Part shown: positions 1-64,000 of the stretch, one piece after another | How positions within the stretch are numbered: position 1 is the first letter of the stretch | Layout of the letters: every line of letters begins with the position of its first letter | DNA from: Culicoidibacter larvae | GTDB taxonomy: Bacteria; Bacillota_I; Bacilli_A; Culicoidibacterales; Culicoidibacteraceae | Assembly: GCF_005771635.1 (NCBI RefSeq) | Contig: NZ_VBWP01000003.1 | Location: 186,001 to 250,000 of the forward strand | DNA length: 64,000 bases | Direction: 5' to 3' | Translations under genes and position numbers: made by a program | The notes under the pieces: generated by a model | Database searches by the model: none | What the model saw: the letters and a program-made list of their open reading frames with translations, nothing else | What the model was told of the DNA's origin: nothing

Positions 1-164
1 GTAAACTCAACTGAAGCTAAGTTTGGACCCAAATGACCACCGTGCTTACTTACTTTAGTTAAAACTAACTGGCGAATTTCCTCGGCTAAACGTTCTAATT
101 CCCCAACACTCAACGACTTTACATCTGTTGGTGTACTTACTTGAGATAAAATATTTTCTGTCAT
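1..164 (-). CDS. dxs: 1-deoxy-D-xylulose-5-phosphate synthase, N-terminal part
   Basis: Only the first 54 codons are inside the window; the gene continues past the left edge. The reading frame begins MTENILSQVSTPTDVKSLSV and contains the GGHLGPNLASVE stretch typical of the N terminus of DXS, the thiamine-diphosphate enzyme that condenses pyruvate and glyceraldehyde 3-phosphate in the first step of the MEP isoprenoid pathway. The ATG at 164 is preceded by a purine-rich GAGAGAGTGA ribosome binding site. It is transcribed divergently from the vanR-like gene. The call rests on about 54 residues, but the motif is distinctive. Confidence 0.85.
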   Translation of the reverse strand, partial: MTENILSQVSTPTDVKSLSVGELERLAEEIRQLVLTKVSKHGGHLGPNLASVEF

Positions 165-275
165 TATTTTCACTCTCTCTTTAAAAATCAACAGACTGCA
201 ATACTATCAAGTCTGCGCTTCTCTATCATACTACTTGAAGTGCACTCCACGTCAAGGACTTTTGTGAAAAATTAA

Positions 276-306
276 GAAAACAGCAGACGCAGCATCTGCT
301 GTTTTC
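276..306. other. Inverted repeat between divergent dxs and vanR-like genes
   Basis: A 12-bp perfect stem (276-287 with 295-306, GAAAACAGCAGA arms, 7-nt loop) lies between two divergently transcribed genes. It looks like a terminator hairpin but has no upstream gene to terminate in either direction. It would sit in the leader of dxs if the dxs promoter is distal. It could also block antisense read-through or be a leftover terminator. Confidence 0.5.
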
Positions 307-368
307 CAAATTCTCCCGAAAAGAGCTAACATTATTGTAAGCCGTCCCATTTCTTCCCATTTTTGATG

Positions 369-374
369 TATAAT
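369..374 (+). promoter_or_regulatory. Probable -10 box of the vanR-like gene
   Basis: A perfect TATAAT lies about 35 bp before the vanR-like ATG. No good -35 hexamer sits 16-18 bp upstream (TTCTTC at 351-356 is too close), so the promoter may be activator-dependent or autoregulated. A GAGGA ribosome binding site follows at 398-402. Confidence 0.45.
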
Positions 375-408
375 AAGGTTGAAAAATAATTTGAACTGAG
401 GAACCCGT

Positions 409-1092
409 ATGAAAAAAACGATTCTGATTGTTGATGATGATTTGGAAATTATGAATCTCATTGAACTTTATCTTGGCGATGAATATCAAGTAGTTAAATA
501 TCCTGAAGGTCTGCCGGCGCTGCGTTACATTGAGACTCATCAAGTTCACCTTGCGGTTCTTGATGTTATGTTGCCTGACATTGACGGCTTTTCGCTTTGT
601 CAAAAAATTCGTGAGCAGTATTTCTTTCCAATTATTATGTTAACTGCCAAAATTGAAGATTTTGATCGTATTAATGGCTTGATGCTTGGTGCTGATGACT
701 ATATGACTAAGCCATTTAATCCATTAGAACTCGTAGCACGAATTAAGTCACAGCTGCGACGCATGAATCAGTATAATATCAATGCTGTGAATGAAGAGCT
801 TTATCTTGATGGCTTGCTGATTAATAAGAGCACCCATACATGCAGCATTGATGATAAGCCATTGAATCTGACACCGCTGGAATTTGATATTCTTTGGTAT
901 TTGGCATCCAATGCCGGCGAAGTTATTTCTTCGGAAGATTTATTTGAGGCGGTTTGGAAAGAAAAATATTTAGATAACAATAACACCGTGATGACCCACA
1001 TTTCGCGTATTCGCGATAAAATCGGTGAAGTGGCGTCATATAAGAAAATAATTCAAACCGTGTGGGGAGTTGGCTATAAAATTGAAAAATAA
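409..1092 (+). CDS. vanR: VanR-like OmpR/PhoB-family response regulator
   Basis: This 227-residue regulator has an N-terminal receiver domain (acidic DDD at 9-11, phospho-acceptor Asp52 in VLDVMLPD, Thr79, Lys101 in TKPF) and a C-terminal winged helix ending in IIQTVWGVGYKIEK, very close to the VanR ending as I recall it. The receiver segment MLTAKIEDFDRINGLMLGAD also has the VanR flavour rather than that of PhoP or WalR. It overlaps the vanS-like gene, and a ligase and racemase follow, so it probably controls D-Ala ligase precursor synthesis. The start is the ATG with GAGGA 6 nt upstream. Its exact Van type cannot be fixed by eye. Confidence 0.82.
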   Translation: MKKTILIVDDDLEIMNLIELYLGDEYQVVKYPEGLPALRYIETHQVHLAVLDVMLPDIDGFSLCQKIREQYFFPIIMLTAKIEDFDRINGLMLGADDYMTKPFNPLELVARIKSQLRRMNQYNINAVNEELYLDGLLINKSTHTCSIDDKPLNLTPLEFDILWYLASNAGEVISSEDLFEAVWKEKYLDNNNTVMTHISRIRDKIGEVASYKKIIQTVWGVGYKIEK

Positions 1093-2164
1093 AGATAAAA
1101 AACATATTATCAGACAAATATTCCGCAAATTATTATTGCAATACTTACTGACAATTTTTGCCTTTATCGTATTATTATTTATTATGATTTTTATTGCCAG
1201 TCTCATGATTACCAGCAGAACTTGGTATGATATTGATGTCATCTATTTAATCTTACGCACGATCGCTGATAACCTTGGCTTCTTTGTCTGGCTGACAATT
1301 GCTGGTGGCATCATTATTATTTCAATCATATTTATCTATCGTGCGGTTAAATATATTGAGAGCATCTTTTGGTTTGTCGAGGAAACTGCGGAAGGCAAGC
1401 CGGCGAGTGCTTTACCTTCCGAACTCTATCAATTTGAAGACTATCTGACACCAAAACTACAACCACAAATAATTGTCGATAATGATGAAAACTTCAAAAA
1501 TGCCAGTACCATTATTTACTTGGCACATGATTTAAAAACACCACTAACTTCAATTTTAGGCTACTTAACCTTATTGAAGGATGAACCGGATTTACCGGAA
1601 AAGTCACGAGCAAGCTATGTAGATATTATTATGCGTAAAGCTTTGCGTCTGGAAGAATTAATTAACGAATTCTTCGAGATGACCATCCTCAATATGAGTG
1701 AAGTCAAACTGGAGTATACTAATGTTAATTTGGAGCGCATGTTTGAACAAATTCTTTTTGAATCTGAACCTTTACTGACCGAAAAGAAATTACAATCAAA
1801 CATTGCTATTGATACCTCTATCCAATTTACTTGTGACAATAATAAAATGGAACGAGTATTCACTAATTTATTGAACAATGCTATCAGTTACAGTTACCCA
1901 GATTCAACAATCACTATTGATGCTACCGAAACACCAAATAGTCTGGAAATAAACTTTACTAATCACTGTCCAACTATTCCTGCTGATGATCTTGAAAAGA
2001 TCTTTGACCCTTTCTATCGCCTTGATTACTCTCGCTCAAGCCGAACCGGTAAATCCGGCATTGGTTTGTCGATTGTTAAAAAGCTTGTTGTGCTACACAA
2101 TGGTACGATTGAAGCCAGCAGTGAAAATGATATTGTTACTTTCAAGTTACGTTTTCCTAAATAA
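1082..2164 (+). CDS. vanS: VanS-like membrane sensor histidine kinase
   Basis: Two membrane helices (about residues 20-44 and 66-86) are separated by a loop of only some 20 residues. The dimerisation/phosphotransfer region follows, with the AHDLKTPLTSI H-box (His149) that is characteristic of VanS, then the N-box (NNAISY) and the glycine-rich ATP lid (RSSRTGKSGIGLSIVKKL). The C-terminal half matches VanS rather than other kinases. The start is uncertain. TTG at 1082 (MKNKDKK) has GGAG 12 nt upstream; an alternative TTG at 1070 has no spacing from that site. It overlaps vanR by 11 bp, so the two are probably co-translated. The short sensor loop suggests it senses within or close to the membrane. 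Confidence 0.82.
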   Translation: MKNKDKKHIIRQIFRKLLLQYLLTIFAFIVLLFIMIFIASLMITSRTWYDIDVIYLILRTIADNLGFFVWLTIAGGIIIISIIFIYRAVKYIESIFWFVEETAEGKPASALPSELYQFEDYLTPKLQPQIIVDNDENFKNASTIIYLAHDLKTPLTSILGYLTLLKDEPDLPEKSRASYVDIIMRKALRLEELINEFFEMTILNMSEVKLEYTNVNLERMFEQILFESEPLLTEKKLQSNIAIDTSIQFTCDNNKMERVFTNLLNNAISYSYPDSTITIDATETPNSLEINFTNHCPTIPADDLEKIFDPFYRLDYSRSSRTGKSGIGLSIVKKLVVLHNGTIEASSENDIVTFKLRFPK

Positions 2165-2174
2165 TTATCTGCCG

Positions 2175-2210
2175 AAACAGCGGTGCGCCTTGGCGCACCG
2201 CTGTTTTTCT
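2175..2210 (+). terminator. Rho-independent terminator after vanS-like gene
   Basis: A 15-bp perfect GC-rich stem (2175-2189 with 2192-2206) is followed by TTTCTTTT. It separates the regulatory genes from vanW and the ligase, which therefore need their own promoter. Confidence 0.9.
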
Positions 2211-2216
2211 TTTCTC

Positions 2217-2266
2217 CCGTAAGGGTTTCGTAAGCTTTTAGTGATGAAAATGTATGACACTATTAT
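2217..2266 (+). promoter_or_regulatory. Candidate VanR-type operator and promoter for vanW-ligase-racemase
   Basis: Two CGTAAG direct repeats lie at 2218-2223 and 2229-2234. Their 11-bp spacing places both on one DNA face, as OmpR-family regulators usually bind. A TATTAT -10 candidate lies at 2261-2266 and lacks a good -35, fitting an activator-dependent promoter. The regulator link is inferred from position and layout, not demonstrated. Confidence 0.5.
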
Positions 2267-2341
2267 GGAATTCTAAAAACACTAAAATTGAGAACGCGGT
2301 ACGATATAGAAAACAAGTTATTCCTTCAGGAGGTTTTTTCT

Positions 2342-3163
2342 ATGGCCCGTAAACAATTAACCCAAATTTTCCCCTTTCTATTACCATTGCGTCAAAAGCA
2401 AAGAAAGTTATTTTATTATACAGCAATGCGTTTTGATCAGCATGAATATACTAAAGATACTAATCGCGGTGTGCCTTTTGCCAATCATGTCCATACAATC
2501 CGTTCAGAAATTGTTAATCCTGATACTGGATACGATATTAAATATCAAGAGAATAAATATTACAATTTAGAGCTTGCCAGTAATGAATTACAACAACTGC
2601 TTATTCGCCCCGGCGAAACATTTTCATTCTGGAATGCACTCCGCTATGCCGATAAATATATGCCTTATAAAGACGGATTAGTTTTGGTAAACGGTAAGAT
2701 GCAAACCGAATATGGTGGCGGATTGTGCCAACTCAGTGGTATGCTATATGAACTTTTCATGCACAGTCCGCTCACTATTATTGAACGCCACAACCATCCG
2801 ACTAAATCATTTGCATTGCAGACTGAATCACAAATTGAAGCGATGGATGCAACCGTCAGCGAAGGCTGGCTGGATTTAAAGGTTAAGAATGAAACTAATA
2901 TGACTTTTGAACTTGCTATTGAATTCATTGATAATATTATTGCTATTGAATTGTTATCAGATACTTATCAGCCTTACGAATATAAGGTAGTCAACGAAGA
3001 GCTGACTCCTTTTATCAAAGATGGTATCCCAATGCAACACACAGTTGTCGTTGTTAAAAAAATTGATAAACAAACGCAATCATCGACAGAAGTAAATCGT
3101 GTTGTTGTCGATTATAAAATTGCCCAAAATTTAATTGAAAGTGAGGACACTCAAAATGTCTAA
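2342..3163 (+). CDS. vanW: VanW family protein
   Basis: This 273-residue protein belongs to the VanW family, found in vanB and vanG glycopeptide-resistance clusters and widely elsewhere; its biochemical role is not established. The family core is visible as the RPGETFSFWNALR segment, then NGKMQTEYGGGLCQLSGMLYE and ERHNHPTKSF. No signal peptide or membrane helix is obvious. The start is the ATG at 2342 with a perfect AGGAGG 8 nt upstream; an in-frame TTG at 2288 has no such signal. It overlaps the ligase gene by 8 bp, so they are translationally coupled. Its position directly before the ligase matches the vanG order. Confidence 0.88.
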   Translation: MARKQLTQIFPFLLPLRQKQRKLFYYTAMRFDQHEYTKDTNRGVPFANHVHTIRSEIVNPDTGYDIKYQENKYYNLELASNELQQLLIRPGETFSFWNALRYADKYMPYKDGLVLVNGKMQTEYGGGLCQLSGMLYELFMHSPLTIIERHNHPTKSFALQTESQIEAMDATVSEGWLDLKVKNETNMTFELAIEFIDNIIAIELLSDTYQPYEYKVVNEELTPFIKDGIPMQHTVVVVKKIDKQTQSSTEVNRVVVDYKIAQNLIESEDTQNV

Positions 3164-4208
3164 AACCAACGTTGCCATTTTCTTTGGTGGAAAAAGTTCT
3201 GAATATGCCGTATCACTGCAATCAGCTTATGCTGTCATTTCCACGCTAAATACAGATATATTTAAACGTACCCTCATTGGTATCAGCAAATTTGGCCAAT
3301 GGTTCCACTATACCGGTGCTCTGGAAAATATTAAACACGACACCTGGTTGCATGATCGAGATAATCTCCACCCAATCACTGCCCACCTCTCATCGTCACA
3401 TCCCCAGCTCTATGCAAACACGGCCGGTATTGAAACTGCGCTGCCAATCGATGTTGCTCTACCTATCTTACATGGAAAAAACGGCGAAGACGGTACTTTA
3501 CAAGGTATGCTTGAACTCCTCAGAATACCAATTGCCGGCTGTACTACCATGTCATCAGCTCTATGCATGGACAAATACCGCGCCCACCAACTCATTCAAG
3601 AAGCAGGAATCAAAGTACCCCGCGGCATGTTGTTTAACAGTTCCCAAAATATGGGAGAAATCGGCGAACAGGTGAGTAAACTCACCTATCCGCTCTATGT
3701 AAAACCCGTTTGCGGCGGCTCATCAATCGGCATCTCCAAAGTAAACTCAGCCAAACAACTCAATGAAGCGATTACCGAAGCATTTCAACATGATGAAAAT
3801 ATAATCATTGAAGAGCACATCGATGGTATCGAGGTTGGCTGTGGCATCATCGGTAAAACCCAATTAACCATTGGTGCCGTTGATGAGGTTGAAATTGATT
3901 CTGCATTTAATGACTATAACGCCAAATACGAGATTCCCAGTAAAATCCATGTTCCCGCTCGCATTGATCCGGAACTGCGCCAAAAAATCCAGGAAGCATC
4001 CCTGCTCATATATCGCACCCTTGGCTGCTCCGGCTTTGCCCGCGTCGACTGCTTCCTGACACCACAAAATGAGATCTACTTCAATGAAGTAAACACTATT
4101 CCCGGTATGACCGAAAAAAGCCGCTTCCCTAAAATGATGGCTGGCATCGGCTTATCATTACAAACCCTCACAACAACAATCATTGAAAATACCCTAACCA
4201 ATAAGTAG
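3156..4208 (+). CDS. VanG-like D-alanine:D-alanine/D-serine ligase
   Basis: A 350-residue ATP-grasp ligase joining D-Ala to a second D-amino acid or D-Ala for the UDP-MurNAc-pentapeptide. Visible family features are the FFGGKSSEYAVSLQSA start, LPILHGKNGEDGTLQG, SALCMDKYRAHQL, the glycine-rich PVCGGSSIGI loop, the omega loop NDYNAKYEIPS and the metal-binding NEVNTIPG. The N-terminal third and omega loop resemble VanG/VanE-type D-Ala:D-Ser ligases as I remember them more than housekeeping Ddl. Ser versus Ala specificity cannot be settled by eye. The start is the ATG at 3156 with GAGGA 8 nt upstream; the upstream in-frame TTG lacks this. The gene lies between vanW and the racemase. Confidence 0.85.
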   Translation: MSKTNVAIFFGGKSSEYAVSLQSAYAVISTLNTDIFKRTLIGISKFGQWFHYTGALENIKHDTWLHDRDNLHPITAHLSSSHPQLYANTAGIETALPIDVALPILHGKNGEDGTLQGMLELLRIPIAGCTTMSSALCMDKYRAHQLIQEAGIKVPRGMLFNSSQNMGEIGEQVSKLTYPLYVKPVCGGSSIGISKVNSAKQLNEAITEAFQHDENIIIEEHIDGIEVGCGIIGKTQLTIGAVDEVEIDSAFNDYNAKYEIPSKIHVPARIDPELRQKIQEASLLIYRTLGCSGFARVDCFLTPQNEIYFNEVNTIPGMTEKSRFPKMMAGIGLSLQTLTTTIIENTLTNK

Positions 4209-4217
4209 GTGACCACT

Positions 4218-5339
4218 ATGACTCATGAAACCGAACGGGCTTGGATTGAAATAAGTCCTGCAGCACTTAGATACAACCTTGAATTATTACGGGCTTATTC
4301 GCCTACTCAACATCAAATCATTGCCATCGTCAAAGCGAATGCCTATGGCCATGGCGCGGTAATTATTGCCCAACAACTCGCCAAAGCCGGCATTCACTTT
4401 TTTGCCGTAGCCACCTTAGATGAAGCAATTGAACTGCGCCAGAATAATATTTACGGTGAAATTCTGATTCTTGGTCCAACTACGCCAAGCCGAATCTCGG
4501 AAATTATTGAACACAATTGCATTCAAACAATTTCTGGCTACCAATACGGCATGCAACTCGCAACATCGGACTCCGCTGTGCGCTGCCACATCAAAATTGA
4601 TACCGGCATGCATCGCTTGGGCGAGCCCTATCAAAATTTCGAAGCTATCGCCTCGCTTTACCGCGAGCCCGCACTACACATCGAAGGCATCTTCACCCAC
4701 TTCGCTGTCGCCGACAGCTTATTGGTTCCCGACATCACCTTCACCCAAAAACAGATTCTCCACTTTCAAGCAGTCATCAAATATCTTAAAAAGCAAGGCA
4801 TCAATCCCGGCTTCCAACACACCCAAAGCACCTATGGACTCTTTCACTACCCCCAACTCGAATACGACTTCGTTCGCATCGGCCTTGGCATTTACGGCCT
4901 ACTCTATACTGAAGCCGACTACCAGAAACTTCCTCTGCAACCGGTACTCACACTAAAAAGCCGCGTCATCGCCACCAAAGAGCTTCAACCCGGTGACCAC
5001 GTCGGCTACGGCTGCCTTTTTAAAGCCGAACGCACAATGCCAATTGCCGTCCTGGCAATTGGCTACGCCGACGGCATCCCCAGAAACTTATTTGCAACTG
5101 GCAGTTATATGCTGATTAATGGTAAAAAAGCGCCAATCATCAGTAACGCCAGCATGGATTACCTCGTTGTTGACACTAGCGGCATCGAAGCCATACAGCT
5201 AGACACCATTGCAACCGTCATCGGCAAAGATGGCAAAGAACAAATCACCTTGGAACAATTTGCTCGTCGCCTGGGGCATGAACAACTGGACATTGCCACT
5301 AAATTTCATTGCCGCCTTCCCCGAATTATTGTTGAATAA
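4218..5339 (+). CDS. Alanine/serine racemase, VanT-catalytic-domain-like (soluble)
   Basis: A 373-residue fold-type III PLP racemase. The PLP lysine is Lys39 in AIVKANAYGHG. The catalytic tyrosine is probably in the GYGCLFKAE segment, and the dimer-interface CHIKIDTGMHRLG is present. It supplies a D-amino acid, presumably the one used by the adjacent ligase. VanT proteins fuse this domain to an N-terminal membrane acyltransferase-like region; here that region is absent, so it has the architecture of a housekeeping Alr. The start is the ATG at 4218 with AGGTG just upstream. It is the last gene of the operon, 9 bp after the ligase. Whether it prefers alanine or serine is not visible. Confidence 0.85.
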   Translation: MTHETERAWIEISPAALRYNLELLRAYSPTQHQIIAIVKANAYGHGAVIIAQQLAKAGIHFFAVATLDEAIELRQNNIYGEILILGPTTPSRISEIIEHNCIQTISGYQYGMQLATSDSAVRCHIKIDTGMHRLGEPYQNFEAIASLYREPALHIEGIFTHFAVADSLLVPDITFTQKQILHFQAVIKYLKKQGINPGFQHTQSTYGLFHYPQLEYDFVRIGLGIYGLLYTEADYQKLPLQPVLTLKSRVIATKELQPGDHVGYGCLFKAERTMPIAVLAIGYADGIPRNLFATGSYMLINGKKAPIISNASMDYLVVDTSGIEAIQLDTIATVIGKDGKEQITLEQFARRLGHEQLDIATKFHCRLPRIIVE

Positions 5340-5346
5340 AAGAAAG

Positions 5347-5380
5347 AACCGCGCGAAGCCAAGGCTTCGCGCGGTTTCAA
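5347..5380. terminator. Bidirectional terminator between racemase and rpiR
   Basis: A 14-bp perfect stem (5347-5360 with 5363-5376) has T-rich flanks on both sides (CAATTTTTC to the right, TTCTTTCTTTT on the complementary strand). The two flanking genes converge on it. Confidence 0.88.
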
Positions 5381-5385
5381 TTTTT

Positions 5386-6213
5386 CTAGCGTTCGGTAAT
5401 CAAACGGGTAATTCGCTCGATTTTTTCAGTATTAGCTGCTGTATCTTTAGAAACGACATCAGTATATAACATGTCAATAACATACAATTGCGCCAACTGC
5501 GCTGAAATTAACATTTGTGTTGGCACTGATTTACGTTGCGGTGTCAGTAACACAATATCGGCGAATTCAGTAGCTGACGACTGGGCAAAGTTAGTAATCA
5601 CAATCGTTGGTGCACCAATTGCTTTGGCACTTTCCAAACCAAACAAAATTTCTTCAGTTTCACCAGAAAGGGTAACCCCGATAAAAACGTCATCCTTGGT
5701 CATATTGACAGCTTTAATGCGGATAAAATAATTATCAGTGACTGCCTGTACATTTAATCCTAGTCGTGAAAACTTAGAACTCATTTCTAAAGCAGTAAAC
5801 CCCGAACTACCCATTCCGGCCACATAGATATTGCGAGCATCAACAATATGCTGCGCACAACGTTCAATATCTTTGATATTGAGCAAAGCCTGTGCCTGCT
5901 GAATAATTGTATAATAGTCACGAACCAACTGTACACTTAAATCAGCCGTTTCGCCAACACTGCGCTCACCCTGCTGCTGCAAAACTTGCGATAGCACAAA
6001 TCGCAGTTCGTTAAAACCACCAAACCCAACTTTCTGGCAAAAGCGGCTTATTGTTGCTTCGGAAACTTGCAAATCCTCAGCAATATCACGACCATTAGCA
6101 GTTACAAATCGCTCTGGATCAGCTTTAATATAATCCATCACCATGCGATCTTTCTTGGTTAATCTATTCGCCTGCAAATTCAAGTTGGCATAAAATTCTT
6201 CTAAACTCATCAT
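5386..6213 (-). CDS. RpiR/MurR-family transcriptional regulator
   Basis: A 275-residue protein with an N-terminal RpiR-type helix-turn-helix (about 15-85, DLQVSEATISRFCQKVGFGGF) and a C-terminal SIS sugar-phosphate domain (about 120-245, YVAGMGSSGFTALEMSSKF and GVTLSGETEEILFGLE). Such proteins sense phosphosugars and control amino-sugar or pentose catabolism. It is the last gene of the nanE operon, so it probably autoregulates it. The start is taken as the ATG at 6213, which has GAGGTG 9 nt upstream. The in-frame ATG at 6237 overlaps the preceding stop (TAATG) and has no good ribosome site. Confidence 0.85.
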   Translation of the reverse strand: MMSLEEFYANLNLQANRLTKKDRMVMDYIKADPERFVTANGRDIAEDLQVSEATISRFCQKVGFGGFNELRFVLSQVLQQQGERSVGETADLSVQLVRDYYTIIQQAQALLNIKDIERCAQHIVDARNIYVAGMGSSGFTALEMSSKFSRLGLNVQAVTDNYFIRIKAVNMTKDDVFIGVTLSGETEEILFGLESAKAIGAPTIVITNFAQSSATEFADIVLLTPQRKSVPTQMLISAQLAQLYVIDMLYTDVVSKDTAANTEKIERITRLITER

Positions 6214-6236
6214 AGCCGGCTTCACCTCAAGAAACA

Positions 6237-7745
6237 TTATATCACAATTTCCAGCCCAATCTCAAACATCCTTTGCCAAGGTAAATACACCTTTATTTTC
6301 GTGGTAGAAAATTCTTTTAAACAATTGGTAACCAGAAGTTGGTATTCCGCTAAAATCTGTTCGGAAATAATCCCAGCGATTATTTCCTCATGTGCTTTCA
6401 CATCAAAATAATTCAAACCATACTGCGGTAAAATCTGCTCAGTCACTTGTTTGCGGACAACCGCTTGATAGCAGACGTCTTCAAGCAAATGTAAATAGAT
6501 GTGCTGCTTAATTTTGTAGGCATCACTGTCTTTTTGGGCAAAAATCGCAGTAGCAATAACCGTTCCAAGCGTATTGCAATTGGTATTCCAGCCCATGTAA
6601 CCACTGATTTTATTTAGCAATCCCATAGCATCGAGGGTTTTAATTAGTTCTAAATCGCCACCATTGGCATACGCTGAATCAGCGACTACCACACACTTGC
6701 CGGCTTCAAGCAATGCTGCAATTTGCTCACAAAATACCGCGACATTACGAAAGCTCGCATAAGTTATATCACGCTCGCCTTGCTCCGGCGCCTCTTGCAT
6801 CCGCTGCCCCGGCGTATTCACCGCCAGCACAATGTCTGCCGCCTCAGCTGTTTCTACTACCAAACTGCCGCTCACACGAATATGTGCTTTCACACTTTCG
6901 TGTATCGGCCGGTCCTCGTATAATGGCACTAGTTGCGGTCCCAAGGTTGAAGCATATAACGGGTATATGCTTGGCCGGGTTCCGCTAAACTGATTGTACG
7001 CCCGGGCAATCAGCGAGGCGCCGACTTCGTCGGCGCCGGGGTACATGTGTACCCACTGGCTCAGTTGTAAATCAGCAATCAATTTAACAATCGTTTGTTG
7101 ATCTAAAGCAGTATATCCGAATGGCGCTGAATCATCTTGCGGAATACTCAGAAAATCAATAACATTTTCGGATACCAGCTGAATAATCCGACTGTTGACA
7201 TCAATATTGAATGCGCGGCGGGTTTCGTAGTCATCAATATATTCTTGCGGAATACTAATAGCTTGTAATTCTTCAGCCTCTTCCTGACTTAACCCCAGTC
7301 GCGTCTTTTTATTTAGCAAAAACGCACGGCGGAACAATGCCTGACCATAGTCAGCATAGTAATCCGGCTCTTCATCGCTGCTGTCATATTGCGGCGTGCG
7401 CATAATCAGATTTGAAGCGTAAATTTTCAGCTGTGGCATTTTATTGCGCAACCCGCGAAGTCGCTCAATACTTGCCACAGTGTCTGCTTCACTCAAATAA
7501 TGAATCCGCGATGGTAACAAGCCACCATAAAATAACATTTCTACAGAAAGTACCAAGGCATCTGCAGTTCCTGCATGCGTCTCAATAAACTGCCATAAAG
7601 CCTCGCGATTAGCAGGCTTTTTTTTCATGCCGAGCAAGGAAATATCCGGGGTAATCAGTTCTACCTGATTACCCAATTCAGCTATCTGCTGCGGATATAC
7701 CCGATTGCATGGGCGTTCGTCTAAAGGAAGATAAATAATTTTCAT
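6237..7745 (-). CDS. DUF4127 family protein
   Basis: This 502-residue protein matches the DUF4127 family: it opens with the MKIIYLPLDERPCN signature and has ALVLSVEMLFYGGLLPSR, QDDSAPFGYT and ADEVGASLIARA segments. No enzymatic activity is established for the family to my knowledge. The conserved Asp/Glu/Arg/His-rich motifs suggest a catalytic, possibly hydrolytic, protein. No signal peptide is visible, so it is probably cytoplasmic. It overlaps the HAD phosphatase stop by 4 bp and has GGAGG before its ATG. Its place in an amino-sugar PTS operon suggests a role in processing an imported phosphorylated sugar or glycoside. Confidence 0.85.
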   Translation of the reverse strand: MKIIYLPLDERPCNRVYPQQIAELGNQVELITPDISLLGMKKKPANREALWQFIETHAGTADALVLSVEMLFYGGLLPSRIHYLSEADTVASIERLRGLRNKMPQLKIYASNLIMRTPQYDSSDEEPDYYADYGQALFRRAFLLNKKTRLGLSQEEAEELQAISIPQEYIDDYETRRAFNIDVNSRIIQLVSENVIDFLSIPQDDSAPFGYTALDQQTIVKLIADLQLSQWVHMYPGADEVGASLIARAYNQFSGTRPSIYPLYASTLGPQLVPLYEDRPIHESVKAHIRVSGSLVVETAEAADIVLAVNTPGQRMQEAPEQGERDITYASFRNVAVFCEQIAALLEAGKCVVVADSAYANGGDLELIKTLDAMGLLNKISGYMGWNTNCNTLGTVIATAIFAQKDSDAYKIKQHIYLHLLEDVCYQAVVRKQVTEQILPQYGLNYFDVKAHEEIIAGIISEQILAEYQLLVTNCLKEFSTTKIKVYLPWQRMFEIGLEIVI

Positions 7746-8527
7746 CGCTGTTCCTCCTTCAAAAAGTTGATACAGTCAGCAACATCATCCATGATATATG
7801 CTGCTTCCTGCTTCACATCGTTATGGGCATGGGTCATTGCAAACGAATATTTGGCATAAGCGAACATCGAAACATCATTCTCAGAATCACCGATTGCCGC
7901 TGTGTTAGAAATACCAATCACTTCCAACTGTTGAATATATGCTAAAGCGTTGCCTTTTGAAACATCACGAGGGATGATCTCGAGCGATGTTGGACTGGTC
8001 ATTATTGCAATAATTGCTTCGCTGAAGTTGCTCTCCACATAGCAGCGAATTTCAGCAAAAATTGTCTCATTGCCAAAAATCAGGAAGGTGCTCGGGAAAA
8101 TATCGATGCCAATCCGTTCCGACATGTTAGGGTCTACAATTGATGAGTCGACAAACTCACCAACCATATCTGCCGGCCGTGGTGACGGAAAATAACGGTG
8201 ATCCGCATCTGAAACTTCAAAACGAATGTTCATTGCTGCTAAAAATTGCGATAGCGGCTGTAATACCGGCTGTGCTATTTTTAAATGCTGCAACGTCTTA
8301 TTATTGCTATCTTTAATAATTGCGCCATTTTGGCTAATTCGATAATTACCGGCAAGCCCAATATGTTTTTCAACGTAAACAATATCGTGATCTAATCGTC
8401 CGGTTGCAATAACAAATAAATTTCCAGCCGCAGTAAACGCGCGAATCGTATCACTGCATGCCTCAGAAATATTATACTGACTATCCAATAACGTATTATC
8501 CAAATCGCAAGCGACTAAATAATTCAT
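7742..8527 (-). CDS. Cof-type HAD-superfamily phosphatase
   Basis: A 261-residue Cof/YidA-like hydrolase. The nucleophile motif is DLDNTLLD (Asp8, Asp10). Motif II is in the IATGR region and motif IV is GDSENDVSMF with the acidic pair binding Mg2+; the large C2 cap lies between. This family dephosphorylates sugar phosphates and related small metabolites. It sits between the PTS EIIC and DUF4127 genes, with AGAGGAA before its ATG, and probably acts on an intermediate of the same pathway. The substrate is not predictable from sequence. Confidence 0.83.
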   Translation of the reverse strand: MNYLVACDLDNTLLDSQYNISEACSDTIRAFTAAGNLFVIATGRLDHDIVYVEKHIGLAGNYRISQNGAIIKDSNNKTLQHLKIAQPVLQPLSQFLAAMNIRFEVSDADHRYFPSPRPADMVGEFVDSSIVDPNMSERIGIDIFPSTFLIFGNETIFAEIRCYVESNFSEAIIAIMTSPTSLEIIPRDVSKGNALAYIQQLEVIGISNTAAIGDSENDVSMFAYAKYSFAMTHAHNDVKQEAAYIMDDVADCINFLKEEQR

Positions 8528-8544
8528 GATGATTCCTCTTTTCT

Positions 8545-9885
8545 CTATTCTGCCTCAACAGTTTGATCTACCTTATTGCCGATGATGACGAAAGGAATAT
8601 AAATTAATGTTGCCACACCGATAAGTAAAACTGCCAACACGGCTGCTTTCCAGTCTCCGCCAGTCGCCAGAAAAGCAGAGATAACCGGTGGCGTGGTCCA
8701 AGGTGTCATAACATATGTTTTCTCTACCAGACCAATTAAAGTCGCAAAATAAGCAATACATAAATTCACTAGCGGTGCAATTACCACCGGAATCATATAG
8801 ATTGGGTTCAAAACAACCGGCAAACCAAACATCAGCGGCTCATTAATGTTAAACAAACCTGGTGCTGCTGCTAACTTAGCAATTGCTTTATGGTCTTCCC
8901 GTTTTGAGAAGATGAAGAGCGCAATCAACAAACCAATAGTCGTTCCGCCGCCGCCAATCAAGACAAAAGCATCAATAAATGGTTTTGTAACAATATTCAA
9001 TGCCGGCAATCCCTGCGAAATTGCCGTAGCATTTGCAGTTAATGCCTCCAATAAAGTTGGCTCAGTAATTGGTGATAAGATAAATGCTCCATGAATCCCA
9101 AAGGCCCATAAGAAGTTTTGTAAAAACATAACTAAGAAAATGCCCGGTAATCCTTGGAACAATGCTTGCACCGGCGTTTTTATTGCTAAATTAATAAGCG
9201 TAAAAATATCGGTTTGCCAGAAGTAATTCAACAAAAAGGCCACAATAGCAAAAATACCTAAAGTAATTAATGTTGGTACCATAATATTAAATGAACGTGC
9301 CACTGCTGGTGGTACACTTTCGGGCATCTTAATAATTAATGCTTTAATTCGTGACAAACGAAGTAAGATTTCGGTAGCAATCAACGATACCGCAATCGCC
9401 ACAAACATACCTACTGCTGAAAGATACACTGTATTCAAGTTGGCAACATCAAGTGTTCCAGATGCCAATTGTTCAGGTGATAAAATAATCGCTTGGGTTA
9501 ATGGAATCATCGCAATAAATGAACCTACTGCAACTAATCCGGGAATAAATCCATCTTCACCGTAGGTAGCGCTTAGTTTATATGAAATAGTGTATACAAT
9601 CAGCAATCCCATAATATCCAAGGTACCGGTATAAATTCTAACGCCAATTTCTTTAAATGCCGTTAAATCTGCCAAGCCCTCCAGCGGACTGCCTGGTCCC
9701 CAAATACCACCTTGGGTGTTGCTTAACAACACATTATTAATCAAAACCATAATTGAACCAACAATTACCAATGGCATCAATGCAATAAAGCCATCCCGTA
9801 CTGACGCCAGATGACGCTGATTCGAAAATTTTACTGCCAACGGTGTTACCGCGGCTGCTACTCGATCCAAAAAACTTGTTTTCAT
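8545..9885 (-). CDS. PTS EIIC component, lactose/cellobiose (CelB) family
   Basis: A 446-residue integral membrane protein with about ten hydrophobic segments. The N terminus (FSNQRHLASVRDGFIALMPLVIVGS) is typical of the CelB-type EIIC, as is GLFNINEPLMFGLPVVLNP, which contains the conserved sugar-site NEP motif. It translocates and phosphorylates a beta-glycoside or amino sugar with EIIA and EIIB. No EIIA or EIIB lies in this operon, so they must be encoded elsewhere or shared. AGGAGG precedes the ATG. The adjacent nanE suggests a substrate ending in ManNAc or GlcNAc, but CelB-type carriers vary. Confidence 0.87.
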   Translation of the reverse strand: MKTSFLDRVAAAVTPLAVKFSNQRHLASVRDGFIALMPLVIVGSIMVLINNVLLSNTQGGIWGPGSPLEGLADLTAFKEIGVRIYTGTLDIMGLLIVYTISYKLSATYGEDGFIPGLVAVGSFIAMIPLTQAIILSPEQLASGTLDVANLNTVYLSAVGMFVAIAVSLIATEILLRLSRIKALIIKMPESVPPAVARSFNIMVPTLITLGIFAIVAFLLNYFWQTDIFTLINLAIKTPVQALFQGLPGIFLVMFLQNFLWAFGIHGAFILSPITEPTLLEALTANATAISQGLPALNIVTKPFIDAFVLIGGGGTTIGLLIALFIFSKREDHKAIAKLAAAPGLFNINEPLMFGLPVVLNPIYMIPVVIAPLVNLCIAYFATLIGLVEKTYVMTPWTTPPVISAFLATGGDWKAAVLAVLLIGVATLIYIPFVIIGNKVDQTVEAE

Positions 9886-9896
9886 ACTTTTTCCTC

Positions 9897-10580
9897 CTAT
9901 TTTTTCATTGTCTCAACAAAACGTTCGGTAATTTGCTGTGGTCGGGTAATCGCCCCGCCAACAACAACAGCATGCACACCTAGTTCAAGCACTCGTTTTG
10001 CCTTTTCCGGTGTGTCGATGTGGCCTTCAGCAATGATTGGTGTCGTAATATCTTTTAACATCTGTTTCAATCGCTCAAAACCATTATCAGCAATATTCCA
10101 ATCCTTAGTTTCATCGGTATAGCCCATCAATGTTGGTGCAATAATATCAAATCCCAGAGTCTCAGCATATTTTGCGTTTGCAATAGAATCTATATCTGCC
10201 ATCAATAATACCTTAGGTGCCACTTTACGGCAATATTCCACTAACTCCGGTAATGTCTCGGCTGGCCGCTGCCGCATAGTTGCGTCCATAGCAATAATCT
10301 CAGTTCCTGTTGCCAATAAAGCATCTATTTCTGCTTTTGTTGGCGTTATATAAACCGCAGACCCAGCATAATCTTGCTTAATAATCCCGATTGTCGGCAG
10401 TGATACAGCTGAGCGAATTGCTGTTATATCTTCAACTGAATTTGTCCGAATTGCCACTGCACCGCCTGCCTGCGCTGCTACTGCCATTCTTGCCATAATA
10501 AATGAACTATGCAACGGTTCATCCTCCAGAGCTTGACAAGAGACAACCAAGCCTCCTGCTATGGTTTTTAGTGTATCCAT
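9897..10580 (-). CDS. nanE: N-acetylmannosamine-6-phosphate 2-epimerase
   Basis: A 227-residue TIM-barrel enzyme converting ManNAc-6-P to GlcNAc-6-P. Family segments seen are GGLVVSCQALEDEPLHS, AGGAVAIRTNSVEDI, IIAMDATMRQRP, MADIDSIANAKYAETLG and the C-terminal AEGHIDTPEKAKRVLELGVHAVVVGGAITRP. It is first in a five-gene operon with PTS EIIC, HAD, DUF4127 and rpiR. The start is the ATG at 10580, 7 nt after GGAGGTG; the in-frame ATG at 10586 would be only 1 nt from it. No nanA, nanK or nagA/nagB is nearby, so this is not a classical sialic-acid cluster. Confidence 0.92.
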   Translation of the reverse strand: MDTLKTIAGGLVVSCQALEDEPLHSSFIMARMAVAAQAGGAVAIRTNSVEDITAIRSAVSLPTIGIIKQDYAGSAVYITPTKAEIDALLATGTEIIAMDATMRQRPAETLPELVEYCRKVAPKVLLMADIDSIANAKYAETLGFDIIAPTLMGYTDETKDWNIADNGFERLKQMLKDITTPIIAEGHIDTPEKAKRVLELGVHAVVVGGAITRPQQITERFVETMKK

Positions 10581-10620
10581 TTTCATTCACCTCCATTTTT
10601 TTGAAAGCTATTACAAATAC

Positions 10621-10687
10621 ATTATAGCGCCCTTAGATAATTAATGCAATATGTTTCTATAAAATATTTATTTTTGAAATTAATTTC
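10621..10687 (-). promoter_or_regulatory. Promoter of the nanE operon with upstream palindrome
   Basis: On the complementary strand there is TTGCAT (10644-10649), a 17-bp spacer and a perfect TATAAT (10621-10626). This is the best promoter in the left half. A perfect 12-bp palindrome GAAATTAATTTC (10676-10687) lies 27 bp upstream of the -35 box and is a candidate site for the RpiR-family regulator encoded at the end of the operon. Confidence 0.7.
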
Positions 10688-10701
10688 TTTTTTGATTGTT
10701 T

Positions 10702-10730
10702 AAAAGAGACAGCCATAAGCTGTCTCTTTT
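10702..10730 (-). terminator. Terminator of phosphoesterase gene
   Basis: A 12-bp perfect stem (10702-10713 with 10719-10730, AAAAGAGACAGC arm) begins immediately after the phosphoesterase stop codon and is A/T-rich on both sides. Confidence 0.85.
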
Positions 10731-10731
10731 A

Positions 10732-11583
10732 TCATTCATTCACTGGAGTAATGACAATCTCCACGACTTCATATGGATTACCGAAACGCGGAATCGCATT
10801 TTGCAGTTTGCTGCCACCACCTAAACCGGCAGAGACAATCATCCGTTTATCACCAGAGCGATATTCACCATACACATATTTCGGCAGCAGTGTATGTTGC
10901 GGACCGGCAGCATAAGCACCAATTTGGGTAAATGGTATACGCATGTGCCCGCCATGGGTATGACCGCTCAAAACTAAGTCATAATCATACTCCATATACA
11001 TTGCAAAGTAGTCAGGCATATGCGCCAGCAACAATTGAAAATATTGTTGCTCTTGGTCAGCCTTCAATTGCTCTAAGCCGGTACGAAAATATTCATTTTC
11101 GTACGCCAGACTCGCGGTACTGTAAAGTCCGCTGAGCTGAATCTTCTGCGCGTTTACACTCACCAATGTGCTGGTATTATCCAGCACATGTACGCCTGTC
11201 GAAGCTAGAAACGGCAAATAATTTTGCTCGTATTCGCCGTTAATATCAAACTCATGGTTGCCGGGCGCATAATAAACCGGAGCAATGCCAACCAATTGTT
11301 GTACTAACTGCTTCGGCACACTATCTCCCTGAATATCAAATAAATCGCCGGTAATTACAATAATATCCGGAGCACACTTGCGTACAGTATCCACCAATTC
11401 AATATTTCCGGCGCCAAACTCATGGAAGTGCAAATCAGAAAGCTGAACGACTTTCACCTCTTCACTTACCTTATTGCTGGGAACTACATATTGAGCAACC
11501 ACCAGTCGATGACTGGCAACAGCAGCAATCGCTATCCAAACTGCTATAATAACTAAAACAACTAAAATTATACGCTTCTTCAC
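10732..11583 (-). CDS. Membrane-anchored metallophosphoesterase (YkuE/YaeI type)
   Basis: A 283-residue calcineurin-like phosphoesterase with one N-terminal membrane helix (about 4-24), so the catalytic domain probably faces outside. All metal motifs are present: SDLHFHE, ITGDLFD, APGNHEFD and GHTHGGHMR. Relatives hydrolyse UDP-sugar lipids or act on phospholipid head groups, but the substrate here is unknown. The start is GTG at 11583 preceded by GAGGAGTG. It stands alone with its own terminator, between the nanE operon promoter and the sortase. Confidence 0.85.
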   Translation of the reverse strand: MKKRIILVVLVIIAVWIAIAAVASHRLVVAQYVVPSNKVSEEVKVVQLSDLHFHEFGAGNIELVDTVRKCAPDIIVITGDLFDIQGDSVPKQLVQQLVGIAPVYYAPGNHEFDINGEYEQNYLPFLASTGVHVLDNTSTLVSVNAQKIQLSGLYSTASLAYENEYFRTGLEQLKADQEQQYFQLLLAHMPDYFAMYMEYDYDLVLSGHTHGGHMRIPFTQIGAYAAGPQHTLLPKYVYGEYRSGDKRMIVSAGLGGGSKLQNAIPRFGNPYEVVEIVITPVNE

Positions 11584-11666
11584 TGTGCACTCCTCACTTC
11601 AAAAATTATTGTAACATAGATATCGGATGGGCTTTGAAATCTTGCAGAAATGTTAGTCAAAAGCAA

Positions 11667-11699
11667 GACCCCCTTGACGCCATTGGCGTCAAGGGGGTC
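11667..11699 (-). terminator. Terminator of sortase gene
   Basis: A 15-bp perfect stem (11667-11681 with 11685-11699, GACCCCCTTGACGCC arm, 3-nt loop) lies 14 bp past the sortase stop codon. The T-run on that strand is short (TTGCTTTT). Confidence 0.8.
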
Positions 11700-11712
11700 A
11701 AAATTTTCTCGA

Positions 11713-12324
11713 TTATTGATAAACGTATTTCGACTCAACTAACTTCAAATCAACCAAATAACGATGATCCAAAGTACTGCCGGCTTCAAATGGATAACAC
11801 GTCTGCAGCCGTAAAATCTGCGGTTTAAATTCTGTATCGTGGTCTTCAGTATAAAACTTAACCGCTTCGCTGTCATTAGCCAATACCACTTGCGGCTCTT
11901 TATACACTTCATAAGTAAATTCACCATAAGGCATCTTCAATATAATTGTATCGCCAATTTCAATATTCTTTAGATTCTGAAAAGCTAAATGGCGGTGACC
12001 ATTAATATACAACTTGTTGTTCTGCCCGGGAAAATTATTCCAAGCCTCTAAGCCAACCTCATCAAAATATTGATCCATATATTCGGCATTGTAGCCATAA
12101 ATCAGTGGTACTTCAACATCAAACTTCGGCATATATAAAGTGCCTATTTTTTCATTTTGCTCCGGATTCATAACAATCTCCGGAATCTCTGCCAAGCGCT
12201 GATTCCTAACGCCGCGTTCGGCAATGACTGCACTCCCGCTCATCGCCGGAATCGCAAATACAGCTGCCAGAGCAATACCAAGAGCCAGCACGCCAACTCC
12301 TATAAATACAAGAATTTTCTTCAC
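11713..12324 (-). CDS. Sortase, class D-like
   Basis: A 203-residue transpeptidase with an N-terminal membrane anchor (about 4-27). The catalytic triad is visible: His in INGHRHLAF (about 110), Cys in LQTCYPF (about 178) and Arg in DHRYLVDL near the C terminus. The TCYPF context fits class D sortases better than class A. It attaches LPXTG proteins to the wall. It is the only sortase in this window, so it may serve the LPVTG, LPATG, LPQTG and LPETG proteins, though another elsewhere is likely. The start is GTG at 12324 with a weak AAGGAA site upstream. The gene next upstream on the same strand encodes an LPVTG protein. Confidence 0.88.
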   Translation of the reverse strand: MKKILVFIGVGVLALGIALAAVFAIPAMSGSAVIAERGVRNQRLAEIPEIVMNPEQNEKIGTLYMPKFDVEVPLIYGYNAEYMDQYFDEVGLEAWNNFPGQNNKLYINGHRHLAFQNLKNIEIGDTIILKMPYGEFTYEVYKEPQVVLANDSEAVKFYTEDHDTEFKPQILRLQTCYPFEAGSTLDHRYLVDLKLVESKYVYQ

Positions 12325-12423
12325 AATTTCTTCGTTCCTTCATCATTTATTTCAATGATAATTATACCATATTTTTATTGAAAAAGAAAAATCCGGTAGC
12401 CATATTGAATCTAGCACAATAAA

Positions 12424-12489
12424 AAAAAGATATAAGAAGGGGGATTTCTTATATCTTTTTTATTACCCAAGCAGCCGAGGCTGCTTGGG
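12424..12489 (-). terminator. Two tandem hairpins after the LPVTG surface-protein gene
   Basis: One AT-rich hairpin has a 15-bp stem (12424-12438 with 12446-12460) flanked by A- and T-runs. A GC-rich hairpin has an 11-bp stem (12466-12476 with 12479-12489, CCCAAGCAGCC arm). Both lie between the surface-protein stop codon and the sortase start, so sortase is likely transcribed separately. Confidence 0.75.
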
Positions 12490-12596
12490 TATTTATTTTA
12501 TATAAATACAACTTTCGGAAATCAAGTTATCATACACGATAACTATTAGCTATTATGGATTTTTATTATAAAGAAGAATTATCATATTACAAACTT

Positions 12597-13994
12597 TTAC
12601 GATTTTTTTCTGATTAGGAAATATGCAGCTGCCGTCACAGCTCCAAGTCCGCCTAATAAACCAAATACCGCAGCGTCATCACCAGTTACTGGCAATCCGC
12701 TAGTGTTTGGTGTGTTACCGTTAGTACCATTAGTTCCTGCTTCATCTGCTGTTGCAGCTTCCACTGGCATAACTGCAATTGCGCTGTCGCTCTTATTGCC
12801 AGCAGTATCAGTTGCATACAGGTAAAGTGTTTCTTCAGCTTTTGCTGCACCGGCAGCAACTACTAAATCAACTGGTCCGGCAATGCCGCTGGCAAGTACA
12901 TCACCATTAGCATTTACAACCGTAATTGTAGCACCTTTTTCAATATCATCAGCATTGATTGTGTAACCAGCTGCTTGAGTACCATTGATTGCATTTACAA
13001 CTGGTGCATCAGGCGCAACAATATCAGCAAAAGTGATTGTTGTTGTATCATGACGATCAGTCCATAATTCGATTGGAATTAAAGCAGGCGTAGTGAATGT
13101 GCCATCCACTTCAACAGTTAAACCATGTGGTGCATAAGTTTTAAAGAAGTCATATTCAGCAGTTAAAGTTGTTGGAAGTATAACTTTAGTTGTGAATTTT
13201 GTTCTGAAATCGCCGATAGATGCAATCAAATCAGCGCCATCTACCAATGAGTGAAGAATCGGTGCCGCAAGAAGATCATAAGCATCTACTACTACATCCC
13301 ACATACTCATAGCAATACTTGAAATAATACCACCCATTACTCCTGGATTGGTAATTTCAAACGTATCAAGAGCTGTACCGATGTTGTTAATGATGTCTCT
13401 AAGAACTTCGGCAATTTTGTCAAATGCATTATCTTCAAAAGTTACCGATAAATAGGCACCGTCTTCAGATACTGTGACTGGTGCATTAAGCGAAAGAACT
13501 GATATGTTATCCCAAATAGTTTTTAAATCTAAAGCCGCATAAATGTCATCAAAGTTAACATTATAGCCAAACAATTCGCTTTCAGCAAGGAATGCTGCAA
13601 GTTTGTCAACGCCGTTATCAATTGTACTAACTAAGTTATTAATTCCTAACTCTTCAAACAATGCCTTAGCAAGTTCATAAGTAATCTCAATTTGCGCATC
13701 GCCATTAGCTTCAATCTTACCAACTAACTCTTCCGGAATTTTGAAAGAAGCTGTTTTACTTTGAACTAATAATCTCAGCTCGTCTTTGGTAAATGCAGAA
13801 AGGGTAAAGTTAATATCATGAGTACCAGTTTCGCTAATTACTGGCTTATCAGATGATAAAGTCGTATCCGACCAAAGAATAATGTCTGTTGCACTTACAC
13901 TTTGTGCAAGTGGAAAGAATGAACCAGCAACAATTACGCTGGCTAAAGCTGCAGATACTAATCCTGCACCCCAAATCTTTTTACTTTTTTTCAT
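12597..13994 (-). CDS. LPXTG-anchored surface protein, probably phase-variable
   Basis: A 465-residue secreted protein with a signal peptide (about 1-36, ending near SVSA) and a large mostly helical region (40-300) that I do not recognise. A bacterial-Ig-like segment follows (about 330-415, DAPVVNAINGTQAAGYTI and YLYATDTAGNKSD). The C-terminal sorting signal is LPVTGDD plus a membrane helix and RKKS tail. GGAGGAT lies 7 nt before the ATG. Only 26 bp separate the ATG from an inverted repeat, so its promoter must overlap or lie beyond that repeat. The neighbouring sortase probably anchors it, and the invertase gene on the other side may switch it. Confidence 0.88.
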   Translation of the reverse strand: MKKSKKIWGAGLVSAALASVIVAGSFFPLAQSVSATDIILWSDTTLSSDKPVISETGTHDINFTLSAFTKDELRLLVQSKTASFKIPEELVGKIEANGDAQIEITYELAKALFEELGINNLVSTIDNGVDKLAAFLAESELFGYNVNFDDIYAALDLKTIWDNISVLSLNAPVTVSEDGAYLSVTFEDNAFDKIAEVLRDIINNIGTALDTFEITNPGVMGGIISSIAMSMWDVVVDAYDLLAAPILHSLVDGADLIASIGDFRTKFTTKVILPTTLTAEYDFFKTYAPHGLTVEVDGTFTTPALIPIELWTDRHDTTTITFADIVAPDAPVVNAINGTQAAGYTINADDIEKGATITVVNANGDVLASGIAGPVDLVVAAGAAKAEETLYLYATDTAGNKSDSAIAVMPVEAATADEAGTNGTNGNTPNTSGLPVTGDDAAVFGLLGGLGAVTAAAYFLIRKKS

Positions 13995-14020
13995 TGTATA
14001 GATCCTCCATTTTCACGTTT

Positions 14021-14161
14021 TACAATAAACACTAGGATATTGGAAATGTGGTGCATCTTTAAAAAAGCGGAGGTTTTCACAGCTATTATTGGATAATTGG
14101 TATCTTTATTTTTTAATAACATGCTACATTTGCAGTTTCCAAAAAATTAGTGTTTATTGTA
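14021..14161. promoter_or_regulatory. Probable invertible promoter segment (26-bp inverted repeats)
   Basis: Two 26-bp sites in inverted orientation, 14021-14046 and 14136-14161, share a perfect 14-bp outer part (TACAATAAACACTA and its complement). They also share a TTGGAAA inner part; 22 of 26 positions match overall. They enclose 89 bp of AT-rich, gene-free DNA. A serine DNA invertase begins 48 bp to the right and a surface-protein gene begins 26 bp to the left. Size, geometry and neighbours match Hin-type invertible promoters. In the sequenced orientation a TTGCAG (14130-14135) points right and I see no good promoter pointing left, which suggests the surface gene is off. The inversion itself is inferred. 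Confidence 0.72.
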
Positions 14162-14209
14162 CACTATAAGTAGTAGGAATGCAAGAAAAAATTTAAAGGA
14201 GTCTTCACT

Positions 14210-14785
14210 ATGAAAACAGTAGCATATATGCGTGTATCAACAACCAGTCAAACATTCAGTTCTCAGTATTACCAAATTAAACGTTATGGCTATAACTTAC
14301 TATATAAAGAAAAAATAAGCAGCCGCGAAAGCAACCGTACTCAACTGCGTCTGGCTCTTGAAAGCCTTGAGCCCGGCGATACCTTCCTTGTCTACAAACT
14401 TGATCGTATCGCCCGCAACACCCGCGAACTCTTAACAATTCTCGACTCATTCGAAGCCAAACAAATTAACTTTGTTAGTTTGTCCGACAATATTGATACC
14501 AGTACACCAATGGGAAAATTCTTTTTTACCGTCATGGGTGCCTTCTCAGAGATGGAAGCTGAATTTATCCGCAACCGTGTGAAAGCCGGTCTGGTTGCCG
14601 CCAAAGCAAATGGCAAAAAGCTTGGTCGACCAGAACTTACAACATCAGTTGATGCCGCAATCAGTGAATATCAAACAACCAATACCTCAGTCTGCAAAAT
14701 TGCCCAAAAATATGACATCAGTAAGTCCACTCTTTACCGGCACATTAAACTTAAAAATGTCTCCCGCGGCCGCGCCGCATGTTAA
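14210..14785 (+). CDS. Serine recombinase, DNA invertase (Hin/Pin family)
   Basis: A 191-residue protein, the usual length for DNA invertases. The N-terminal resolvase domain has the nucleophile Ser10 in YMRVSTTSQ, and the conserved arginines appear in YKLDRIARNTREL. The dimerisation helix region FFFTVMGAFSEMEAEFIRNRVKAG is typical of invertases. A C-terminal helix-turn-helix (about 147-185, CKIAQKYDISKSTLYRH) binds the crossover sites. The ATG has AAAGGAG 8 nt upstream. It sits beside a pair of 26-bp inverted repeats, a local target. No transposon ends or phage genes are nearby, so a dedicated phase switch is the best reading. Confidence 0.9.
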   Translation: MKTVAYMRVSTTSQTFSSQYYQIKRYGYNLLYKEKISSRESNRTQLRLALESLEPGDTFLVYKLDRIARNTRELLTILDSFEAKQINFVSLSDNIDTSTPMGKFFFTVMGAFSEMEAEFIRNRVKAGLVAAKANGKKLGRPELTTSVDAAISEYQTTNTSVCKIAQKYDISKSTLYRHIKLKNVSRGRAAC

Positions 14786-14790
14786 TTAAA

Positions 14791-14820
14791 AAGCAACAAA
14801 GTCTTTCGACTTTGTTGCTT
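14791..14820. terminator. Terminator between invertase and DUF6273 gene
   Basis: A 13-bp perfect stem (14791-14803 with 14808-14820, AAGCAACAAAGTC arm, TTTC loop) lies between convergent genes. Confidence 0.85.
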
Positions 14821-14835
14821 CCCGCTTTTATTCAA

Positions 14836-15447
14836 TTATACTTTCAGCCAAAGTGCCGGACGAACTCCGCCGGTGCACCAGCCATCACTAATATTACCTT
14901 TTAAAATATTATTCCCCTGAATACCGATGTTACCATCAGTACCATGTATATAGGCAGCTTTATTATTCAGACGGCCTGGCGAACGAAGCCACCACCACCA
15001 GTCACCATTTTTATCATAGAGTCTTGCCAAACGCTTACTATTGTTCGCATCTTTTCTTTCAAACCAATATCTTTGATTCTTTTTAGGGTTCTGCAGCAAC
15101 ATAGTACTGTCGCCAAAATATTTGCACACTTCTTCAAGACTTAATAAGAATATATAGTCTTCAGTATCAACTCCGCCATTAGTACCATACCACTGATTAT
15201 CGACATTTTTATTAGTGACTGGAATAATCCGCTGCTGCTCCGTGTCGGTGAATTTCTCGAAAAATTCACCGTTAAGATATTTTCGCAACGAGCAATCCGC
15301 CCAAGTAATATCTTCGTAGGCATCGTGATAAGAACGTTGATCAATGATGACTTCAGTGACAAGTAAGAGCGCGTCATCTTTTTTATCAAGAATACGCCAC
15401 TCATAGCCACCAAAGGAAATATTAGAATTAATTGTAAAGTCTTGCAT
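14836..15447 (-). CDS. DUF6273 domain protein
   Basis: A 203-residue protein without a signal peptide. It carries the DUF6273 hallmarks: an N-terminal GGYEWRILDK core, WADCSLRKYLNGEFF, a WWWWLRSPG motif and the closing GGVRPALWL. Function is unknown; the fold is related to formylglycine-generating/C-type-lectin-like domains by the look of the motif order, which is an inference. It follows the MerR-family gene with a 1-bp gap and has AAGGAG before the ATG, so the two are co-translated and this may be the regulator's target or partner. Confidence 0.8.
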   Translation of the reverse strand: MQDFTINSNISFGGYEWRILDKKDDALLLVTEVIIDQRSYHDAYEDITWADCSLRKYLNGEFFEKFTDTEQQRIIPVTNKNVDNQWYGTNGGVDTEDYIFLLSLEEVCKYFGDSTMLLQNPKKNQRYWFERKDANNSKRLARLYDKNGDWWWWLRSPGRLNNKAAYIHGTDGNIGIQGNNILKGNISDGWCTGGVRPALWLKV

Positions 15448-15448
15448 T

Positions 15449-16456
15449 TTATTTCTCCTTAATCGGGAATAGTAAATCCAGTTGTAAGTAGTTCATCTCG
15501 GCATTATGTTTTTCGATAAAGTTATAAAAATTAAGAGTTTCTTCCAGTCCTTGACCGAAAACTGTTTCTGCCGATTCCCAGCGTGGTGCACCCCAATCGT
15601 TATCATATTTATCGCTTGCTTCAACCCATTCGCTAAGTCGGCGCCAGTCTTGAAAGTCCCATGCTCGTAATACATGCGCTGCGTATAATCCACCCTTGAA
15701 CTCACGTCTTATTAATGGTTCAGGAATGCTCATATCTTTGGGTACTGAAACCCACATCTCATAGACATGCGATCCTTCACCAATAGCTGCTGCTCCTTCT
15801 GAGCAATCAAAACCAAAACTACGAGCATCAGGCTTTAGTTTCAGAAGATTACTTTCCTTAATAAATTTAGTGAGCACCTCCGAGGCTTTTCCCTCACTGC
15901 CTTCACCGGATGCATAAACTGCCGCCACCGTCATTGGCGGAAGATAAATAATTCGTACATCCTTATCCTCAAGTTTCATCAGTTCTTCACTAGCTTGATT
16001 TAATTTGTCCATTGCTAAGTCCTCCTTCGTTTCCTTGATTTGATTATCAGAAAAAGAAAGAGCGCTTATGACTGAAAAAATAGTTTCATCATCAAGAAGC
16101 TTTAAATTGATATCGGTCTTCTCATTAATTTCCTCAACAAAACGCAGCAAAATAGATTTCACTGTAGCCAAGGCCGTAATTTCACTATCTATCTCATTAA
16201 TGTTCTGCTGGAATATTTCAACAGTTTTAGCAGCATCAGAATTATCAAGAATGCTGGCGATTTGTTTTACTGGAACTCGCAGTTTTCGTAATATGATAAT
16301 TTGGCGCAACCGGCTTATTGCCATTTCATCATACACGCGATAGGCATAATCTTCTTTTCGCAAACTCTGAATGAGCCCTGCCTGTTCATAATAGCGAATC
16401 ATTCTGGTAGAGATTCCATAATTCATGGATACTTGGCTGATTGTAATAAGCTCCAT
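15449..16456 (-). CDS. MerR-family regulator with GyrI-like effector domain
   Basis: A 335-residue protein with an N-terminal MerR winged helix-turn-helix (about 1-75, MELITISQVSMNYGISTRMIRYYEQAGLI). A coiled linker and a C-terminal GyrI/BmrR-like ligand-binding domain follow (about 165-330, VRIIYLPPMTVAAVYASGEG and EMWVSVPKDM). Such proteins respond to hydrophobic or cationic drugs. The start is the ATG at 16456, with GAGGGG 6 nt upstream; an ORF extension of 22 codons lacks a ribosome site. No efflux pump is adjacent. The coupled gene downstream is a DUF6273 protein. Confidence 0.85.
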   Translation of the reverse strand: MELITISQVSMNYGISTRMIRYYEQAGLIQSLRKEDYAYRVYDEMAISRLRQIIILRKLRVPVKQIASILDNSDAAKTVEIFQQNINEIDSEITALATVKSILLRFVEEINEKTDINLKLLDDETIFSVISALSFSDNQIKETKEDLAMDKLNQASEELMKLEDKDVRIIYLPPMTVAAVYASGEGSEGKASEVLTKFIKESNLLKLKPDARSFGFDCSEGAAAIGEGSHVYEMWVSVPKDMSIPEPLIRREFKGGLYAAHVLRAWDFQDWRRLSEWVEASDKYDNDWGAPRWESAETVFGQGLEETLNFYNFIEKHNAEMNYLQLDLLFPIKEK

Positions 16457-16843
16457 ACAATACCCCTCATTTCTTTTTCTTACTTCAACTATAATGGACG
16501 ACACGGTGTTCGCGTCAAGCAAATTTCAACAATTTATTATTTATCTTAATCATACTAAACAATTTTAGTTCTATCAAGAATGTGAAAAAACCCGAACCTC
16601 TACCTTTTGGTAAAAATTCGGGTTGGCGTTTCTATGTATCTAAAAGAACTCGCTCTAATATTATCGAACACTCTTTAATTTTCGTTATATTATGCTTTTT
16701 GAAATCTCGCACCAATAAACCAATATACAGGCGAACAACATAATAAATAATACCCTATGCTTTTCCATATACTAACACTGTAATATACTTATCATATAAT
16801 GCCTATATAGTTATATGAGAAAATGAAGCAGATTTAATGATGC
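16457..16843. other. 387-bp gap with one hairpin terminator
   Basis: No coding frame is seen. An inverted repeat at 16589-16624 (AACCCGAA arms, with an inner TACC/GGTA pairing) is followed on the complementary strand by TTTTTT and looks like a rho-independent terminator for leftward transcription. It is more than 200 bp from the end of the next gene. The remainder is AT-rich with nothing recognisable. Confidence 0.6.
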
Positions 16844-17194
16844 TTATTCTTCTTGATAATTATCTTGTTGGGCAACAGCGATTTTATTGCCATCAGGGTC
16901 AGCGAATTGAAATGAATATGCCCCCCACGGTCTCCGTTGAGGCGGTGTAATTATCTCTACACCTGGGATTTCCTGTAACAATCGTTCATATAGTGCGTCA
17001 ATATCTACTGTAAAACATTGCAGCCAGATATTTTTCGTTTTGACCACCTCTACATCACCCGGATCATAGATAGCGATTTTCCCAAAATCATAGTGACTTC
17101 CCTCGACAAAAGGTTCAATTTGAAAGACAGTCTTATAAAATTCCACAAGCCGGGGTGCATCATCAGTCATTATACATATTCCACTAAATTCCAT
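16844..17194 (-). CDS. VOC-family (glyoxalase/bleomycin-resistance-like) protein
   Basis: A 116-residue single vicinal-oxygen-chelate domain. It has the beta-alpha-beta start GICIMTDDAPRLVEFYKTVF and the C-terminal RRPWGAYSFQFADPDGNKIAVAQ typical of the family. Members bind metals and act as dioxygenases, isomerases or drug-binding proteins; no specific function is visible. The start is the ATG at 17194 with AAGGAG 7 nt upstream, rather than six codons earlier. It stands alone next to the truncated tRNA-Leu copy. Confidence 0.82.
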   Translation of the reverse strand: MEFSGICIMTDDAPRLVEFYKTVFQIEPFVEGSHYDFGKIAIYDPGDVEVVKTKNIWLQCFTVDIDALYERLLQEIPGVEIITPPQRRPWGAYSFQFADPDGNKIAVAQQDNYQEE

Positions 17195-17363
17195 AATAAT
17201 TCTCCTTTTCATATGATATAAAATAACCTAACTCACAAGCCACATCAGGCCGTGCATATCTAATAATAAAGCTTATGTAAAGTATATCAAGAGCACAGTG
17301 AAAAGTAAATGTGAACAAAAATGCACCAAAACCGCTAAGCTTTGATGCATATAAATTTTCATA

Positions 17364-17420
17364 TGGTGCGGATGACAGGACTTGAACCTGCACAGTGTTG
17401 CCACCACAAGAACCTGAATC
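17364..17420 (-). tRNA. Partial tRNA-Leu: 3' portion, probable att duplicate
   Basis: These 57 bp are identical to 18853-18909, the anticodon-loop-to-CCA portion of the intact tRNA-Leu, on the same strand. The homology stops abruptly inside the anticodon region, so this copy cannot make a tRNA. This is what integration of an element at the 3' end of a tRNA gene leaves behind. No integrase remains between the two copies. Confidence 0.85.
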
Positions 17421-17549
17421 GGTTATTCATGCCAGATATAATACATTTAGCCTTGATATTACTGGGTTCAGAAGTTTTACATCAAATAGCAAGTGGCTAC
17501 ATTTCTATGAGATTATAGCCAAAAATTTTATTATAAATACTAGAACTCT

Positions 17550-17580
17550 GACAGCTATGATTGGCTGTCTTTTTATTTTT
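17550..17580 (+). terminator. Orphan rightward terminator
   Basis: A short GACAGC/GCTGTC stem (17550-17555 with 17564-17569) is followed by TTTTTATTTTT. No rightward gene precedes it, so it may be a relic of DNA lost from the tRNA-flanked segment. Confidence 0.5.
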
Positions 17581-17583
17581 AAT

Positions 17584-17946
17584 TTATTTTTTTACTTTTA
17601 CAAGATAAGCTACAAATTTCCAACTATCATAATCAACTTCCCAACCATCTGCTTCTTGGTTAAACTTCTCTAACTTTCCGGAAACTGGTCTATATACATT
17701 ATTAACTTCATCTAATTTATACGCATGATAAACTTTACAAATCTCTACAACCTCACCGCTCAATACTGATACAGTATTATTATAGGCATGGTCATCATAA
17801 TAGTAATCAATGACTCCAAGGTCTTCAATAGGTGATAAATCATAACTAACTTGGCTGACTTTCCATTCAATAATACTTCCTATATTAAATGCTGTTCCAC
17901 AACATTGCATCTGCCAACCATCCACCCAAACTATAACTTCATTCAT
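17584..17946 (-). CDS. Small hypothetical protein, DUF6578-like
   Basis: A 120-residue cytoplasmic protein beginning MNEVIVWVDGWQMQCCGTAFNIG. The WQMQCCG motif followed by a short beta-rich domain resembles DUF6578 as I remember it; the function of that family is not known. The start is the ATG at 17946 with GAGGTG 5 nt upstream. It lies between the two tRNA-Leu copies and so may be cargo of a former integrated element. Confidence 0.6.
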   Translation of the reverse strand: MNEVIVWVDGWQMQCCGTAFNIGSIIEWKVSQVSYDLSPIEDLGVIDYYYDDHAYNNTVSVLSGEVVEICKVYHAYKLDEVNNVYRPVSGKLEKFNQEADGWEVDYDSWKFVAYLVKVKK

Positions 17947-18171
17947 ATTATCACCTCGTATCAAAGTTGCTATATCATCTCTTTAAATTCTTTATGCCAC
18001 TAACTTATTTTTTTTCTGTGGTATATTAAAGAATGGTTTTTGCATTTCATGTAATCGTTTCGATTCTGGAAGCAAGTACAATATACATACCATTCTAAAC
18101 TCCTTTCCTGTAAGACTTGCGATTATTTAAATTAAAAAAATAGCTAATAAACAGCTGATTTTGATCATAAA

Positions 18172-18681
18172 TTAGAGTTTTTTTATCACTTGAATTAATT
18201 CATTAACTGTCTGCTGAACACTTTTATTTGTTACATCAATTTTAATAGTGTCCATATCCTCATATAAATTAAGCCTAGCTACTGTTTTTGCAATTATATC
18301 CTCTGTACGTAACCCAGCATTAATATCTTTTTGTATACGCTCTACAAGAACATTCTCGTCACACACTAATGTATATTTTGCTAGCTTAAAGTCAAAGCCT
18401 GCCAGTCTATTTGTAATTGTATCAATAATTTCTTGCTCATGCATAACCCAACAAAAAATAATATATTCGATTTGAGAATTATTTAAAAAAGATTGCAACA
18501 AATAAACGATATTATTTAGTACCATTTCTTTATTCTCGTCATTAACTATAAACGGACTCATGTCCCAACACCAGTCACCATCTAAATAAACAGATTGATA
18601 TACTAATTGATTATTTAATTCTTTAGATACTGTACTTTTCCCAATTCCCATTGTTCCATTAATCATAATTATCTTTTTCAT
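18172..18681 (-). CDS. P-loop nucleotide/small-molecule kinase-like protein
   Basis: A 169-residue ATPase with a Walker A loop NGTMGIGKST near the N terminus, a DGDWCWDMSPF segment and a lid-like C-terminal helix pair. It resembles small AAA_33/shikimate-kinase-like P-loop proteins such as chloramphenicol phosphotransferase relatives. Substrate unknown. The start is the ATG at 18681. An ORF extension of 20 codons contains a TATAAT box at 18698-18703, which argues for a leaderless or short-leader transcript starting downstream of it. It lies within the tRNA-flanked segment. Confidence 0.7.
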   Translation of the reverse strand: MKKIIMINGTMGIGKSTVSKELNNQLVYQSVYLDGDWCWDMSPFIVNDENKEMVLNNIVYLLQSFLNNSQIEYIIFCWVMHEQEIIDTITNRLAGFDFKLAKYTLVCDENVLVERIQKDINAGLRTEDIIAKTVARLNLYEDMDTIKIDVTNKSVQQTVNELIQVIKKL

Positions 18682-18758
18682 ATATTTCACCAAAATAATT
18701 ATAACATATCCATCACCATTTTTCTTCTGGCTCAATAACACCCGAATAAACTAAAAGA

Positions 18759-18797
18759 AAAAGAGTGATGTTGATTAATTTCAACATCACTCTTTTC
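18759..18797 (-). terminator. Terminator downstream of tRNA-Leu
   Basis: A 14-bp perfect stem (18761-18774 with 18781-18794, AAGAGTGATGTTGA arm) is followed by TTTTTCTTTT on the complementary strand. It ends the tRNA transcript. Confidence 0.88.
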
Positions 18798-18852
18798 TTA
18801 TGATGATTCCGAATACTTCTCCAATATAGAAGAAGTTCGGGTTATACCCTTT

Positions 18853-18939
18853 TGGTGCGGATGACAGGACTTGAACCTGCACAGTGTTGCCACCACAAGA
18901 ACCTGAATCTTGCGCGTCTACCAGTTCCGCCACATCCGC
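18853..18939 (-). tRNA. tRNA-Leu (anticodon CAG)
   Basis: The complementary strand reads GCGGATG at the 5' end and CATCCGC at the 3' end, forming a 7-bp acceptor stem, then discriminator A and an encoded CCA. The anticodon stem is CAAGA/TCTTG around the loop TTCAGGT, giving anticodon CAG. A long variable arm (TGGTGGCAACACT) and a T-arm with GGTTCAAGTCC confirm a class II leucine tRNA of 87 nt. Its 3' part is duplicated at 17364-17420. Confidence 0.95.
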
Positions 18940-19064
18940 GTGACCAGAGCAATAAATACTCCTCTCTTATAATACTACATTGACGAAAATATTTCTACAA
19001 ATTTCTGGGAGAAAACTTACTTAAAAGTTAACAATGTTATTTAAACTTTAAACAGCAAAATGAA

Positions 19065-19097
19065 ATACCGGCTAACTCCCGAGGAGTTGGCCGGTAT
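19065..19097. terminator. Terminator after tetR
   Basis: A 15-bp stem with one G-T pair (19065-19079 with 19083-19097, ATACCGGC arm) begins 11 bp past the tetR stop codon. Confidence 0.85.
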
Positions 19098-19107
19098 CAA
19101 CTTTTTT

Positions 19108-19719
19108 TCAATCAACAATGTGAGTCCTATATAAAATCATAAATAAATTATATAGCTGTAAATATAAAGTAGTTGCAATTAGCTTAATTGATGTCTGCAT
19201 ATCAGTACTAATCCACTCAGCAATTACGGCTGCTACACCACTTGTATAGAACAAAGTATTTATCCTAATAAATTCAGCATTATTATACTTTTTTATATCT
19301 GCCGAAAAATGCTTAGTAATATTTTTTTCATATTCTACTCTTAATGTGCTAATAAAATCAAAGTCATTAGTCCTTTTGTCCAATATAAAAATCCACTTAT
19401 TACTCTTAACATATTCTAAGGTTCTGAAAATACTTGGATAAAGAATAGCAGAGAGCGCTTCACTATCATTTACATCTACTTCTCTCAGTTGTTCAACACG
19501 CTTATCTATTTCAATACCAATACTATATTTTAATTCATAGAAGAGCGCATACATCATTTCTTCTTTACTTCTATAATAGTAATAGAAATTAGCCCGTGAT
19601 GTAAATGCATTTTCAGTAATATCTTTAACATTGATATCTTCATAACGTTTTTCTTTTAAAAGTTCATAGAAGCTACTATGTAACGCTTCTCTGGTAACAT
19701 CCGCTTTTTTATCCTGCAT
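19108..19719 (-). CDS. TetR/AcrR-family regulator
   Basis: A 203-residue regulator with an N-terminal TetR helix-turn-helix (about 8-55, INVKDITENAFTSRANFYYYYRSKEEMM) and a helical effector domain of the DhaS/TetR_C type. The start is the ATG at 19719, a few bases after GGGGTGAA. It lies just downstream of the copB-like gene on the same strand. Two inverted repeats containing TAGACA lie between them and probably serve as its operator, so it is likely autoregulated. Whether it also controls copB is unclear, since copB has its own upstream promoter. Confidence 0.85.
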   Translation of the reverse strand: MQDKKADVTREALHSSFYELLKEKRYEDINVKDITENAFTSRANFYYYYRSKEEMMYALFYELKYSIGIEIDKRVEQLREVDVNDSEALSAILYPSIFRTLEYVKSNKWIFILDKRTNDFDFISTLRVEYEKNITKHFSADIKKYNNAEFIRINTLFYTSGVAAVIAEWISTDMQTSIKLIATTLYLQLYNLFMILYRTHIVD

Positions 19720-19757
19720 CAATGTTCACCCCAATCGTTCTTTCTGCCTACTAGGAT

Positions 19758-19830
19758 ATTATAATGCTTTTTTAGTAAAGGTAGACAGTTTGTCAGCATT
19801 TTAGACATTCTTAGTCTAAATGTCTAAAAT
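19758..19830 (-). promoter_or_regulatory. tetR promoter region with inverted-repeat operators
   Basis: A TATAAT -10 on the complementary strand (19758-19763) is preceded upstream by two dyads. One is GACA-N3-TGTC (19784-19794). The other is a 12-bp perfect inverted repeat, 19798-19809 with 19819-19830 (ATTTTAGACATT arm, 9-bp spacer). Both carry the half-site TAGACA. They are good candidates for the TetR-family operator. Confidence 0.55.
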
Positions 19831-19835
19831 ATATC

Positions 19836-21824
19836 TTATTTAATTTGGCGCAAGAGTAATTGGGCGTTAATCGCAACAATGATTGTACTTAGCGACATAA
19901 TCGCCGCGCCGACGGCCGGCGGTAAGATGAACGGATACAAAATCCCGGCCGCAATTGGAATGGCAACAACGTTATAAACGGTTGCCCAAGCCAGGTTCTG
20001 CATCATTTTGCGTTTGGTCAGTTTTCCCCATTGAATCATTTTTGCAACATCTTGCGGATTGTTGTTAATCAAGATAATATCGGCGGCTTCATTGGCAACT
20101 TCAGTGCCACTGCCAATCGCCACACCGACGCTTGCCTCGGCAAGGGCCGGTGCATCATTCACACCATCACCAACCATAGCGACATATTCTCCGCACTGCA
20201 TCAATTGGTGCACTACATCCAGTTTTTGCTGTGGTTGCAACTCGGCAAAATAGCCATCCAGCCCGAGTTCATCGCTCACACTCTTGGCAACCGTATCATT
20301 ATCACCAGTCGCCATATACACCTTGATGCCTTGCTTTTGCAACTCAGTAACGGCTGCCTTCGATTCCGGTCGGATTTCATCCGCCAGTTCAATTTGCCCT
20401 GCCAACTGCTGCTCAACAATCAGCAAGATTGTTGTACGCGCTGTGGTGGCGCTGCCGGCAGGCAGCTTCAGCCCGGCGGCAGTTGCCGCCTGCGGGCTGA
20501 GCAAAGCAACCGTGTAACTGTCGATTGTGCCCTGCACGCCTTTGGCGGTCAGGGCGGCAAAATTAGTGACTGGCAACAGTGAAATTGCTTGTTGCTTACC
20601 ATACGCCACAATCGCCGTCGCAATTGGATGCTCAGAAAATTGTTCCAAAGCCACGGCATACTGAATGATTTGTTCATTGGAATATTTATCGGAAAAAGAT
20701 TGAACATTGACAACGGTAAAATTACCGATTGTCAATGTTCCGGTTTTATCAAAGACAACTGCCGAAATCTTGCCACTATTTTCAAATGCAGTTCGGTTGC
20801 GGATCAGCACACCATTAGCTGCCACCCGAGAAATTGAATTTGAGGCTACCAGTGGAATTGCCAGGCCCAACGCGTGTGGACAGGCAATAACCATCACGCC
20901 AACCATCATCATTATGGCAAATGCCAAATCTTGCCCTAAAGCCAGCCAGGCAATTAAGGTTATTAGCCCGGTTGCCAAGGAAATATAGGTTAGCCATTTA
21001 GCTGCTCGGTCTGCCAGATTCTGGGTTCTCGACTTTGCACTTTGCGCTTTCTGGACAATGTCGATAACTGTTTGTAAATATGAATCACTACCAACACCGC
21101 TTACTTGCACAGTAACCGTACCGCTGCCATTGATTGAGCCACCGATGACCCGTTCGCCAATACCACGCTTTACCGGGCGCGATTCACCGGTTAGCATTGA
21201 TTCATCGATGTGGGTGTTCCCCTCAGTAATCACACCATCTGTGGGAATCTTTTCATTTGCCCGCACGAGCAGCAGATCATTTGGATGAATATCATTCATC
21301 GCTACTTCTACTTGTTGACCATCAACTAGTTTTGTCGCCTTTTTAGGCAATAATTCAGCAAGCGCCTCTAATGCTTTAGACGCACCCATAATTGAACGCA
21401 TTTCTAACCAGTGCCCTAACAGCATAATTGAGATTAAAGTTCCCAGTTCCCAGAAAAAATCCATTCCCGGAAAGCCAAACACTGTCGCTGCACTATAAAA
21501 ATACGCCACCGTAATTGCCACACTAATCAGGGTCATCATTCCCACTGCCCGATCGCGAATCTCAGCAATAGCACCCTTTAGGAAAGGTAAGCCGCAATAA
21601 AAATACAATGCGGTAGCCAATAATAGTTGCACATATTCAGTACCGGGAAAATTAAGCTGATAACCAAAAATTCCTTGTATCGTTGATGACAAAATAACCA
21701 ATGGTACCGTTAGAAATAATGAAATAATAAACTTCTTTTTAAAGTCGCCAGTATGGTGGCCGGCATGCTTATCATGAACATGCTCAGCCGCTCCCGAATT
21801 ATGCATCTCATGGTTCATCTCCAT
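19836..21824 (-). CDS. copB: Copper/heavy-metal P1B-type ATPase, CopB-like
   Basis: A 662-residue metal-exporting ATPase. The N terminus is histidine-rich (HVHDKHAGHHTG) with no CxxC metal-binding domain. The metal-site motif is CPH (about 315), diagnostic of the CopB branch (P1B-3), rather than CPC. The phosphorylation motif DKTGTLT is at about 357, TGES is in the actuator domain and GDGVNDAP is at about 553. Eight membrane helices are expected. It exports copper or silver. AGGTGGTG precedes the ATG, and a TATAAT lies upstream at 21846-21851. No copZ or copY is adjacent. Confidence 0.88.
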   Translation of the reverse strand: MEMNHEMHNSGAAEHVHDKHAGHHTGDFKKKFIISLFLTVPLVILSSTIQGIFGYQLNFPGTEYVQLLLATALYFYCGLPFLKGAIAEIRDRAVGMMTLISVAITVAYFYSAATVFGFPGMDFFWELGTLISIMLLGHWLEMRSIMGASKALEALAELLPKKATKLVDGQQVEVAMNDIHPNDLLLVRANEKIPTDGVITEGNTHIDESMLTGESRPVKRGIGERVIGGSINGSGTVTVQVSGVGSDSYLQTVIDIVQKAQSAKSRTQNLADRAAKWLTYISLATGLITLIAWLALGQDLAFAIMMMVGVMVIACPHALGLAIPLVASNSISRVAANGVLIRNRTAFENSGKISAVVFDKTGTLTIGNFTVVNVQSFSDKYSNEQIIQYAVALEQFSEHPIATAIVAYGKQQAISLLPVTNFAALTAKGVQGTIDSYTVALLSPQAATAAGLKLPAGSATTARTTILLIVEQQLAGQIELADEIRPESKAAVTELQKQGIKVYMATGDNDTVAKSVSDELGLDGYFAELQPQQKLDVVHQLMQCGEYVAMVGDGVNDAPALAEASVGVAIGSGTEVANEAADIILINNNPQDVAKMIQWGKLTKRKMMQNLAWATVYNVVAIPIAAGILYPFILPPAVGAAIMSLSTIIVAINAQLLLRQIK

Positions 21825-21901
21825 ATTAACACCACCTATATTTTTATTATAACACCAAAACTAATTTTCCACGGTCTTCCCACTTTCAAAACAAAAATAA
21901 A

Positions 21902-21974
21902 TAGAGCAACAAAACTCCATTGGGGGAAAGAGTTGTTACTCTATTTATTTATAGGAACTGCAAGCAGTTCCTAT
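21902..21974 (-). terminator. Terminator(s) after the giant surface-protein gene
   Basis: A perfect 11-bp stem (21951-21961 with 21964-21974, ATAGGAACTGC arm) begins 5 bp past the stop codon. A second imperfect stem-loop (about 21902-21945) follows. Confidence 0.78.
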
Positions 21975-21978
21975 AAAT

Positions 21979-24900
21979 TTATCTTTTATTCAGTTTTCGG
22001 TAAACACCGAGTCCTAATCCTACAAGTACCAGCCCTGCAAGAAGCATTTCAAAACTATTCATTCCGGTAGCCGGAAGACTGTCAGCTTCTTTTGGATTAG
22101 CATAAAGTTCAATTTGAATATTAGTATTCAAAGTAACAACATTTTCATTATAAGTCGTTACCGTACTGCTTGCTGTACTCGCCGCTACCGGCTCGTCAAC
22201 ATAAACATTAGCAATATATGTTCCTGCAGTCGTAATCTGACTGAATGAATCCCATTGCAGATACACTTGATCCACGGCTTCGCCGCTTTCATCATTCCAT
22301 GCACGCGCATTACTGCGGCTTAAAACTTCTTGTTCAAGCGTTCCTTGATTCACTAAGTCTCTAAACTCATCAATACTCATGCTAATATTATTAGCATCAA
22401 TTTGCCAAACACCATCAGCAATCAAGTCTTGCCAGTCGGCGATTAAGGTTAATCCGCCTGCCGGCATAGTGATTGTGCCGCTGTAACCTGTATCTGTCGC
22501 ATCTTTCCAACCAAGGAATTTGTGTCCGAACCAGGTTGGTGCAGTGACTGCGTCTAGGTCGACTGTGCTGTCAGTTACTTGAATGATATCTGCTGGTTGG
22601 GTAGCTATGTTACCACCATTCACATCGAAAGTGATGGTTTGGTCTAACGCCGTCCAGTGTGCTTCCAACGCAAGTCCTCCTGCTGGAACGGTTACTACAC
22701 CAGTGTATTCTGTACTGCCCACAAACCAACCATCAAATTGATAGCCAGGACGTGTTGTAGTTACGGTATCTAAATCAACTGTTGTATCAGTTTTCGCAGT
22801 GATAGATGCAACACCTGTTCCACCTTTGGTGTTAAAACTGATTACTTGGTCATCGGCTGTCCATTTCGCTTTAAGGCTTAATCCGCCAACCGGCATTGTG
22901 AATGTGCCACTGTGTTGTGTGTCAGCACTGTCGAACCATCCGACAAAAGTATAGCCGGCTCTTGTTGGTATTGCTACAGCATCTAAGTCAACACTGCTAT
23001 CAGTTGGTTGAACTAAGTTCGCTGGTTTACTTGTTCCTAGTCCACCATTCACATCAAAGGTAATCGTTTGGTCGTCAGCAGTAAACTGTGCGTATAATGT
23101 TTTGTTTGACGCTGGCATCTTGCTAGTCGCGAAGTTCCACTTTGTACCAGCAGTTGCAGCATCAAACCAACCACTGAATGTATAACCAGATTTAGTTGGT
23201 ACTGTTGCTGGTTCTACTACTAATGCATCATAGGCAACCGTTTGCGTACTTGTTGTCCCCTGATCGTTAAATGTCAGTGTGTACTTATTTCTTGTATATT
23301 GAGCATATAATGTTTTGTTTGATGCTGGCATTTTGTTAGTTGCGAAGTTCCACTTCGTACCACCAGTTTGAGCATCAAACCAACCTGCAAAGGTAAACCC
23401 AGTTTTCGTTGGTGCTGTTGGCTCAGTTGCTAATGTATCATAAACAACGGTTTGGGTAGTTGTCGCACCATCATTATCAAAAGTCATCGTATAACTATTG
23501 ATTGTGAATTGCGCATATAGCTTCACGGCATTCGCTGGCATTTTACTGGTCGCAAAGTTCCATTGTGTACCACCAGTCGCAGCTGTAAACCACCCAGTAA
23601 ATGTATATCCGGTTTTTGCTGCATCAGCAGGTTTCGTTGCTAATGTATCGAATGCCACTTGTTCATCAGCAGGTTTGGTACTTGTTGCCCCATTAGTCGC
23701 TACATCATAGCTTAGTACATATTTATTAGCTGTATATTGTGCATATAATGTTACATCAGTTGTCCCCACTGTGTATGGGAAGGTTACTTTTGAACCACCG
23801 GTTGCTGCGGTGAACCAGCCATTGAATGTATGTCCGGTTTTTACTGCACCTTGTTCAGTAGCAATCGCTTCTCCTGGATATTTACTTAATGTTTCATCGG
23901 CTACAGAACCGCCGCCAGCATTGAATGTTACTACAATCGGCGTAATAATTCCGGCATCTATTTTGTCGCTGCCAACTGCACTCGGCGTAAATCCGGCAGC
24001 TGTTGCTTTATCGTGAGTGGCAGTCGCCGTAGGCGTGCTGCCGCCGCTAGTTACCGGTGAGAACCGGGTTGTGTCATCGCTATTTGGATTGGTAAAAACA
24101 ATATCTACATTTTGTGCCTTATCTAATCCCATGAAAGCGTAACTGCCGACAGCCCCGTTAATTGTTTGTGTCGTCGTTGTTTCGATGACAGTTGTTGTCC
24201 CCGCTTCAAGGGCAACAACTGTCACCCCATTACGCCCGGTTTCTCCAGCATCTTTTAAACCGTTACGGTTAGTATCATTAAATACTTGGCCTTTTACCAC
24301 TCCGGTCTTGAGGCGAATCGCAATCGGTTCACTTGGTTTGTAACCTGCTGTTCCCATGATTTCACGGTGAATACGTGCTGAGTAGATATTTGTCAGCCCG
24401 GCATGTGAGTCAGCATCTGGATCAGTCAGTGCTAATGGGAAGGTAATTGCTTCACTGAAACCATCAGCTACAGTATCATTAGTCGTAATTTTAATCATAC
24501 GAATTTCATTTGGATCAGTGATTGCGCTCCAAGGTACAAAGGCTGCCGAATCCTTATCCGTCTCGTAAGTTGTTGCATAGAGTACTTGGTAGCTCAATGA
24601 ACCCGTGGCAGTAACCGGCGTCAATAGCGAAGCCGTCCAAGTAAATGCTTCTTTTTGAAGGTGAACACTCGGGTCAAATGCACTTGGGGTACTTGGAGTT
24701 AAATCGGTCGCTTCCCCCGCTTTTGGAATCGGGACAAGCGCAGTATAGCCATTGATTGTGCTTCCTGAGTTATTTGAAACCGTTAATTGATATTTAGCTG
24801 TTCCTTCAGGATTCAAGTCAATAATGGATTGATTAGTTGCGTAATCATAGCTTACCCACGCGCCATCATTTAAGTTAGCGGCACTGGTAACAGTAAAGTC

Positions 24901-27270
24901 TTTTTGCGCCTGAATTTTCATGGCGCTGTCACGATTTAATGTACCCATTAAGTCGGTAGTTAGACCGCTACTGTCAACATCATATTTATTAGGATTGTTA
25001 AAGTATGACGCATTCCCGCTTGTAGTCACTTTTGTTGCACCAAGAGGTTTTACATAAATAAGCTCGTTACCGGGAATAGAAACTGTTGGTGCACTGTTCT
25101 TCACCTTAAAATCGTAAACAACTGAAAAAGTATAATTCTTTGCCTGGTCAGACATAAATCCAACTTTTAATGTGGGTATCGTTAACTTATAAACTTGGTG
25201 TCCATCACTATCTGTTGTTTTTACAGGAACGATTGTCCCGTCACTGGTTTTATAGATAGTTCCATCACTAGAAATAATTTGTAAGGTTGAGGTGTCGATT
25301 TGCAAATAATCAGTTTCACGCAAGAAAATATCTAACCCTTGCTGATAGGTTTTAGTTGGATAAGCTGAAATTCCCATCTGACCATACAAGCCAAACCAAG
25401 CATTCATCGAATAAGTATTTCCCGCCAAATATGAATTATTAGAAAGATTGTGCGAACTGGTAAACAAAACCCGACCATCATTTTTGATAGTAATCACCGG
25501 TGTATATTGCTTAGCATTTACACCATCAAAATCTCCATCTGCTGTCTCAACCACCGATACTTTAAAAGAATGTTTCATATCAGCTGGTTTATTTAAAAAG
25601 TGCCCATAGAAAATGGTTGGAATACTTTCAAATGTACCAAGACTTTCTGCACCATTACCAATCCCATAACCACTTGCAAACCCCGTAGATTCATAAGTAA
25701 CCTCAGTAATGTATTCAGTGCTATCACTGGTATAATTGCTTAATGCAATACTTCCATATCTGCTGGCCGTAACAGAAGTTGTCCCCAAAGTGGCGGCAGT
25801 ATATGTGTTACCTTTATTGGTTTTAATTACAACATTAGTTAACGTTGCTCCAGCGGCATTCCCAGCTGCTAGGCGGACATATCGCACACCAATATTCGGA
25901 TCATTAAATTCAATCCGGAAACTTTGATCAGTCACTGTCTCTACATATGAATTTGATACATGATAACCACCAAGTAATACTAAATCTTCTCCACTCGTAT
26001 TATCAAATGTTACTGTTGGATTTAATAAAGCACCGATATCAACAATATTTTTAAATGGTTTAGCTACATTTAAAGTAATTATATGACTTGATCCAGTAGA
26101 AGCTGTTGCCGTATTATAAGGATAAATAACTGAACTGGTTGATCTTATTGCATAGGATTCACCGGCAACAATTCCATTGCCTGGTAAAAAGTTTAATTTT
26201 ATTCGTGTTCTTGAGTTTGGTGTAGCAAGATATACACCTTTATAGGTTATTGTTACTAAATCGTTAAGCGGATCGCTGCTTCTATCCACTGACCACTCCA
26301 ACTGAGCATCTGTTAATGTACTTGATGGATGTTTTTCAACATCAACAAACCCTAATTTTTTATCAACTTTGATTGTATAAGAAGCACTATCAAATAATAG
26401 ATTATTGCCAATTGTATTTGCATATGAAGAACCATTTCCCCATAAATAGTATTCTGCTGAAAAAGCAGTATTAGCCGCAATATTCACGTTCGGTGTTCCA
26501 TAATATAATAATGGAGAAACTGAACCAGTAATAGTATAATTTTCTATTTTTTCTTCGTTAATTGTTGTCGCCGCTCCGGAGATATCCGCTACAGTCTTAA
26601 CTGTTACTAAATCAGTAAAAGTCTTACTCCCGGTATTAACTGAAAAAGCTGTATCTAAAGCCAGCGATAATTCCAAAGTGACTGCTGTCGTTCCCGGTGC
26701 AATATCAAATACCAGTTCACCACTTTGTGGTTTGTAGCCATAAATTGCTGCATCTGGAGTAAATGTTGCATTAGTAATAATACCTTGCAATTGTGTTGGT
26801 AAATTACTGGCATTAAATGACCAACTCGCGTATCCGCTGCCGAAAGTCATCCCCGGAATACCACGGAATCCAATCCCATTTTCAAGACGAATTTTGATTT
26901 GACGATTCTCCGTAGCAGTCGAACCGTCAAAAACTGCTTTTACCAATAAAGTTCGGGCAATCATTTGCGCATCACGAACATCATAAGATACTGAAGTATC
27001 GCCATCTAAATCAACACCATCAAAGCTGGCAAAACCAACCGAGAAAGGTGTAGCTTTCGCCATCAGCGGTGCCGGCTCTGCGGCAGCGCTGATTTCAGTT
27101 TCTTCTTCGACATTCTCCCCTGTCTCAGAATTATTAACGCTTGAATTCGCTTCTGTTTGTTGCTCATTTTCAGCACTTAAATCAGTCGCAAACACATTTA
27201 AGTTCATTTGCGACAGTACTAATAAAGTTGTTACTAAAACTAGACAACTTGCTTTTATAAATTTTTTCAT
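21979..27270 (-). CDS. Giant LPXTG surface protein with SdrD B-type domain and InlB B-repeats
   Basis: This 1763-residue wall protein has a signal peptide (1-29), an acidic linker and a long beta-rich region (about 80-980) that looks like adhesin repeats of the DUF11/isopeptide kind. An SdrD B-like calcium-binding domain follows (about 985-1100, [17 protein letters not shown]). Seven tandem Listeria-Bacteroides B-repeats (about 1110-1613, each with GYTFxGWF and LYAQYT-like ends) come next. The sorting signal is LPATGMNS with a membrane helix and RKLNKR tail. Repeats 1-4 and 5-7 form two subtypes. GGGGGAAAA precedes the ATG. It is probably an adhesin; the ligand is unknown. A two-component system lies directly upstream on the same strand. 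Confidence 0.9.
22432..23940 (-). repeat. Seven tandem B-repeat units within the surface-protein gene
   Basis: About 200-bp units encode the InlB-type B-repeats. Four units carry a [20 protein letters not shown] core ending LYAQ(Y/F)T, and three carry a [11 protein letters not shown] core ending in LxAxW(T/Q). The near-identical units could recombine and change the protein's length. Confidence 0.8.
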
Positions 27271-27296
27271 AGGAATTTTCCCCCTTGATTTTTTAT

Positions 27297-27336
27297 CTAT
27301 ACTCTAAGTATAGGTATTTTAAATCCATAACTCCAA
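27297..27336 (-). promoter_or_regulatory. Promoter of the giant surface-protein gene with small palindrome
   Basis: On the complementary strand TTGGAG (27331-27336), an 18-bp spacer and TATACT (27307-27312). The -10 box is embedded in a 7-bp-arm palindrome, CTATACT-CTA-AGTATAG (27297-27313), which could be a regulator site. Confidence 0.5.
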
Positions 27337-27392
27337 ATCAAACTTTTGTAAAAAAAGTAATGTGTGTATTGTATTAAAATTGCATGAATTTA

Positions 27393-28067
27393 CTAATTAT
27401 TTATCTCATCCTCAACTTGTTTTAAAAGTCGAGTTTCATACCAATATAAGCTGATAAGCAATAAAAATGGAAAGATGAGTACTAAAGCCAAACCAAAACG
27501 AATATAGTTATTCGATAATAATGTGAAAAATGGCCAAGTCTCTTCATTCACCTCATTTACAACCGTATACTGATTAATGATATTATTTTGAAAAGTGCTA
27601 TCACCGGTAATGATTACCTGCACTGTTTTATACGAGGCACCGGAATAAAAAGTAAGTTCATAACTACCGGCAGTTGCACGTACTTTACCACTATCAACAG
27701 CTAAATCAACCTTTGCCCCACTATAGCTATTCACACCACTCGCCGCTGCAAAACTAATCCACTGAGCATCAGTCATTGTAGCTAATTCGCTCGCCGGCAA
27801 CCGGACATCATGTGCCGTAATATCAATCACACTCGGTGTGATATTAAGTTCAATAGTTTTAGTAACCACATTGCCACTCGCATCTTTATAAGCAATGGTT
27901 AACTCATAAACCCCCGGCTCACTGACCTGCTCTTGCAACTTTTGCAACTCAGAGCTCAGAGCTTCCTGTTCATTGTCATATACCGTTGGACTTTTAGCTG
28001 CTCCCAGCAAAACTAAGGCAGTCAACGTCAGGCCAACTAACAACAACTTTTGCAACTTGCTAATCAT
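27393..28067 (-). CDS. Membrane protein with extracellular Ig-like domain, in two-component operon
   Basis: A 224-residue protein I cannot assign to a named family. It has an N-terminal helix (about 4-22) and an extracellular beta-sandwich-like region with two stretches of the form GVYELTIAYKDASGNVVTK and AGSYELTFYSGASYKTVQV. A second helix lies at about 189-212 and a short charged cytoplasmic tail follows. The start is the ATG at 28067 with GAGGTGGG upstream. It overlaps the kinase stop by 8 bp and follows it in the operon, so it may be a sensor accessory or a target of the system. A giant wall protein with similar Ig-like folds lies downstream. Confidence 0.65.
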   Translation of the reverse strand: MISKLQKLLLVGLTLTALVLLGAAKSPTVYDNEQEALSSELQKLQEQVSEPGVYELTIAYKDASGNVVTKTIELNITPSVIDITAHDVRLPASELATMTDAQWISFAAASGVNSYSGAKVDLAVDSGKVRATAGSYELTFYSGASYKTVQVIITGDSTFQNNIINQYTVVNEVNEETWPFFTLLSNNYIRFGLALVLIFPFLLLISLYWYETRLLKQVEDEINN

Positions 28068-29463
28068 GATGACCCACCTCAATAACCGGTAGCTCGACAC
28101 TTAACAAAACGCCATCCTCAAATGGTTTAAAACTGCAAACCCCATTATTATTATGCACCATCGTCATAATTGTATACAAACCTACGCCACTGCCGAACTG
28201 ATTCTGACCAACTGAATAAAACAAATTAAAAATTCGCTCAAAATCAATTTGTGAAACATCATTCTTGTCATTATATGACTCAATAATCAAGCGTCCGTTT
28301 TCAGCATACAAATCCAAACGGAACTCGCCGCCCTGATCAGTATACTGCACCGCATTAGCAATAATATTATGAATAATCTGCTTAAACTCCACCCGGTTCA
28401 TATTCACAATCAATGAACGCGGAGCATCAAATTCAAAAGCAATCTGCCGCTCCTTAAACAACGGGAAAAACAACCGCAACACCGAACGCAGCAAAGCAAT
28501 CGCCTCAAACCGCTCCTTCTTCAAATAATCATCAATACTCGAAGCATTAACAACCTTCAAAATCTCATTAACATCCTGAATAATTTTCTCGTTATTTTTA
28601 GAAAGCTCAGCAACCAAACGACTGCCTTCGCCATCATTGGACACAACCTCTGCCAGTTGTGTCGCCTGCAATAAAGAAATATTCAAAGGCGTCTTCAAGT
28701 CATGGATAAGCGCACTTGATAACTGCGTCTTATTGATATTGAACTCACGCTGCGCTTCCAAGTTTTGCTCCAAACTCGTGTGCTCACGACTGATAGTCGT
28801 AAACTTACCGTACAAATCAACAGTAAACACTTCAAGCTCTTTAGATAAAGCATCGTACTCATTACCCGCTTTACCGGCGCTAATCTCTGCCAGCTCATAT
28901 GCTTTCAGGTTGCGGATATTTTTCCGCAACCGCCGCAACGGACTCAGCAACTTATTAAAGATCAAAGCAATCAGAATAGCCATGATAATACAAAGCAGAA
29001 CAATAAAGCACCCTAAAGCTGCGATAACCATGATGAAAAATGATTGAGTTTCAATTTCAAACACAGCCATCCACACTTGATAAGTAGTGCCGTTAACATC
29101 AATCATATATGAACCTTGGTAACTGATTGATTCAGCATTCACCAGATTTTTCAGTACTGCAAAATCAGTTTCCGGCAAAGTTGCAAACACGGTCCCACTT
29201 TCAGTTAAAACAACCACATCAACATTATTTTCATTAGTAAGTTTTGCCAGCTGCGCTTCAATGCTTGCAGAATCATCTGTTTTTATAGCCGTATTCACTG
29301 CAGTCTGCATTTCCTGAACATGCTGCTGATTAATTTGATTATATATTCCCGGGATATTATACAAAATAAAGATAAATGCGACCATGACAAAAAAGTACAA
29401 TAGGCCAAACACAATAACTAATGCCCGCCATTTGTACTGCTTGGTGTTATTCGACCCACTCAT
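28060..29463 (-). CDS. Sensor histidine kinase
   Basis: A 467-residue kinase with a first helix (about 13-36), an extracellular sensor domain of roughly 90 residues and a second helix (about 140-168). A linker leads to the H-box ALIHDLKTPLNISLL (His near 255), the N-box IIANAVQY and the lid GSGVGLYTIM. The start is the ATG at 29463, 6 nt after GAGGTG. It overlaps the response-regulator gene by 17 bp and the membrane-protein gene by 8 bp, forming a tight three-gene operon. The stimulus is unknown; an envelope or adhesion signal is plausible from the neighbours. Confidence 0.88.
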   Translation of the reverse strand: MSGSNNTKQYKWRALVIVFGLLYFFVMVAFIFILYNIPGIYNQINQQHVQEMQTAVNTAIKTDDSASIEAQLAKLTNENNVDVVVLTESGTVFATLPETDFAVLKNLVNAESISYQGSYMIDVNGTTYQVWMAVFEIETQSFFIMVIAALGCFIVLLCIIMAILIALIFNKLLSPLRRLRKNIRNLKAYELAEISAGKAGNEYDALSKELEVFTVDLYGKFTTISREHTSLEQNLEAQREFNINKTQLSSALIHDLKTPLNISLLQATQLAEVVSNDGEGSRLVAELSKNNEKIIQDVNEILKVVNASSIDDYLKKERFEAIALLRSVLRLFFPLFKERQIAFEFDAPRSLIVNMNRVEFKQIIHNIIANAVQYTDQGGEFRLDLYAENGRLIIESYNDKNDVSQIDFERIFNLFYSVGQNQFGSGVGLYTIMTMVHNNNGVCSFKPFEDGVLLSVELPVIEVGHHD

Positions 29464-30133
29464 AGCCAACACCTCTTATAGAATAAATTGAAACCAGATT
29501 TAATTTCTTACGCAAGTTTTTGATAACTGTATCAACTGAACGTAAATCAATTAAACTATAGTCATGATTCACTTTCCAGACCGCTTCCAAAATTTCTTCT
29601 CTGGTCAAAACAATATTTCGATTCTTTAAAAACAACAGCAACAAGTCAAACTCGCGCTGATTCACCTGAATCCGCTCGCCACCTTTTGTCACCATCAACG
29701 ACTTTGTGGAAACAACAATATCTTCCAGCTCACTTTGCAGTGTCTCCGACACTGACTCAGTAGTCTCGCGCAACACGCGCTCAATTCTTGCTAAAATCAC
29801 TTCGAAATCTGCCGGTTTGCGAATAAAATCATTGACATACAACTTAAAACTGCGAATCTCCGGATCAGTCTCCGCTGACGCTGTCAAAACAATAACTTTC
29901 ATATTCGGATCAATTCGCCGAATCAAAGATAACAACTGCAATCCATCAACTGATTCCATCATAAAATCAGTAAGCAGCAAATCATACTTGCTCTTTCTAA
30001 ACAACTCCACAGCATCAGCAGCATTATCTGCAACAGTAACTGTATACCCCTCAATTTCAAGCATATTTTTTAAAATTCGTTGATAATTATTATCATCATC
30101 AACAAACAATATTCGCTTTTTTACTTCAAACAT
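29447..30133 (-). CDS. OmpR/PhoB-family response regulator
   Basis: A 228-residue regulator with a receiver domain (acidic residues 12-14, phospho-acceptor Asp56 in LLLTDFMME, the Thr of IVLTAS and the Lys of DFIRKPAD) and a winged-helix DNA-binding domain (about 130-228, ending SIRGVGYEWVE). The start is the ATG at 30133 with GGGGGG upstream, 17 codons inside the longest frame. It is the first gene of the operon with the kinase and Ig-like membrane protein. The promoter region holds a TATAAT at 30206-30211. It may control the giant wall-protein gene downstream. Confidence 0.88.
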   Translation of the reverse strand: MFEVKKRILFVDDDNNYQRILKNMLEIEGYTVTVADNAADAVELFRKSKYDLLLTDFMMESVDGLQLLSLIRRIDPNMKVIVLTASAETDPEIRSFKLYVNDFIRKPADFEVILARIERVLRETTESVSETLQSELEDIVVSTKSLMVTKGGERIQVNQREFDLLLLFLKNRNIVLTREEILEAVWKVNHDYSLIDLRSVDTVIKNLRKKLNLVSIYSIRGVGYEWVE

Positions 30134-30292
30134 AGTTTCCCCCCTATGAAGATTTATCGTAACATAATTGTGTCCCTCACGCAATTTTGTTCAATTGTTA
30201 TATCCATTATACCATTAACCGCATCAAAGCAGAAAGTTGAATCTTGTAAATTGTGAAATAGAGGTATTAAATGAAAATATGATGAAAAGGAG

Positions 30293-30323
30293 AAAAACGG
30301 AGCTCGCAGCGAGCTCCGTTTTT
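30293..30323. terminator. Terminator of DUF2200 gene
   Basis: A strong self-complementary hairpin (30293-30307 with 30309-30323, ACGGAGCTCG core) is flanked by A- and T-runs that make it work in either direction. Confidence 0.88.
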
Positions 30324-30345
30324 TTATTTTCTCCCTCAAAAAATA

Positions 30346-30696
30346 CTACTTCCGTAATATTTTATCCATACTTTTTCCTTTTGCCAGTTCATCAACCAGC
30401 TTATCCAGATAACGAATCTGCTGCATCAACGGATCTTCTATCTCTTCAACGCGATAACCGCAAATCATTCCGGTAATCTCGCTGACTTTCGGGTTCATTT
30501 TTGGTGCCTGGCCAAAAAATGTTTCAAAATCAATCTCATCATCAAGTGCTTGTTGCAACCCGGTTTCGTCATAACCAGTCAGCCAGCTGATAATCTCATC
30601 TACTTCAGCTTTGCTTCGTCCTTTTTTCTCAGCTTTCTGTATATAATGCGGGTAAACACTTGCAACTGACATCGCAAAAATCTTAGGTTTTTTCAT
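30346..30696 (-). CDS. DUF2200 family protein
   Basis: A 116-residue protein matching DUF2200 along its length: the [20 protein letters not shown] start, [31 protein letters not shown], and the long conserved end from [13 protein letters not shown] to MDKILRK. Function unknown. It stands alone with AAGGAG before the ATG and its own terminator. No link to its neighbours is evident. Confidence 0.9.
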
Positions 30697-30757
30697 CTTA
30701 GCAACTCCTTTGCCATTATATATTCTATTCTAAAACATACGGCTTTAAAAAGCTACT

Positions 30758-30788
30758 AATAAACCACCGCCATTAGCGGTGGTTTATT
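30758..30788. terminator. Terminator at the end of the malEFG operon
   Basis: A 13-bp stem (30758-30770 with 30776-30788, AATAAACCACCGC arm, CATTA loop) lies 36 bp beyond the glucosidase stop codon. Confidence 0.75.
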
Positions 30789-30823
30789 CATCTTTCCTCC
30801 AAACCAGCGTTGCAAAACATTTA

Positions 30824-32449
30824 CTAGTTTACTAATTTGATAATGCCCGCCTCAAACGGCTGCAGCATTTTTTGTTCTAGTTGCGTTTCATTGTAATTAC
30901 TTAAAATAATATCCTCACGTCGAACTGTAGCTAACTCCTCAATATCAAACCTAACATTCTGAGCACTAAAATTCCCATAAACTAAGTATTCTTGTTCTTG
31001 GTAAGCACGAATATAAGCAAAAATATTCTTATCATTTTCCAAAATTAAACGGTACGTTCCATACACAACCCAATCATTAGCTTTCCGTAATTGGATCAGC
31101 TGCTGATAATAATTAAAAATTGAATTCGGATCAGCCAGTGCTTGTTCAACATTAATGGTTTCATAATTAGGATTGACATTGATCCACGGCGCAGTGGTTG
31201 AAAATCCACCATACGCACTGCCGTTCCATTGCATTGGCGTCCGTGCATTATCGCGACCCTTAGTATAAATTGACTCCATAATTGTTTCATGACTGTAACC
31301 TTTTTTGATTCGTTCATTGTACATGTTAAGTGTCTCAACATCACGGTATGATGCTAAACTATCAAAACGTACATTAGTCATACCGATTTCTTCCCCTTGA
31401 TAGATATATGGCGTTCCCCACATACCATGAGTAATCGTTGCTAATAATTTAGCTGCCTCAACACGATGTTGCTGGTCGTTAGCAAAGCGCGAAACCGCAC
31501 GAGGCGTGTCATGATTATTCCAGAACAAACTGTTCCAGCCAATTCCATATAGTTCTGTTTGCCACTTGCTTAACACTTGTTTCAGCTTTATAAAATCCAG
31601 CGGTGCTAAATCCCACTTCTCACCATCAACTTGCTGATCCAATAAGATATGTTCAAATTGAAATATCATACTAAGCTCATTATTTTTAGGATTACTATAT
31701 TGCTCGCCAATTTCAATAGTTGCCCCCCAAGTTTCACCAACGGTTAAAACATCATAGCGACCAAAACTTTTTTGATTAAGCTCTTTTATATATTCATGTA
31801 ATTTGGGTCCATTTTCAGTGATTTCTTGCTCAGGTATTTTCCCTATTAAATCAATAACATCAAAACGGAAGCCGCCAATACCTTTTTCCAACCAAAAAAT
31901 AATCATATCGGCAATATCTTGACGCACACGAGGGTTAGTCCAGTTTAGGTCTGGCTGTTTTTTACTGAATAGATGTAAGTAGTATTCTCCTAAATGTTCG
32001 TCATATTGCCATGCACTCCCGCTAAAAATAGAACGTAGATTATTGGGTGTTTTCGCCCAAACATAATAATCATGATATGGATTATCTTTTGACTTACGAG
32101 CTTCAACAAACCATTGATGCTCATCACTGGTGTGATTCGCAACAATGTCCATAACAATTTTAATATTTCGTTGCTTTGCCTGAGCAATTAATTCGTCCAT
32201 ATCTGCCATTGTTCCAAATTCATCCATAATCTGATAGTAGTCGGCGATATCATAACCGTTGTCATCATTAGGTGACGCATAGACAGGCGAAAGCCAAATG
32301 ACATCTGCGCCTAGACTTTCTATGTAGTCTAACTTTTGAATAATTCCTTGCAAGTCACCGATGCCATCATTATTACTATCATAAAAACTGCGTGGATAAA
32401 TTTGGTACACTACTGAATGATGCCACCATTTCTTTTCAATATTTTGCAT
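30824..32449 (-). CDS. GH13 alpha-glucosidase, oligo-1,6-glucosidase/dextran glucosidase type
   Basis: A 541-residue cytoplasmic GH13_31 glucosidase. Conserved regions: VANHTSDEH, the nucleophile Asp (about 195) in GFRFDVID, the acid Glu (about 240) in LTVGETWG, the transition-state Asp (about 313) in NNHDTPR, and QPDLNW. A valine follows the nucleophile, the residue known in this subfamily to favour alpha-1,6 linkages. It therefore probably hydrolyses isomaltose or branch stubs, complementing the second glucosidase of the cluster, which has alanine at this place. It is the last gene of the malE-F-G operon, with GGAGGTGG before the ATG. Confidence 0.88.
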   Translation of the reverse strand: MQNIEKKWWHHSVVYQIYPRSFYDSNNDGIGDLQGIIQKLDYIESLGADVIWLSPVYASPNDDNGYDIADYYQIMDEFGTMADMDELIAQAKQRNIKIVMDIVANHTSDEHQWFVEARKSKDNPYHDYYVWAKTPNNLRSIFSGSAWQYDEHLGEYYLHLFSKKQPDLNWTNPRVRQDIADMIIFWLEKGIGGFRFDVIDLIGKIPEQEITENGPKLHEYIKELNQKSFGRYDVLTVGETWGATIEIGEQYSNPKNNELSMIFQFEHILLDQQVDGEKWDLAPLDFIKLKQVLSKWQTELYGIGWNSLFWNNHDTPRAVSRFANDQQHRVEAAKLLATITHGMWGTPYIYQGEEIGMTNVRFDSLASYRDVETLNMYNERIKKGYSHETIMESIYTKGRDNARTPMQWNGSAYGGFSTTAPWINVNPNYETINVEQALADPNSIFNYYQQLIQLRKANDWVVYGTYRLILENDKNIFAYIRAYQEQEYLVYGNFSAQNVRFDIEELATVRREDIILSNYNETQLEQKMLQPFEAGIIKLVN

Positions 32450-32471
32450 CTTTCCACCTCCTTAATTGAAG

Positions 32472-33287
32472 TTATTTAACAGCTCCATCTGTAACCCCTT
32501 TAATAATATGTTTCTGCATAAAAAAGTAGAAAATGATTATCGGAATAACTGACAATGTTAATGCTGCCAGCGCCAGATGCCACTGCTTAGAGAATTCCCC
32601 AAAGAAATAGTATAACTGCAATGGTAATGTCTTTTCACCTTCCTTGTTTACAATCAACGATGGTAACAGGAAATCATTCCATATCCAGATAAGATTTAAC
32701 ACTGCAACAGTGACATGCATTGGTTTTAGCAATGGAAAGATAATTTTGGTAAATATCTGAAACTTTGAACAACCATCAATGGTTGCAGCTTCATCCAAGT
32801 CTACCGGAATCCCCTTTATAAAACCATGATATAAGAATATTGCCAGACTGCCGCCAAAACCAACATAGGCTATTACCAATCCAACCCGATTGAGCATAAA
32901 GGTTGTCTTAAGTACTCCCAAAAGCGGTAACATAACTGCCTGAAAGGGAATAATCATTGCTGCGACAAATAATAGCAAAACTAATTTACTGGCTCTTGTC
33001 TTATTTCGAACTAAAGCATATGCCGCCATAGAAGAAACAAAAATGATCAAGCCAATACTTATGATTGAGATAAGCAATGAGTTAACAAATGCAGAAAAGA
33101 AATTCATTTTAATAAATGCTGTAACATAGTTGCTAAATTGTGCTATCGCCGGCCAGCCAAGGACGTTTTCAGCGATTTCTCTTGGTGTTTTTAATGAGTT
33201 AACCACCAATATATAAAATGGCATTATGAATAATAAGGCAATCAATAAGCCAGTGATACCCAAACTAATTCGTTTCCATAGTTTCAT
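32472..33287 (-). CDS. malG: Maltodextrin-type ABC transporter permease (MalG family)
   Basis: A 271-residue inner-membrane permease with six helices. The ABC-ATPase-contacting EAA loop is visible as IDLDEAATIDGCSKFQIFTKIIFPLLKP. It pairs with the MalF-like protein. The gene overlaps the malF stop (ATGA), and AAGGAGG lies 11 nt upstream. No ATPase gene is in the cluster, so a shared MsmK/MalK-type ATPase from elsewhere must power it. The malG label is by position and family, and the exact sugar is inferred. Confidence 0.85.
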   Translation of the reverse strand: MKLWKRISLGITGLLIALLFIMPFYILVVNSLKTPREIAENVLGWPAIAQFSNYVTAFIKMNFFSAFVNSLLISIISIGLIIFVSSMAAYALVRNKTRASKLVLLLFVAAMIIPFQAVMLPLLGVLKTTFMLNRVGLVIAYVGFGGSLAIFLYHGFIKGIPVDLDEAATIDGCSKFQIFTKIIFPLLKPMHVTVAVLNLIWIWNDFLLPSLIVNKEGEKTLPLQLYYFFGEFSKQWHLALAALTLSVIPIIIFYFFMQKHIIKGVTDGAVK

Positions 33288-34183
33288 CAGACTTCAACCT
33301 CCTTATCTTTCGTTAAGCTCACCTGAATAAGCGTTATGATTGCAACTAAAATAAAGAATATAACTGCTTTAGCCTGCGCTTGCCCAAAGTTATTGAAAGT
33401 AAAGGCCGTTTTATATATATTCAGAGCTAACATTTCTGTTCCGGCCTGACCATTGGTTAATGCCAGGTTCTGATCAAACATCTTAAATGAGTTTGCCAAT
33501 GCTAAAAATAAACTAACTGTAAATGCTGGCATAATCATCGGTACAACAATATAACGGAAACGTTTTACGCTTGAAGCACCATCAACCTTTGCCGCCTCAA
33601 TAATATCTTCAGGAACATTTTGCAAGGCAGCAATGTAGATAATCATTAAATATCCGGCCATCTGCCAGCTAAATAAAATAACCATTGCCCAGAATCCGGT
33701 ATGTTGATCTGTTAGCCAACTATTAAAAAACGTTAGTCCGGTCGCGCTGCCGATAGCACTGAAAATATTTATAAAAATAAATTGCCAGATAAACCCTAAG
33801 ATTAAACCGCCAATAAGGTTTGGCATAAAAAAGATTGTCCGCAAAAAGCTGCTTGTTTTCATCTTTTGGGTAACTAACAATGCCAGACCGAGTCCTAATG
33901 CATTAAGCACAATAACTGATACAACGGTAAATTTAACAGTAAAGAAGAATGCACTCCAAAACCCTGGTGTCGCACTCGTACCAAGCAATGCGGCTAGAAT
34001 ATCTTCATCTCCCAACGCTTTTGCATAGTTAGTAATACCGATAAAATTTGGCACACCGATTCCGTTCCAGTCAGTAAATGAGTAATAGATACCGATAATA
34101 AGCGGAACAATCACGATAAGTGCGAATGATATCAATGCCGGTGCGAGAAATAACCAAAAACTTATATTCTTTTTCTTTTTCAT
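33287..34183 (-). CDS. malF: Maltodextrin-type ABC transporter permease (MalF family)
   Basis: A 298-residue permease starting MKKKKNISFWLFLAPALISF, with six helices and an EAA loop (PEDIIEAAKVDGASSVKRFRYIVVPMI). The family signature FFMPNLIGGLILGFIWQFIF is present. The start is the ATG at 34183 with AGAGGAG upstream. It follows the lipoprotein gene after a strong intercistronic hairpin and overlaps malG by 4 bp. Confidence 0.85.
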   Translation of the reverse strand: MKKKKNISFWLFLAPALISFALIVIVPLIIGIYYSFTDWNGIGVPNFIGITNYAKALGDEDILAALLGTSATPGFWSAFFFTVKFTVVSVIVLNALGLGLALLVTQKMKTSSFLRTIFFMPNLIGGLILGFIWQFIFINIFSAIGSATGLTFFNSWLTDQHTGFWAMVILFSWQMAGYLMIIYIAALQNVPEDIIEAAKVDGASSVKRFRYIVVPMIMPAFTVSLFLALANSFKMFDQNLALTNGQAGTEMLALNIYKTAFTFNNFGQAQAKAVIFFILVAIITLIQVSLTKDKEVEV

Positions 34184-34228
34184 TTGTACTCCTCTTTTCA
34201 TAAGTGATAATGTAATACTTATTTAGAA

Positions 34229-34258
34229 TAGAAGTGCGCTGGTAACAGCGCACTTCTA
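34229..34258 (-). terminator. Intercistronic hairpin between malE and malF
   Basis: A 13-bp perfect stem (34229-34241 with 34246-34258, TAGAAGTGCGCTG arm, 4-nt loop) lacks a good T-run. It is well placed to limit read-through or protect malE mRNA, giving more binding protein than permease. Confidence 0.7.
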
Positions 34259-34280
34259 TCATCTTCAACATATATAGCAT

Positions 34281-35546
34281 TTATTCGCGAGCTTTTGCCC
34301 AAGCATCTTTTGAATGCTGAATAACGTCATCCCATGATTGTTCACCGGCAAAATATTTTTGTAATTCAACGCCAATATTTTCCATACCCCATCCTGATGG
34401 ATAGCCCATAAATACCCAAGGTTGCGTTTTTCCTGCTTCTGAATAAGCAACAATATCTTGTGCTAAAGGATTATCAGGCACTTTGTCATATCCCTTGATA
34501 GCTGGAATAAATTGTAAATCTTCTACTACTATCGTTTTACCTTCATCGCTTGTATAAAGCCAGTTTAAGAAATCTTTTGCTGCTGCTTTTTCAGCATCAT
34601 TTTTATTTGTGTTTACTGACCAATACATTGGTACCCCAACAAAAATACTATCTTCTTTTCCGGTTCCTTTAATTGGAATTGGCAAGAAGCCAACATTTTT
34701 TGCTACTTCCGGATCAATTTTTTCAATATCTCCATAAACCCAGTTTCCTTGTTGAATCATTGCTGCTTTACCTAAAGCAAATCCTGATTCTACTTGTTCT
34801 TTATAATCTACTACATTAATATCTTTTCCGGTTTTATTAGCATAATTTCTTTGTAAATCCATATATGCTTGTAAACCTTCGCTATAAGTAAATTCTACTG
34901 TTTTAGAATTATAAGCATCAGTTGCTGAACCGAATTCAGGTGAGAGCGCTGTATTAGTTCCGTGTAATCCAGTTGACCAGGTTTCTTTTCCCGGAACAAT
35001 AAATACACCATCAATACCTAATTCTTCTTTTTTACTGTCTAAAGTTTTTACTGCTGCTTCTAAACTCGCATAATCAGTAATTGTTGTTGCATCAATTCCC
35101 GCTTTTTCGAAAATTGTTTTATTATAGATTAATCCGTAACCTTCTTGATTGAAAGGCATACCATAAACTTTGCTTTCGCTTGTAACTGCTCCAAGTAATC
35201 CATCATATACTTCCGGAATCCAAGGCTGATCAGACAAATCTTCTAAATATGCTTGCCAGTCTTCAACATCTTGAGGGCCGCCGATATTAAAAATTGTTGG
35301 TTCTGCACCAGATTGGAACTTAGAACGCAATGCTGCGCCATAGTCTTGTCCGCCGCCCACAGTTTCAATAGTAATCTTTACATTTGGATTATTAGCCATG
35401 TAAGCTGTGGCTGCTTTTTCCAAACCTTCTTTATTTTCAACCTTAAATTGAAAAATCGTTACTTCCACTTCATCTGAGTTACCGCAAGCGGCAAGTCCTG
35501 CTACTGCAAGCACAAATGTTGCTAAAATTGCCATGACCTTTTTCAT
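34281..35546 (-). CDS. malE: Sugar-binding lipoprotein of maltodextrin ABC transporter
   Basis: A 421-residue extracellular solute-binding protein (family 1). The signal peptide ends in the lipobox LAACG, so it is anchored to the membrane by lipid. The body has typical features: KSKFQSGAEPTIFNIGGPQDV, YGMPFNQEGYGLIYN, AMIQQGNWVYGD and the C-terminal SWDDVIQHSKDAWAKARE. It delivers oligosaccharides to MalF/MalG. Its surroundings (phosphorylase, two glucosidases) point to maltodextrin or isomalto-oligosaccharides. GGAGG lies before the ATG, and the promoter upstream carries two regulator sites. Confidence 0.87.
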   Translation of the reverse strand: MKKVMAILATFVLAVAGLAACGNSDEVEVTIFQFKVENKEGLEKAATAYMANNPNVKITIETVGGGQDYGAALRSKFQSGAEPTIFNIGGPQDVEDWQAYLEDLSDQPWIPEVYDGLLGAVTSESKVYGMPFNQEGYGLIYNKTIFEKAGIDATTITDYASLEAAVKTLDSKKEELGIDGVFIVPGKETWSTGLHGTNTALSPEFGSATDAYNSKTVEFTYSEGLQAYMDLQRNYANKTGKDINVVDYKEQVESGFALGKAAMIQQGNWVYGDIEKIDPEVAKNVGFLPIPIKGTGKEDSIFVGVPMYWSVNTNKNDAEKAAAKDFLNWLYTSDEGKTIVVEDLQFIPAIKGYDKVPDNPLAQDIVAYSEAGKTQPWVFMGYPSGWGMENIGVELQKYFAGEQSWDDVIQHSKDAWAKARE

Positions 35547-35566
35547 AAAATAAAACCTCCGTTTTT

Positions 35567-35649
35567 TGTAATCGTTTTCTTGATTGCATTTGTATTATAA
35601 GCTAAGCCCGTTATATTATTCAAGCAAAAATCCACTGTTACCGATAACA
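35567..35649 (-). promoter_or_regulatory. malE promoter with cre-like site and LacI-family operator
   Basis: On the complementary strand: TTGAAT (35618-35623), an 18-bp spacer and TATAAT (35594-35599). Downstream of the -10, 35567-35580 reads AGAAAACGATTACA, matching 13 of 14 positions of the CcpA cre consensus TGWAANCGNTNWCA. Upstream of the -35, TGTTACCGATAACA (35636-35649) repeats the operator found before the second glucosidase. The layout fits carbon-catabolite repression plus local LacI-type control. Confidence 0.7.
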
Positions 35650-35654
35650 ATCAA

Positions 35655-38009
35655 TTATCCCAGCCGCCAAATATCCTTTGCGTACTGATGGATAGTTCTA
35701 TCGCTACTGAAATAACCGCTATAAGCAATATTAACCAGCATCATCTTAGCCCATACATGACGGTTCGAATATGCTTCAGCAATTTCTTCCTGTGCCTTAA
35801 TATAAGCTGCCAAATCACTAAAAACAAAGTATTCATCATTGCCATCAATTAAATCGCTGACAATTTTTGCAAATGTATCCGGTGCTAACACAAAGCTGCT
35901 CCCCAGATCTTGCGGATTCTTCAAAAAGTCCATAATCTTTTGATACTGTTTATTTTCAGCAACTATTGCCAAATTATCTTGATGCTTATTGCTAAGTTCG
36001 CTAACCTCATCAGCTTGTAACCCAAATATGAAACTATTATCATCGCCAACCCGCTCATGAATTTCAACATTTGCACCATCTAAAGTTCCTAATGTAATTG
36101 CACCATTCATCATAAACTTCATATTACCGGTACCACTTGCCTCTTTTCCTGCTGTTGAAATTTGCTCACTAACATCAGCTGCCGGAAAGAGCAGCTCTGC
36201 CTTCGACACATTATAGTTAGGAATAAAAACAACTCTAAGATATTTATTTACATCCGGATCATTATTAACAATATCCGCAACCACATTGATAAGTTGAATA
36301 ACTTCTTTAGCAAACACATACGAAGCTGCTGCCTTAGCACCAAAAATAAATGTTCGTGGAACAATAGTAAAATCTGCTTCTGTCTTTAAACGTTGGTACA
36401 AATAAATAATATGAAACACATTCATTAACTGCCGCTTATATGCATGAAGACGCTTAATCTGAATATCGAAAATCGAACTACTATCAATAGCGACACCCAA
36501 TTGATCCTCAATATAATCCGCAAGCCGCTCCTTATTTCCCTGTTTAATCTCCAATAGACGATCCAAGAACGACTCATCATCAATAAATGCCAGCAAACGC
36601 AAAAGCTCATTTTCCATATCTGTCGTCCAAGCATCACCAATCTTCTCGGTAATCAACTTGGCAAGCTCAGGATTGCTATACAACAACCAACGCCGCTGGG
36701 TAACACCATTAGTCTTATTATTAAACCGATCCGGATAAATCGCAAACAATTGCTTCAAAGCATCATTCTTAAGCAAATCTGTATGCAGAGCAGCAACACC
36801 ATTGATGCTGAAACTCCCAACAACGGCCAAATACGCCATGCGTACTTTGCCGTTGGCAATAATTTTCACGGCAGCTAACTGAGATTCAGTATATCCTTTG
36901 GAAACTAAACTCGCCATAAACCATTTTTCAATAGCAACGATGATATCATAAACCCGCGGAAATAACTCCTGAATATAGATTTCATCCCATTCCTCCAAAG
37001 CCTCAGCAAGCAAAGTATGATTCGTATAGGCAACCGTCTGCTGCACCAGTTTCCATGCTGCTTCAAACCCCATACCATGCTCATCAACAAAAATACGAAC
37101 CAATTCCGGAATAACTAAGGTCGGATGTGTATCATTAATCTGAATCGTATGGTAGTCAGCAAACGTTTCTAACTCCCTACCCTTCGACACATGATTGCGA
37201 ACCAATGCCTGCGCACCAGCGCTACTAAAAAAGTACTGTTGCCGCAAACGCAGCCGCTGCCCCTCAGGCGTCGAATCATCCGGATACAAAAATTGGGTAA
37301 TCATTCTGGTTTCATGTTCATAATCAGAATACTCAGCACTGGAAACCAACGCCTCGGTCACCGGCTGCGCACTCCACATTCTTAATGTGTTGATGGTTTT
37401 GCCATTGTACCCAATGATCGGCAGATCATATGGCACGGCTAAAACCGCCTGCAAGCTAGCACCTGAACCATAATTAACAACCACAGCTTCATCCTCGCGG
37501 CAAACTTCCCATTCATGGGTCCCGCGCCGTAGCCACTGCTGTGCCAACTCAATTTGCTGTCCTTCAACAATCTTTTGATCAAAGAACCCATATTGGTAAC
37601 GAATTGTATTACCCTGCACCGGATAGCCAAGTGAAGCTGCTGAATCAAGGAAACATGCCGCTAAACGACCAAGGCCGCCATTACCAAGTCCCATATCATC
37701 TTCAGCATTTTCTAAGGTATTAATATCAATACCAATCTCGGTCATTGCTTCCTGCACCATATGGTAATAACCCATGTTTTGCAAATTATTAGTCAACAAC
37801 CGACCCATCAAAAATTCCATTGAAAAATAATATACCCGCTTCTGGTTGCGATGTTCCAATTCACTGGCAATCCAATTATCAGTAATCAGTTCTTTAGTTA
37901 ATTCTGCTAGCACATAATATCTCTCATTAGCTGTCGTTTCCTCAAGCGGTTTCCCGGTTTGACTCTTCAACCTGCTGATAAATTGTTGGCTAAATTCTTG
38001 CTTATTCAT
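35655..38009 (-). CDS. glgP: Glycogen/maltodextrin phosphorylase
   Basis: A 784-residue GT35 phosphorylase releasing glucose 1-phosphate from alpha-1,4-glucans. Conserved segments: RVYYFSMEFLMGR near the N terminus, GNGGLGRLAACFLDS, IQINDTHPTLVIPELVRI, RLHAYKRQLMN and the PLP-binding region EASGTGNMKFMMNG, with the cofactor lysine near residue 630. The length is on the short side for the family, as in maltodextrin phosphorylases lacking regulatory N-terminal extensions. It lies 9 bp after a GH13 glucosidase and just before malE. AGGAGGG precedes the ATG. Confidence 0.92.
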   Translation of the reverse strand: MNKQEFSQQFISRLKSQTGKPLEETTANERYYVLAELTKELITDNWIASELEHRNQKRVYYFSMEFLMGRLLTNNLQNMGYYHMVQEAMTEIGIDINTLENAEDDMGLGNGGLGRLAACFLDSAASLGYPVQGNTIRYQYGFFDQKIVEGQQIELAQQWLRRGTHEWEVCREDEAVVVNYGSGASLQAVLAVPYDLPIIGYNGKTINTLRMWSAQPVTEALVSSAEYSDYEHETRMITQFLYPDDSTPEGQRLRLRQQYFFSSAGAQALVRNHVSKGRELETFADYHTIQINDTHPTLVIPELVRIFVDEHGMGFEAAWKLVQQTVAYTNHTLLAEALEEWDEIYIQELFPRVYDIIVAIEKWFMASLVSKGYTESQLAAVKIIANGKVRMAYLAVVGSFSINGVAALHTDLLKNDALKQLFAIYPDRFNNKTNGVTQRRWLLYSNPELAKLITEKIGDAWTTDMENELLRLLAFIDDESFLDRLLEIKQGNKERLADYIEDQLGVAIDSSSIFDIQIKRLHAYKRQLMNVFHIIYLYQRLKTEADFTIVPRTFIFGAKAAASYVFAKEVIQLINVVADIVNNDPDVNKYLRVVFIPNYNVSKAELLFPAADVSEQISTAGKEASGTGNMKFMMNGAITLGTLDGANVEIHERVGDDNSFIFGLQADEVSELSNKHQDNLAIVAENKQYQKIMDFLKNPQDLGSSFVLAPDTFAKIVSDLIDGNDEYFVFSDLAAYIKAQEEIAEAYSNRHVWAKMMLVNIAYSGYFSSDRTIHQYAKDIWRLG

Positions 38010-38018
38010 AATTCCCTC

Positions 38019-39713
38019 CTATAATTGATAGACACGCGCCTCATAAGGACGCAATACAGTTAACTCATCATCATTTTTGTCTGGATAATTTGCCAGTAGC
38101 AATTCACCTTTCGGAACCTCAAGCTGAATTGCGCGTTCAGCTCCGGAAAAGTTACAAACAACTAGCACTTTTTCACCGTTATATTCACGAATATAAGCAT
38201 AAATATTAGCATCATCTTCAAGAACAAACCGGAAAGTTCCATAAATAAATACATCTTTACTTTGACGCAAACGCAAAAGCTTTTTATAGTAATTTAAAAC
38301 CGAATACGGGTCATCTTGTTGCAACGCAACATTAATCTTCAAATAATTTTGCGACACTTTCATCCACGGCTCATGTTGTGAGAATCCGGCATACTTCTCC
38401 GCACTCCACTGCATTGGCGTACGTGCGTTATCACGACAACGATTATGAATCATAGCCATGACTTCGTCATGACTATGACCACCCTTAACAACCGCCTCAT
38501 TATAAAGCGTAAAAACTTCAACATCACGGTAGTCTGACAAATCCTCATACTCAGCATTAGTCATCCCTAATTCTTCACCCTGCAATATATAAGGCGTTCC
38601 CCATTGCAAATACATTAAGGTTGCCAGCATTTTCGCGCTTTCCTCACGGTAAACACCATTGCTGCCAAAACGTGATACCACCCTTGGCATATCATGGTTA
38701 TTCCAATATAAAGTATTCCAACCGTGGCCATATAAACCATCTTGCCAACGGCGCATTGCTGATTTAAATTCCAACAAATCTAATTTTTTATGCGTCCACT
38801 TTGGCGGAACATGAGTTACTGAATAATCATAATCTAAACTCAAATGTTCAAAAGTAATCAACATATCAAATTCTTCACGTTCCGGGGCTGTATATTTCTT
38901 TGCCTCATCAATCCCGGCAGTAGAACCTTCACCCACAGTCATAATTTGTAATGGCCCTAAAACTTCCTTATGAAATTCATGCACATAATCATGAACAATT
39001 GGTAGATTTGCGTAATATTTATCAGCCAAAACATAGGCACGACTGCCATCATTTTCACCTTGTGGCAAAGTTAAGTCTTTACCAATATGAATAATCGCAT
39101 CAACGCGGAAACCATCAATACCCTTATCGGCCCAAAAACGAGCAATATCATAAATCGCTTCGCGGACCGCTTTATTCTCCCAGTTTAAATCGGGCATCTT
39201 TTTACTGAACAAATGCATATAATATTGATCAGTTTGCTCATCTTTTTCCCAAACCGAACCACCAAAAAAACCTTCCCAGTTCGTTGGCTCCACTGTGCCT
39301 GTTCCGTTCTCATTCTTGCGACCGTCAGCCCAAATATAAAAGTCACGATGCGGGTTGTCTTTAGAACTTCTCGATTCAATGAACCAAGGATGCTCATCAC
39401 TGGTATGGTTCATCACCAAATCAAACATCACCCGAATATCCCGTTTGTGAGCTTCATTAATGAGCAATTCAACATCTTCCATTGTCCCAAACTCTGGACT
39501 TATAGCATAAAAATCACTAATATCATAACCATTATCATCATTTGGTGACATAAAAATTGGATTCATCCAAATCATATTCACTCCTAAATCGGCAATATAA
39601 TCCAGCTTTTCAATAATCCCTTGAATATCTCCGATACCATCATTATTGCTATCATAAAAACTTCTTGGATACACTTGATAGACAATTGCCTTTTGCCACC
39701 ATTTTTCTGTCAT
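38019..39713 (-). CDS. GH13 alpha-glucosidase, probably alpha-1,4-specific
   Basis: A 564-residue GH13_31 enzyme related to the one at 30824-32449. Catalytic residues: Asp (about 204) in GFRVDAIIH, Glu (about 261) in MTVGEGST and Asp (about 338) in NNHDMPR; MPDLNW is the subfamily motif. Alanine follows the nucleophile, the feature associated with alpha-1,4 (maltase) specificity. It is first in a transcript with the phosphorylase and is preceded by a LacI-type operator. The start is the ATG at 39713, 9 nt after GAGGTG; a GTG four codons upstream overlaps that site. Confidence 0.87.
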   Translation of the reverse strand: MTEKWWQKAIVYQVYPRSFYDSNNDGIGDIQGIIEKLDYIADLGVNMIWMNPIFMSPNDDNGYDISDFYAISPEFGTMEDVELLINEAHKRDIRVMFDLVMNHTSDEHPWFIESRSSKDNPHRDFYIWADGRKNENGTGTVEPTNWEGFFGGSVWEKDEQTDQYYMHLFSKKMPDLNWENKAVREAIYDIARFWADKGIDGFRVDAIIHIGKDLTLPQGENDGSRAYVLADKYYANLPIVHDYVHEFHKEVLGPLQIMTVGEGSTAGIDEAKKYTAPEREEFDMLITFEHLSLDYDYSVTHVPPKWTHKKLDLLEFKSAMRRWQDGLYGHGWNTLYWNNHDMPRVVSRFGSNGVYREESAKMLATLMYLQWGTPYILQGEELGMTNAEYEDLSDYRDVEVFTLYNEAVVKGGHSHDEVMAMIHNRCRDNARTPMQWSAEKYAGFSQHEPWMKVSQNYLKINVALQQDDPYSVLNYYKKLLRLRQSKDVFIYGTFRFVLEDDANIYAYIREYNGEKVLVVCNFSGAERAIQLEVPKGELLLANYPDKNDDELTVLRPYEARVYQL

Positions 39714-39786
39714 TACGTTCAACACCTCTCACTTATTCTACCCACATACTACCATGTTGATTTTGGGGAAAGCAATACTGTTCAAG

Positions 39787-39802
39787 TTGTTACCGATAAC
39801 AA
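39787..39802. promoter_or_regulatory. LacI-family operator upstream of glucosidase-glgP
   Basis: The dyad TTGTTACCGATAACAA sits 74 bp upstream of the glucosidase ATG and next to the lacI terminator. Fourteen of these bases recur at 35636-35649 before malE, so both are likely sites of the adjacent LacI-family regulator. Confidence 0.7.
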
Positions 39803-39836
39803 AAAGAGCGATTGCTCAAGCAATCGCTCTTTTCAA
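39803..39836 (-). terminator. Terminator of lacI-type gene
   Basis: A 14-bp perfect stem (39803-39816 with 39819-39832, AAAGAGCGATTGCT arm) begins 14 bp past the regulator's stop codon. Its leading A-run directly abuts the operator. Confidence 0.85.
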
Positions 39837-39849
39837 CATTTTTTGTCAT

Positions 39850-40809
39850 TTATTTCTTTCTTCTGGTTGATTCACGGACAATCAATTCCGGCTCAAAAAA
39901 CTCATTAATAGTCTCAGCCGGAGTATTGTTCTCAATCTTTTGAATAATAATTTCTGCCAATCGGGTACCCATCTTCACTAACGGCTGGCGAATAGTCGTA
40001 AGTTTTGGATGAGCAATCTGATCAAGAAACACACCATCAAAGCCGGTTACCGCAATAACATCCGGGACCCGTAACTGCGAATCATGAGCGGCACGCAACA
40101 CACCCAAGGCAATACGATCACTGGCACATACAATTGCCGCCGGCAACTTCTGATCTTCAAACAACTCATTAGCAACTTTGCATGCCGAAGTTGAGCGGTT
40201 CTCCATAACAAACTTTTTAGGCGTCAATTGATATTTTTGCATCATCTCATCATATCCACGCTCACGTTCATGGGCAAACTGCTCATTACGATCAATGCCA
40301 AAATATAAAATATTCCTGAAACCGAGCTCATATACATGTTCAACAGCATGTTTAATTCCAGTGATATTATCAACATCAATAAAGTCATAGCCAAAATCAT
40401 TTTCACCAAAAACCACCAATGGCGATTCCAATGTTTCAAGCTCCAAATAATCTTCATTCTTCAATCCGGTAAAAATAAAACCATCAGCACGACCGACACT
40501 CCAATCACCCTCATGCACCACCTGTAACGAAAAATAATGCTCGCTCAATCCACGGCTAATACCGGTAAGTAAGTGCATAAAATAAGGATCAGTCGTATCC
40601 ATATCTTCCGAAACCACATACTTAATAACCTGCGTTCGGTTATTAGCTAGAGCCTTCGCCGCATAATTAGGCCGATAATTTAACTCTTCCATCGCCTGAG
40701 TAACTAAATCATGTAGTTCCTTAGTCACTTTTTCAGGATGATTAATAACTCGGGATACCGTCATCTTAGAAACATTCGCCTGACGGGCAACATCAGCCAA
40801 AGTAGTCAA
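39850..40809 (-). CDS. LacI/GalR-family regulator of alpha-glucan genes
   Basis: A LacI-family repressor of about 319 residues. The N-terminal helix-turn-helix TLADVARQANVSKMTVSRVINHP and hinge (RPNYAAKALANNRTQ) are clear, followed by a periplasmic-binding-protein-like sugar domain (ICASDRIALGVLRAAHD, VTGFDGVFLDQIAHPKLTTIRQP). The start is taken as TTG at 40809, which has AGGAGG 8 nt upstream; the ATG at 40827 adds six residues but has a poorer site. It lies directly upstream of the glucan genes on the same strand. Two matching dyads in that cluster are its likely operators. Confidence 0.88.
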   Translation of the reverse strand: MTTLADVARQANVSKMTVSRVINHPEKVTKELHDLVTQAMEELNYRPNYAAKALANNRTQVIKYVVSEDMDTTDPYFMHLLTGISRGLSEHYFSLQVVHEGDWSVGRADGFIFTGLKNEDYLELETLESPLVVFGENDFGYDFIDVDNITGIKHAVEHVYELGFRNILYFGIDRNEQFAHERERGYDEMMQKYQLTPKKFVMENRSTSACKVANELFEDQKLPAAIVCASDRIALGVLRAAHDSQLRVPDVIAVTGFDGVFLDQIAHPKLTTIRQPLVKMGTRLAEIIIQKIENNTPAETINEFFEPELIVRESTRRKK

Positions 40810-40858
40810 TTCCTCCACCTCCTGCATTTTCCTAACACACTTTATTATAACAAAAAAA

Positions 40859-40886
40859 ATCCCAAAAAGCTTTGCTTACTTGGGAT
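40859..40886 (-). terminator. Weak hairpin downstream of the glycosylase-like gene
   Basis: A 7-bp ATCCCAA/TTGGGAT stem is followed by TTTTTTT on the complementary strand. It plausibly ends the ABC-transporter operon. Confidence 0.6.
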
Positions 40887-40936
40887 ATTAAAATGTTTTT
40901 CATAATTTGACAAATTTTACAGCACAGTGTGAGACC

Positions 40937-41314
40937 TCAATCACCTGAATAGTCGATAATAATACCTTTCTGTCGCAAATTATCAACACATTCATCAAGA
41001 TAAAACTGATCATGTTCAGCATAAATCGGATGCTTTAAATCAACCGTGTCCAAAAACTCATAAGGATTTGCCGACTTTCCGCGATAAAGCGGCAAATCCC
41101 AAAGCGGATCGTGCTTAAAGCCCCGCTTCGTCATCTCGTCCATAACCACCACATGATATTGATACAACATATAAGCCGGGTGCTCAAACACATAATTCAC
41201 CGTCGCGTGCGGCTTGCCCCAGCCATTGCCGCGCAAAGCACAGCACTCACGGTGCTGCCCCAATAACTGTTGCCTTGGTAAATAAGGAATTAAATCTTCA
41301 TGCCATAAGCGCAT
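40937..41314 (-). CDS. Pyrimidine-dimer DNA glycosylase-like (Pyr_excise) protein
   Basis: A 125-residue protein starting MRLWHEDLIPYLPRQQLLGQHRECCALRG-like; the conserved N-terminal block and HATVNYVFEHPAYMLYQYH match a short conserved family annotated as pyrimidine-dimer DNA glycosylase (PF03013-like). Members related to T4 endonuclease V would cut UV photoproducts, but this small bacterial branch is uncharacterised as far as I know. The start is the ATG at 41314; GTG at 41323 is possible. It follows the tail-anchored protein gene after 15 bp. Confidence 0.75.
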   Translation of the reverse strand: MRLWHEDLIPYLPRQQLLGQHRECCALRGNGWGKPHATVNYVFEHPAYMLYQYHVVVMDEMTKRGFKHDPLWDLPLYRGKSANPYEFLDTVDLKHPIYAEHDQFYLDECVDNLRQKGIIIDYSGD

Positions 41315-41329
41315 TGTCCTCACTACTTC

Positions 41330-42319
41330 CTACTTAAGAATTAATGCTACAATCAAAATCAAAATAATAACCATTGGTATTATCGCAGCCCACATAAACA
41401 TCGTCCGCATTGACTTGGTTGAATAGACTTGCATTGTATCAAAATCTACTGCATCGCTTTCACGAATCAACTCTTCTTTGTTTCTTATTATACTAGCATG
41501 TCCGGGACTATCTGACAAGAAATGCTGTGCATATGGGAAACAAGCTAATTGCGAAGGCTTATCAGCAAATAAACCCGGATACCATGAGTTCAACTCTAAT
41601 TGCAAACTATCCAAAGGAAGTTTCAATGCTTTCTCAACTTCTAAAGGGTCGAATTTCAGTGCAAAAACACTATCATCATTTCCGGACAATTCACGACCAT
41701 AGCCAACAGAAAAATTACCTTCCAGCCACAAGCGCTGATCCAATGCCTCAGTTGTGCCTTGGGTAATATCACTGGTAAAAACCAACGCGCGTGAATCGTC
41801 TTGTTTTACCATATCAACAATTACATTACCAGCAAAATCAGTAGTAATCACTGCATGTTTGCAATCAGGCATCACCAAACCACCGGCCTTGTCATAACTA
41901 ATCGTATTACTATCATAGTCAACAATAATCCAACTTAGTAAACCAGTTTCCTTATGCTCAGCAATAATGTAAAACTCCATTCGCTGTCCCCAAAAAGCAC
42001 TGGTATGAACATTAAAACAGCCAAAAATACAATAGTACTTAGGTTCATCAACATCAAATAACTTCGACTTTACTAACCGAAAATTATCCGGAATCAATCG
42101 CTCTGCCCAAGCTAAATCAACAATCTCATACCCTAAAAAATAACTATACGGCTCAACAACAAACCCCATATGAGGCATCTTCTTTGCCGATGACTCAACA
42201 ATATGATTTTGCATCTTCTTTGGCATCATGCCGCTAAACGGCGCGAAGAAATGAATAGTCCCCACTTCTATTGGATCAACTAACTCCTCAATTCCTTTAG
42301 TAAACCTAAACTTATCCAT
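41330..42319 (-). CDS. Tail-anchored protein of unknown function, copy 1
   Basis: A 329-residue protein with no signal peptide, a large soluble domain and a single C-terminal helix (about 306-328), so it is probably tail-anchored with the body in the cytoplasm. I do not recognise the family. A possible acetoacetate-decarboxylase-like fold is suggested by the YEIVDLAWAERLIPDNFRLV segment, but weakly. A near twin of the same length lies at 56811-57800, with a long identical stretch around residues 93-141. The start is the ATG of MDKFRFTKGIE, matched in the twin. It lies downstream of an ABC transporter pair and may work with it. Confidence 0.75.
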   Translation of the reverse strand: MDKFRFTKGIEELVDPIEVGTIHFFAPFSGMMPKKMQNHIVESSAKKMPHMGFVVEPYSYFLGYEIVDLAWAERLIPDNFRLVKSKLFDVDEPKYYCIFGCFNVHTSAFWGQRMEFYIIAEHKETGLLSWIIVDYDSNTISYDKAGGLVMPDCKHAVITTDFAGNVIVDMVKQDDSRALVFTSDITQGTTEALDQRLWLEGNFSVGYGRELSGNDDSVFALKFDPLEVEKALKLPLDSLQLELNSWYPGLFADKPSQLACFPYAQHFLSDSPGHASIIRNKEELIRESDAVDFDTMQVYSTKSMRTMFMWAAIIPMVIILILIVALILK

Positions 42320-42362
42320 AAACAATTTCACCCTCCAGTCGATTGGCACCACTACCTGCCAA

Positions 42363-43034
42363 CTATTTTCTCTCTGTCAACGTTCCATCTCTCATTTCAA
42401 AAACTCGATCACAATGCTCAATCATGCGAATATCGTGAGTTACCATAATACATGCCTTATTCTTTGCCTTGCTCTCATCAGCCAAAATCTTAACAACCTC
42501 GAAAGCTCGATCAGTGTCTAAACTTGCCGTAGGCTCATCTGCTAAAATAACTGCCGGATCATTATAAAGTGCCCGTGCAATAGCAACTCGCTGTTTCTCA
42601 CCACCGGACAAAGCCTCAGGGTATTTGTTCCTAAGGTCCCAAATACCTAAATCCGTCAGCAACTGCTTTTGCCGCTCCTTATCTGATTTTCGCTTCTCAA
42701 CTTTATCAACCAACTCAAGCTGATTAATAACCGATAAAAACGGCACCAAATTAGAAGACTGGAGAATAAAACCAATCTCCTTAAACCGTACTTTCGCACG
42801 CTTCTTCTCACTCTTAGCACTAAAATCATTACCATTAATCATAACATTGCCCTTGGTCGGCTTCTGCAAGCCACCAATAATCGTCAGCAAGGTACTTTTT
42901 CCCGAACCACTTGGTCCGATAATCGCGACAAACTCACCTTGCTCAACCTTGAACGCCGTTGGTTTCAAAATCTCTTTCTCAACCGAACCATCTTTAAAAA
43001 CTTTACTAATATCATTCACTGTAATTGCTTCCAT
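42363..43034 (-). CDS. ABC transporter ATPase, LolD/MacB type
   Basis: A 223-residue ATPase with Walker A GPSGSGKST, Q-loop ILQSSNLVPF, signature LSGGEKQR, Walker B VILADEP and the H-loop MVTHD. This is the MacB/LolD/FtsE-like group that works with FtsX-type permeases. The start is the ATG at 43034 with GGAGGG 10 nt upstream; a GTG three codons earlier sits too close to the site. It is 15 bp downstream of its permease. Substrate unknown; haem or peptide exporters (HrtAB-like) have this organisation. Confidence 0.88.
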   Translation of the reverse strand: MEAITVNDISKVFKDGSVEKEILKPTAFKVEQGEFVAIIGPSGSGKSTLLTIIGGLQKPTKGNVMINGNDFSAKSEKKRAKVRFKEIGFILQSSNLVPFLSVINQLELVDKVEKRKSDKERQKQLLTDLGIWDLRNKYPEALSGGEKQRVAIARALYNDPAVILADEPTASLDTDRAFEVVKILADESKAKNKACIMVTHDIRMIEHCDRVFEMRDGTLTERK

Positions 43035-43049
43035 CTCAAACACTCCCTC

Positions 43050-44147
43050 CTAACTTATTGCTTTCAGCGGATCAACTTTTACAACTGTTCTGACTGAGAA
43101 CAATGCCCCGAGAACTGAAGAAAATACTAAAATCAAGAACAATCCGCCAAAATACAACGCCTCAATTCGGAACGGCACTGCCGCCGGTAAAAAGAGCGCT
43201 GTCAACAAGGTTAACCCGGCTCCTAAACCAAATCCTAAAACTGCCAATAATAAAGTTTGGATAATAACCGCTTTGCTAATATAACCATTGGAAATTCCTT
43301 GTGCCTTCATAACGCCGAAAATTGCTGCCTTCTGCAAAGTAAATACATAAATAAAAATGCCAATAACAACTGCTGCAATAACAACTAAAAAGCCAATCAT
43401 CAATCCAAACGTCAGCACCTGGGCCTGATACCCGGGCAGCTTATTGATATACGTGTTTATCGGATAAACCTTCAAATCACTCTTACTAACTGTTACATTA
43501 GCAGCATCATGATCCGTAGCCCGAACAATTATTGCATTGATAATATCATTCTTCACCCCAATACCACCACTCTTAGCAAAACGCACATCCCTAAAAGTAT
43601 CCAATGTGGTATACAAGACTGGTGAGATACTAAATTTGGCATTATCAGTGAAACCAACTACTTTTACCGGCTTATCAACTCCGGCAAGATATAACAAATC
43701 GCCAAGCTCAACGCCATCCTCAAGATGCATACTATTATCAACAACAGCTTCATAATCATCGGCAAACATAACCCCATCAATCACATTTGGTGCAATAAAA
43801 CTATCCGGCTCAATCCCAAAAATACTCACATTAATCTTATCCAGACTATCATTGCGTCCATTCACCTGCGCCACACTTGGACTTTGTCCAAGCACTGCTG
43901 TTTCCGCTGCAGACACATCATTAATACTATCCGCCGGCATCATCGACATACTCATATTAACGTTTGCCTCATCGGTCAGCACAATAGCATCAGCCTGCCA
44001 CTTATCCGCTGCCGTTCGATTATCCTCTGCCAACCCGTATGCCAACCCAATCAAAAAGAACACCAAGTAGGCAATCAGCGCCATAACACCGATAATTAAA
44101 AAATATCGTAATTTACTATGCTTAATCTCATTCCATGCTAAAAACAT
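43050..44147 (-). CDS. ABC transporter permease, FtsX/MacB type
   Basis: A 365-residue permease with one N-terminal helix (about 13-38), an extracellular domain of about 190 residues and three C-terminal helices, the FtsX/MacB topology. The start MFLAWNEIKHSKLRYFLIIGVMALIAYLVFF resembles HrtB-like permeases of lactic acid bacteria. GGAGG precedes the ATG. Together with the ATPase, and perhaps the tail-anchored protein, it probably forms an exporter or a stress-linked efflux system. Confidence 0.85.
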   Translation of the reverse strand: MFLAWNEIKHSKLRYFLIIGVMALIAYLVFFLIGLAYGLAEDNRTAADKWQADAIVLTDEANVNMSMSMMPADSINDVSAAETAVLGQSPSVAQVNGRNDSLDKINVSIFGIEPDSFIAPNVIDGVMFADDYEAVVDNSMHLEDGVELGDLLYLAGVDKPVKVVGFTDNAKFSISPVLYTTLDTFRDVRFAKSGGIGVKNDIINAIIVRATDHDAANVTVSKSDLKVYPINTYINKLPGYQAQVLTFGLMIGFLVVIAAVVIGIFIYVFTLQKAAIFGVMKAQGISNGYISKAVIIQTLLLAVLGFGLGAGLTLLTALFLPAAVPFRIEALYFGGLFLILVFSSVLGALFSVRTVVKVDPLKAIS

Positions 44148-44211
44148 TCCAATTCCTCCAGTATGTCCCTAATTGTATCGCTTCTGCGAACAAATTCACA
44201 GTAAAATGCTC

Positions 44212-44268
44212 TTTTGGGGAAAACAAAATAAACGGCATGGCCAGAGGCCATGCCATTTATAAAATTCT
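44212..44268 (-). repeat. Terminator-bearing repeat, copy 1
   Basis: A 57-bp sequence differs from 46379-46435 at only four positions. It carries a hairpin (GGCATGGCC arms, 44234-44242 with 44246-44254) that terminates the LPQTG-protein gene, followed by a TTTTCCCCAAAA element on that strand. One of the differences is a compensated base pair, so the stem is preserved. Confidence 0.8.
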
Positions 44269-44290
44269 CTCATACAGCTTTACTGTTCGA

Positions 44291-46306
44291 CTAAGAGCGT
44301 TTTTTGATTATTATTACTGCCACACTAGATAAAAGCAATGCTGCACCAAATAATAATTCAGCATTATCATCCCCGGTTTGCGGAAGTTCTATTTTTACCC
44401 ACTGTGCATAGAGCACCAAATTTTCCGCCGGCATAGTACTAGTTGCAAAAGTCCACACTTGTCCCGTTCCATTTGCTTTTGTATTCCATCCCTTAAACGT
44501 ATATCCCGCTCTCACCGGATTATCTACCGGTGATGCAAATGCGCCTTCCACTAGTTGTTGTGTTTGAGGAGCCTGGCCGTCTCCGCCATTTAAGTTAAAA
44601 CTCAACAAATAACTCGCTACTTCGTATGATTGACTCCGGTTAGAAGTAATCACAACATCATCTTGCAAATCATAACTAGCATAATTGACAATACAAAATG
44701 GTTGCGCAGTATTGATAACCGAGCTCGGAATAGTAACGGTTTGCACTCCGCCATAATACATAAAGTCTTCTTGATGACTATAATCATCAAAAAGAAAACT
44801 GAGCTTGATACCTGATGATGACACATTTGGTAGTGTAGCCAGCTCAGGTACTTCAACATCCAATGTTGTTACACCATTAGCAGTATGCAGATTTGATGTC
44901 AGAATAGTTGGAAGCACATGAGTCAACGGTTGTCCTGCTACACTAACATTATTAGCTTCACCAAACAAAAGCGTATCATTAAATTGTAATGCAGCAATAT
45001 TAGAGCCCGCCTGATTATTAAAAAGAATTCCTGCTGCAACCGCATCTGTATCAATGATACTTTGATTGACAATCATTGAATCAATTACTGCCGTTTGTCT
45101 AAAGTTAAACGGAGCATCCATGCCATCAACTTGAAAAACTTTTGGTGAAATAGTTAAACTATCAATATGCCCACTTACCCATAACATACTTCTAGAAGTA
45201 ATGACATCACTACCATTGATACCTACAGGATCAATAGTAACCTCTTTAATATGACTTGCCGCATAAGAATCAACTATTAAGTAGCTTGCCGTGATATCAC
45301 CCAAAACATCAAACTTATCAATTGATGTTGCCTCTCTTGTATACAAAATACCATAATTGTTGGTTAATTGATTAATACTTGCTTGTGCGGTAATAGTCAA
45401 CGATGCAACCGGCCCATTCAAATAGAAGGCACCACTACGGACCGTTGCACGATTATTAAGCGTTATGTTCCCGGCAGTTGCAGGCTTACCCACCGCTCCG
45501 GTTGTAACAATTACCCGAGTATCAATGACACCATTTAAAACGATATCGCCAATCTTTCCATTCGCTGCCGCAGCATACACGGCAATCCCGGCCGGATTAA
45601 TAGCCTCACTGGTACTGGAAAACTCAACATAGCCAATCTCACCTGCACCAACAGCGACCAAACCATAATTTGCACTTGAAATCAGTTTTCCGTTAACAAT
45701 AATAGAATCAACTTTTGCACCATTATCAACACCAATTGCTTGCTGATTAGACTCAACAACACCATCAATTAAAAAGGAAATATCACTTTGATTAAGGTTA
45801 ACAATTATTGCTGACGCATAACCACTCTGAGATCTTACATACGATGTTTTATCAACATATAATTGAACATGACTGCTGACATCAATTGCATAATTATTAG
45901 TTGTATCAATCCGTGTGTTTACCAGATTGATATAAGCATTAGCTAAATATAAAGTTTTACTAAAATTACCATTAATAATGTTAATCTGTTCGCTGGAATT
46001 ATTAATGCGTAAACTAGCTGTCTGCGCTCCGGTTAATAATAAATCTCCTCCGCCACTAATAATTTGCACTTCAAACCCATTATTCAAGTTCTCATTAATA
46101 GTCTGGTAAGAGCCATTAGTATTATAGGTAAACGCTCCATCTATACCTGTAGTTAACAGGGCAGGTGGTGTTGATGGCGTTGATGCAACTATATCAGTTA
46201 CATCACCCGAATCGCTTGGTATAGCATAAACCAATTGCTGGCCTCCAGTCAAAGACAAAGTCAGCAAAAATATAACCGATAAACCAACCTTTATAAAGAA
46301 TTTCAT
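44291..46306 (-). CDS. LPXTG surface protein with beta-helix-like body and one B-repeat
   Basis: A 671-residue secreted protein with a signal peptide (1-28), a long repetitive beta-strand region (about 60-480) rich in short IxxLxVxG-type strands, suggestive of a right-handed beta-helix, then a single InlB B-repeat (about 565-635, GYTFKGWNTKANGTG). The sorting signal is LPQTGDD with a membrane helix and KKRS tail. AGGAGG lies before the ATG, and TATAAT lies upstream. It follows the vWA protein on the same strand. Probably an adhesin; the ligand is unknown. Confidence 0.87.
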   Translation of the reverse strand: MKFFIKVGLSVIFLLTLSLTGGQQLVYAIPSDSGDVTDIVASTPSTPPALLTTGIDGAFTYNTNGSYQTINENLNNGFEVQIISGGGDLLLTGAQTASLRINNSSEQINIINGNFSKTLYLANAYINLVNTRIDTTNNYAIDVSSHVQLYVDKTSYVRSQSGYASAIIVNLNQSDISFLIDGVVESNQQAIGVDNGAKVDSIIVNGKLISSANYGLVAVGAGEIGYVEFSSTSEAINPAGIAVYAAAANGKIGDIVLNGVIDTRVIVTTGAVGKPATAGNITLNNRATVRSGAFYLNGPVASLTITAQASINQLTNNYGILYTREATSIDKFDVLGDITASYLIVDSYAASHIKEVTIDPVGINGSDVITSRSMLWVSGHIDSLTISPKVFQVDGMDAPFNFRQTAVIDSMIVNQSIIDTDAVAAGILFNNQAGSNIAALQFNDTLLFGEANNVSVAGQPLTHVLPTILTSNLHTANGVTTLDVEVPELATLPNVSSSGIKLSFLFDDYSHQEDFMYYGGVQTVTIPSSVINTAQPFCIVNYASYDLQDDVVITSNRSQSYEVASYLLSFNLNGGDGQAPQTQQLVEGAFASPVDNPVRAGYTFKGWNTKANGTGQVWTFATSTMPAENLVLYAQWVKIELPQTGDDNAELLFGAALLLSSVAVIIIKKRS

Positions 46307-46378
46307 TTGACTACCTCCTATTCCTCATTACCACAATTATACTCCATCCACTTTTTTATTTATCAATTAACGCACATG

Positions 46379-46435
46379 TTTTGGGGAAAACAAAATAAAC
46401 GGTATGGCCTGAGGCCATACCGTTTATAAAATTCT
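46379..46435 (-). repeat. Terminator-bearing repeat, copy 2
   Basis: This is the partner of 44212-44268, placed immediately after the vWA-protein stop codon. The hairpin AAACGGTATGGCC/GGCCATACCGTTT pairs perfectly over 13 bp. The two copies flank the LPQTG-protein gene as direct repeats. Confidence 0.8.
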
Positions 46436-48588
46436 TATAAAAGATTATCGAATCGCGAACGATGACTAATAGCTAACATCGAAGCTGCCGCAGTCATTAA
46501 AATAATACTCACGAGCATAAACTGAATTTCGCCACCGGTCACAGCAAGTGTCCCGGTTTCTTCGTTTACAATCTTAAAATCCCAATTTTCAGGTGCGGTC
46601 ACAATTAAGTCACCGACATCATTATAATCAAGAGTTATATTAATGTCAGCAATTGGTTTATACTGAGCCGACTGCGTCCGCTCATGCAAGACATAGTTTC
46701 CTTTAATTAATCCATTAAAAGTAATCTGCCCTTGAGCATTGGTTTGTTGAATACTGTTGTATTCAACGTCTTTTCCGGTTAATTCAAACTCAATCCCGCT
46801 AATTGCTTGATTATTTTGATTCACCTTAGTAATTGTCATATCCAATGTCTTTAAAGTGTTGGTAATAACTATATTATTATCCGTATTATTTACCGTAGCC
46901 AGATAGTCATTATTGCCAACTTCAACAATGCTATAATCAAAGATTTCACCCTTATTGTTATAAAGTGGCAAAGCTTCAGGAGTAGCTGATGATTGTGGAG
47001 TGACAGTATTTATCTGCTGTTGCCAGTTATCTGCTTGAGCTAAGGTCATTTCCGTTGTTCTTGTCCAAGCATTCGGATCAGTAGTGTTATTTCTAGTAAC
47101 GTAATAGCTTATTGTATTTGGTCGTAAATTGTACTGATCTTCAAAGTCTGACCAAGCTTTAGTGATATTTAAAGTTGTTGCTTCGCCTCTAATTGCCGGG
47201 ATTGGAAAATCAAATTCATCGGTGCTTGTACTGGTAGGTACTAAAATAGTTCGTTGATTAGCCAAGTACCAAACATCTGGTTTAAAATTATTCTCAGTAT
47301 TTAAATGGATCTTATATGTGAGGGTGACTTTTTCATTATAACCAATATGCAGTCCTTCCAAATAAATAACATTATCTTGCTCACGTACTGTTACACCATT
47401 TGTTAAGCTATTATTTGCTACCCAAACACCATTTTCTTTAACAAAACCGGAAAGTGTATAATTACTGAACACACCATTTTCTTTTTCCAAAATAACATGC
47501 TCACCCATTGGGTCAATGACTTTACCATCTTGGATGGTATTAATGGTATTAGCTGCAATCGTTAATGTTTCACTTAATCCTTCAAGATTTTCATCAACAG
47601 TAAAATAATGAGCTAAATTGGATGCGATATTCTTACTGATATATTCGCCACGACTTGATGGTGACGCAGCGACATTATAAAATTCAACACCTATCTGTTT
47701 TAAATGCACAACCATCCCTAAAGTTAAATTAGATATCTCTTCACTGGTAGTAAGAATAGCATTCGTAGGATCACCATCCACTACCGATTGACTATTGGTG
47801 TAATATTGACTGCTACCAGTCTGAAAATCAGTATAATATCCGGCTGCAGAATAACCGTTATATGGCGTAATCTCACCTGTATTAGGATATAGCGTAGCAC
47901 CACTTACTGGCAAATATGCTCGATTGGCACTACCATCACCAATATGAATTGCCAAATTTCTATGTGCCGGGTCACCATATGTTTGATACATTTGCAAAGC
48001 TTCATTTAACCCTTTTTGAATAAAGGTTCCTGTGTGCGTTTCAGCATTAGCTAGAAAATTCAATAGATCCGCTTTACTACTTGTGTAGGGTAGACTCATG
48101 ACCTGGCGATTATAGGTAACAATCCCAACCCGAATTGTACCTGCCTCTAACGAAGTACTAATCTCATCTATAAAAGTATTCATCCCAGCAATTGTATTCT
48201 CTAATTTCTGACCAACCATAGTTGATGAGAAATCAATAATGAATACCAAATCAATCGGCGTTCCTTGACTATTCCCTTTCACCTCTAAATTAACATCAAA
48301 AAGGCCCGGAACAGTATCACTTTGGGTCGCATACTTCTTAACATAACTTATATCATTATAATTAACGAATCCCTCTTCATCCAAAAGTGGATTGCTCGGA
48401 TTATCATAATTATAATTCAAAACATTTTCTCCATATTTATTAGCATCATTATCAACTAAATAGGTTCCATCTGTGCCATCAGCATATTCAAAAGCACCAA
48501 TTGAAAGTGCTGAAGCAGTCATTGAAAAACTTACACTAATAGTTACCACTGAAAGCAAAATGATAAATACTTTATTCCAAAATTTCAT
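46435..48588 (-). CDS. Secreted von Willebrand A-domain protein with Cna-B/SpaA-like domains
   Basis: A 717-residue surface protein with a signal peptide (1-28) and a vWA domain (about 105-330) whose metal-ion-dependent adhesion site begins DFSSTM. Two collagen-adhesin B-like regions follow (about 465-560 and 580-675, the second with ITKVNQNNQAISGIEFELTG) and may form isopeptide bonds. The C terminus has LAVTGGE, a helix and an RSRF tail; the usual proline of LPXTG is absent. The layout resembles pilus-tip adhesins such as RrgA. No pilin-class sortase is nearby. The start is the ATG at 48588, 10 nt after AGGAGG. Confidence 0.85.
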   Translation of the reverse strand: MKFWNKVFIILLSVVTISVSFSMTASALSIGAFEYADGTDGTYLVDNDANKYGENVLNYNYDNPSNPLLDEEGFVNYNDISYVKKYATQSDTVPGLFDVNLEVKGNSQGTPIDLVFIIDFSSTMVGQKLENTIAGMNTFIDEISTSLEAGTIRVGIVTYNRQVMSLPYTSSKADLLNFLANAETHTGTFIQKGLNEALQMYQTYGDPAHRNLAIHIGDGSANRAYLPVSGATLYPNTGEITPYNGYSAAGYYTDFQTGSSQYYTNSQSVVDGDPTNAILTTSEEISNLTLGMVVHLKQIGVEFYNVAASPSSRGEYISKNIASNLAHYFTVDENLEGLSETLTIAANTINTIQDGKVIDPMGEHVILEKENGVFSNYTLSGFVKENGVWVANNSLTNGVTVREQDNVIYLEGLHIGYNEKVTLTYKIHLNTENNFKPDVWYLANQRTILVPTSTSTDEFDFPIPAIRGEATTLNITKAWSDFEDQYNLRPNTISYYVTRNNTTDPNAWTRTTEMTLAQADNWQQQINTVTPQSSATPEALPLYNNKGEIFDYSIVEVGNNDYLATVNNTDNNIVITNTLKTLDMTITKVNQNNQAISGIEFELTGKDVEYNSIQQTNAQGQITFNGLIKGNYVLHERTQSAQYKPIADINITLDYNDVGDLIVTAPENWDFKIVNEETGTLAVTGGEIQFMLVSIILMTAAASMLAISHRSRFDNLL

Positions 48589-48938
48589 ACCTACATGCCC
48601 TCCTCTTATCATAGCTCCATGCTATCACACTTTTTTCATTTCTTCAAAGAGGAAGCAATAATAATTAAAAAATAATCAATAATTGCAAAAAAACTATACT
48701 ATCCATATTAGATTAATACAACTATCTTTAAAAACGCAAAATTAAAAGACCGCAAATAGCGGTCCTCTTTTCTAGAAAAGATTTTGGCTGTAGAATCAAA
48801 ACAATCTATGGTCTTCCTCTCCAAAATAATTGTTATTCCTACCACCCATATATTACTATTGTTATAATTTTTTGTAAATCAATATGTATTTAAAATTTTT
48901 GTGAATCCATAACCTTTACCAAGATTCACCATACAGAG
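48589..48938. other. 350-bp gap with tspO terminator
   Basis: A hairpin at 48744-48770 (GACCGC/GCGGTC stem with AAAAGA and TCTTTT flanks) terminates tspO, about 170 bp past its stop codon. The rest holds the upstream region of the vWA gene and AT-rich DNA with no coding frame. Confidence 0.7.
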
Positions 48939-49409
48939 TCAGTTTAAAAATAAAATGGCATAGTTTAATACACTCGCGAATGTTACCCACAAAAAATATG
49001 GTCCCATCAGCCACATAGCTACCGGTTTATATTTACTATAAAATGCTTGTTGAATAAACAAAAGAATCCATAAAAGTGTAATATCAATAACCGAAAGCAA
49101 ATTGTTTTGAAGTGTAAAAAACAGTCCTGACCATATAAAATTGAGAATAAATTGTGCAATAAACATGCTTAACATTATCTTTCTTTGCTGCATATCTGCA
49201 TGTGTCAAAATAAAATAAAATGTTATTCCCATAAGAATATATAATATGATCCATACCGGCCCGAATAACCACGCCGGCGGTGCAAATACCGGCAAAATTA
49301 ATGACTTATAATATTCTCCGGCATTAATTGAAAAAATACCCGATAATAAACCTAATAAAGTAACAATAATTATACTTGCCCAAAGGCGCCAATCTTTTAC
49401 TACTTTCAT
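48939..49409 (-). CDS. tspO: TspO/MBR family membrane protein
   Basis: A 156-residue protein with five membrane helices. Family motifs visible are the PVFAPPAWLFGPVWIILYILMGI segment after the first helix, the WSGLFF helix and the polar end. TspO proteins bind porphyrins and act in tetrapyrrole and stress metabolism. The start is the ATG at 49409 with GGTGGTGA upstream; two in-frame GTG codons precede it. It is a single-gene unit, divergent from the DAK2-DegV operon. Confidence 0.9.
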   Translation of the reverse strand: MKVVKDWRLWASIIIVTLLGLLSGIFSINAGEYYKSLILPVFAPPAWLFGPVWIILYILMGITFYFILTHADMQQRKIMLSMFIAQFILNFIWSGLFFTLQNNLLSVIDITLLWILLFIQQAFYSKYKPVAMWLMGPYFLWVTFASVLNYAILFLN

Positions 49410-49491
49410 TTTTCTCACCACCTAAATCACTTATACCACTTATTTTCAAGATTGTCCGTGAGAATGCTTAGTGAAATTCACACAAATAGTT

Positions 49492-49567
49492 TTCGTATGG
49501 CCCTACAAAGTAGAGCCATACGAAATTAATGTAAATCAATTGTGTCTAAGCATCTATTTTGTATAAT
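49492..49567 (+). promoter_or_regulatory. Promoter of the DAK2-DegV operon and a divergent-region hairpin
   Basis: TTGTGT (49540-49545), a 16-bp spacer and TATAAT (49562-49567) precede the GTG start at 49615. Upstream, an inverted repeat (49492-49501 with 49515-49524, TTCGTATGGC arm) lies between the divergent tspO and this operon. Confidence 0.6.
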
Positions 49568-49614
49568 TGTATTAGAATACACAAAAGATAAGCAATAACA
49601 AAGGGTGAAGATAC

Positions 49615-51381
49615 GTGAAAATAAATTACAGCCAATTCTATCAGGGGATTATTATTGGTTCCAAAAAAATAATTGAAAACAAAAACCAACTTAATCAAAT
49701 AAACGTTTTCCCGGTAGCTGATGCGGATACTGGATCAAATCTTTCAGAAACAGCAAAAAATATTACCCAATACATGAGCAATGAAGAAAGTATTGCCCAA
49801 GTATTTAAAAGCGCCGCTCGTGGCGCTTTTATCGGCGCTCGCGGCAACAGCGGCATCATCTTCGCACAGTTCATGGATTTTTGTGCAAAAGAAATGCCGG
49901 ATACACCATCAATTGAGCTGAGCGACTTTTCTACCAAAATGAAACAAGCAGTCGATAACCTATATAATTATGTAATAGACCCGGTGGAAGGTACAATTCT
50001 AACAATATTGCGAAGCTGGGCGCATACTCTAGAAAGCTATAAGCAGCACGACGATTTTGATGAATACATTGACTCAGTAATTATCAATACATATGCGACA
50101 TTACAAAATACACCAGAGTTATTACCGGTCCTTAAAAAACGTGGTGTAGTTGACAGTGGTGCCCAAGGCATGTTCTATTTCATAGAGGGCCTCATGCAAA
50201 GTTTCTCTAAAACCAATCAGTCCATACTAACTCATGAACCAAAGATTACTGAAAACGTAATAATTGAAACCAGCGATTTAGCTGATAGTGATGTATATCG
50301 TTACTGTTGCGAATTTATGCTGGAAAAGCATGATGCAATTACTAAAGAAGAACTGGCAAATTTTGGTGACTCTGCCCTCATCTTAGAACAAAATGATTTA
50401 GTAAAAGTGCATATCCATAGTAATAACCCGGACCTAGTCGCAAAGTATCTACTAACTCGCGGAACAATCACAACACAAAAAGTCGAGGACATGCAACTCC
50501 AAAAAAATGTCGGAAGCAACAAAAAAGGTAGTATCGCTATTATTACCGATTCTATAGCGGACTTACCCGGAGAATATGTAACGGAACAACAAATCTTTGT
50601 TATTCCGTTATCATTAGAAATCAATGGGCAATCATACTTGGATAGATTAACAATACAGAGTGAAGACTTTTCATTTATGAATGCTCATACTAATCAACAA
50701 CCAAAAAGCTCCTTACCCTCGTTATACGCGATAGAAAGAACCTTAGATTTTGTATTTGCCCATTATGATGAGGCAATAATTATTACTGTTTCCGGAAAAT
50801 TGAGTGGTACCTACAAAACTTTAAATCAATATGTTAAAAAATATTCTGATAAGAAAATACAGGTTATTGACAGTAAGTTAAATTCCGGAGCACAAGGCTT
50901 ACTTGTTAAAAAAGCGGTAGCCCTGCGCGAACAAGGAAAAGACTTAGAAACTATAACAAACGACCTTACAGCTCAAAGAGAAAACTACAAAATTTTAGTT
51001 GCTCTGGATACAACCAAAGGTTTAGCCCGCTCAGGAAGAGTCTCAAATACAACGGCTAGTATACTAAAAGCACTTAATTTTAAACCTATAATGTCTTTAA
51101 ACAAAGATGGCGAAGGTATTGCTTTTGGTGCATCCTTTTCGCAAGCTGGCCTCAAGAAGAAAATATTAAAAAGCATTGCAAAGGAAAATAATATTTCCGG
51201 CATTAACAACTATGTTATTCTGCATGCTAATTGTCCAGATAAAGCAGATCAATTTGCTGCAGAAATCGAACAGCTTATTGGAAAAAAAGCTGATTACATT
51301 TCCAATATATCACCTGTAGTTGAAGCAACTGCTGGTGCTGGTGCGATTGCAGTTGCATATGAAACGGAGGCAAAAAAATGA
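49615..51381 (+). CDS. Fused DAK2 (FakA-like) and DegV (FakB-like) protein
   Basis: This 588-residue protein joins two partners of fatty-acid kinase in one chain. Residues about 1-200 form a DhaL/DAK2 ATP-binding domain (INVFPVADADTGSN metal site and GARGNSGIIFAQF). Residues about 210-295 resemble the FakA middle domain (YCCEFMLEK, VKVHIHSNNPD). Residues about 305-585 form a DegV lipid-binding domain (AIITDSIADLP, VSGKLSGTY). FakA phosphorylates fatty acids held by FakB. The start is GTG with AGGGTGAAG. The downstream gene overlaps it (ATGA). Lipid kinase activity is inferred. Confidence 0.85.
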   Translation: MKINYSQFYQGIIIGSKKIIENKNQLNQINVFPVADADTGSNLSETAKNITQYMSNEESIAQVFKSAARGAFIGARGNSGIIFAQFMDFCAKEMPDTPSIELSDFSTKMKQAVDNLYNYVIDPVEGTILTILRSWAHTLESYKQHDDFDEYIDSVIINTYATLQNTPELLPVLKKRGVVDSGAQGMFYFIEGLMQSFSKTNQSILTHEPKITENVIIETSDLADSDVYRYCCEFMLEKHDAITKEELANFGDSALILEQNDLVKVHIHSNNPDLVAKYLLTRGTITTQKVEDMQLQKNVGSNKKGSIAIITDSIADLPGEYVTEQQIFVIPLSLEINGQSYLDRLTIQSEDFSFMNAHTNQQPKSSLPSLYAIERTLDFVFAHYDEAIIITVSGKLSGTYKTLNQYVKKYSDKKIQVIDSKLNSGAQGLLVKKAVALREQGKDLETITNDLTAQRENYKILVALDTTKGLARSGRVSNTTASILKALNFKPIMSLNKDGEGIAFGASFSQAGLKKKILKSIAKENNISGINNYVILHANCPDKADQFAAEIEQLIGKKADYISNISPVVEATAGAGAIAVAYETEAKK

Positions 51382-52160
51382 ATACTATAATTTTAATTTC
51401 GTGGCTTACTATAGCAATATACTTTTCCATTTTTCTAGTTGTCGGCAATATACTAAAGAACAACTCAATTGTTGATATCGGATGGGGTGCTGGCTTTGTT
51501 GTGGTCGCAATCACTACATTATTGGTTTCTAATAACTTTGATATTATCAGTATCATCTTAACTATTCTCGTTTCGGTCTGGGGTATTCGACTTTCCTACC
51601 ATCTATTCAAAAGAAATGCAGGCAAAGGCGAAGATTATCGATATATTGCCATGCGTAAACGTTGGGGTAAGCATCAAATAATTGGTTCATTCATCAATGT
51701 TTATCTCATGCAGGCAATTATGATGGCACTTGTTTCTTATGGGTATGTCTATGGAATCTTGCAGCCGGATAAAGTTTTCTCAATATGGACAGTCATTGGT
51801 CTAATTGTCTGGGGCATCGGTATTTTGTTTGAAGTTGTCGGCGATCGACAATTAAGAAATTTCATCGCAAACAATAATGGCAAAGAAGTTCTTGATACCG
51901 GCTTGTGGAAATATACTAGACATCCAAACTATTTTGGCGAAGCAACCAGCTGGTGGGGCATCTTTATCATTGTTCTAGGTTCAACTGGAAACATATTAGC
52001 GATAATAAGCCCGATTGTAATAACCGTGCTTGTGCGTTTTATTTCCGGGGTACCGCTACTTGAGAAAAAAATGATGCAACAGGATGCATACAAAAAATAT
52101 GCTGAAAAAACATCGGTATTCTTTCCACTTCCACCTAAAAATAAAGGAGGTAATAAATAA
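51378..52160 (+). CDS. DUF1295 membrane protein (steroid-reductase/ICMT-like)
   Basis: A 260-residue protein with about seven helices. The DUF1295 hallmarks are SIVDIGWGAGF, KGEDYRYIAMRKRWG and the C-terminal LDTGLWKYTRHPNYFGEATSWWGIF motif shared with isoprenylcysteine-methyltransferase and steroid 5-alpha-reductase relatives. Such proteins are thought to modify lipids. It overlaps the DAK2-DegV gene by 4 bp and the next gene by 1 bp, so the three are co-translated. Confidence 0.88.
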   Translation: MNTIILISWLTIAIYFSIFLVVGNILKNNSIVDIGWGAGFVVVAITTLLVSNNFDIISIILTILVSVWGIRLSYHLFKRNAGKGEDYRYIAMRKRWGKHQIIGSFINVYLMQAIMMALVSYGYVYGILQPDKVFSIWTVIGLIVWGIGILFEVVGDRQLRNFIANNNGKEVLDTGLWKYTRHPNYFGEATSWWGIFIIVLGSTGNILAIISPIVITVLVRFISGVPLLEKKMMQQDAYKKYAEKTSVFFPLPPKNKGGNK

Positions 52161-52558
52161 TGAACTATATAAAAGAATACGTTATTGCTCTAATTATATT
52201 CTTAATCATCGATGGTATATGGTTGGTATTTATCTCAAAAGACTTATACAAACAAGCACTTGGCCCGCTTATGGCTGGACAAGTCAATTTCGTGGCGGCA
52301 ATCATTTTTTATCTCATTTTTATTGCTGGTATGGTTTTCTTTGTTATTCACCCAGCAGTATTATCTGGCAATGTAATTGAAGCACTACTTAAAGGTGCAT
52401 TCCTAGGACTTATATGCTATGCAACTTATGATTTAACTAATCTGGCGGCACTTAAAGACTGGCCCTTACATATCACAATAATTGATTTACTATGGGGAAC
52501 GTTTATAACCAGCATAACTAGCTTTATTACCACTTATCTCGTATTATTACTAAAATAA
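52160..52558 (+). CDS. DUF2177 membrane protein
   Basis: A 132-residue protein with four helices, matching DUF2177 in the starting helix with IDGIWLVFISKDLYK, the FFVIHPA loop and CYATYDLTNLAALKDWP. Function unknown; it often accompanies DUF1295 or lipid-related genes in my recollection. It shares TAATG with the preceding gene and is followed by a terminator. Confidence 0.88.
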   Translation: MNYIKEYVIALIIFLIIDGIWLVFISKDLYKQALGPLMAGQVNFVAAIIFYLIFIAGMVFFVIHPAVLSGNVIEALLKGAFLGLICYATYDLTNLAALKDWPLHITIIDLLWGTFITSITSFITTYLVLLLK

Positions 52559-52560
52559 TA

Positions 52561-52588
52561 AAAAGGAAGCTGAATTCAGCTTCCTTTT
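52561..52588. terminator. Terminator between DUF2177 and hydrolase genes
   Basis: A fully self-complementary 28-bp sequence (AAAAGGAAGCTGAA and its complement) followed by T residues lies between convergent genes. Confidence 0.88.
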
Positions 52589-53536
52589 TTATATATTACT
52601 ATAAATATTGTTGATTAACTGCGCTACTTGAGCTGACTTAGATAAATGTGGTACATGTCCGGAATTTTTAATCAAATAAATTTGATTGACACCCAAATTA
52701 TTTAACTGCTCTGAAATATCAGTAACATAGCCATCGTTCTCACCAACAATAACTGTTATTTTATCGCTATTTACCCTTAAGATATCTTCCAATTCTTGTT
52801 CTTCAAAATATTGATTATACTGCTCAAAGGTTTTTGTCGTACCAATTATTGAAGCATTATAGTTTCTGGTATCAATATCTGCTTGTGTTGGACAAAAATC
52901 ATTTGCCTGCTCACACCCAAGCGCATATAAGAAATTCCCTATAAATCCGCCGCCCATAGCTAAAAATGTAAATCCACTGCCAATCCCTAGTGGAACATTA
53001 CCAAGTGCAGAAAAAGATCCCCCGCCTTGATTGAAGAACAACGGACTTATCGCAACAAATTTGTTAATTTTATCTGCATGTTCTTTTAGATATAGCATAC
53101 CTTGTGTAGTACTATATGAAACTGTCACCAAATTAACTTGTTTATCCGGAACTAACTCGGCAAAGATTTTTTGCAGCATATTTGTTTGCCAATCCATTGT
53201 TGGCTTCTCATCATCAGTCAGTCTTTCAGATAAACCCAACCCCGGAAGATCAATAAAAACATAGAATTTACTAGCATCCAAATACGGTGCAATATGGTTC
53301 CACTCATTATTGGCTGCCGCATTAAAACCATGCAAAAAGATTGTGGGCAAATCTGTAGAATTCGCATCACCATAAGTCTTATAGTTTATTTTATAGCCGT
53401 TCACCTCTATAAAATTATCTAGTTGAACACTCGAATACTCAACTTTCTCAATATTTTCTTTGTAAATTAAAATTCCAATATTAAAAATTCCCAAAACAAT
53501 TACAAGTGCTAAAAACACTCTTAAAACATTCTTCAC
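52589..53536 (-). CDS. Membrane-anchored alpha/beta hydrolase
   Basis: A 315-residue hydrolase with an N-terminal membrane helix (about 4-24), so the catalytic domain is probably outside. It has the oxyanion strand IFLHGFNAAANNEWN, an IDLPGLGLSE segment and a VTVSYSTTQG nucleophile elbow. There the first glycine of GxSxG is replaced by valine and the last by threonine. The acid (GENDGYVTD) and histidine (NSGHVPH) are present. The start is GTG with GGAGGGA upstream. Substrate unknown. Confidence 0.82.
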   Translation of the reverse strand: MKNVLRVFLALVIVLGIFNIGILIYKENIEKVEYSSVQLDNFIEVNGYKINYKTYGDANSTDLPTIFLHGFNAAANNEWNHIAPYLDASKFYVFIDLPGLGLSERLTDDEKPTMDWQTNMLQKIFAELVPDKQVNLVTVSYSTTQGMLYLKEHADKINKFVAISPLFFNQGGGSFSALGNVPLGIGSGFTFLAMGGGFIGNFLYALGCEQANDFCPTQADIDTRNYNASIIGTTKTFEQYNQYFEEQELEDILRVNSDKITVIVGENDGYVTDISEQLNNLGVNQIYLIKNSGHVPHLSKSAQVAQLINNIYSNI

Positions 53537-53621
53537 TGTATCCCTCCGTTGAATCCCATAAAATAAATTGTATCAAAGATAAAATTTATTTCAACTTATT
53601 TTGTAAATTTGATATATTAAA

Positions 53622-53656
53622 AAAAGACGCAAACAATGACTGTTTGCGTCTTTTAA
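53622..53656 (-). terminator. Terminator downstream of the LRR gene region
   Basis: A 14-bp perfect stem (53622-53635 with 53641-53654, AAAAGACGCAAACA arm) lies about 90 bp past the LRR-protein stop codon. It directly follows a short coding remnant. Confidence 0.85.
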
Positions 53657-53662
53657 ATTTCT

Positions 53663-53743
53663 CTCTAACGATTAGCGTGATCAGCTTTCATAACATTCAA
53701 AACTATTGATGCAACTTTGCCATCAACCTTATTCTGCAAAGTT
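53663..53743 (-). pseudogene. Possible 3' remnant of a displaced gene
   Basis: Between the LRR-gene stop codon and the terminator, the complementary strand has an open stretch of about 26 codons ending in a stop. It reads in part NKVDGKVASIVLNVMKADHANR, which looks like a real protein C terminus. No start codon or upstream frame remains. It may be what is left of the gene that originally owned the terminator. I do not recognise the family, and chance cannot be excluded. Confidence 0.3.
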
Positions 53744-53746
53744 AAC

Positions 53747-55207
53747 TCACACTTTTTTATTCTTTGTTAGTATTACAAAAATTCCAATACATACAATAAT
53801 TCCACCAAATATAATTATCTCGCTATTATTGAGCCCAGTCTCGGGTAACTCAGAAATATGTGTTACTCCACCATCTTCAACTAACTGCTCATTTATGTTT
53901 GAATCACTATCATCTACCTCTGGCTTAGCGTCTAAAGTAAAGTATGTTGTATAGGTAACTGGATCCAGAAAGCCACCTGTACCATGTGCAATCAGTGTAT
54001 ATGAGCCTGCTTGTATTAAATCAGCACCGTCAATAATTAGTTTCCCATTTTCAAGTCTTGGATTAATATTATGTTCCGCACCATCCGGTAAAACTAAAGT
54101 ATAGTTAAAAGACATACCATAATTTGGAAACTGTTCGTAAGCAGAATATGCTTCAAATCCATAATCATTTTCTGTCATACCAATTATTGACGCCTCTAAT
54201 GTACTTGTTTGGTTTGAAAGCCTTACTAAAGATGTATTTGGTGCATAAGCTTCTACTATAAGATCATACACCTCTTGTGGCAACGAGGTTATGTTGTTGT
54301 AATCCAAAGGCATATATTTTAGTGTAGTAGAGTTAGCAACATCTTTTGAAACGCCTGTTAGTCTATTATTATTGAGTGTGATTTGAAATAATTTTGGCAT
54401 ATTTCCAATAGCGCCTGGAACTTCGCCACTAAAATAATTACTTGACATAAAAATTGTGTTTACCTTCTCCCATTTTTCAAACCATACCGGAATTGATCCG
54501 CTCAATTGATTTGCACTAACAGTAAATTGACCAATAACCGTTAGATTTTGAAGCGTATCCGGAAGCTCCCCACTTAATTTATTGCTATTTAAAAATAGAT
54601 CTAAAAGTTTATTCAAATTACCTATCGTTTCTGGAATTGCTCCAGATAACTGATTACTCGATAAATCTAAACGCTCCAGATTGCTCAGATTTCCAATTTC
54701 TTGTGGTATTGTTCCGGTAAGTTTATTTTTCCCTAACCATATAGTCTTAAGACTCGTTAGATTACCTATACTCGTAGGAATTGATCCGGATATTTTATTA
54801 TTAGCCATTCTCAAATCTTCAAGTTTTGTTATATTACCAATACCATCTGGAATAGAACCACTTATATTGTTTTGAACTAAATCAATGAATACAATATTGA
54901 CAAAATATTCAATACCGTTTAACGTTCCAGAAATGTTTTTTTCGCGTAAAATTATTTCACCAGTTTTTGCACCAGCTTCATTAATACTAATAAAACCATC
55001 TTTATTCAGATCTACTGCTGGGTATTGTAATAATATTGCATCATGTAATTCTACACTACTGGCATCAAATGCCCAATCAGTCGGTGCATCAGCCGGATTG
55101 CTGGCCGCCTGAACTGTTATTGGATTGTTTGTGTTTACTAGAATACTTGTAAAAGCGAAAACGGATAGCAATAATATGGCTCCCACAAAATTCTTGATTT
55201 TTTTCAT
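53747..55207 (-). CDS. LPETG-anchored leucine-rich-repeat surface protein
   Basis: A 486-residue secreted protein with a signal peptide (1-34) and an EF-hand/dockerin-like loop DLNKDGFISINE at about 70. About nine leucine-rich repeats follow (about 100-330) of the plant-like form IPxxIGNLxxLxxLxLxxNxLSG. Then come an Ig-like region (about 340-440) and the sorting signal ELPETGLNN with a helix and KNKKV tail. AGGGAGGG lies before the ATG. It probably mediates contact with host or other cells. A decayed accessory region begins immediately upstream. Confidence 0.88.
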   Translation of the reverse strand: MKKIKNFVGAILLLSVFAFTSILVNTNNPITVQAASNPADAPTDWAFDASSVELHDAILLQYPAVDLNKDGFISINEAGAKTGEIILREKNISGTLNGIEYFVNIVFIDLVQNNISGSIPDGIGNITKLEDLRMANNKISGSIPTSIGNLTSLKTIWLGKNKLTGTIPQEIGNLSNLERLDLSSNQLSGAIPETIGNLNKLLDLFLNSNKLSGELPDTLQNLTVIGQFTVSANQLSGSIPVWFEKWEKVNTIFMSSNYFSGEVPGAIGNMPKLFQITLNNNRLTGVSKDVANSTTLKYMPLDYNNITSLPQEVYDLIVEAYAPNTSLVRLSNQTSTLEASIIGMTENDYGFEAYSAYEQFPNYGMSFNYTLVLPDGAEHNINPRLENGKLIIDGADLIQAGSYTLIAHGTGGFLDPVTYTTYFTLDAKPEVDDSDSNINEQLVEDGGVTHISELPETGLNNSEIIIFGGIIVCIGIFVILTKNKKV

Positions 55208-55934
55208 AATTAATCCCTCCCTGTTAATTTAACGAAAAATATATCAACTAATAATAGCACAACAGTACTGCTTTTAATGCTTTTCATATAAAATAACATT
55301 TTTCACTTTTCATTCACACCACTATGTATTTTTCTTTTGATTGAATAAATTTTTAACAACTCCAGAATACCCGGAAAATATACAAAAAAAATTATAATTG
55401 GATTATCCTATTTTCAAACGAACTTAAATATAATTTGTTATAAAACATACAAATTATATGTCCCACTAGCAATAAAATAAATCAGTCTAGATGAACTGAT
55501 AGAAGCCATCTTAAAGCATTCTATAATAAGAGTGTCCATATCTTTAAATCTATTATAGCCTTTTCACATTCTTTAGGGTGTACACTTTCACAGTAATTCT
55601 TTCCTCCATGTCCTTTTTACACTAATTACTCCGAATTTGCATAAATAAAAAAACAGATTCATGGAATCTGTTTTAAAAATTAATTTGATGATATATCTTG
55701 AATTGAAACTTCTAATGAATATTATTCAATAAAGTGTATTCAAATCAAATGGTGCGATTACCATAAACTACTCGAACTCTTTCATTTATTGTATTGCTTT
55801 GAGATAATTCAAATATAATTTGTAAATTAATTATAACATTCGTATTGGCTTAATACAACCATTTAATAAAACAACCCCGTTTAAAACTCTTAAATCTATT
55901 TAAAATTTAAATGTTTTGCCTAATAACTTTTACT
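55208..55934. other. 727-bp AT-rich region without an intact gene
   Basis: No coding frame with a plausible start exists on either strand. It contains an ATCAGT/ACTGAT stem-loop at about 55480-55499 and the first copy of a 96-bp repeat at 55644-55739. It is probably decayed mobile or surface-gene DNA. Confidence 0.6.
55644..55739 (+). repeat. 96-bp direct repeat, copy A
   Basis: About 85 percent identical to 56299-56394, in the same orientation and without gaps. It begins AATAAAAAAACAGATTC and holds a small hairpin (AAACAGATTC/GAATCTGTTT). The copies flank the IS3-type fragment. Confidence 0.75.
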
Positions 55935-56279
55935 TCAATTGTTGATTATATCTTTTCTACAATGTCTATCCACAATTCTTCCTTCTGTTTTTTCAATTGC
56001 TCTTATTTTTTTATATAATGTAAATTGGATACTACATCCAGTCCTATTATAAATTTCAATTATTTTTTTTAACTTTCTATTTTTTTCTTCTAGCAATTGA
56101 ACATCTCTATATGTAAATAGTTTGTTCTCGTTTGTAATTCTTATTTTAAAAGATCTTTCCCAATTATAATATGTTGTCCTAGATATTTTATAATGCGTAC
56201 AAATTTCCTTCACACTCTTTTCTTTCCTCTCTCTATTAACAATTGTGTAACGTTCTTCAATGCTATACCGATTACTCAT
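55935..56279 (-). pseudogene. IS3-family transposase fragment (OrfA-like)
   Basis: A 114-codon frame starts MSNRYSIEERYTIVNRERKEKSVKEI with a helix-turn-helix (CTHYKISRTTYYNWERSF) and a leucine-zipper-like segment (QLLEEKNRKLKKIIEIY), as in OrfA of IS3 elements. The final 40 codons resemble the beginning of OrfB, then the frame ends early, so the catalytic DDE domain is missing. AGGAG precedes the ATG at 56279. No terminal inverted repeats are clear. It is a dead remnant. Confidence 0.65.
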
Positions 56280-56298
56280 ATATCTACTCCTAATATAA

Positions 56299-56394
56299 AA
56301 TAAAAAAACAGATTCCTTAAATCTGTTTTTAAAATTAATTTGATGATATATCATGAATTGAAATTTCTAATAAATACTGTCCAACAAAGTGTAC
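56299..56394 (+). repeat. 96-bp direct repeat, copy B
   Basis: Partner of 55644-55739. In this copy the reading frame beginning at 56343 stays open into an LPPTG sorting signal, while in copy A it is closed by a stop codon. Confidence 0.75.
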
Positions 56395-56507
56395 CCAACT
56401 TAAGCTTACCACCAACCGGTCAGCAGCCAGAATTATTCTTAGTAATCGTTATTGGACTTGTTGCTCTTGGATTATTTGGAAAATTTATAAAACATATGCA
56501 TTTTTAA
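56343..56507 (+). pseudogene. Orphan C-terminal wall-sorting signal (LPPTG)
   Basis: A 54-codon frame ends with LPPTGQQPELF, a hydrophobic helix (about 16 residues) and the basic tail KFIKHMHF before a stop codon: a complete sortase signal with no protein body. There is no ribosome site, and the start lies within a repeat. It is the 3' end of a deleted surface-protein gene. A further partial copy of the QPELF coding stretch (15 identical bases) lies at 56636-56650. Confidence 0.65.
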
Positions 56508-56810
56508 TTTTTTTATATAGATATAGTAATACAATCATTATCAAATTAGTTTACAAATATCAATAATAGAAGTACAATGAAGTTGCAGGATTAACAATTA
56601 TTTTGAATAGGAAGAGCATAGATTGTTACAGTTCTGCAGCCAGAATTATTTTCTAGAAAATGGGATCGCTAATTGCGATCTCTTTGTATATTTGTTTAAC
56701 ATATATTCTTGAAATAATTTTGCGACTGTATTTTTCTAATATAAATTTATTGTTATATACTTAGTACTGTGCAGAAACTAAGTACTTACAAAATGAGAGG
56801 AAGAATATTT
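56508..56810. other. Gap with hairpin and a short sorting-signal echo
   Basis: No gene is present. It contains a 15-bp echo of the sorting-signal sequence (56636-56650) and a GATCGC/GCGATC terminator-like hairpin (56664-56680, followed by TCTTTG). The upstream region of the next gene follows. Confidence 0.6.
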
Positions 56811-57800
56811 ATGGATAAGTATAAATTTACAAAAGGAATTGAGAAAATAATTAACCCAATGGAAGTTGGTATGATACATTTTTTATCACCATTCAGCCGG
56901 TTTCTACCTAAAAAAATACAAAACTATATTGTTGAATCTTCGGCTAAGAAAATGCCATATATGGGGTTTGTTGTGGAACCATATAGTTATTTTTTAGCTT
57001 ATGAAATTATCAATTTAGATTGGGCAAAAAAATTAGTGCCAGATAATTTTAAACTAGTAAAATCAAAAGTATTTATTGATGATGAACCAAAGTATTATTG
57101 TATCTTTGGTTGCTTCAATGTACATACAAGTGCATTTTGGGGACAAAGGATGGAGTTTTATATTATTGCTGAACATAAGGAAACAGGGTTGTTAAGCTGG
57201 ATAATTGTCGATTATGACAGTAATACGCTAAGTTATGATAAATCCGGCGGATTAGTTTTACCCGATTGCAAAAGTGCAATAATTACAACAAATTTTGATG
57301 GCAGTGTAATTGTTGATGTAGTAAAGAATGATGAATCGCGAGGATTAGTTTTTACAAGTGATATTAAAAATGGTCAAGTAAACCTTTTGGATCAACGATT
57401 ATGGCTTGAAGGGAACTTCTCAATAGGATATGGTCGAGAATTATCTAATAATGATGATGCAGTTTTTGCATTAAAATTTAATCCCCTCGAAGTTGAAAAG
57501 GCCTTGCAAATTCCAATTAAGAGTTTAAATTTAGAAATTAATTCTTGGTATCCTGGTCTTTTCTCTAATGAGCCGGCTCAATTAATTTGCTTTCCTTATG
57601 CACAACATTTCTTATCTGATAGCCCAGGCCAATTTAGTTTAATCAGAACAAAAGACGAACTTGTTAGAAAAACAGAATCAATTAACTTTGATACAGCTCA
57701 AGTTTACTCAACGAAGTCAATGCGCAGGTTATTTTTATTTATGTCGATACTACCGTTCATTATTATTGTTGTTTTGTTAGCAGCACTGATTATTAAATAG
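56811..57800 (+). CDS. Tail-anchored protein of unknown function, copy 2
   Basis: A 329-residue twin of the product of 41330-42319: equal length, roughly 70 percent identical by eye, with a long identical stretch near residues 93-141 and a C-terminal helix (about 305-328). Codon use here is more AT-rich than in copy 1. The start is the ATG of MDKYKFTKGIE, matched in copy 1, with GAGG 10 nt upstream. Here there is no ABC transporter next to it; an esterase follows. The family is not recognised. Confidence 0.75.
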   Translation: MDKYKFTKGIEKIINPMEVGMIHFLSPFSRFLPKKIQNYIVESSAKKMPYMGFVVEPYSYFLAYEIINLDWAKKLVPDNFKLVKSKVFIDDEPKYYCIFGCFNVHTSAFWGQRMEFYIIAEHKETGLLSWIIVDYDSNTLSYDKSGGLVLPDCKSAIITTNFDGSVIVDVVKNDESRGLVFTSDIKNGQVNLLDQRLWLEGNFSIGYGRELSNNDDAVFALKFNPLEVEKALQIPIKSLNLEINSWYPGLFSNEPAQLICFPYAQHFLSDSPGQFSLIRTKDELVRKTESINFDTAQVYSTKSMRRLFLFMSILPFIIIVVLLAALIIK

Positions 57801-58002
57801 GAGGTATGTACATGTTTGGTGCACGAGACATTACTTGACAGCAGTTACTTGTTCAACACAGATAGTACATGTTTAATCTTATGAATAAGGATATAAAGAT
57901 TGATAATATCTTATAACGAATACGAGTATCACTTTATATATTTGCTGCTGGCAAGCTATTATAATTTATCATTCGCATGTAAATTGAATTAGGAGTTTAA
58001 GT

Positions 58003-58965
58003 ATGAATATTGGTGATAGACAAATCCATCCAGAATTACAAGTATACGCAAAGGTCATTCGGTTTTTATTTCCTGACTTTAAGCGCTCAACATTTAAAAA
58101 AATGAATCTTTTATTAAAACTAAATAAATTTAGAAGATTTAAAAACATGTTAGTTAAAGAGGTGTATATTGACAGAGAAATGAATTTGGAAAGCAAATTA
58201 AGATTAGTAATTTATTCACCAGTAAATCCTAAAAAGGAAATGACTGGCATTTTATGGATGCACGGTGGAGGGTATGCATTTGGTACTCCTGAGCAAGAAG
58301 TTGGTATAATAAAAGAATTCGTCGAAGCTTTTGATTGCGTAGTTGTTGCACCCGATTATCTACTTTCGGTAGAGCAACCGTATCCAGCGGCACTACTTGA
58401 TTGTTATAGTGCATTAAAATGGATGAAAAATTATGCGAGTAGTTATAATATTAATGCTGAACAATTAATGGTTGGTGGTGTAAGTGCTGGCGGTGGGCTT
58501 GCAGCTGCACTAGCAATATATGCTAGAGATGTAGGGGAGATTTCAATTGCTTTTCAAATGTTGATATATCCAATGCTAGATGATCGGATGAAGACAAGAA
58601 CTTCGCATTATATTAACACACCTGTATGGAATTTCAAATCCAATATGTTAGCTTGGCAGCTATATTTGGGAGCTTATTATGAAAACGGAAATGTTCCATA
58701 CTACGCAGCTCCAGGTCGTCTAATTGATTTTGTGAATTTACCACCTGCATATGCTTATGTTGGAAGCCTAGATCCATTTTGTGATGAAACAATAGAGTAT
58801 ATGGAACAATTAAAGGAAGCTGGAGTCGAATCAGCATATGATGTATTACCAGGCTGTTTTCATGGATTTGATGTAATTGCTCCGGAAACGAGCCCAGCAA
58901 AATTGGCAAGAGAAAAATTACTTTTGCATTTTAAACATGCGCAAGACAGCTTTTATGGTGAATAG
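58003..58965 (+). CDS. Alpha/beta hydrolase, hormone-sensitive-lipase-like esterase
   Basis: A 320-residue cytoplasmic esterase of bacterial family IV. It has the oxyanion motif MHGGGYAFG, nucleophile elbow GVSAGGGLAA, acid in GSLDPFCDE and histidine in GCFHGFD. Such enzymes hydrolyse short-chain acyl esters. AGGAG lies before the ATG. It lies 200 bp after the tail-anchored protein gene on the same strand; the gap contains nothing recognisable. Confidence 0.87.
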   Translation: MNIGDRQIHPELQVYAKVIRFLFPDFKRSTFKKMNLLLKLNKFRRFKNMLVKEVYIDREMNLESKLRLVIYSPVNPKKEMTGILWMHGGGYAFGTPEQEVGIIKEFVEAFDCVVVAPDYLLSVEQPYPAALLDCYSALKWMKNYASSYNINAEQLMVGGVSAGGGLAAALAIYARDVGEISIAFQMLIYPMLDDRMKTRTSHYINTPVWNFKSNMLAWQLYLGAYYENGNVPYYAAPGRLIDFVNLPPAYAYVGSLDPFCDETIEYMEQLKEAGVESAYDVLPGCFHGFDVIAPETSPAKLAREKLLLHFKHAQDSFYGE

Positions 58966-59192
58966 GTCTAATTGATAATTTAACCCAAGGAAAATTTTAT
59001 ATTATAATAATATGCGAAATCAATCTTCAAGAACGGATGTGAATTTGAATTATAGGGTTTTATAAATTTATTTTTGATTTCCGTTCTCGTAATATATATT
59101 ATGAATTGCCTTATCTTAGTTTACATAACCTTTATTATATGAATATTGTGAAATAGTGAGTTTTATATTCGTTTTTTTCTGATTATATGCTT

Positions 59193-59945
59193 TTATTTTG
59201 TATATGATTTAATGTATGGAGTAAATACGTTCTTGAAAATTGGCACTTGTGCTTTAATCCAACTATATACTTCATCCCAATTTTCTCCGCTTGCATCGAC
59301 TTCTAATGGTGCATTGAGCTTTATTCGGCAGGCTTTCTTACCTTCTAGTGGCATCCACTCCAGCGACTCGCTTATTGCTTCATTAATAGTTGTTTTGCTT
59401 TTTTCAATGTGATAATATAATGCTTTTTGATCAGTAATATAAAGTTCAATTGAAACTTGTTTTGCTATCGTATTGTAGTTTAAAGCAATAAAACAGTAGC
59501 TGCTTCCAATAGCGATATTATACCACATTTTAGCTCGTGGCGTATTAATTGAAAACTGACATGTATTCTTGTCGTAGTAGTTTCTAAGACCATCCCAAAA
59601 AGCAAGCTACGCTGTTCTGGATTCAGTTAGTTTATCGTTCATCGTTTTTTTAATTGTTTTTGCCCAACTGTTAGGTTGGCTTATTATTTGAAACTTTGGA
59701 CTTGGTTGAGAATCGCCAATTCTCCAAAGTTCTAATTTAACTAAGAAAATATTTATTTCATCGAGTGAGTTGTCATTCAGCCATTCAATCGCTTGCTGGT
59801 GTTCTTCTCGAACGTCTTTAACAATCCATATTTGTATTTCCGCATCATGTCCAGTTGCATAGACTATTAATTTACCTAAATGGTCATAATCTGTTATTTC
59901 TAACTGATTTTCTATAATAATATTATACTTGTTTTTGGTTACCAT
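59193..59945 (-). pseudogene. Broken DUF4268-type nuclease-like gene
   Basis: A single reading frame spans 59945 to 59193 but is interrupted by one TAG (59607-59609) between SRTA and LAFWDGLRNYY. The first part has IIIENQLEITDYDHLGKLIVYATG, typical of restriction-nuclease-like proteins carrying DUF4268. The second part (SIGxx-like AIGSSYCFIALNYN, LEWMPLEGKKACRIKL) is the DUF4268 C terminus. The N-terminal region is missing or out of frame, since an in-frame stop lies just before 59945. Two short products are theoretically possible, but decay is the simpler reading. Confidence 0.7.
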
Positions 59946-60539
59946 TTTTTTCTATTGGTTTTAATTTCAGCATAATTGTGCGTATCACTGCTGTTTGCTC
60001 TTCTTTGCAATCTGAATAGGTTTTTAAATAGGTTATAAGATATAATACTACATATATGCATTTTACAGGTCATCTCCTATTATACTTTTTTTGCTATTTT
60101 TCTTCTTCTCAAAACCTTATACAATAAAATAACAATTACACGAATATATGTGTATTTAGACATTTACATAACTAACTACGAATTGTCAAGTGATATTATT
60201 AATTAAATATAACTTCAAAAAGAGCAATAAATTTTCGGGCATAAACTCATTCCTCTTCTTCTTTTATGAGTTCAAATCAGTCATGAAATATTATTGTGAT
60301 AGAACTAATTACATAATTGATATCTTATAACAACATCATTTTTTGCTGTTTATAAAGTAATATGCTATTTGTTAAACAGTAAACTTTCGAATTAGTCTAA
60401 CTTAGCTAACTTCATTAGTATTCAAATCATTTCAGTGGCTATTTATACAAAAACGTGCACTAATCGTGTTGTCATTATCTTTTAATTTAATAATCTTAGG
60501 AGTATTGATTACTGAACAACTATTATTTCAAATTAAATG
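59946..60539. other. 594-bp AT-rich gap
   Basis: No intact gene is visible. Next to the broken DUF4268 gene a short open stretch on the complementary strand (about 59950-60030, with SDCKEEQTAVIRT) may be another relic. The remainder is featureless AT-rich sequence up to the PcsB-like gene's 3' end. Confidence 0.5.
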
Positions 60540-61724
60540 TTACCATGCGCCAGGATAACTTATCACATCACGGGTATTAATAACGTATTGATACCGAATG
60601 CCCTTATCTCCTGGAAAGTATTCTATGTTTTTCAAAATTTCTAAATGTAAATGCGGTCCGGTTCCTAAACCAGAAAATCCGGAATAACCAATCGTCTGGC
60701 CTTGGGAAACAACATCCCCGCGACTGACCGCCGGTGACTGCAGATGAGCATACATTGCGACATATGACGTACCGTCAACAATATAACCAACAACTACATA
60801 GTTACCATATCCACCGCCGCAGTAACTTGTACCACTGCCTTGCGAACAACCAGATAAAGTTTCCAGTACTCGACCATTACCGATAGAAAGGATTGGCGTA
60901 CCATATCCTAAACCACCAATGTCAGTACCAATATGACCACTATAACAACCAAACTCACAAGTTACCACGCCCGTAGGTGTTGGTAAACTAAAATAAGAAG
61001 TTGATGGCACACCATTATTAAACTCATCTAATTGGTTTTGAATATCTTGTTCACTTTGCTCTAGGTTTGCGTCGTGTGCTTCAGCGGCAGCAATTAAACT
61101 AACCATTTCTGCCCGCAATCCATCTTGAGTTGCATACTGTGCTTCCAAATCAGTCTGCTTTGTTGTCAAATCAGCACGCTTGGTTTCTTGCTCAGCTTTC
61201 TTGGTTTCAACCGCAAGCCGCTTCTCATTAATCTCACGGATTAATTCCTTATCGGCTCCAGTAATTTGCGAAACTGCCTCGCTTCGGTGAATAACATCAG
61301 TTAATGAACTGGCATTTAAAATAAAATCAAGATATTGATTTCCTTTATTGGCAAGCTGCATTGAACTCATGCGCTCACGAATGATTTCATGCTTCTCAGC
61401 AATTTCAGCTTCTAATGTGGTAATCTCACTTTGCAATGTTGTAATTGTTGCCTCAATAACTGCAATCTGCTCTTTAGTTTGACTAATTCCATTCTCCAAG
61501 ATTCTAATCTTCTCGGTAATTCCTTCATAGTCATTTTTATAGCCATCAAGCTTTTGCTGATTGGCTTCACGCTCTGCCTGAATCCGATCATACTCAGCCT
61601 GACATTCCGCCGCCGAATCACATGCAGCGACCGGCATTGGATTAAAACTACTGATTCCGGCGAATACACCGAGCATCAATACAATTGATAATACACTAAA
61701 CTCTACTTTTTTACGTACTTTCAT
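60540..61724 (-). CDS. PcsB-like peptidoglycan hydrolase with M23 endopeptidase domain
   Basis: A 394-residue secreted protein with a signal peptide (1-33) and a long coiled coil (about 38-230) like PcsB/EnvC. The C-terminal LytM/M23 domain (about 245-390) has zinc ligands in GHIGTDIGG and GPHLHLEI and the YAHLQS strand. PcsB-like proteins cleave peptidoglycan during division under FtsEX control. The start is the ATG at 61724, 6 nt after GGGAGG; an ATG three bases upstream is equally possible. A C-rich segment (SGCSQGSGTSYCGGG) inside the catalytic domain may form a disulphide. Possible regulatory dyad at 61776-61790. Confidence 0.87.
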   Translation of the reverse strand: MKVRKKVEFSVLSIVLMLGVFAGISSFNPMPVAACDSAAECQAEYDRIQAEREANQQKLDGYKNDYEGITEKIRILENGISQTKEQIAVIEATITTLQSEITTLEAEIAEKHEIIRERMSSMQLANKGNQYLDFILNASSLTDVIHRSEAVSQITGADKELIREINEKRLAVETKKAEQETKRADLTTKQTDLEAQYATQDGLRAEMVSLIAAAEAHDANLEQSEQDIQNQLDEFNNGVPSTSYFSLPTPTGVVTCEFGCYSGHIGTDIGGLGYGTPILSIGNGRVLETLSGCSQGSGTSYCGGGYGNYVVVGYIVDGTSYVAMYAHLQSPAVSRGDVVSQGQTIGYSGFSGLGTGPHLHLEILKNIEYFPGDKGIRYQYVINTRDVISYPGAW

Positions 61725-61877
61725 CATGGACCTCCCGTTTTTTTAAGTAACTTATATGTTAAATATCGTAATAAAGTTAACCGATAACAAATTAGACTTA
61801 TTGTTATTTATTCTAATTGAAGAAACTAAGATTAAATATATACTTACATTATTAAGCACAATGCATAGTGAATCTTA

Positions 61878-62135
61878 TTATCCCTTTAAACCTCTTGACT
61901 GTCTATCCATATCTTCGATGACAATATCAAAGATTTCGCCTTGAAGCGAGCAGTGCCTAATCAAATCCCAGGGTTCATTTGTATGGTAGTGTATTTTTAA
62001 TAGCTCTTCATCACCGACAACTAGCAAGCAATCACCAGGGATACTTGCTTCTATTTCCTTGCCAATCACATCTTCATTAAGATTTTCTCCTTCTAGTAGT
62101 AATTGTGTATCGTATTTATAATCACCTATTATCAT
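61878..62135 (-). CDS. Free-standing FakA middle-domain-like protein
   Basis: An 85-residue protein resembling the middle domain of FakA/YloV kinases (YKYDTQLLLEGENLNEDVI, GDCLLVVGDEELLKIHYHTNEPWD, EIFDIVIEDMDRQ). The same segment, in divergent form, is inside the fused protein at 49615-51381. No kinase or DegV domain is attached. AGGAGATG lies before the ATG, so it is probably expressed. It may be a regulatory or assembly partner for fatty-acid kinase, or a remnant. Confidence 0.65.
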   Translation of the reverse strand: MIIGDYKYDTQLLLEGENLNEDVIGKEIEASIPGDCLLVVGDEELLKIHYHTNEPWDLIRHCSLQGEIFDIVIEDMDRQSRGLKG

Positions 62136-62327
62136 ACTAACATCTCCTAATATTATTCATTTATTTACAGTTGAACTGCATGAACAGTTTGTTTTTCTTG
62201 GGTTTGTATATATACTTTTTATATAACTCCTCTTTGCTTCGGTTATACTTAGTTTCTTAAAAAATTGATATTACATTTCAAAAAATAACATCCTTCCAAT
62301 AAATTGTTTTGCATAAAGCCATAATAT

Positions 62328-62576
62328 TTGACAAAAATAAATAGAAATGATATCTTATTAAGGACATTAGAGGTCTTTAATAGAGATAGAACAAAAATTG
62401 AACTTTTCCAACTTAGCCCTGCATACGATGCTAATTCTGGCCAGAACTGATTGTGAAGAAGAAATTATGAAAGGTTACGAAAGTCACATATACAGCTGCT
62501 TGAAAGATAAATCTTTAGCCGATGCTTTAGAGTAAATTTTTTTGGTTATTACAGACTTCAGAGGTCTTTAATAACC
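62328..62576 (+). promoter_or_regulatory. Promoter and paired dyads upstream of the zinc-binding lipoprotein
   Basis: A near-ideal promoter, TTGACA (62328-62333), 17-bp spacer, TATCTT (62351-62356), is directly followed by a dyad around 62356-62382. A second similar dyad lies at 62544-62576, before the lipoprotein gene. Both share the 14-base core AGAGGTCTTTAATA. An unassigned 35-codon frame lies between them (62429-62536). The dyads are candidate sites for a metal-sensing repressor or an RNA hairpin. Confidence 0.6.
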
Positions 62577-62639
62577 TCATTCTATCATGACACTAAAAAA
62601 TATGTCAACAAAATCAACTTATATCCTTAGGAGGACCAT

Positions 62640-63674
62640 ATGAAAAAAATTATCACTGTAATTGCTGCACTTAGCTTGGCGCTTATTCCCTTAGCTGCCT
62701 GCCAAAACATAAACCCGGATAACAGTAATGTACTCACCATTAAAACAACTGTCTATCCCATCGTTGAATTTACCAAACGTATCGGCGGCGACGCTGTCGA
62801 TGTGCAAAGTGTCTTCGCCAACGGCTCAGACTCACACATCTATGACCCGACCCCACAAGAAATTGTCGACCTCAATGATGCTGACCTCTTCCTTAATATC
62901 GACATCGGTGATTACCATACCATCACCGAGAAATTAAAAGCCGCTGCTCCTAATTTAGAATTCGTTGATGTTGCTGCCGGAGTTGCTACCATTGAAGGTG
63001 GTCACAATCACGATCATGACCACAATGAAAGCGAAGCTAATCATGATGAAGAACATGATCATGACCACAATGAAAGCGAAGCTAATCATGATGAAGAACA
63101 TGATCATGACCATGATGAAAGCGAAGCTAGTCACGATGAAGAACACAATCATGAATTTGATCCCCACATCTGGCTTGATCCCGTACGGGCAAGCTTCATG
63201 GCTGAAAACATTAAAAATGAGCTGGTACGTAAACTTCCTGATCAAGCAGCCGCTTTCGAAGCCAACTTCGAGACATTAAAAACAGAACTGGCGACCTTGA
63301 ATGATGAATTTAGTACCGGACTGGAGCCATATGCTGAAGACACCTTCTTTGTTACCCACGCTGCCTACGGATACCTTGCAGACGAATACCATTTAAACCA
63401 AGTTGCGCTCTCAGGATTTACCGGTGATTCTGAACTCTCTTCGGCGCAATTAGTTGAAATTGCTGATGAATTAAAAGCCCACAATACACAATATATTCTT
63501 GCTGAAAAAAATGTAAGCAACAAACAAGCTGATGTATTAGCTAACGAGTTAGATATCAGCACCCTGCCAATCTACAACTTAGAGACCCTTACTCAAGCTG
63601 AAATTGATGGTGGTCAAACTTACTTTACCTTGATGCGAGAGAATCTAAAGAATTTACAAGCAGCTCTTAAATAG
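62640..63674 (+). CDS. Zinc/manganese-binding lipoprotein (ZnuA/AdcA family)
   Basis: A 344-residue solute-binding protein of cluster A-I. The signal peptide ends in LAACQ, so it is a lipoprotein. The first metal histidine is in ANGSDSHIYDPTPQE and others are in HNHEFDPHIWLDP and VTHAAYGY. A histidine-acidic loop (about 120-175) made of three 15-residue repeats lies between, as in zinc-specific ZnuA. It captures zinc for an ABC importer whose other genes are not in view. AGGAGG lies before the ATG. Confidence 0.9.
   Translation: MKKIITVIAALSLALIPLAACQNINPDNSNVLTIKTTVYPIVEFTKRIGGDAVDVQSVFANGSDSHIYDPTPQEIVDLNDADLFLNIDIGDYHTITEKLKAAAPNLEFVDVAAGVATIEGGHNHDHDHNESEANHDEEHDHDHNESEANHDEEHDHDHDESEASHDEEHNHEFDPHIWLDPVRASFMAENIKNELVRKLPDQAAAFEANFETLKTELATLNDEFSTGLEPYAEDTFFVTHAAYGYLADEYHLNQVALSGFTGDSELSSAQLVEIADELKAHNTQYILAEKNVSNKQADVLANELDISTLPIYNLETLTQAEIDGGQTYFTLMRENLKNLQAALK
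63009..63143 (+). repeat. Three 45-bp tandem repeats encoding the His-rich loop
   Basis: Units 63009-63053, 63054-63098 and 63099-63143 encode HDHDHNESEANHDEE with minor changes. Units 1 and 2 are nearly identical at the DNA level, suggesting recent duplication. Confidence 0.9.
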
Positions 63675-63809
63675 TAATAGGTTTGAAATGAGTTAATTCA
63701 CTATTTACACTAGGCAATATTAAAAATACTTAGCTTTAGGAAATATAAAACTACTTTACTTATTGTAAGCTATGCATTTACAAAAGACTGTAAAATTACA
63801 ATAAATTTG

Positions 63810-63841
63810 AAAAGAGAAGCCAGTACTGGCTCCTCTTTTTT
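63810..63841 (+). terminator. Terminator after the zinc lipoprotein gene
   Basis: A 15-bp stem with one mismatch (63810-63824 with 63825-63839, AAAAGAG...AGCCAGT arm) followed by TTT. It lies 135 bp past the stop codon. The remaining bases to 64000 show no gene. Confidence 0.75.
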
Positions 63842-64000
63842 GTATGCTAAACTTACTATTCATCTTTTTTATAGTTGTATGATTTGTAACTCTTCTAGAG
63901 GTAATATAATCTAAATTATATGAATATTATGAGATAGTGATTTTTATATGTAGATAAAAGTCATGAGAAAAGCTTTTATGACCATGAATACGTGCACATC

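Follow-up and report, generated by a model that had tools for sequence, protein, structure and literature searches.

A predicted DNA-inversion switch with its own serine recombinase at an adhesin gene of Culicoidibacter larvae

Inverted repeats between an adhesin gene and a recombinase gene

In Culicoidibacter larvae, a gene for a secreted surface protein and a gene for a serine recombinase are separated by a short non-coding region with an imperfect inverted repeat. Is this region a recombinase-operated switch, and if so, how would flipping of the DNA act on the adhesin gene? We analyzed a 64-kb stretch around the locus (the window), the whole 2.5-Mb genome and related loci of other bacteria. 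The features recognized are listed in Table 1. As the best full explanation we propose a self-contained DNA-inversion switch of the adhesin gene, with a probability of about 0.7; that the locus is a dedicated recombinase switch seems highly likely on sequence grounds.

As shown by inverted-repeat analysis, two arms of 26 nt each (14021-14046 and 14136-14161) are 85% complementary and separated by a gap of 89 nt. This is the geometry described in a previous, sequence-only reading of the window, including a 14-bp perfect stretch and a TTGGAAA block, and the flanking distances given there also hold, with the invertase gene starting 48 bp from the repeat and the LPXTG gene 26 bp away. The pair was the sole inverted repeat in the 64 kb with at least 22 of 26 matching positions and a gap of 20-220 bp, while five simulated 64-kb sequences matched for dinucleotide make-up contained no repeats of at least 22/26. 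The functional borders are better set at 14019-14046 and 14136-14163, which gives two 28-bp dyads of 13+2+13 bp. Their shared 2-bp centre is CT, with 117 bp from one centre to the other. Their inner half-sites are weak and one is devoid of a near-invariant C. When the whole 2.5-Mb genome was scanned for the site pattern, zero mismatches were obtained only at the window pair and three mismatches at one other place; no extra copies of the pair were found elsewhere in the genome.

Table 1. Features of the window locus and of the second invertase locus of the same genome
Feature	Position	Strand	Description
Sortase gene downstream of the adhesin gene	11713..12324	-	class D-like, below NCBIfam cut-off
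Presumed target gene, 465-aa secreted surface protein	12597..13994	-	pAdhesive_17 (PF20609), weak Big_6 match, C-terminal LPVTG sorting signal
Adhesin ribosome-binding site GGAGG	14004..14008	-	between left site and ATG; read from sequence
Left crossover site, predicted	14019..14046	+	TTTACAATAAACA-CT-AGGATATTGGAAA; repeat analysis and site models
Segment predicted to invert	14034..14148	.	117 bp centre to centre; adhesin mRNA leader under the favoured model
Right crossover site, predicted, inverted	14136..14163	-	TGTACAATAAACA-CT-AATTTTTTGGAAA read on the - strand; repeat analysis and site models
Candidate fixed adhesin promoter	14156..14184	-	-35 TTGCAT (14184-14179), 17 bp, -10 TACAAT (14161-14156) in outer half of right site; flank-shuffle p = 0.039
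Serine recombinase gene, 191 aa	14210..14785	+	PF00239 and C-terminal HTH; R8, S10, KLDRIAR conserved; nearest solved structure Gin
Second own invertase locus (L045)	G000:C1:1-303		site pair 116 bp apart, centre AT; 0/300 shuffles; leader terminator toward surface-like ORF

The link between a sortase-anchored protein and the switch, also proposed previously, is upheld by homologous loci that repeat the arrangement. The proposal of a class D-like sortase beside the adhesin gene stands in part: a sortase is present on the same strand, but its class D scores in NCBIfam are sub-threshold. The term "antigenic switch" exceeds the evidence; the layout allows ON/OFF control of one adhesin, and such control of the adhesin gene is very probably what the locus would provide. 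At 21979-27270 the window also encodes a secreted protein of 1763 aa; it is of the LPXTG type (LPATG) and has numerous repeated surface-protein modules.

The recombinase and its relatives

The recombinase has a catalytic domain with Arg8, Ser10 and the DR-x-x-R motif, followed by a C-terminal HTH (PF00239, 2e-40; HTH_psq, 2.4e-8), and its R8, S10 and KLDRIAR align with those of Gin and relatives. Structure matches were obtained at 3.5e-34 for Gin vs. 2e-21 for gamma-delta resolvase and 8e-12 for Sin. The PHROG DNA invertase match was at 3.3e-61, and the score for NCBIfam NF009949, the model for Mpi of Bacteroides, was 65 vs. a cut-off of 272. The earlier claim of a full-length Hin-type invertase dedicated to the locus is supported; the gene is intact and Gin/Hin-like, with its catalytic residues kept. 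Since small serine recombinases serve as resolvases too, and some members of this family are plasmid-borne, the repeats could instead be res accessory subsites of a resolvase acting on multimers or transposon cointegrates. We regard this as very improbable indeed: the nearest structures are Gin, the sites are inverted and have identical centres, no transposase was recognized among the ORFs at 6-22 kb, and the context is that of a chromosomal surface gene.

In the tree, the switch recombinases, including that of the window, form one clade (94/78), in which the two copies of C. larvae are sisters (100/99). In contrast to the structure matches, the tree leaves Gin/PinE outside this clade as well as the Tn3 resolvases, and the nearest outgroup of the clade consists of two staphylococcal plasmid recombinases. 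The closest recombinases were the second copy in the same genome (55%), those of Vagococcus allomyrinae (50%) and those of Enterococcus plasmids (50-52%). V. allomyrinae has nine such recombinases in five cassettes, and additional ones occur in other members of its family. A search through 395 genomes from the class and 392 from the phylum yielded no further close recombinase, and in viral contigs neither the window recombinase nor that of Enterococcus sp. LX10 had close relatives. Directly convergent with the invertase gene of the window lies a gene for a DUF6273 protein (14836-15447).

A model of the crossover sites

The 13+2+13 bp dyad was recognized by inspecting Enterococcus repeats. With a matrix built from two Enterococcus cassettes only, the window sites ranked 10th and 28th among 63,973 positions, and with a matrix trained on all other loci, the window left out, they ranked 3rd and 15th. 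Scanned over the window at a threshold of 5 bits, the latter matrix returned the pair described here and no other, and when the window region was shuffled, 0/500 sequences reached the pair score. Using leave-one-out matrices, each of ten loci beat 500/500 shuffles; the second own locus and L049 (spacing of 105 bp), for which the matrix of the ten loci was used, beat 300/300. Of 40 half-sites, 38 have T at position 3 and 39 have C at position 12, so that both positions are near-invariant. A site pair is present upstream of related recombinases in 12 of the 14 regions; at L047 and L050 no convincing pair was found. The site model detected no comparable pair upstream of the gene in nine regions used as controls (those of Tn3 resolvases, plasmid resolvases, Gin and PinE), with scores of at most 6.6 vs. 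13.9-36.6 for the ten left-out family loci, and the absence of the pair from Tn3-type and plasmid resolvase controls is a further argument against res subsites. The claim of paired recombination sites is supported by these results, as homologous loci elsewhere show the same arrangement; a search of related genomes for the same repeats, suggested in the previous reading, showed that relatives carry the same kind of pair, with matching centres and 10-12 helical turns apart.

Equal centres within a locus are what strand exchange needs. When a centre match was not required, the chosen pair still had identical centres in 11/12 loci, with an expectation of 1 in 16; the centre-matched pair of L049 is not the top pair once the centre is ignored. 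The centre dinucleotide is CT at the window and AT, AC or AA at other loci. Centre-to-centre spacings of the 12 loci (104, 105, 106, 116, 116, 117, 126, 127, 127, 128, 128 and 129 bp) cluster at 104-106, 116-117 and 126-129 bp, close to 10, 11 and 12 helical turns (Rayleigh test at 10.5 bp, p ~3e-4, the related loci not being independent).

Helical phasing also fits a repression loop, and the repeats could be operators, with a recombinase-like protein or another regulator bound to both of them and the DNA loop repressing the promoter without any inversion. The position of a -10 element within a site (see below) would be in line with this. Moreover, we found no inverted copy of a segment: 12/12 comparable Enterococcus records (10 of one type, 2 of another) are in one orientation and collinear with the query. 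This favors operators as well; flips may be infrequent or biased to one state, or may not take place. Yet, centres that match within a locus and differ between loci (CT, AT, AC, AA) correspond to the need of strand exchange and not to operators, and the catalytic R8, S10 and KLDRIAR are retained. We therefore consider operators quite unlikely and retain the inversion switch as the preferred reading.

Surface operons in related cassettes

In most of the cassettes examined (Vagococcaceae, Enterococcus plasmids and the second own locus) the recombinase gene and a surface operon are divergently oriented. These operons comprise WxL/LPXTG/DUF916 genes, TasA-like genes with a SipW-like signal peptidase, or LPXTG and MucBP proteins. 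The layout deviates at L048, where the divergent neighbor is Mga-like, at L047, with a convergent surface operon, and at L021, where the sites and the recombinase gene are separated by an HTH gene. The invertase gene of the second own locus starts 303 bp from a contig end, opposite an ORF with a signal-peptide-like start that is truncated by the contig end.

Several cassettes contain a second, active-looking recombinase in tandem. In several cassettes of V. allomyrinae, the presumably controlled surface operon begins with a gene for a recombinase-like protein in which the catalytic serine is replaced by N or E (L039:5955-6533(-), L040:5794-6432(-) and L042:5504-6073(-); PF00239 at 2.4e-9, 1.2e-7 and 3.6e-8), and L041:8215-8748(-) probably encodes another. 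Such serine-less paralogues may be inactive regulators of the switch.

Position of the promoter and the leader

Six Vagococcaceae loci have an identical TTGACA-17-TAAACT promoter over the outer border of the right site, reading through the segment toward the surface operon, with the -10 inside the far site; this pattern was drawn from two related species only. The sequence from the -35 to the site varies between these loci although the promoter is identical, and flank shuffles reach its score in 0-1.3% of cases. A similarly placed but weaker candidate, marginally better than chance, is present at the window (Table 1), and the second own locus has TTGCAT-17-TAAATT (p = 0.07); a stricter consensus scan reported no promoter in the window region. 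If the promoter is fixed outside and reads through the segment, the flipped DNA is an mRNA leader.

In the classical design of the Hin, fim and Mpi switches the invertible segment itself holds the promoter, and flipping would aim it at the adhesin gene or away from it, as the previous reading had suggested for this locus. Weak candidates do occur inside the segment. As sequenced, there is TTGGAA-18-TATTAA with an extended -10 (score of 5.0), but its -35 falls in the right site. In the inverted state we found TTCACA-19-TATCTT (7.5) and TTGGAT-17-TTTAAT (5.3), the strand scored here having one wrong junction base. The boundary promoter of the window, with a score of 7.3, is about level with the best inside candidate. 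Comparison with the six related loci, in which a strong, invariant promoter lies outside the segment, speaks against an inside promoter and for one beyond the far repeat with its -10 in that repeat. We thus rate an invertible promoter as rather unlikely; given a switch, a fixed promoter with an invertible leader is the arrangement that we moderately favor.

In 9/12 loci as sequenced, including the second own locus, a significant intrinsic terminator is directed toward the surface operon, and inverting the segment generally weakens or abolishes these leader terminators (Wilcoxon p = 0.014). The terminator scan gave no convincing intrinsic terminator in either orientation of the window segment and thus lends no preference to the previous suggestion that the sequenced orientation may be OFF; a terminator as the effector at this locus is doubtful. 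The predicted folding energy of the window leader is -30.6 kcal/mol when inverted vs. -21.8 kcal/mol as sequenced. When the region was searched for known RNA families, the sole hits were two microRNA matches that lay far below threshold and are attributable to chance. We also considered anti-Shine-Dalgarno switching, in which ACCTCC of the leader as sequenced could pair with the GGAGG ribosome-binding site. This candidate was rejected, as the duplex energy of -11.1 is unremarkable (5% of shuffles reach -12.0) and the accessibility of the ribosome-binding site is not unusual either.

Proposed mechanism and comparison with known switches

Based on the sequence data, we infer the following course of events. 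The serine invertase would bind the two 28-bp sites, which would be paired across a loop of 11 helical turns. It would then cut at the shared CT centre, and rejoining would reverse the 117-bp segment. The adhesin promoter would probably stay put: located beyond the right site, with the -10 within that site, it would read leftward. The mRNA leader would begin with the flipped segment, the orientation of which would set the passage of RNA polymerase or ribosomes, one orientation presumably being ON for adhesin expression.

The recombinase of the Clostridioides difficile cwpV switch, RecV, is a tyrosine recombinase acting at several loci, and Mpi of Bacteroides is a serine recombinase acting on many distant promoters. 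The window locus would share with Mpi a serine recombinase, small invertible segments and surface traits, but has one site pair of its kind in the genome. The nearest mechanism appears to be that of cwpV, which the proposed switch resembles. CwpV is a phase-variable cell-wall protein. Its gene has the promoter ahead of 195 bp of invertible DNA, which separate imperfect 21-bp inverted repeats, and an intrinsic terminator was proposed in the OFF-orientation transcript (PMC2784873). Under the favored model both have a fixed upstream promoter, an invertible leader between imperfect inverted repeats and a surface gene downstream. In contrast to cwpV, the window has a dedicated adjacent serine invertase, 28-bp sites 117 bp apart, a candidate -10 in a site and no clear terminator. 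With Hin of Salmonella and Gin of phage Mu the locus shares the protein family, the domain order, the invertase gene beside the segment and a pair of inverted dyad sites (26-28 bp, 2-bp centre). In the case of Hin, a stretch of about 1 kb flanked by 26-bp sites is inverted together with the promoter that it carries, and a 65-bp Fis-bound enhancer is used (PMC3798978). The window segment, in turn, measures about 117 bp. To our knowledge, Fis is not to be expected in Bacillota.

What would be new here is the serine invertase together with a very short phased segment and a candidate promoter element within a site. In the full-text literature outside subscription sources, we found no description of serine-invertase/surface-operon cassettes. 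Tentatively, and with less confidence than in the switch itself, we suggest that Bacillota have portable switches for surface operons of a class not described before. These would have their own invertase, helically phased 28-bp sites whose outer half provides the -10 of a fixed promoter, a flipped leader terminator, differing centres that prevent recombination across cassettes and, in some Vagococcus cassettes, feedback by a dead recombinase paralogue. If true, several Bacillota families toggle adhesins and WxL-type surface operons by one-gene cassettes. Phase-variable surface proteins could then be searched for by the half-site TKTANAAWAAACW, two per 2-bp centre, in inverted site pairs 10-12 turns apart. 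Such cassettes would parallel the leader switch of cwpV, with a serine recombinase as the enzyme, and would extend inversion to segments near 100 bp, far below the 1 kb of Hin.

A decayed paralogue of the adhesin locus

An adhesin paralogue at G000:C1:364351-365245 (L002/L013) is shortened and has a related upstream region (70% identity). It has no LPXTG and no adjacent invertase, and its sites are decayed, although a CTCC block like the ACCTCC of the window leader is retained. It is probably the relic of a second cassette. Upstream of this paralogue (about 1491-1512 of L002) lies a strong palindrome, TATAGTGTACATTTACACTATA, half of which is kept in the window (TATAGTGTA) beside the right site; it is possibly the operator of some regulator.
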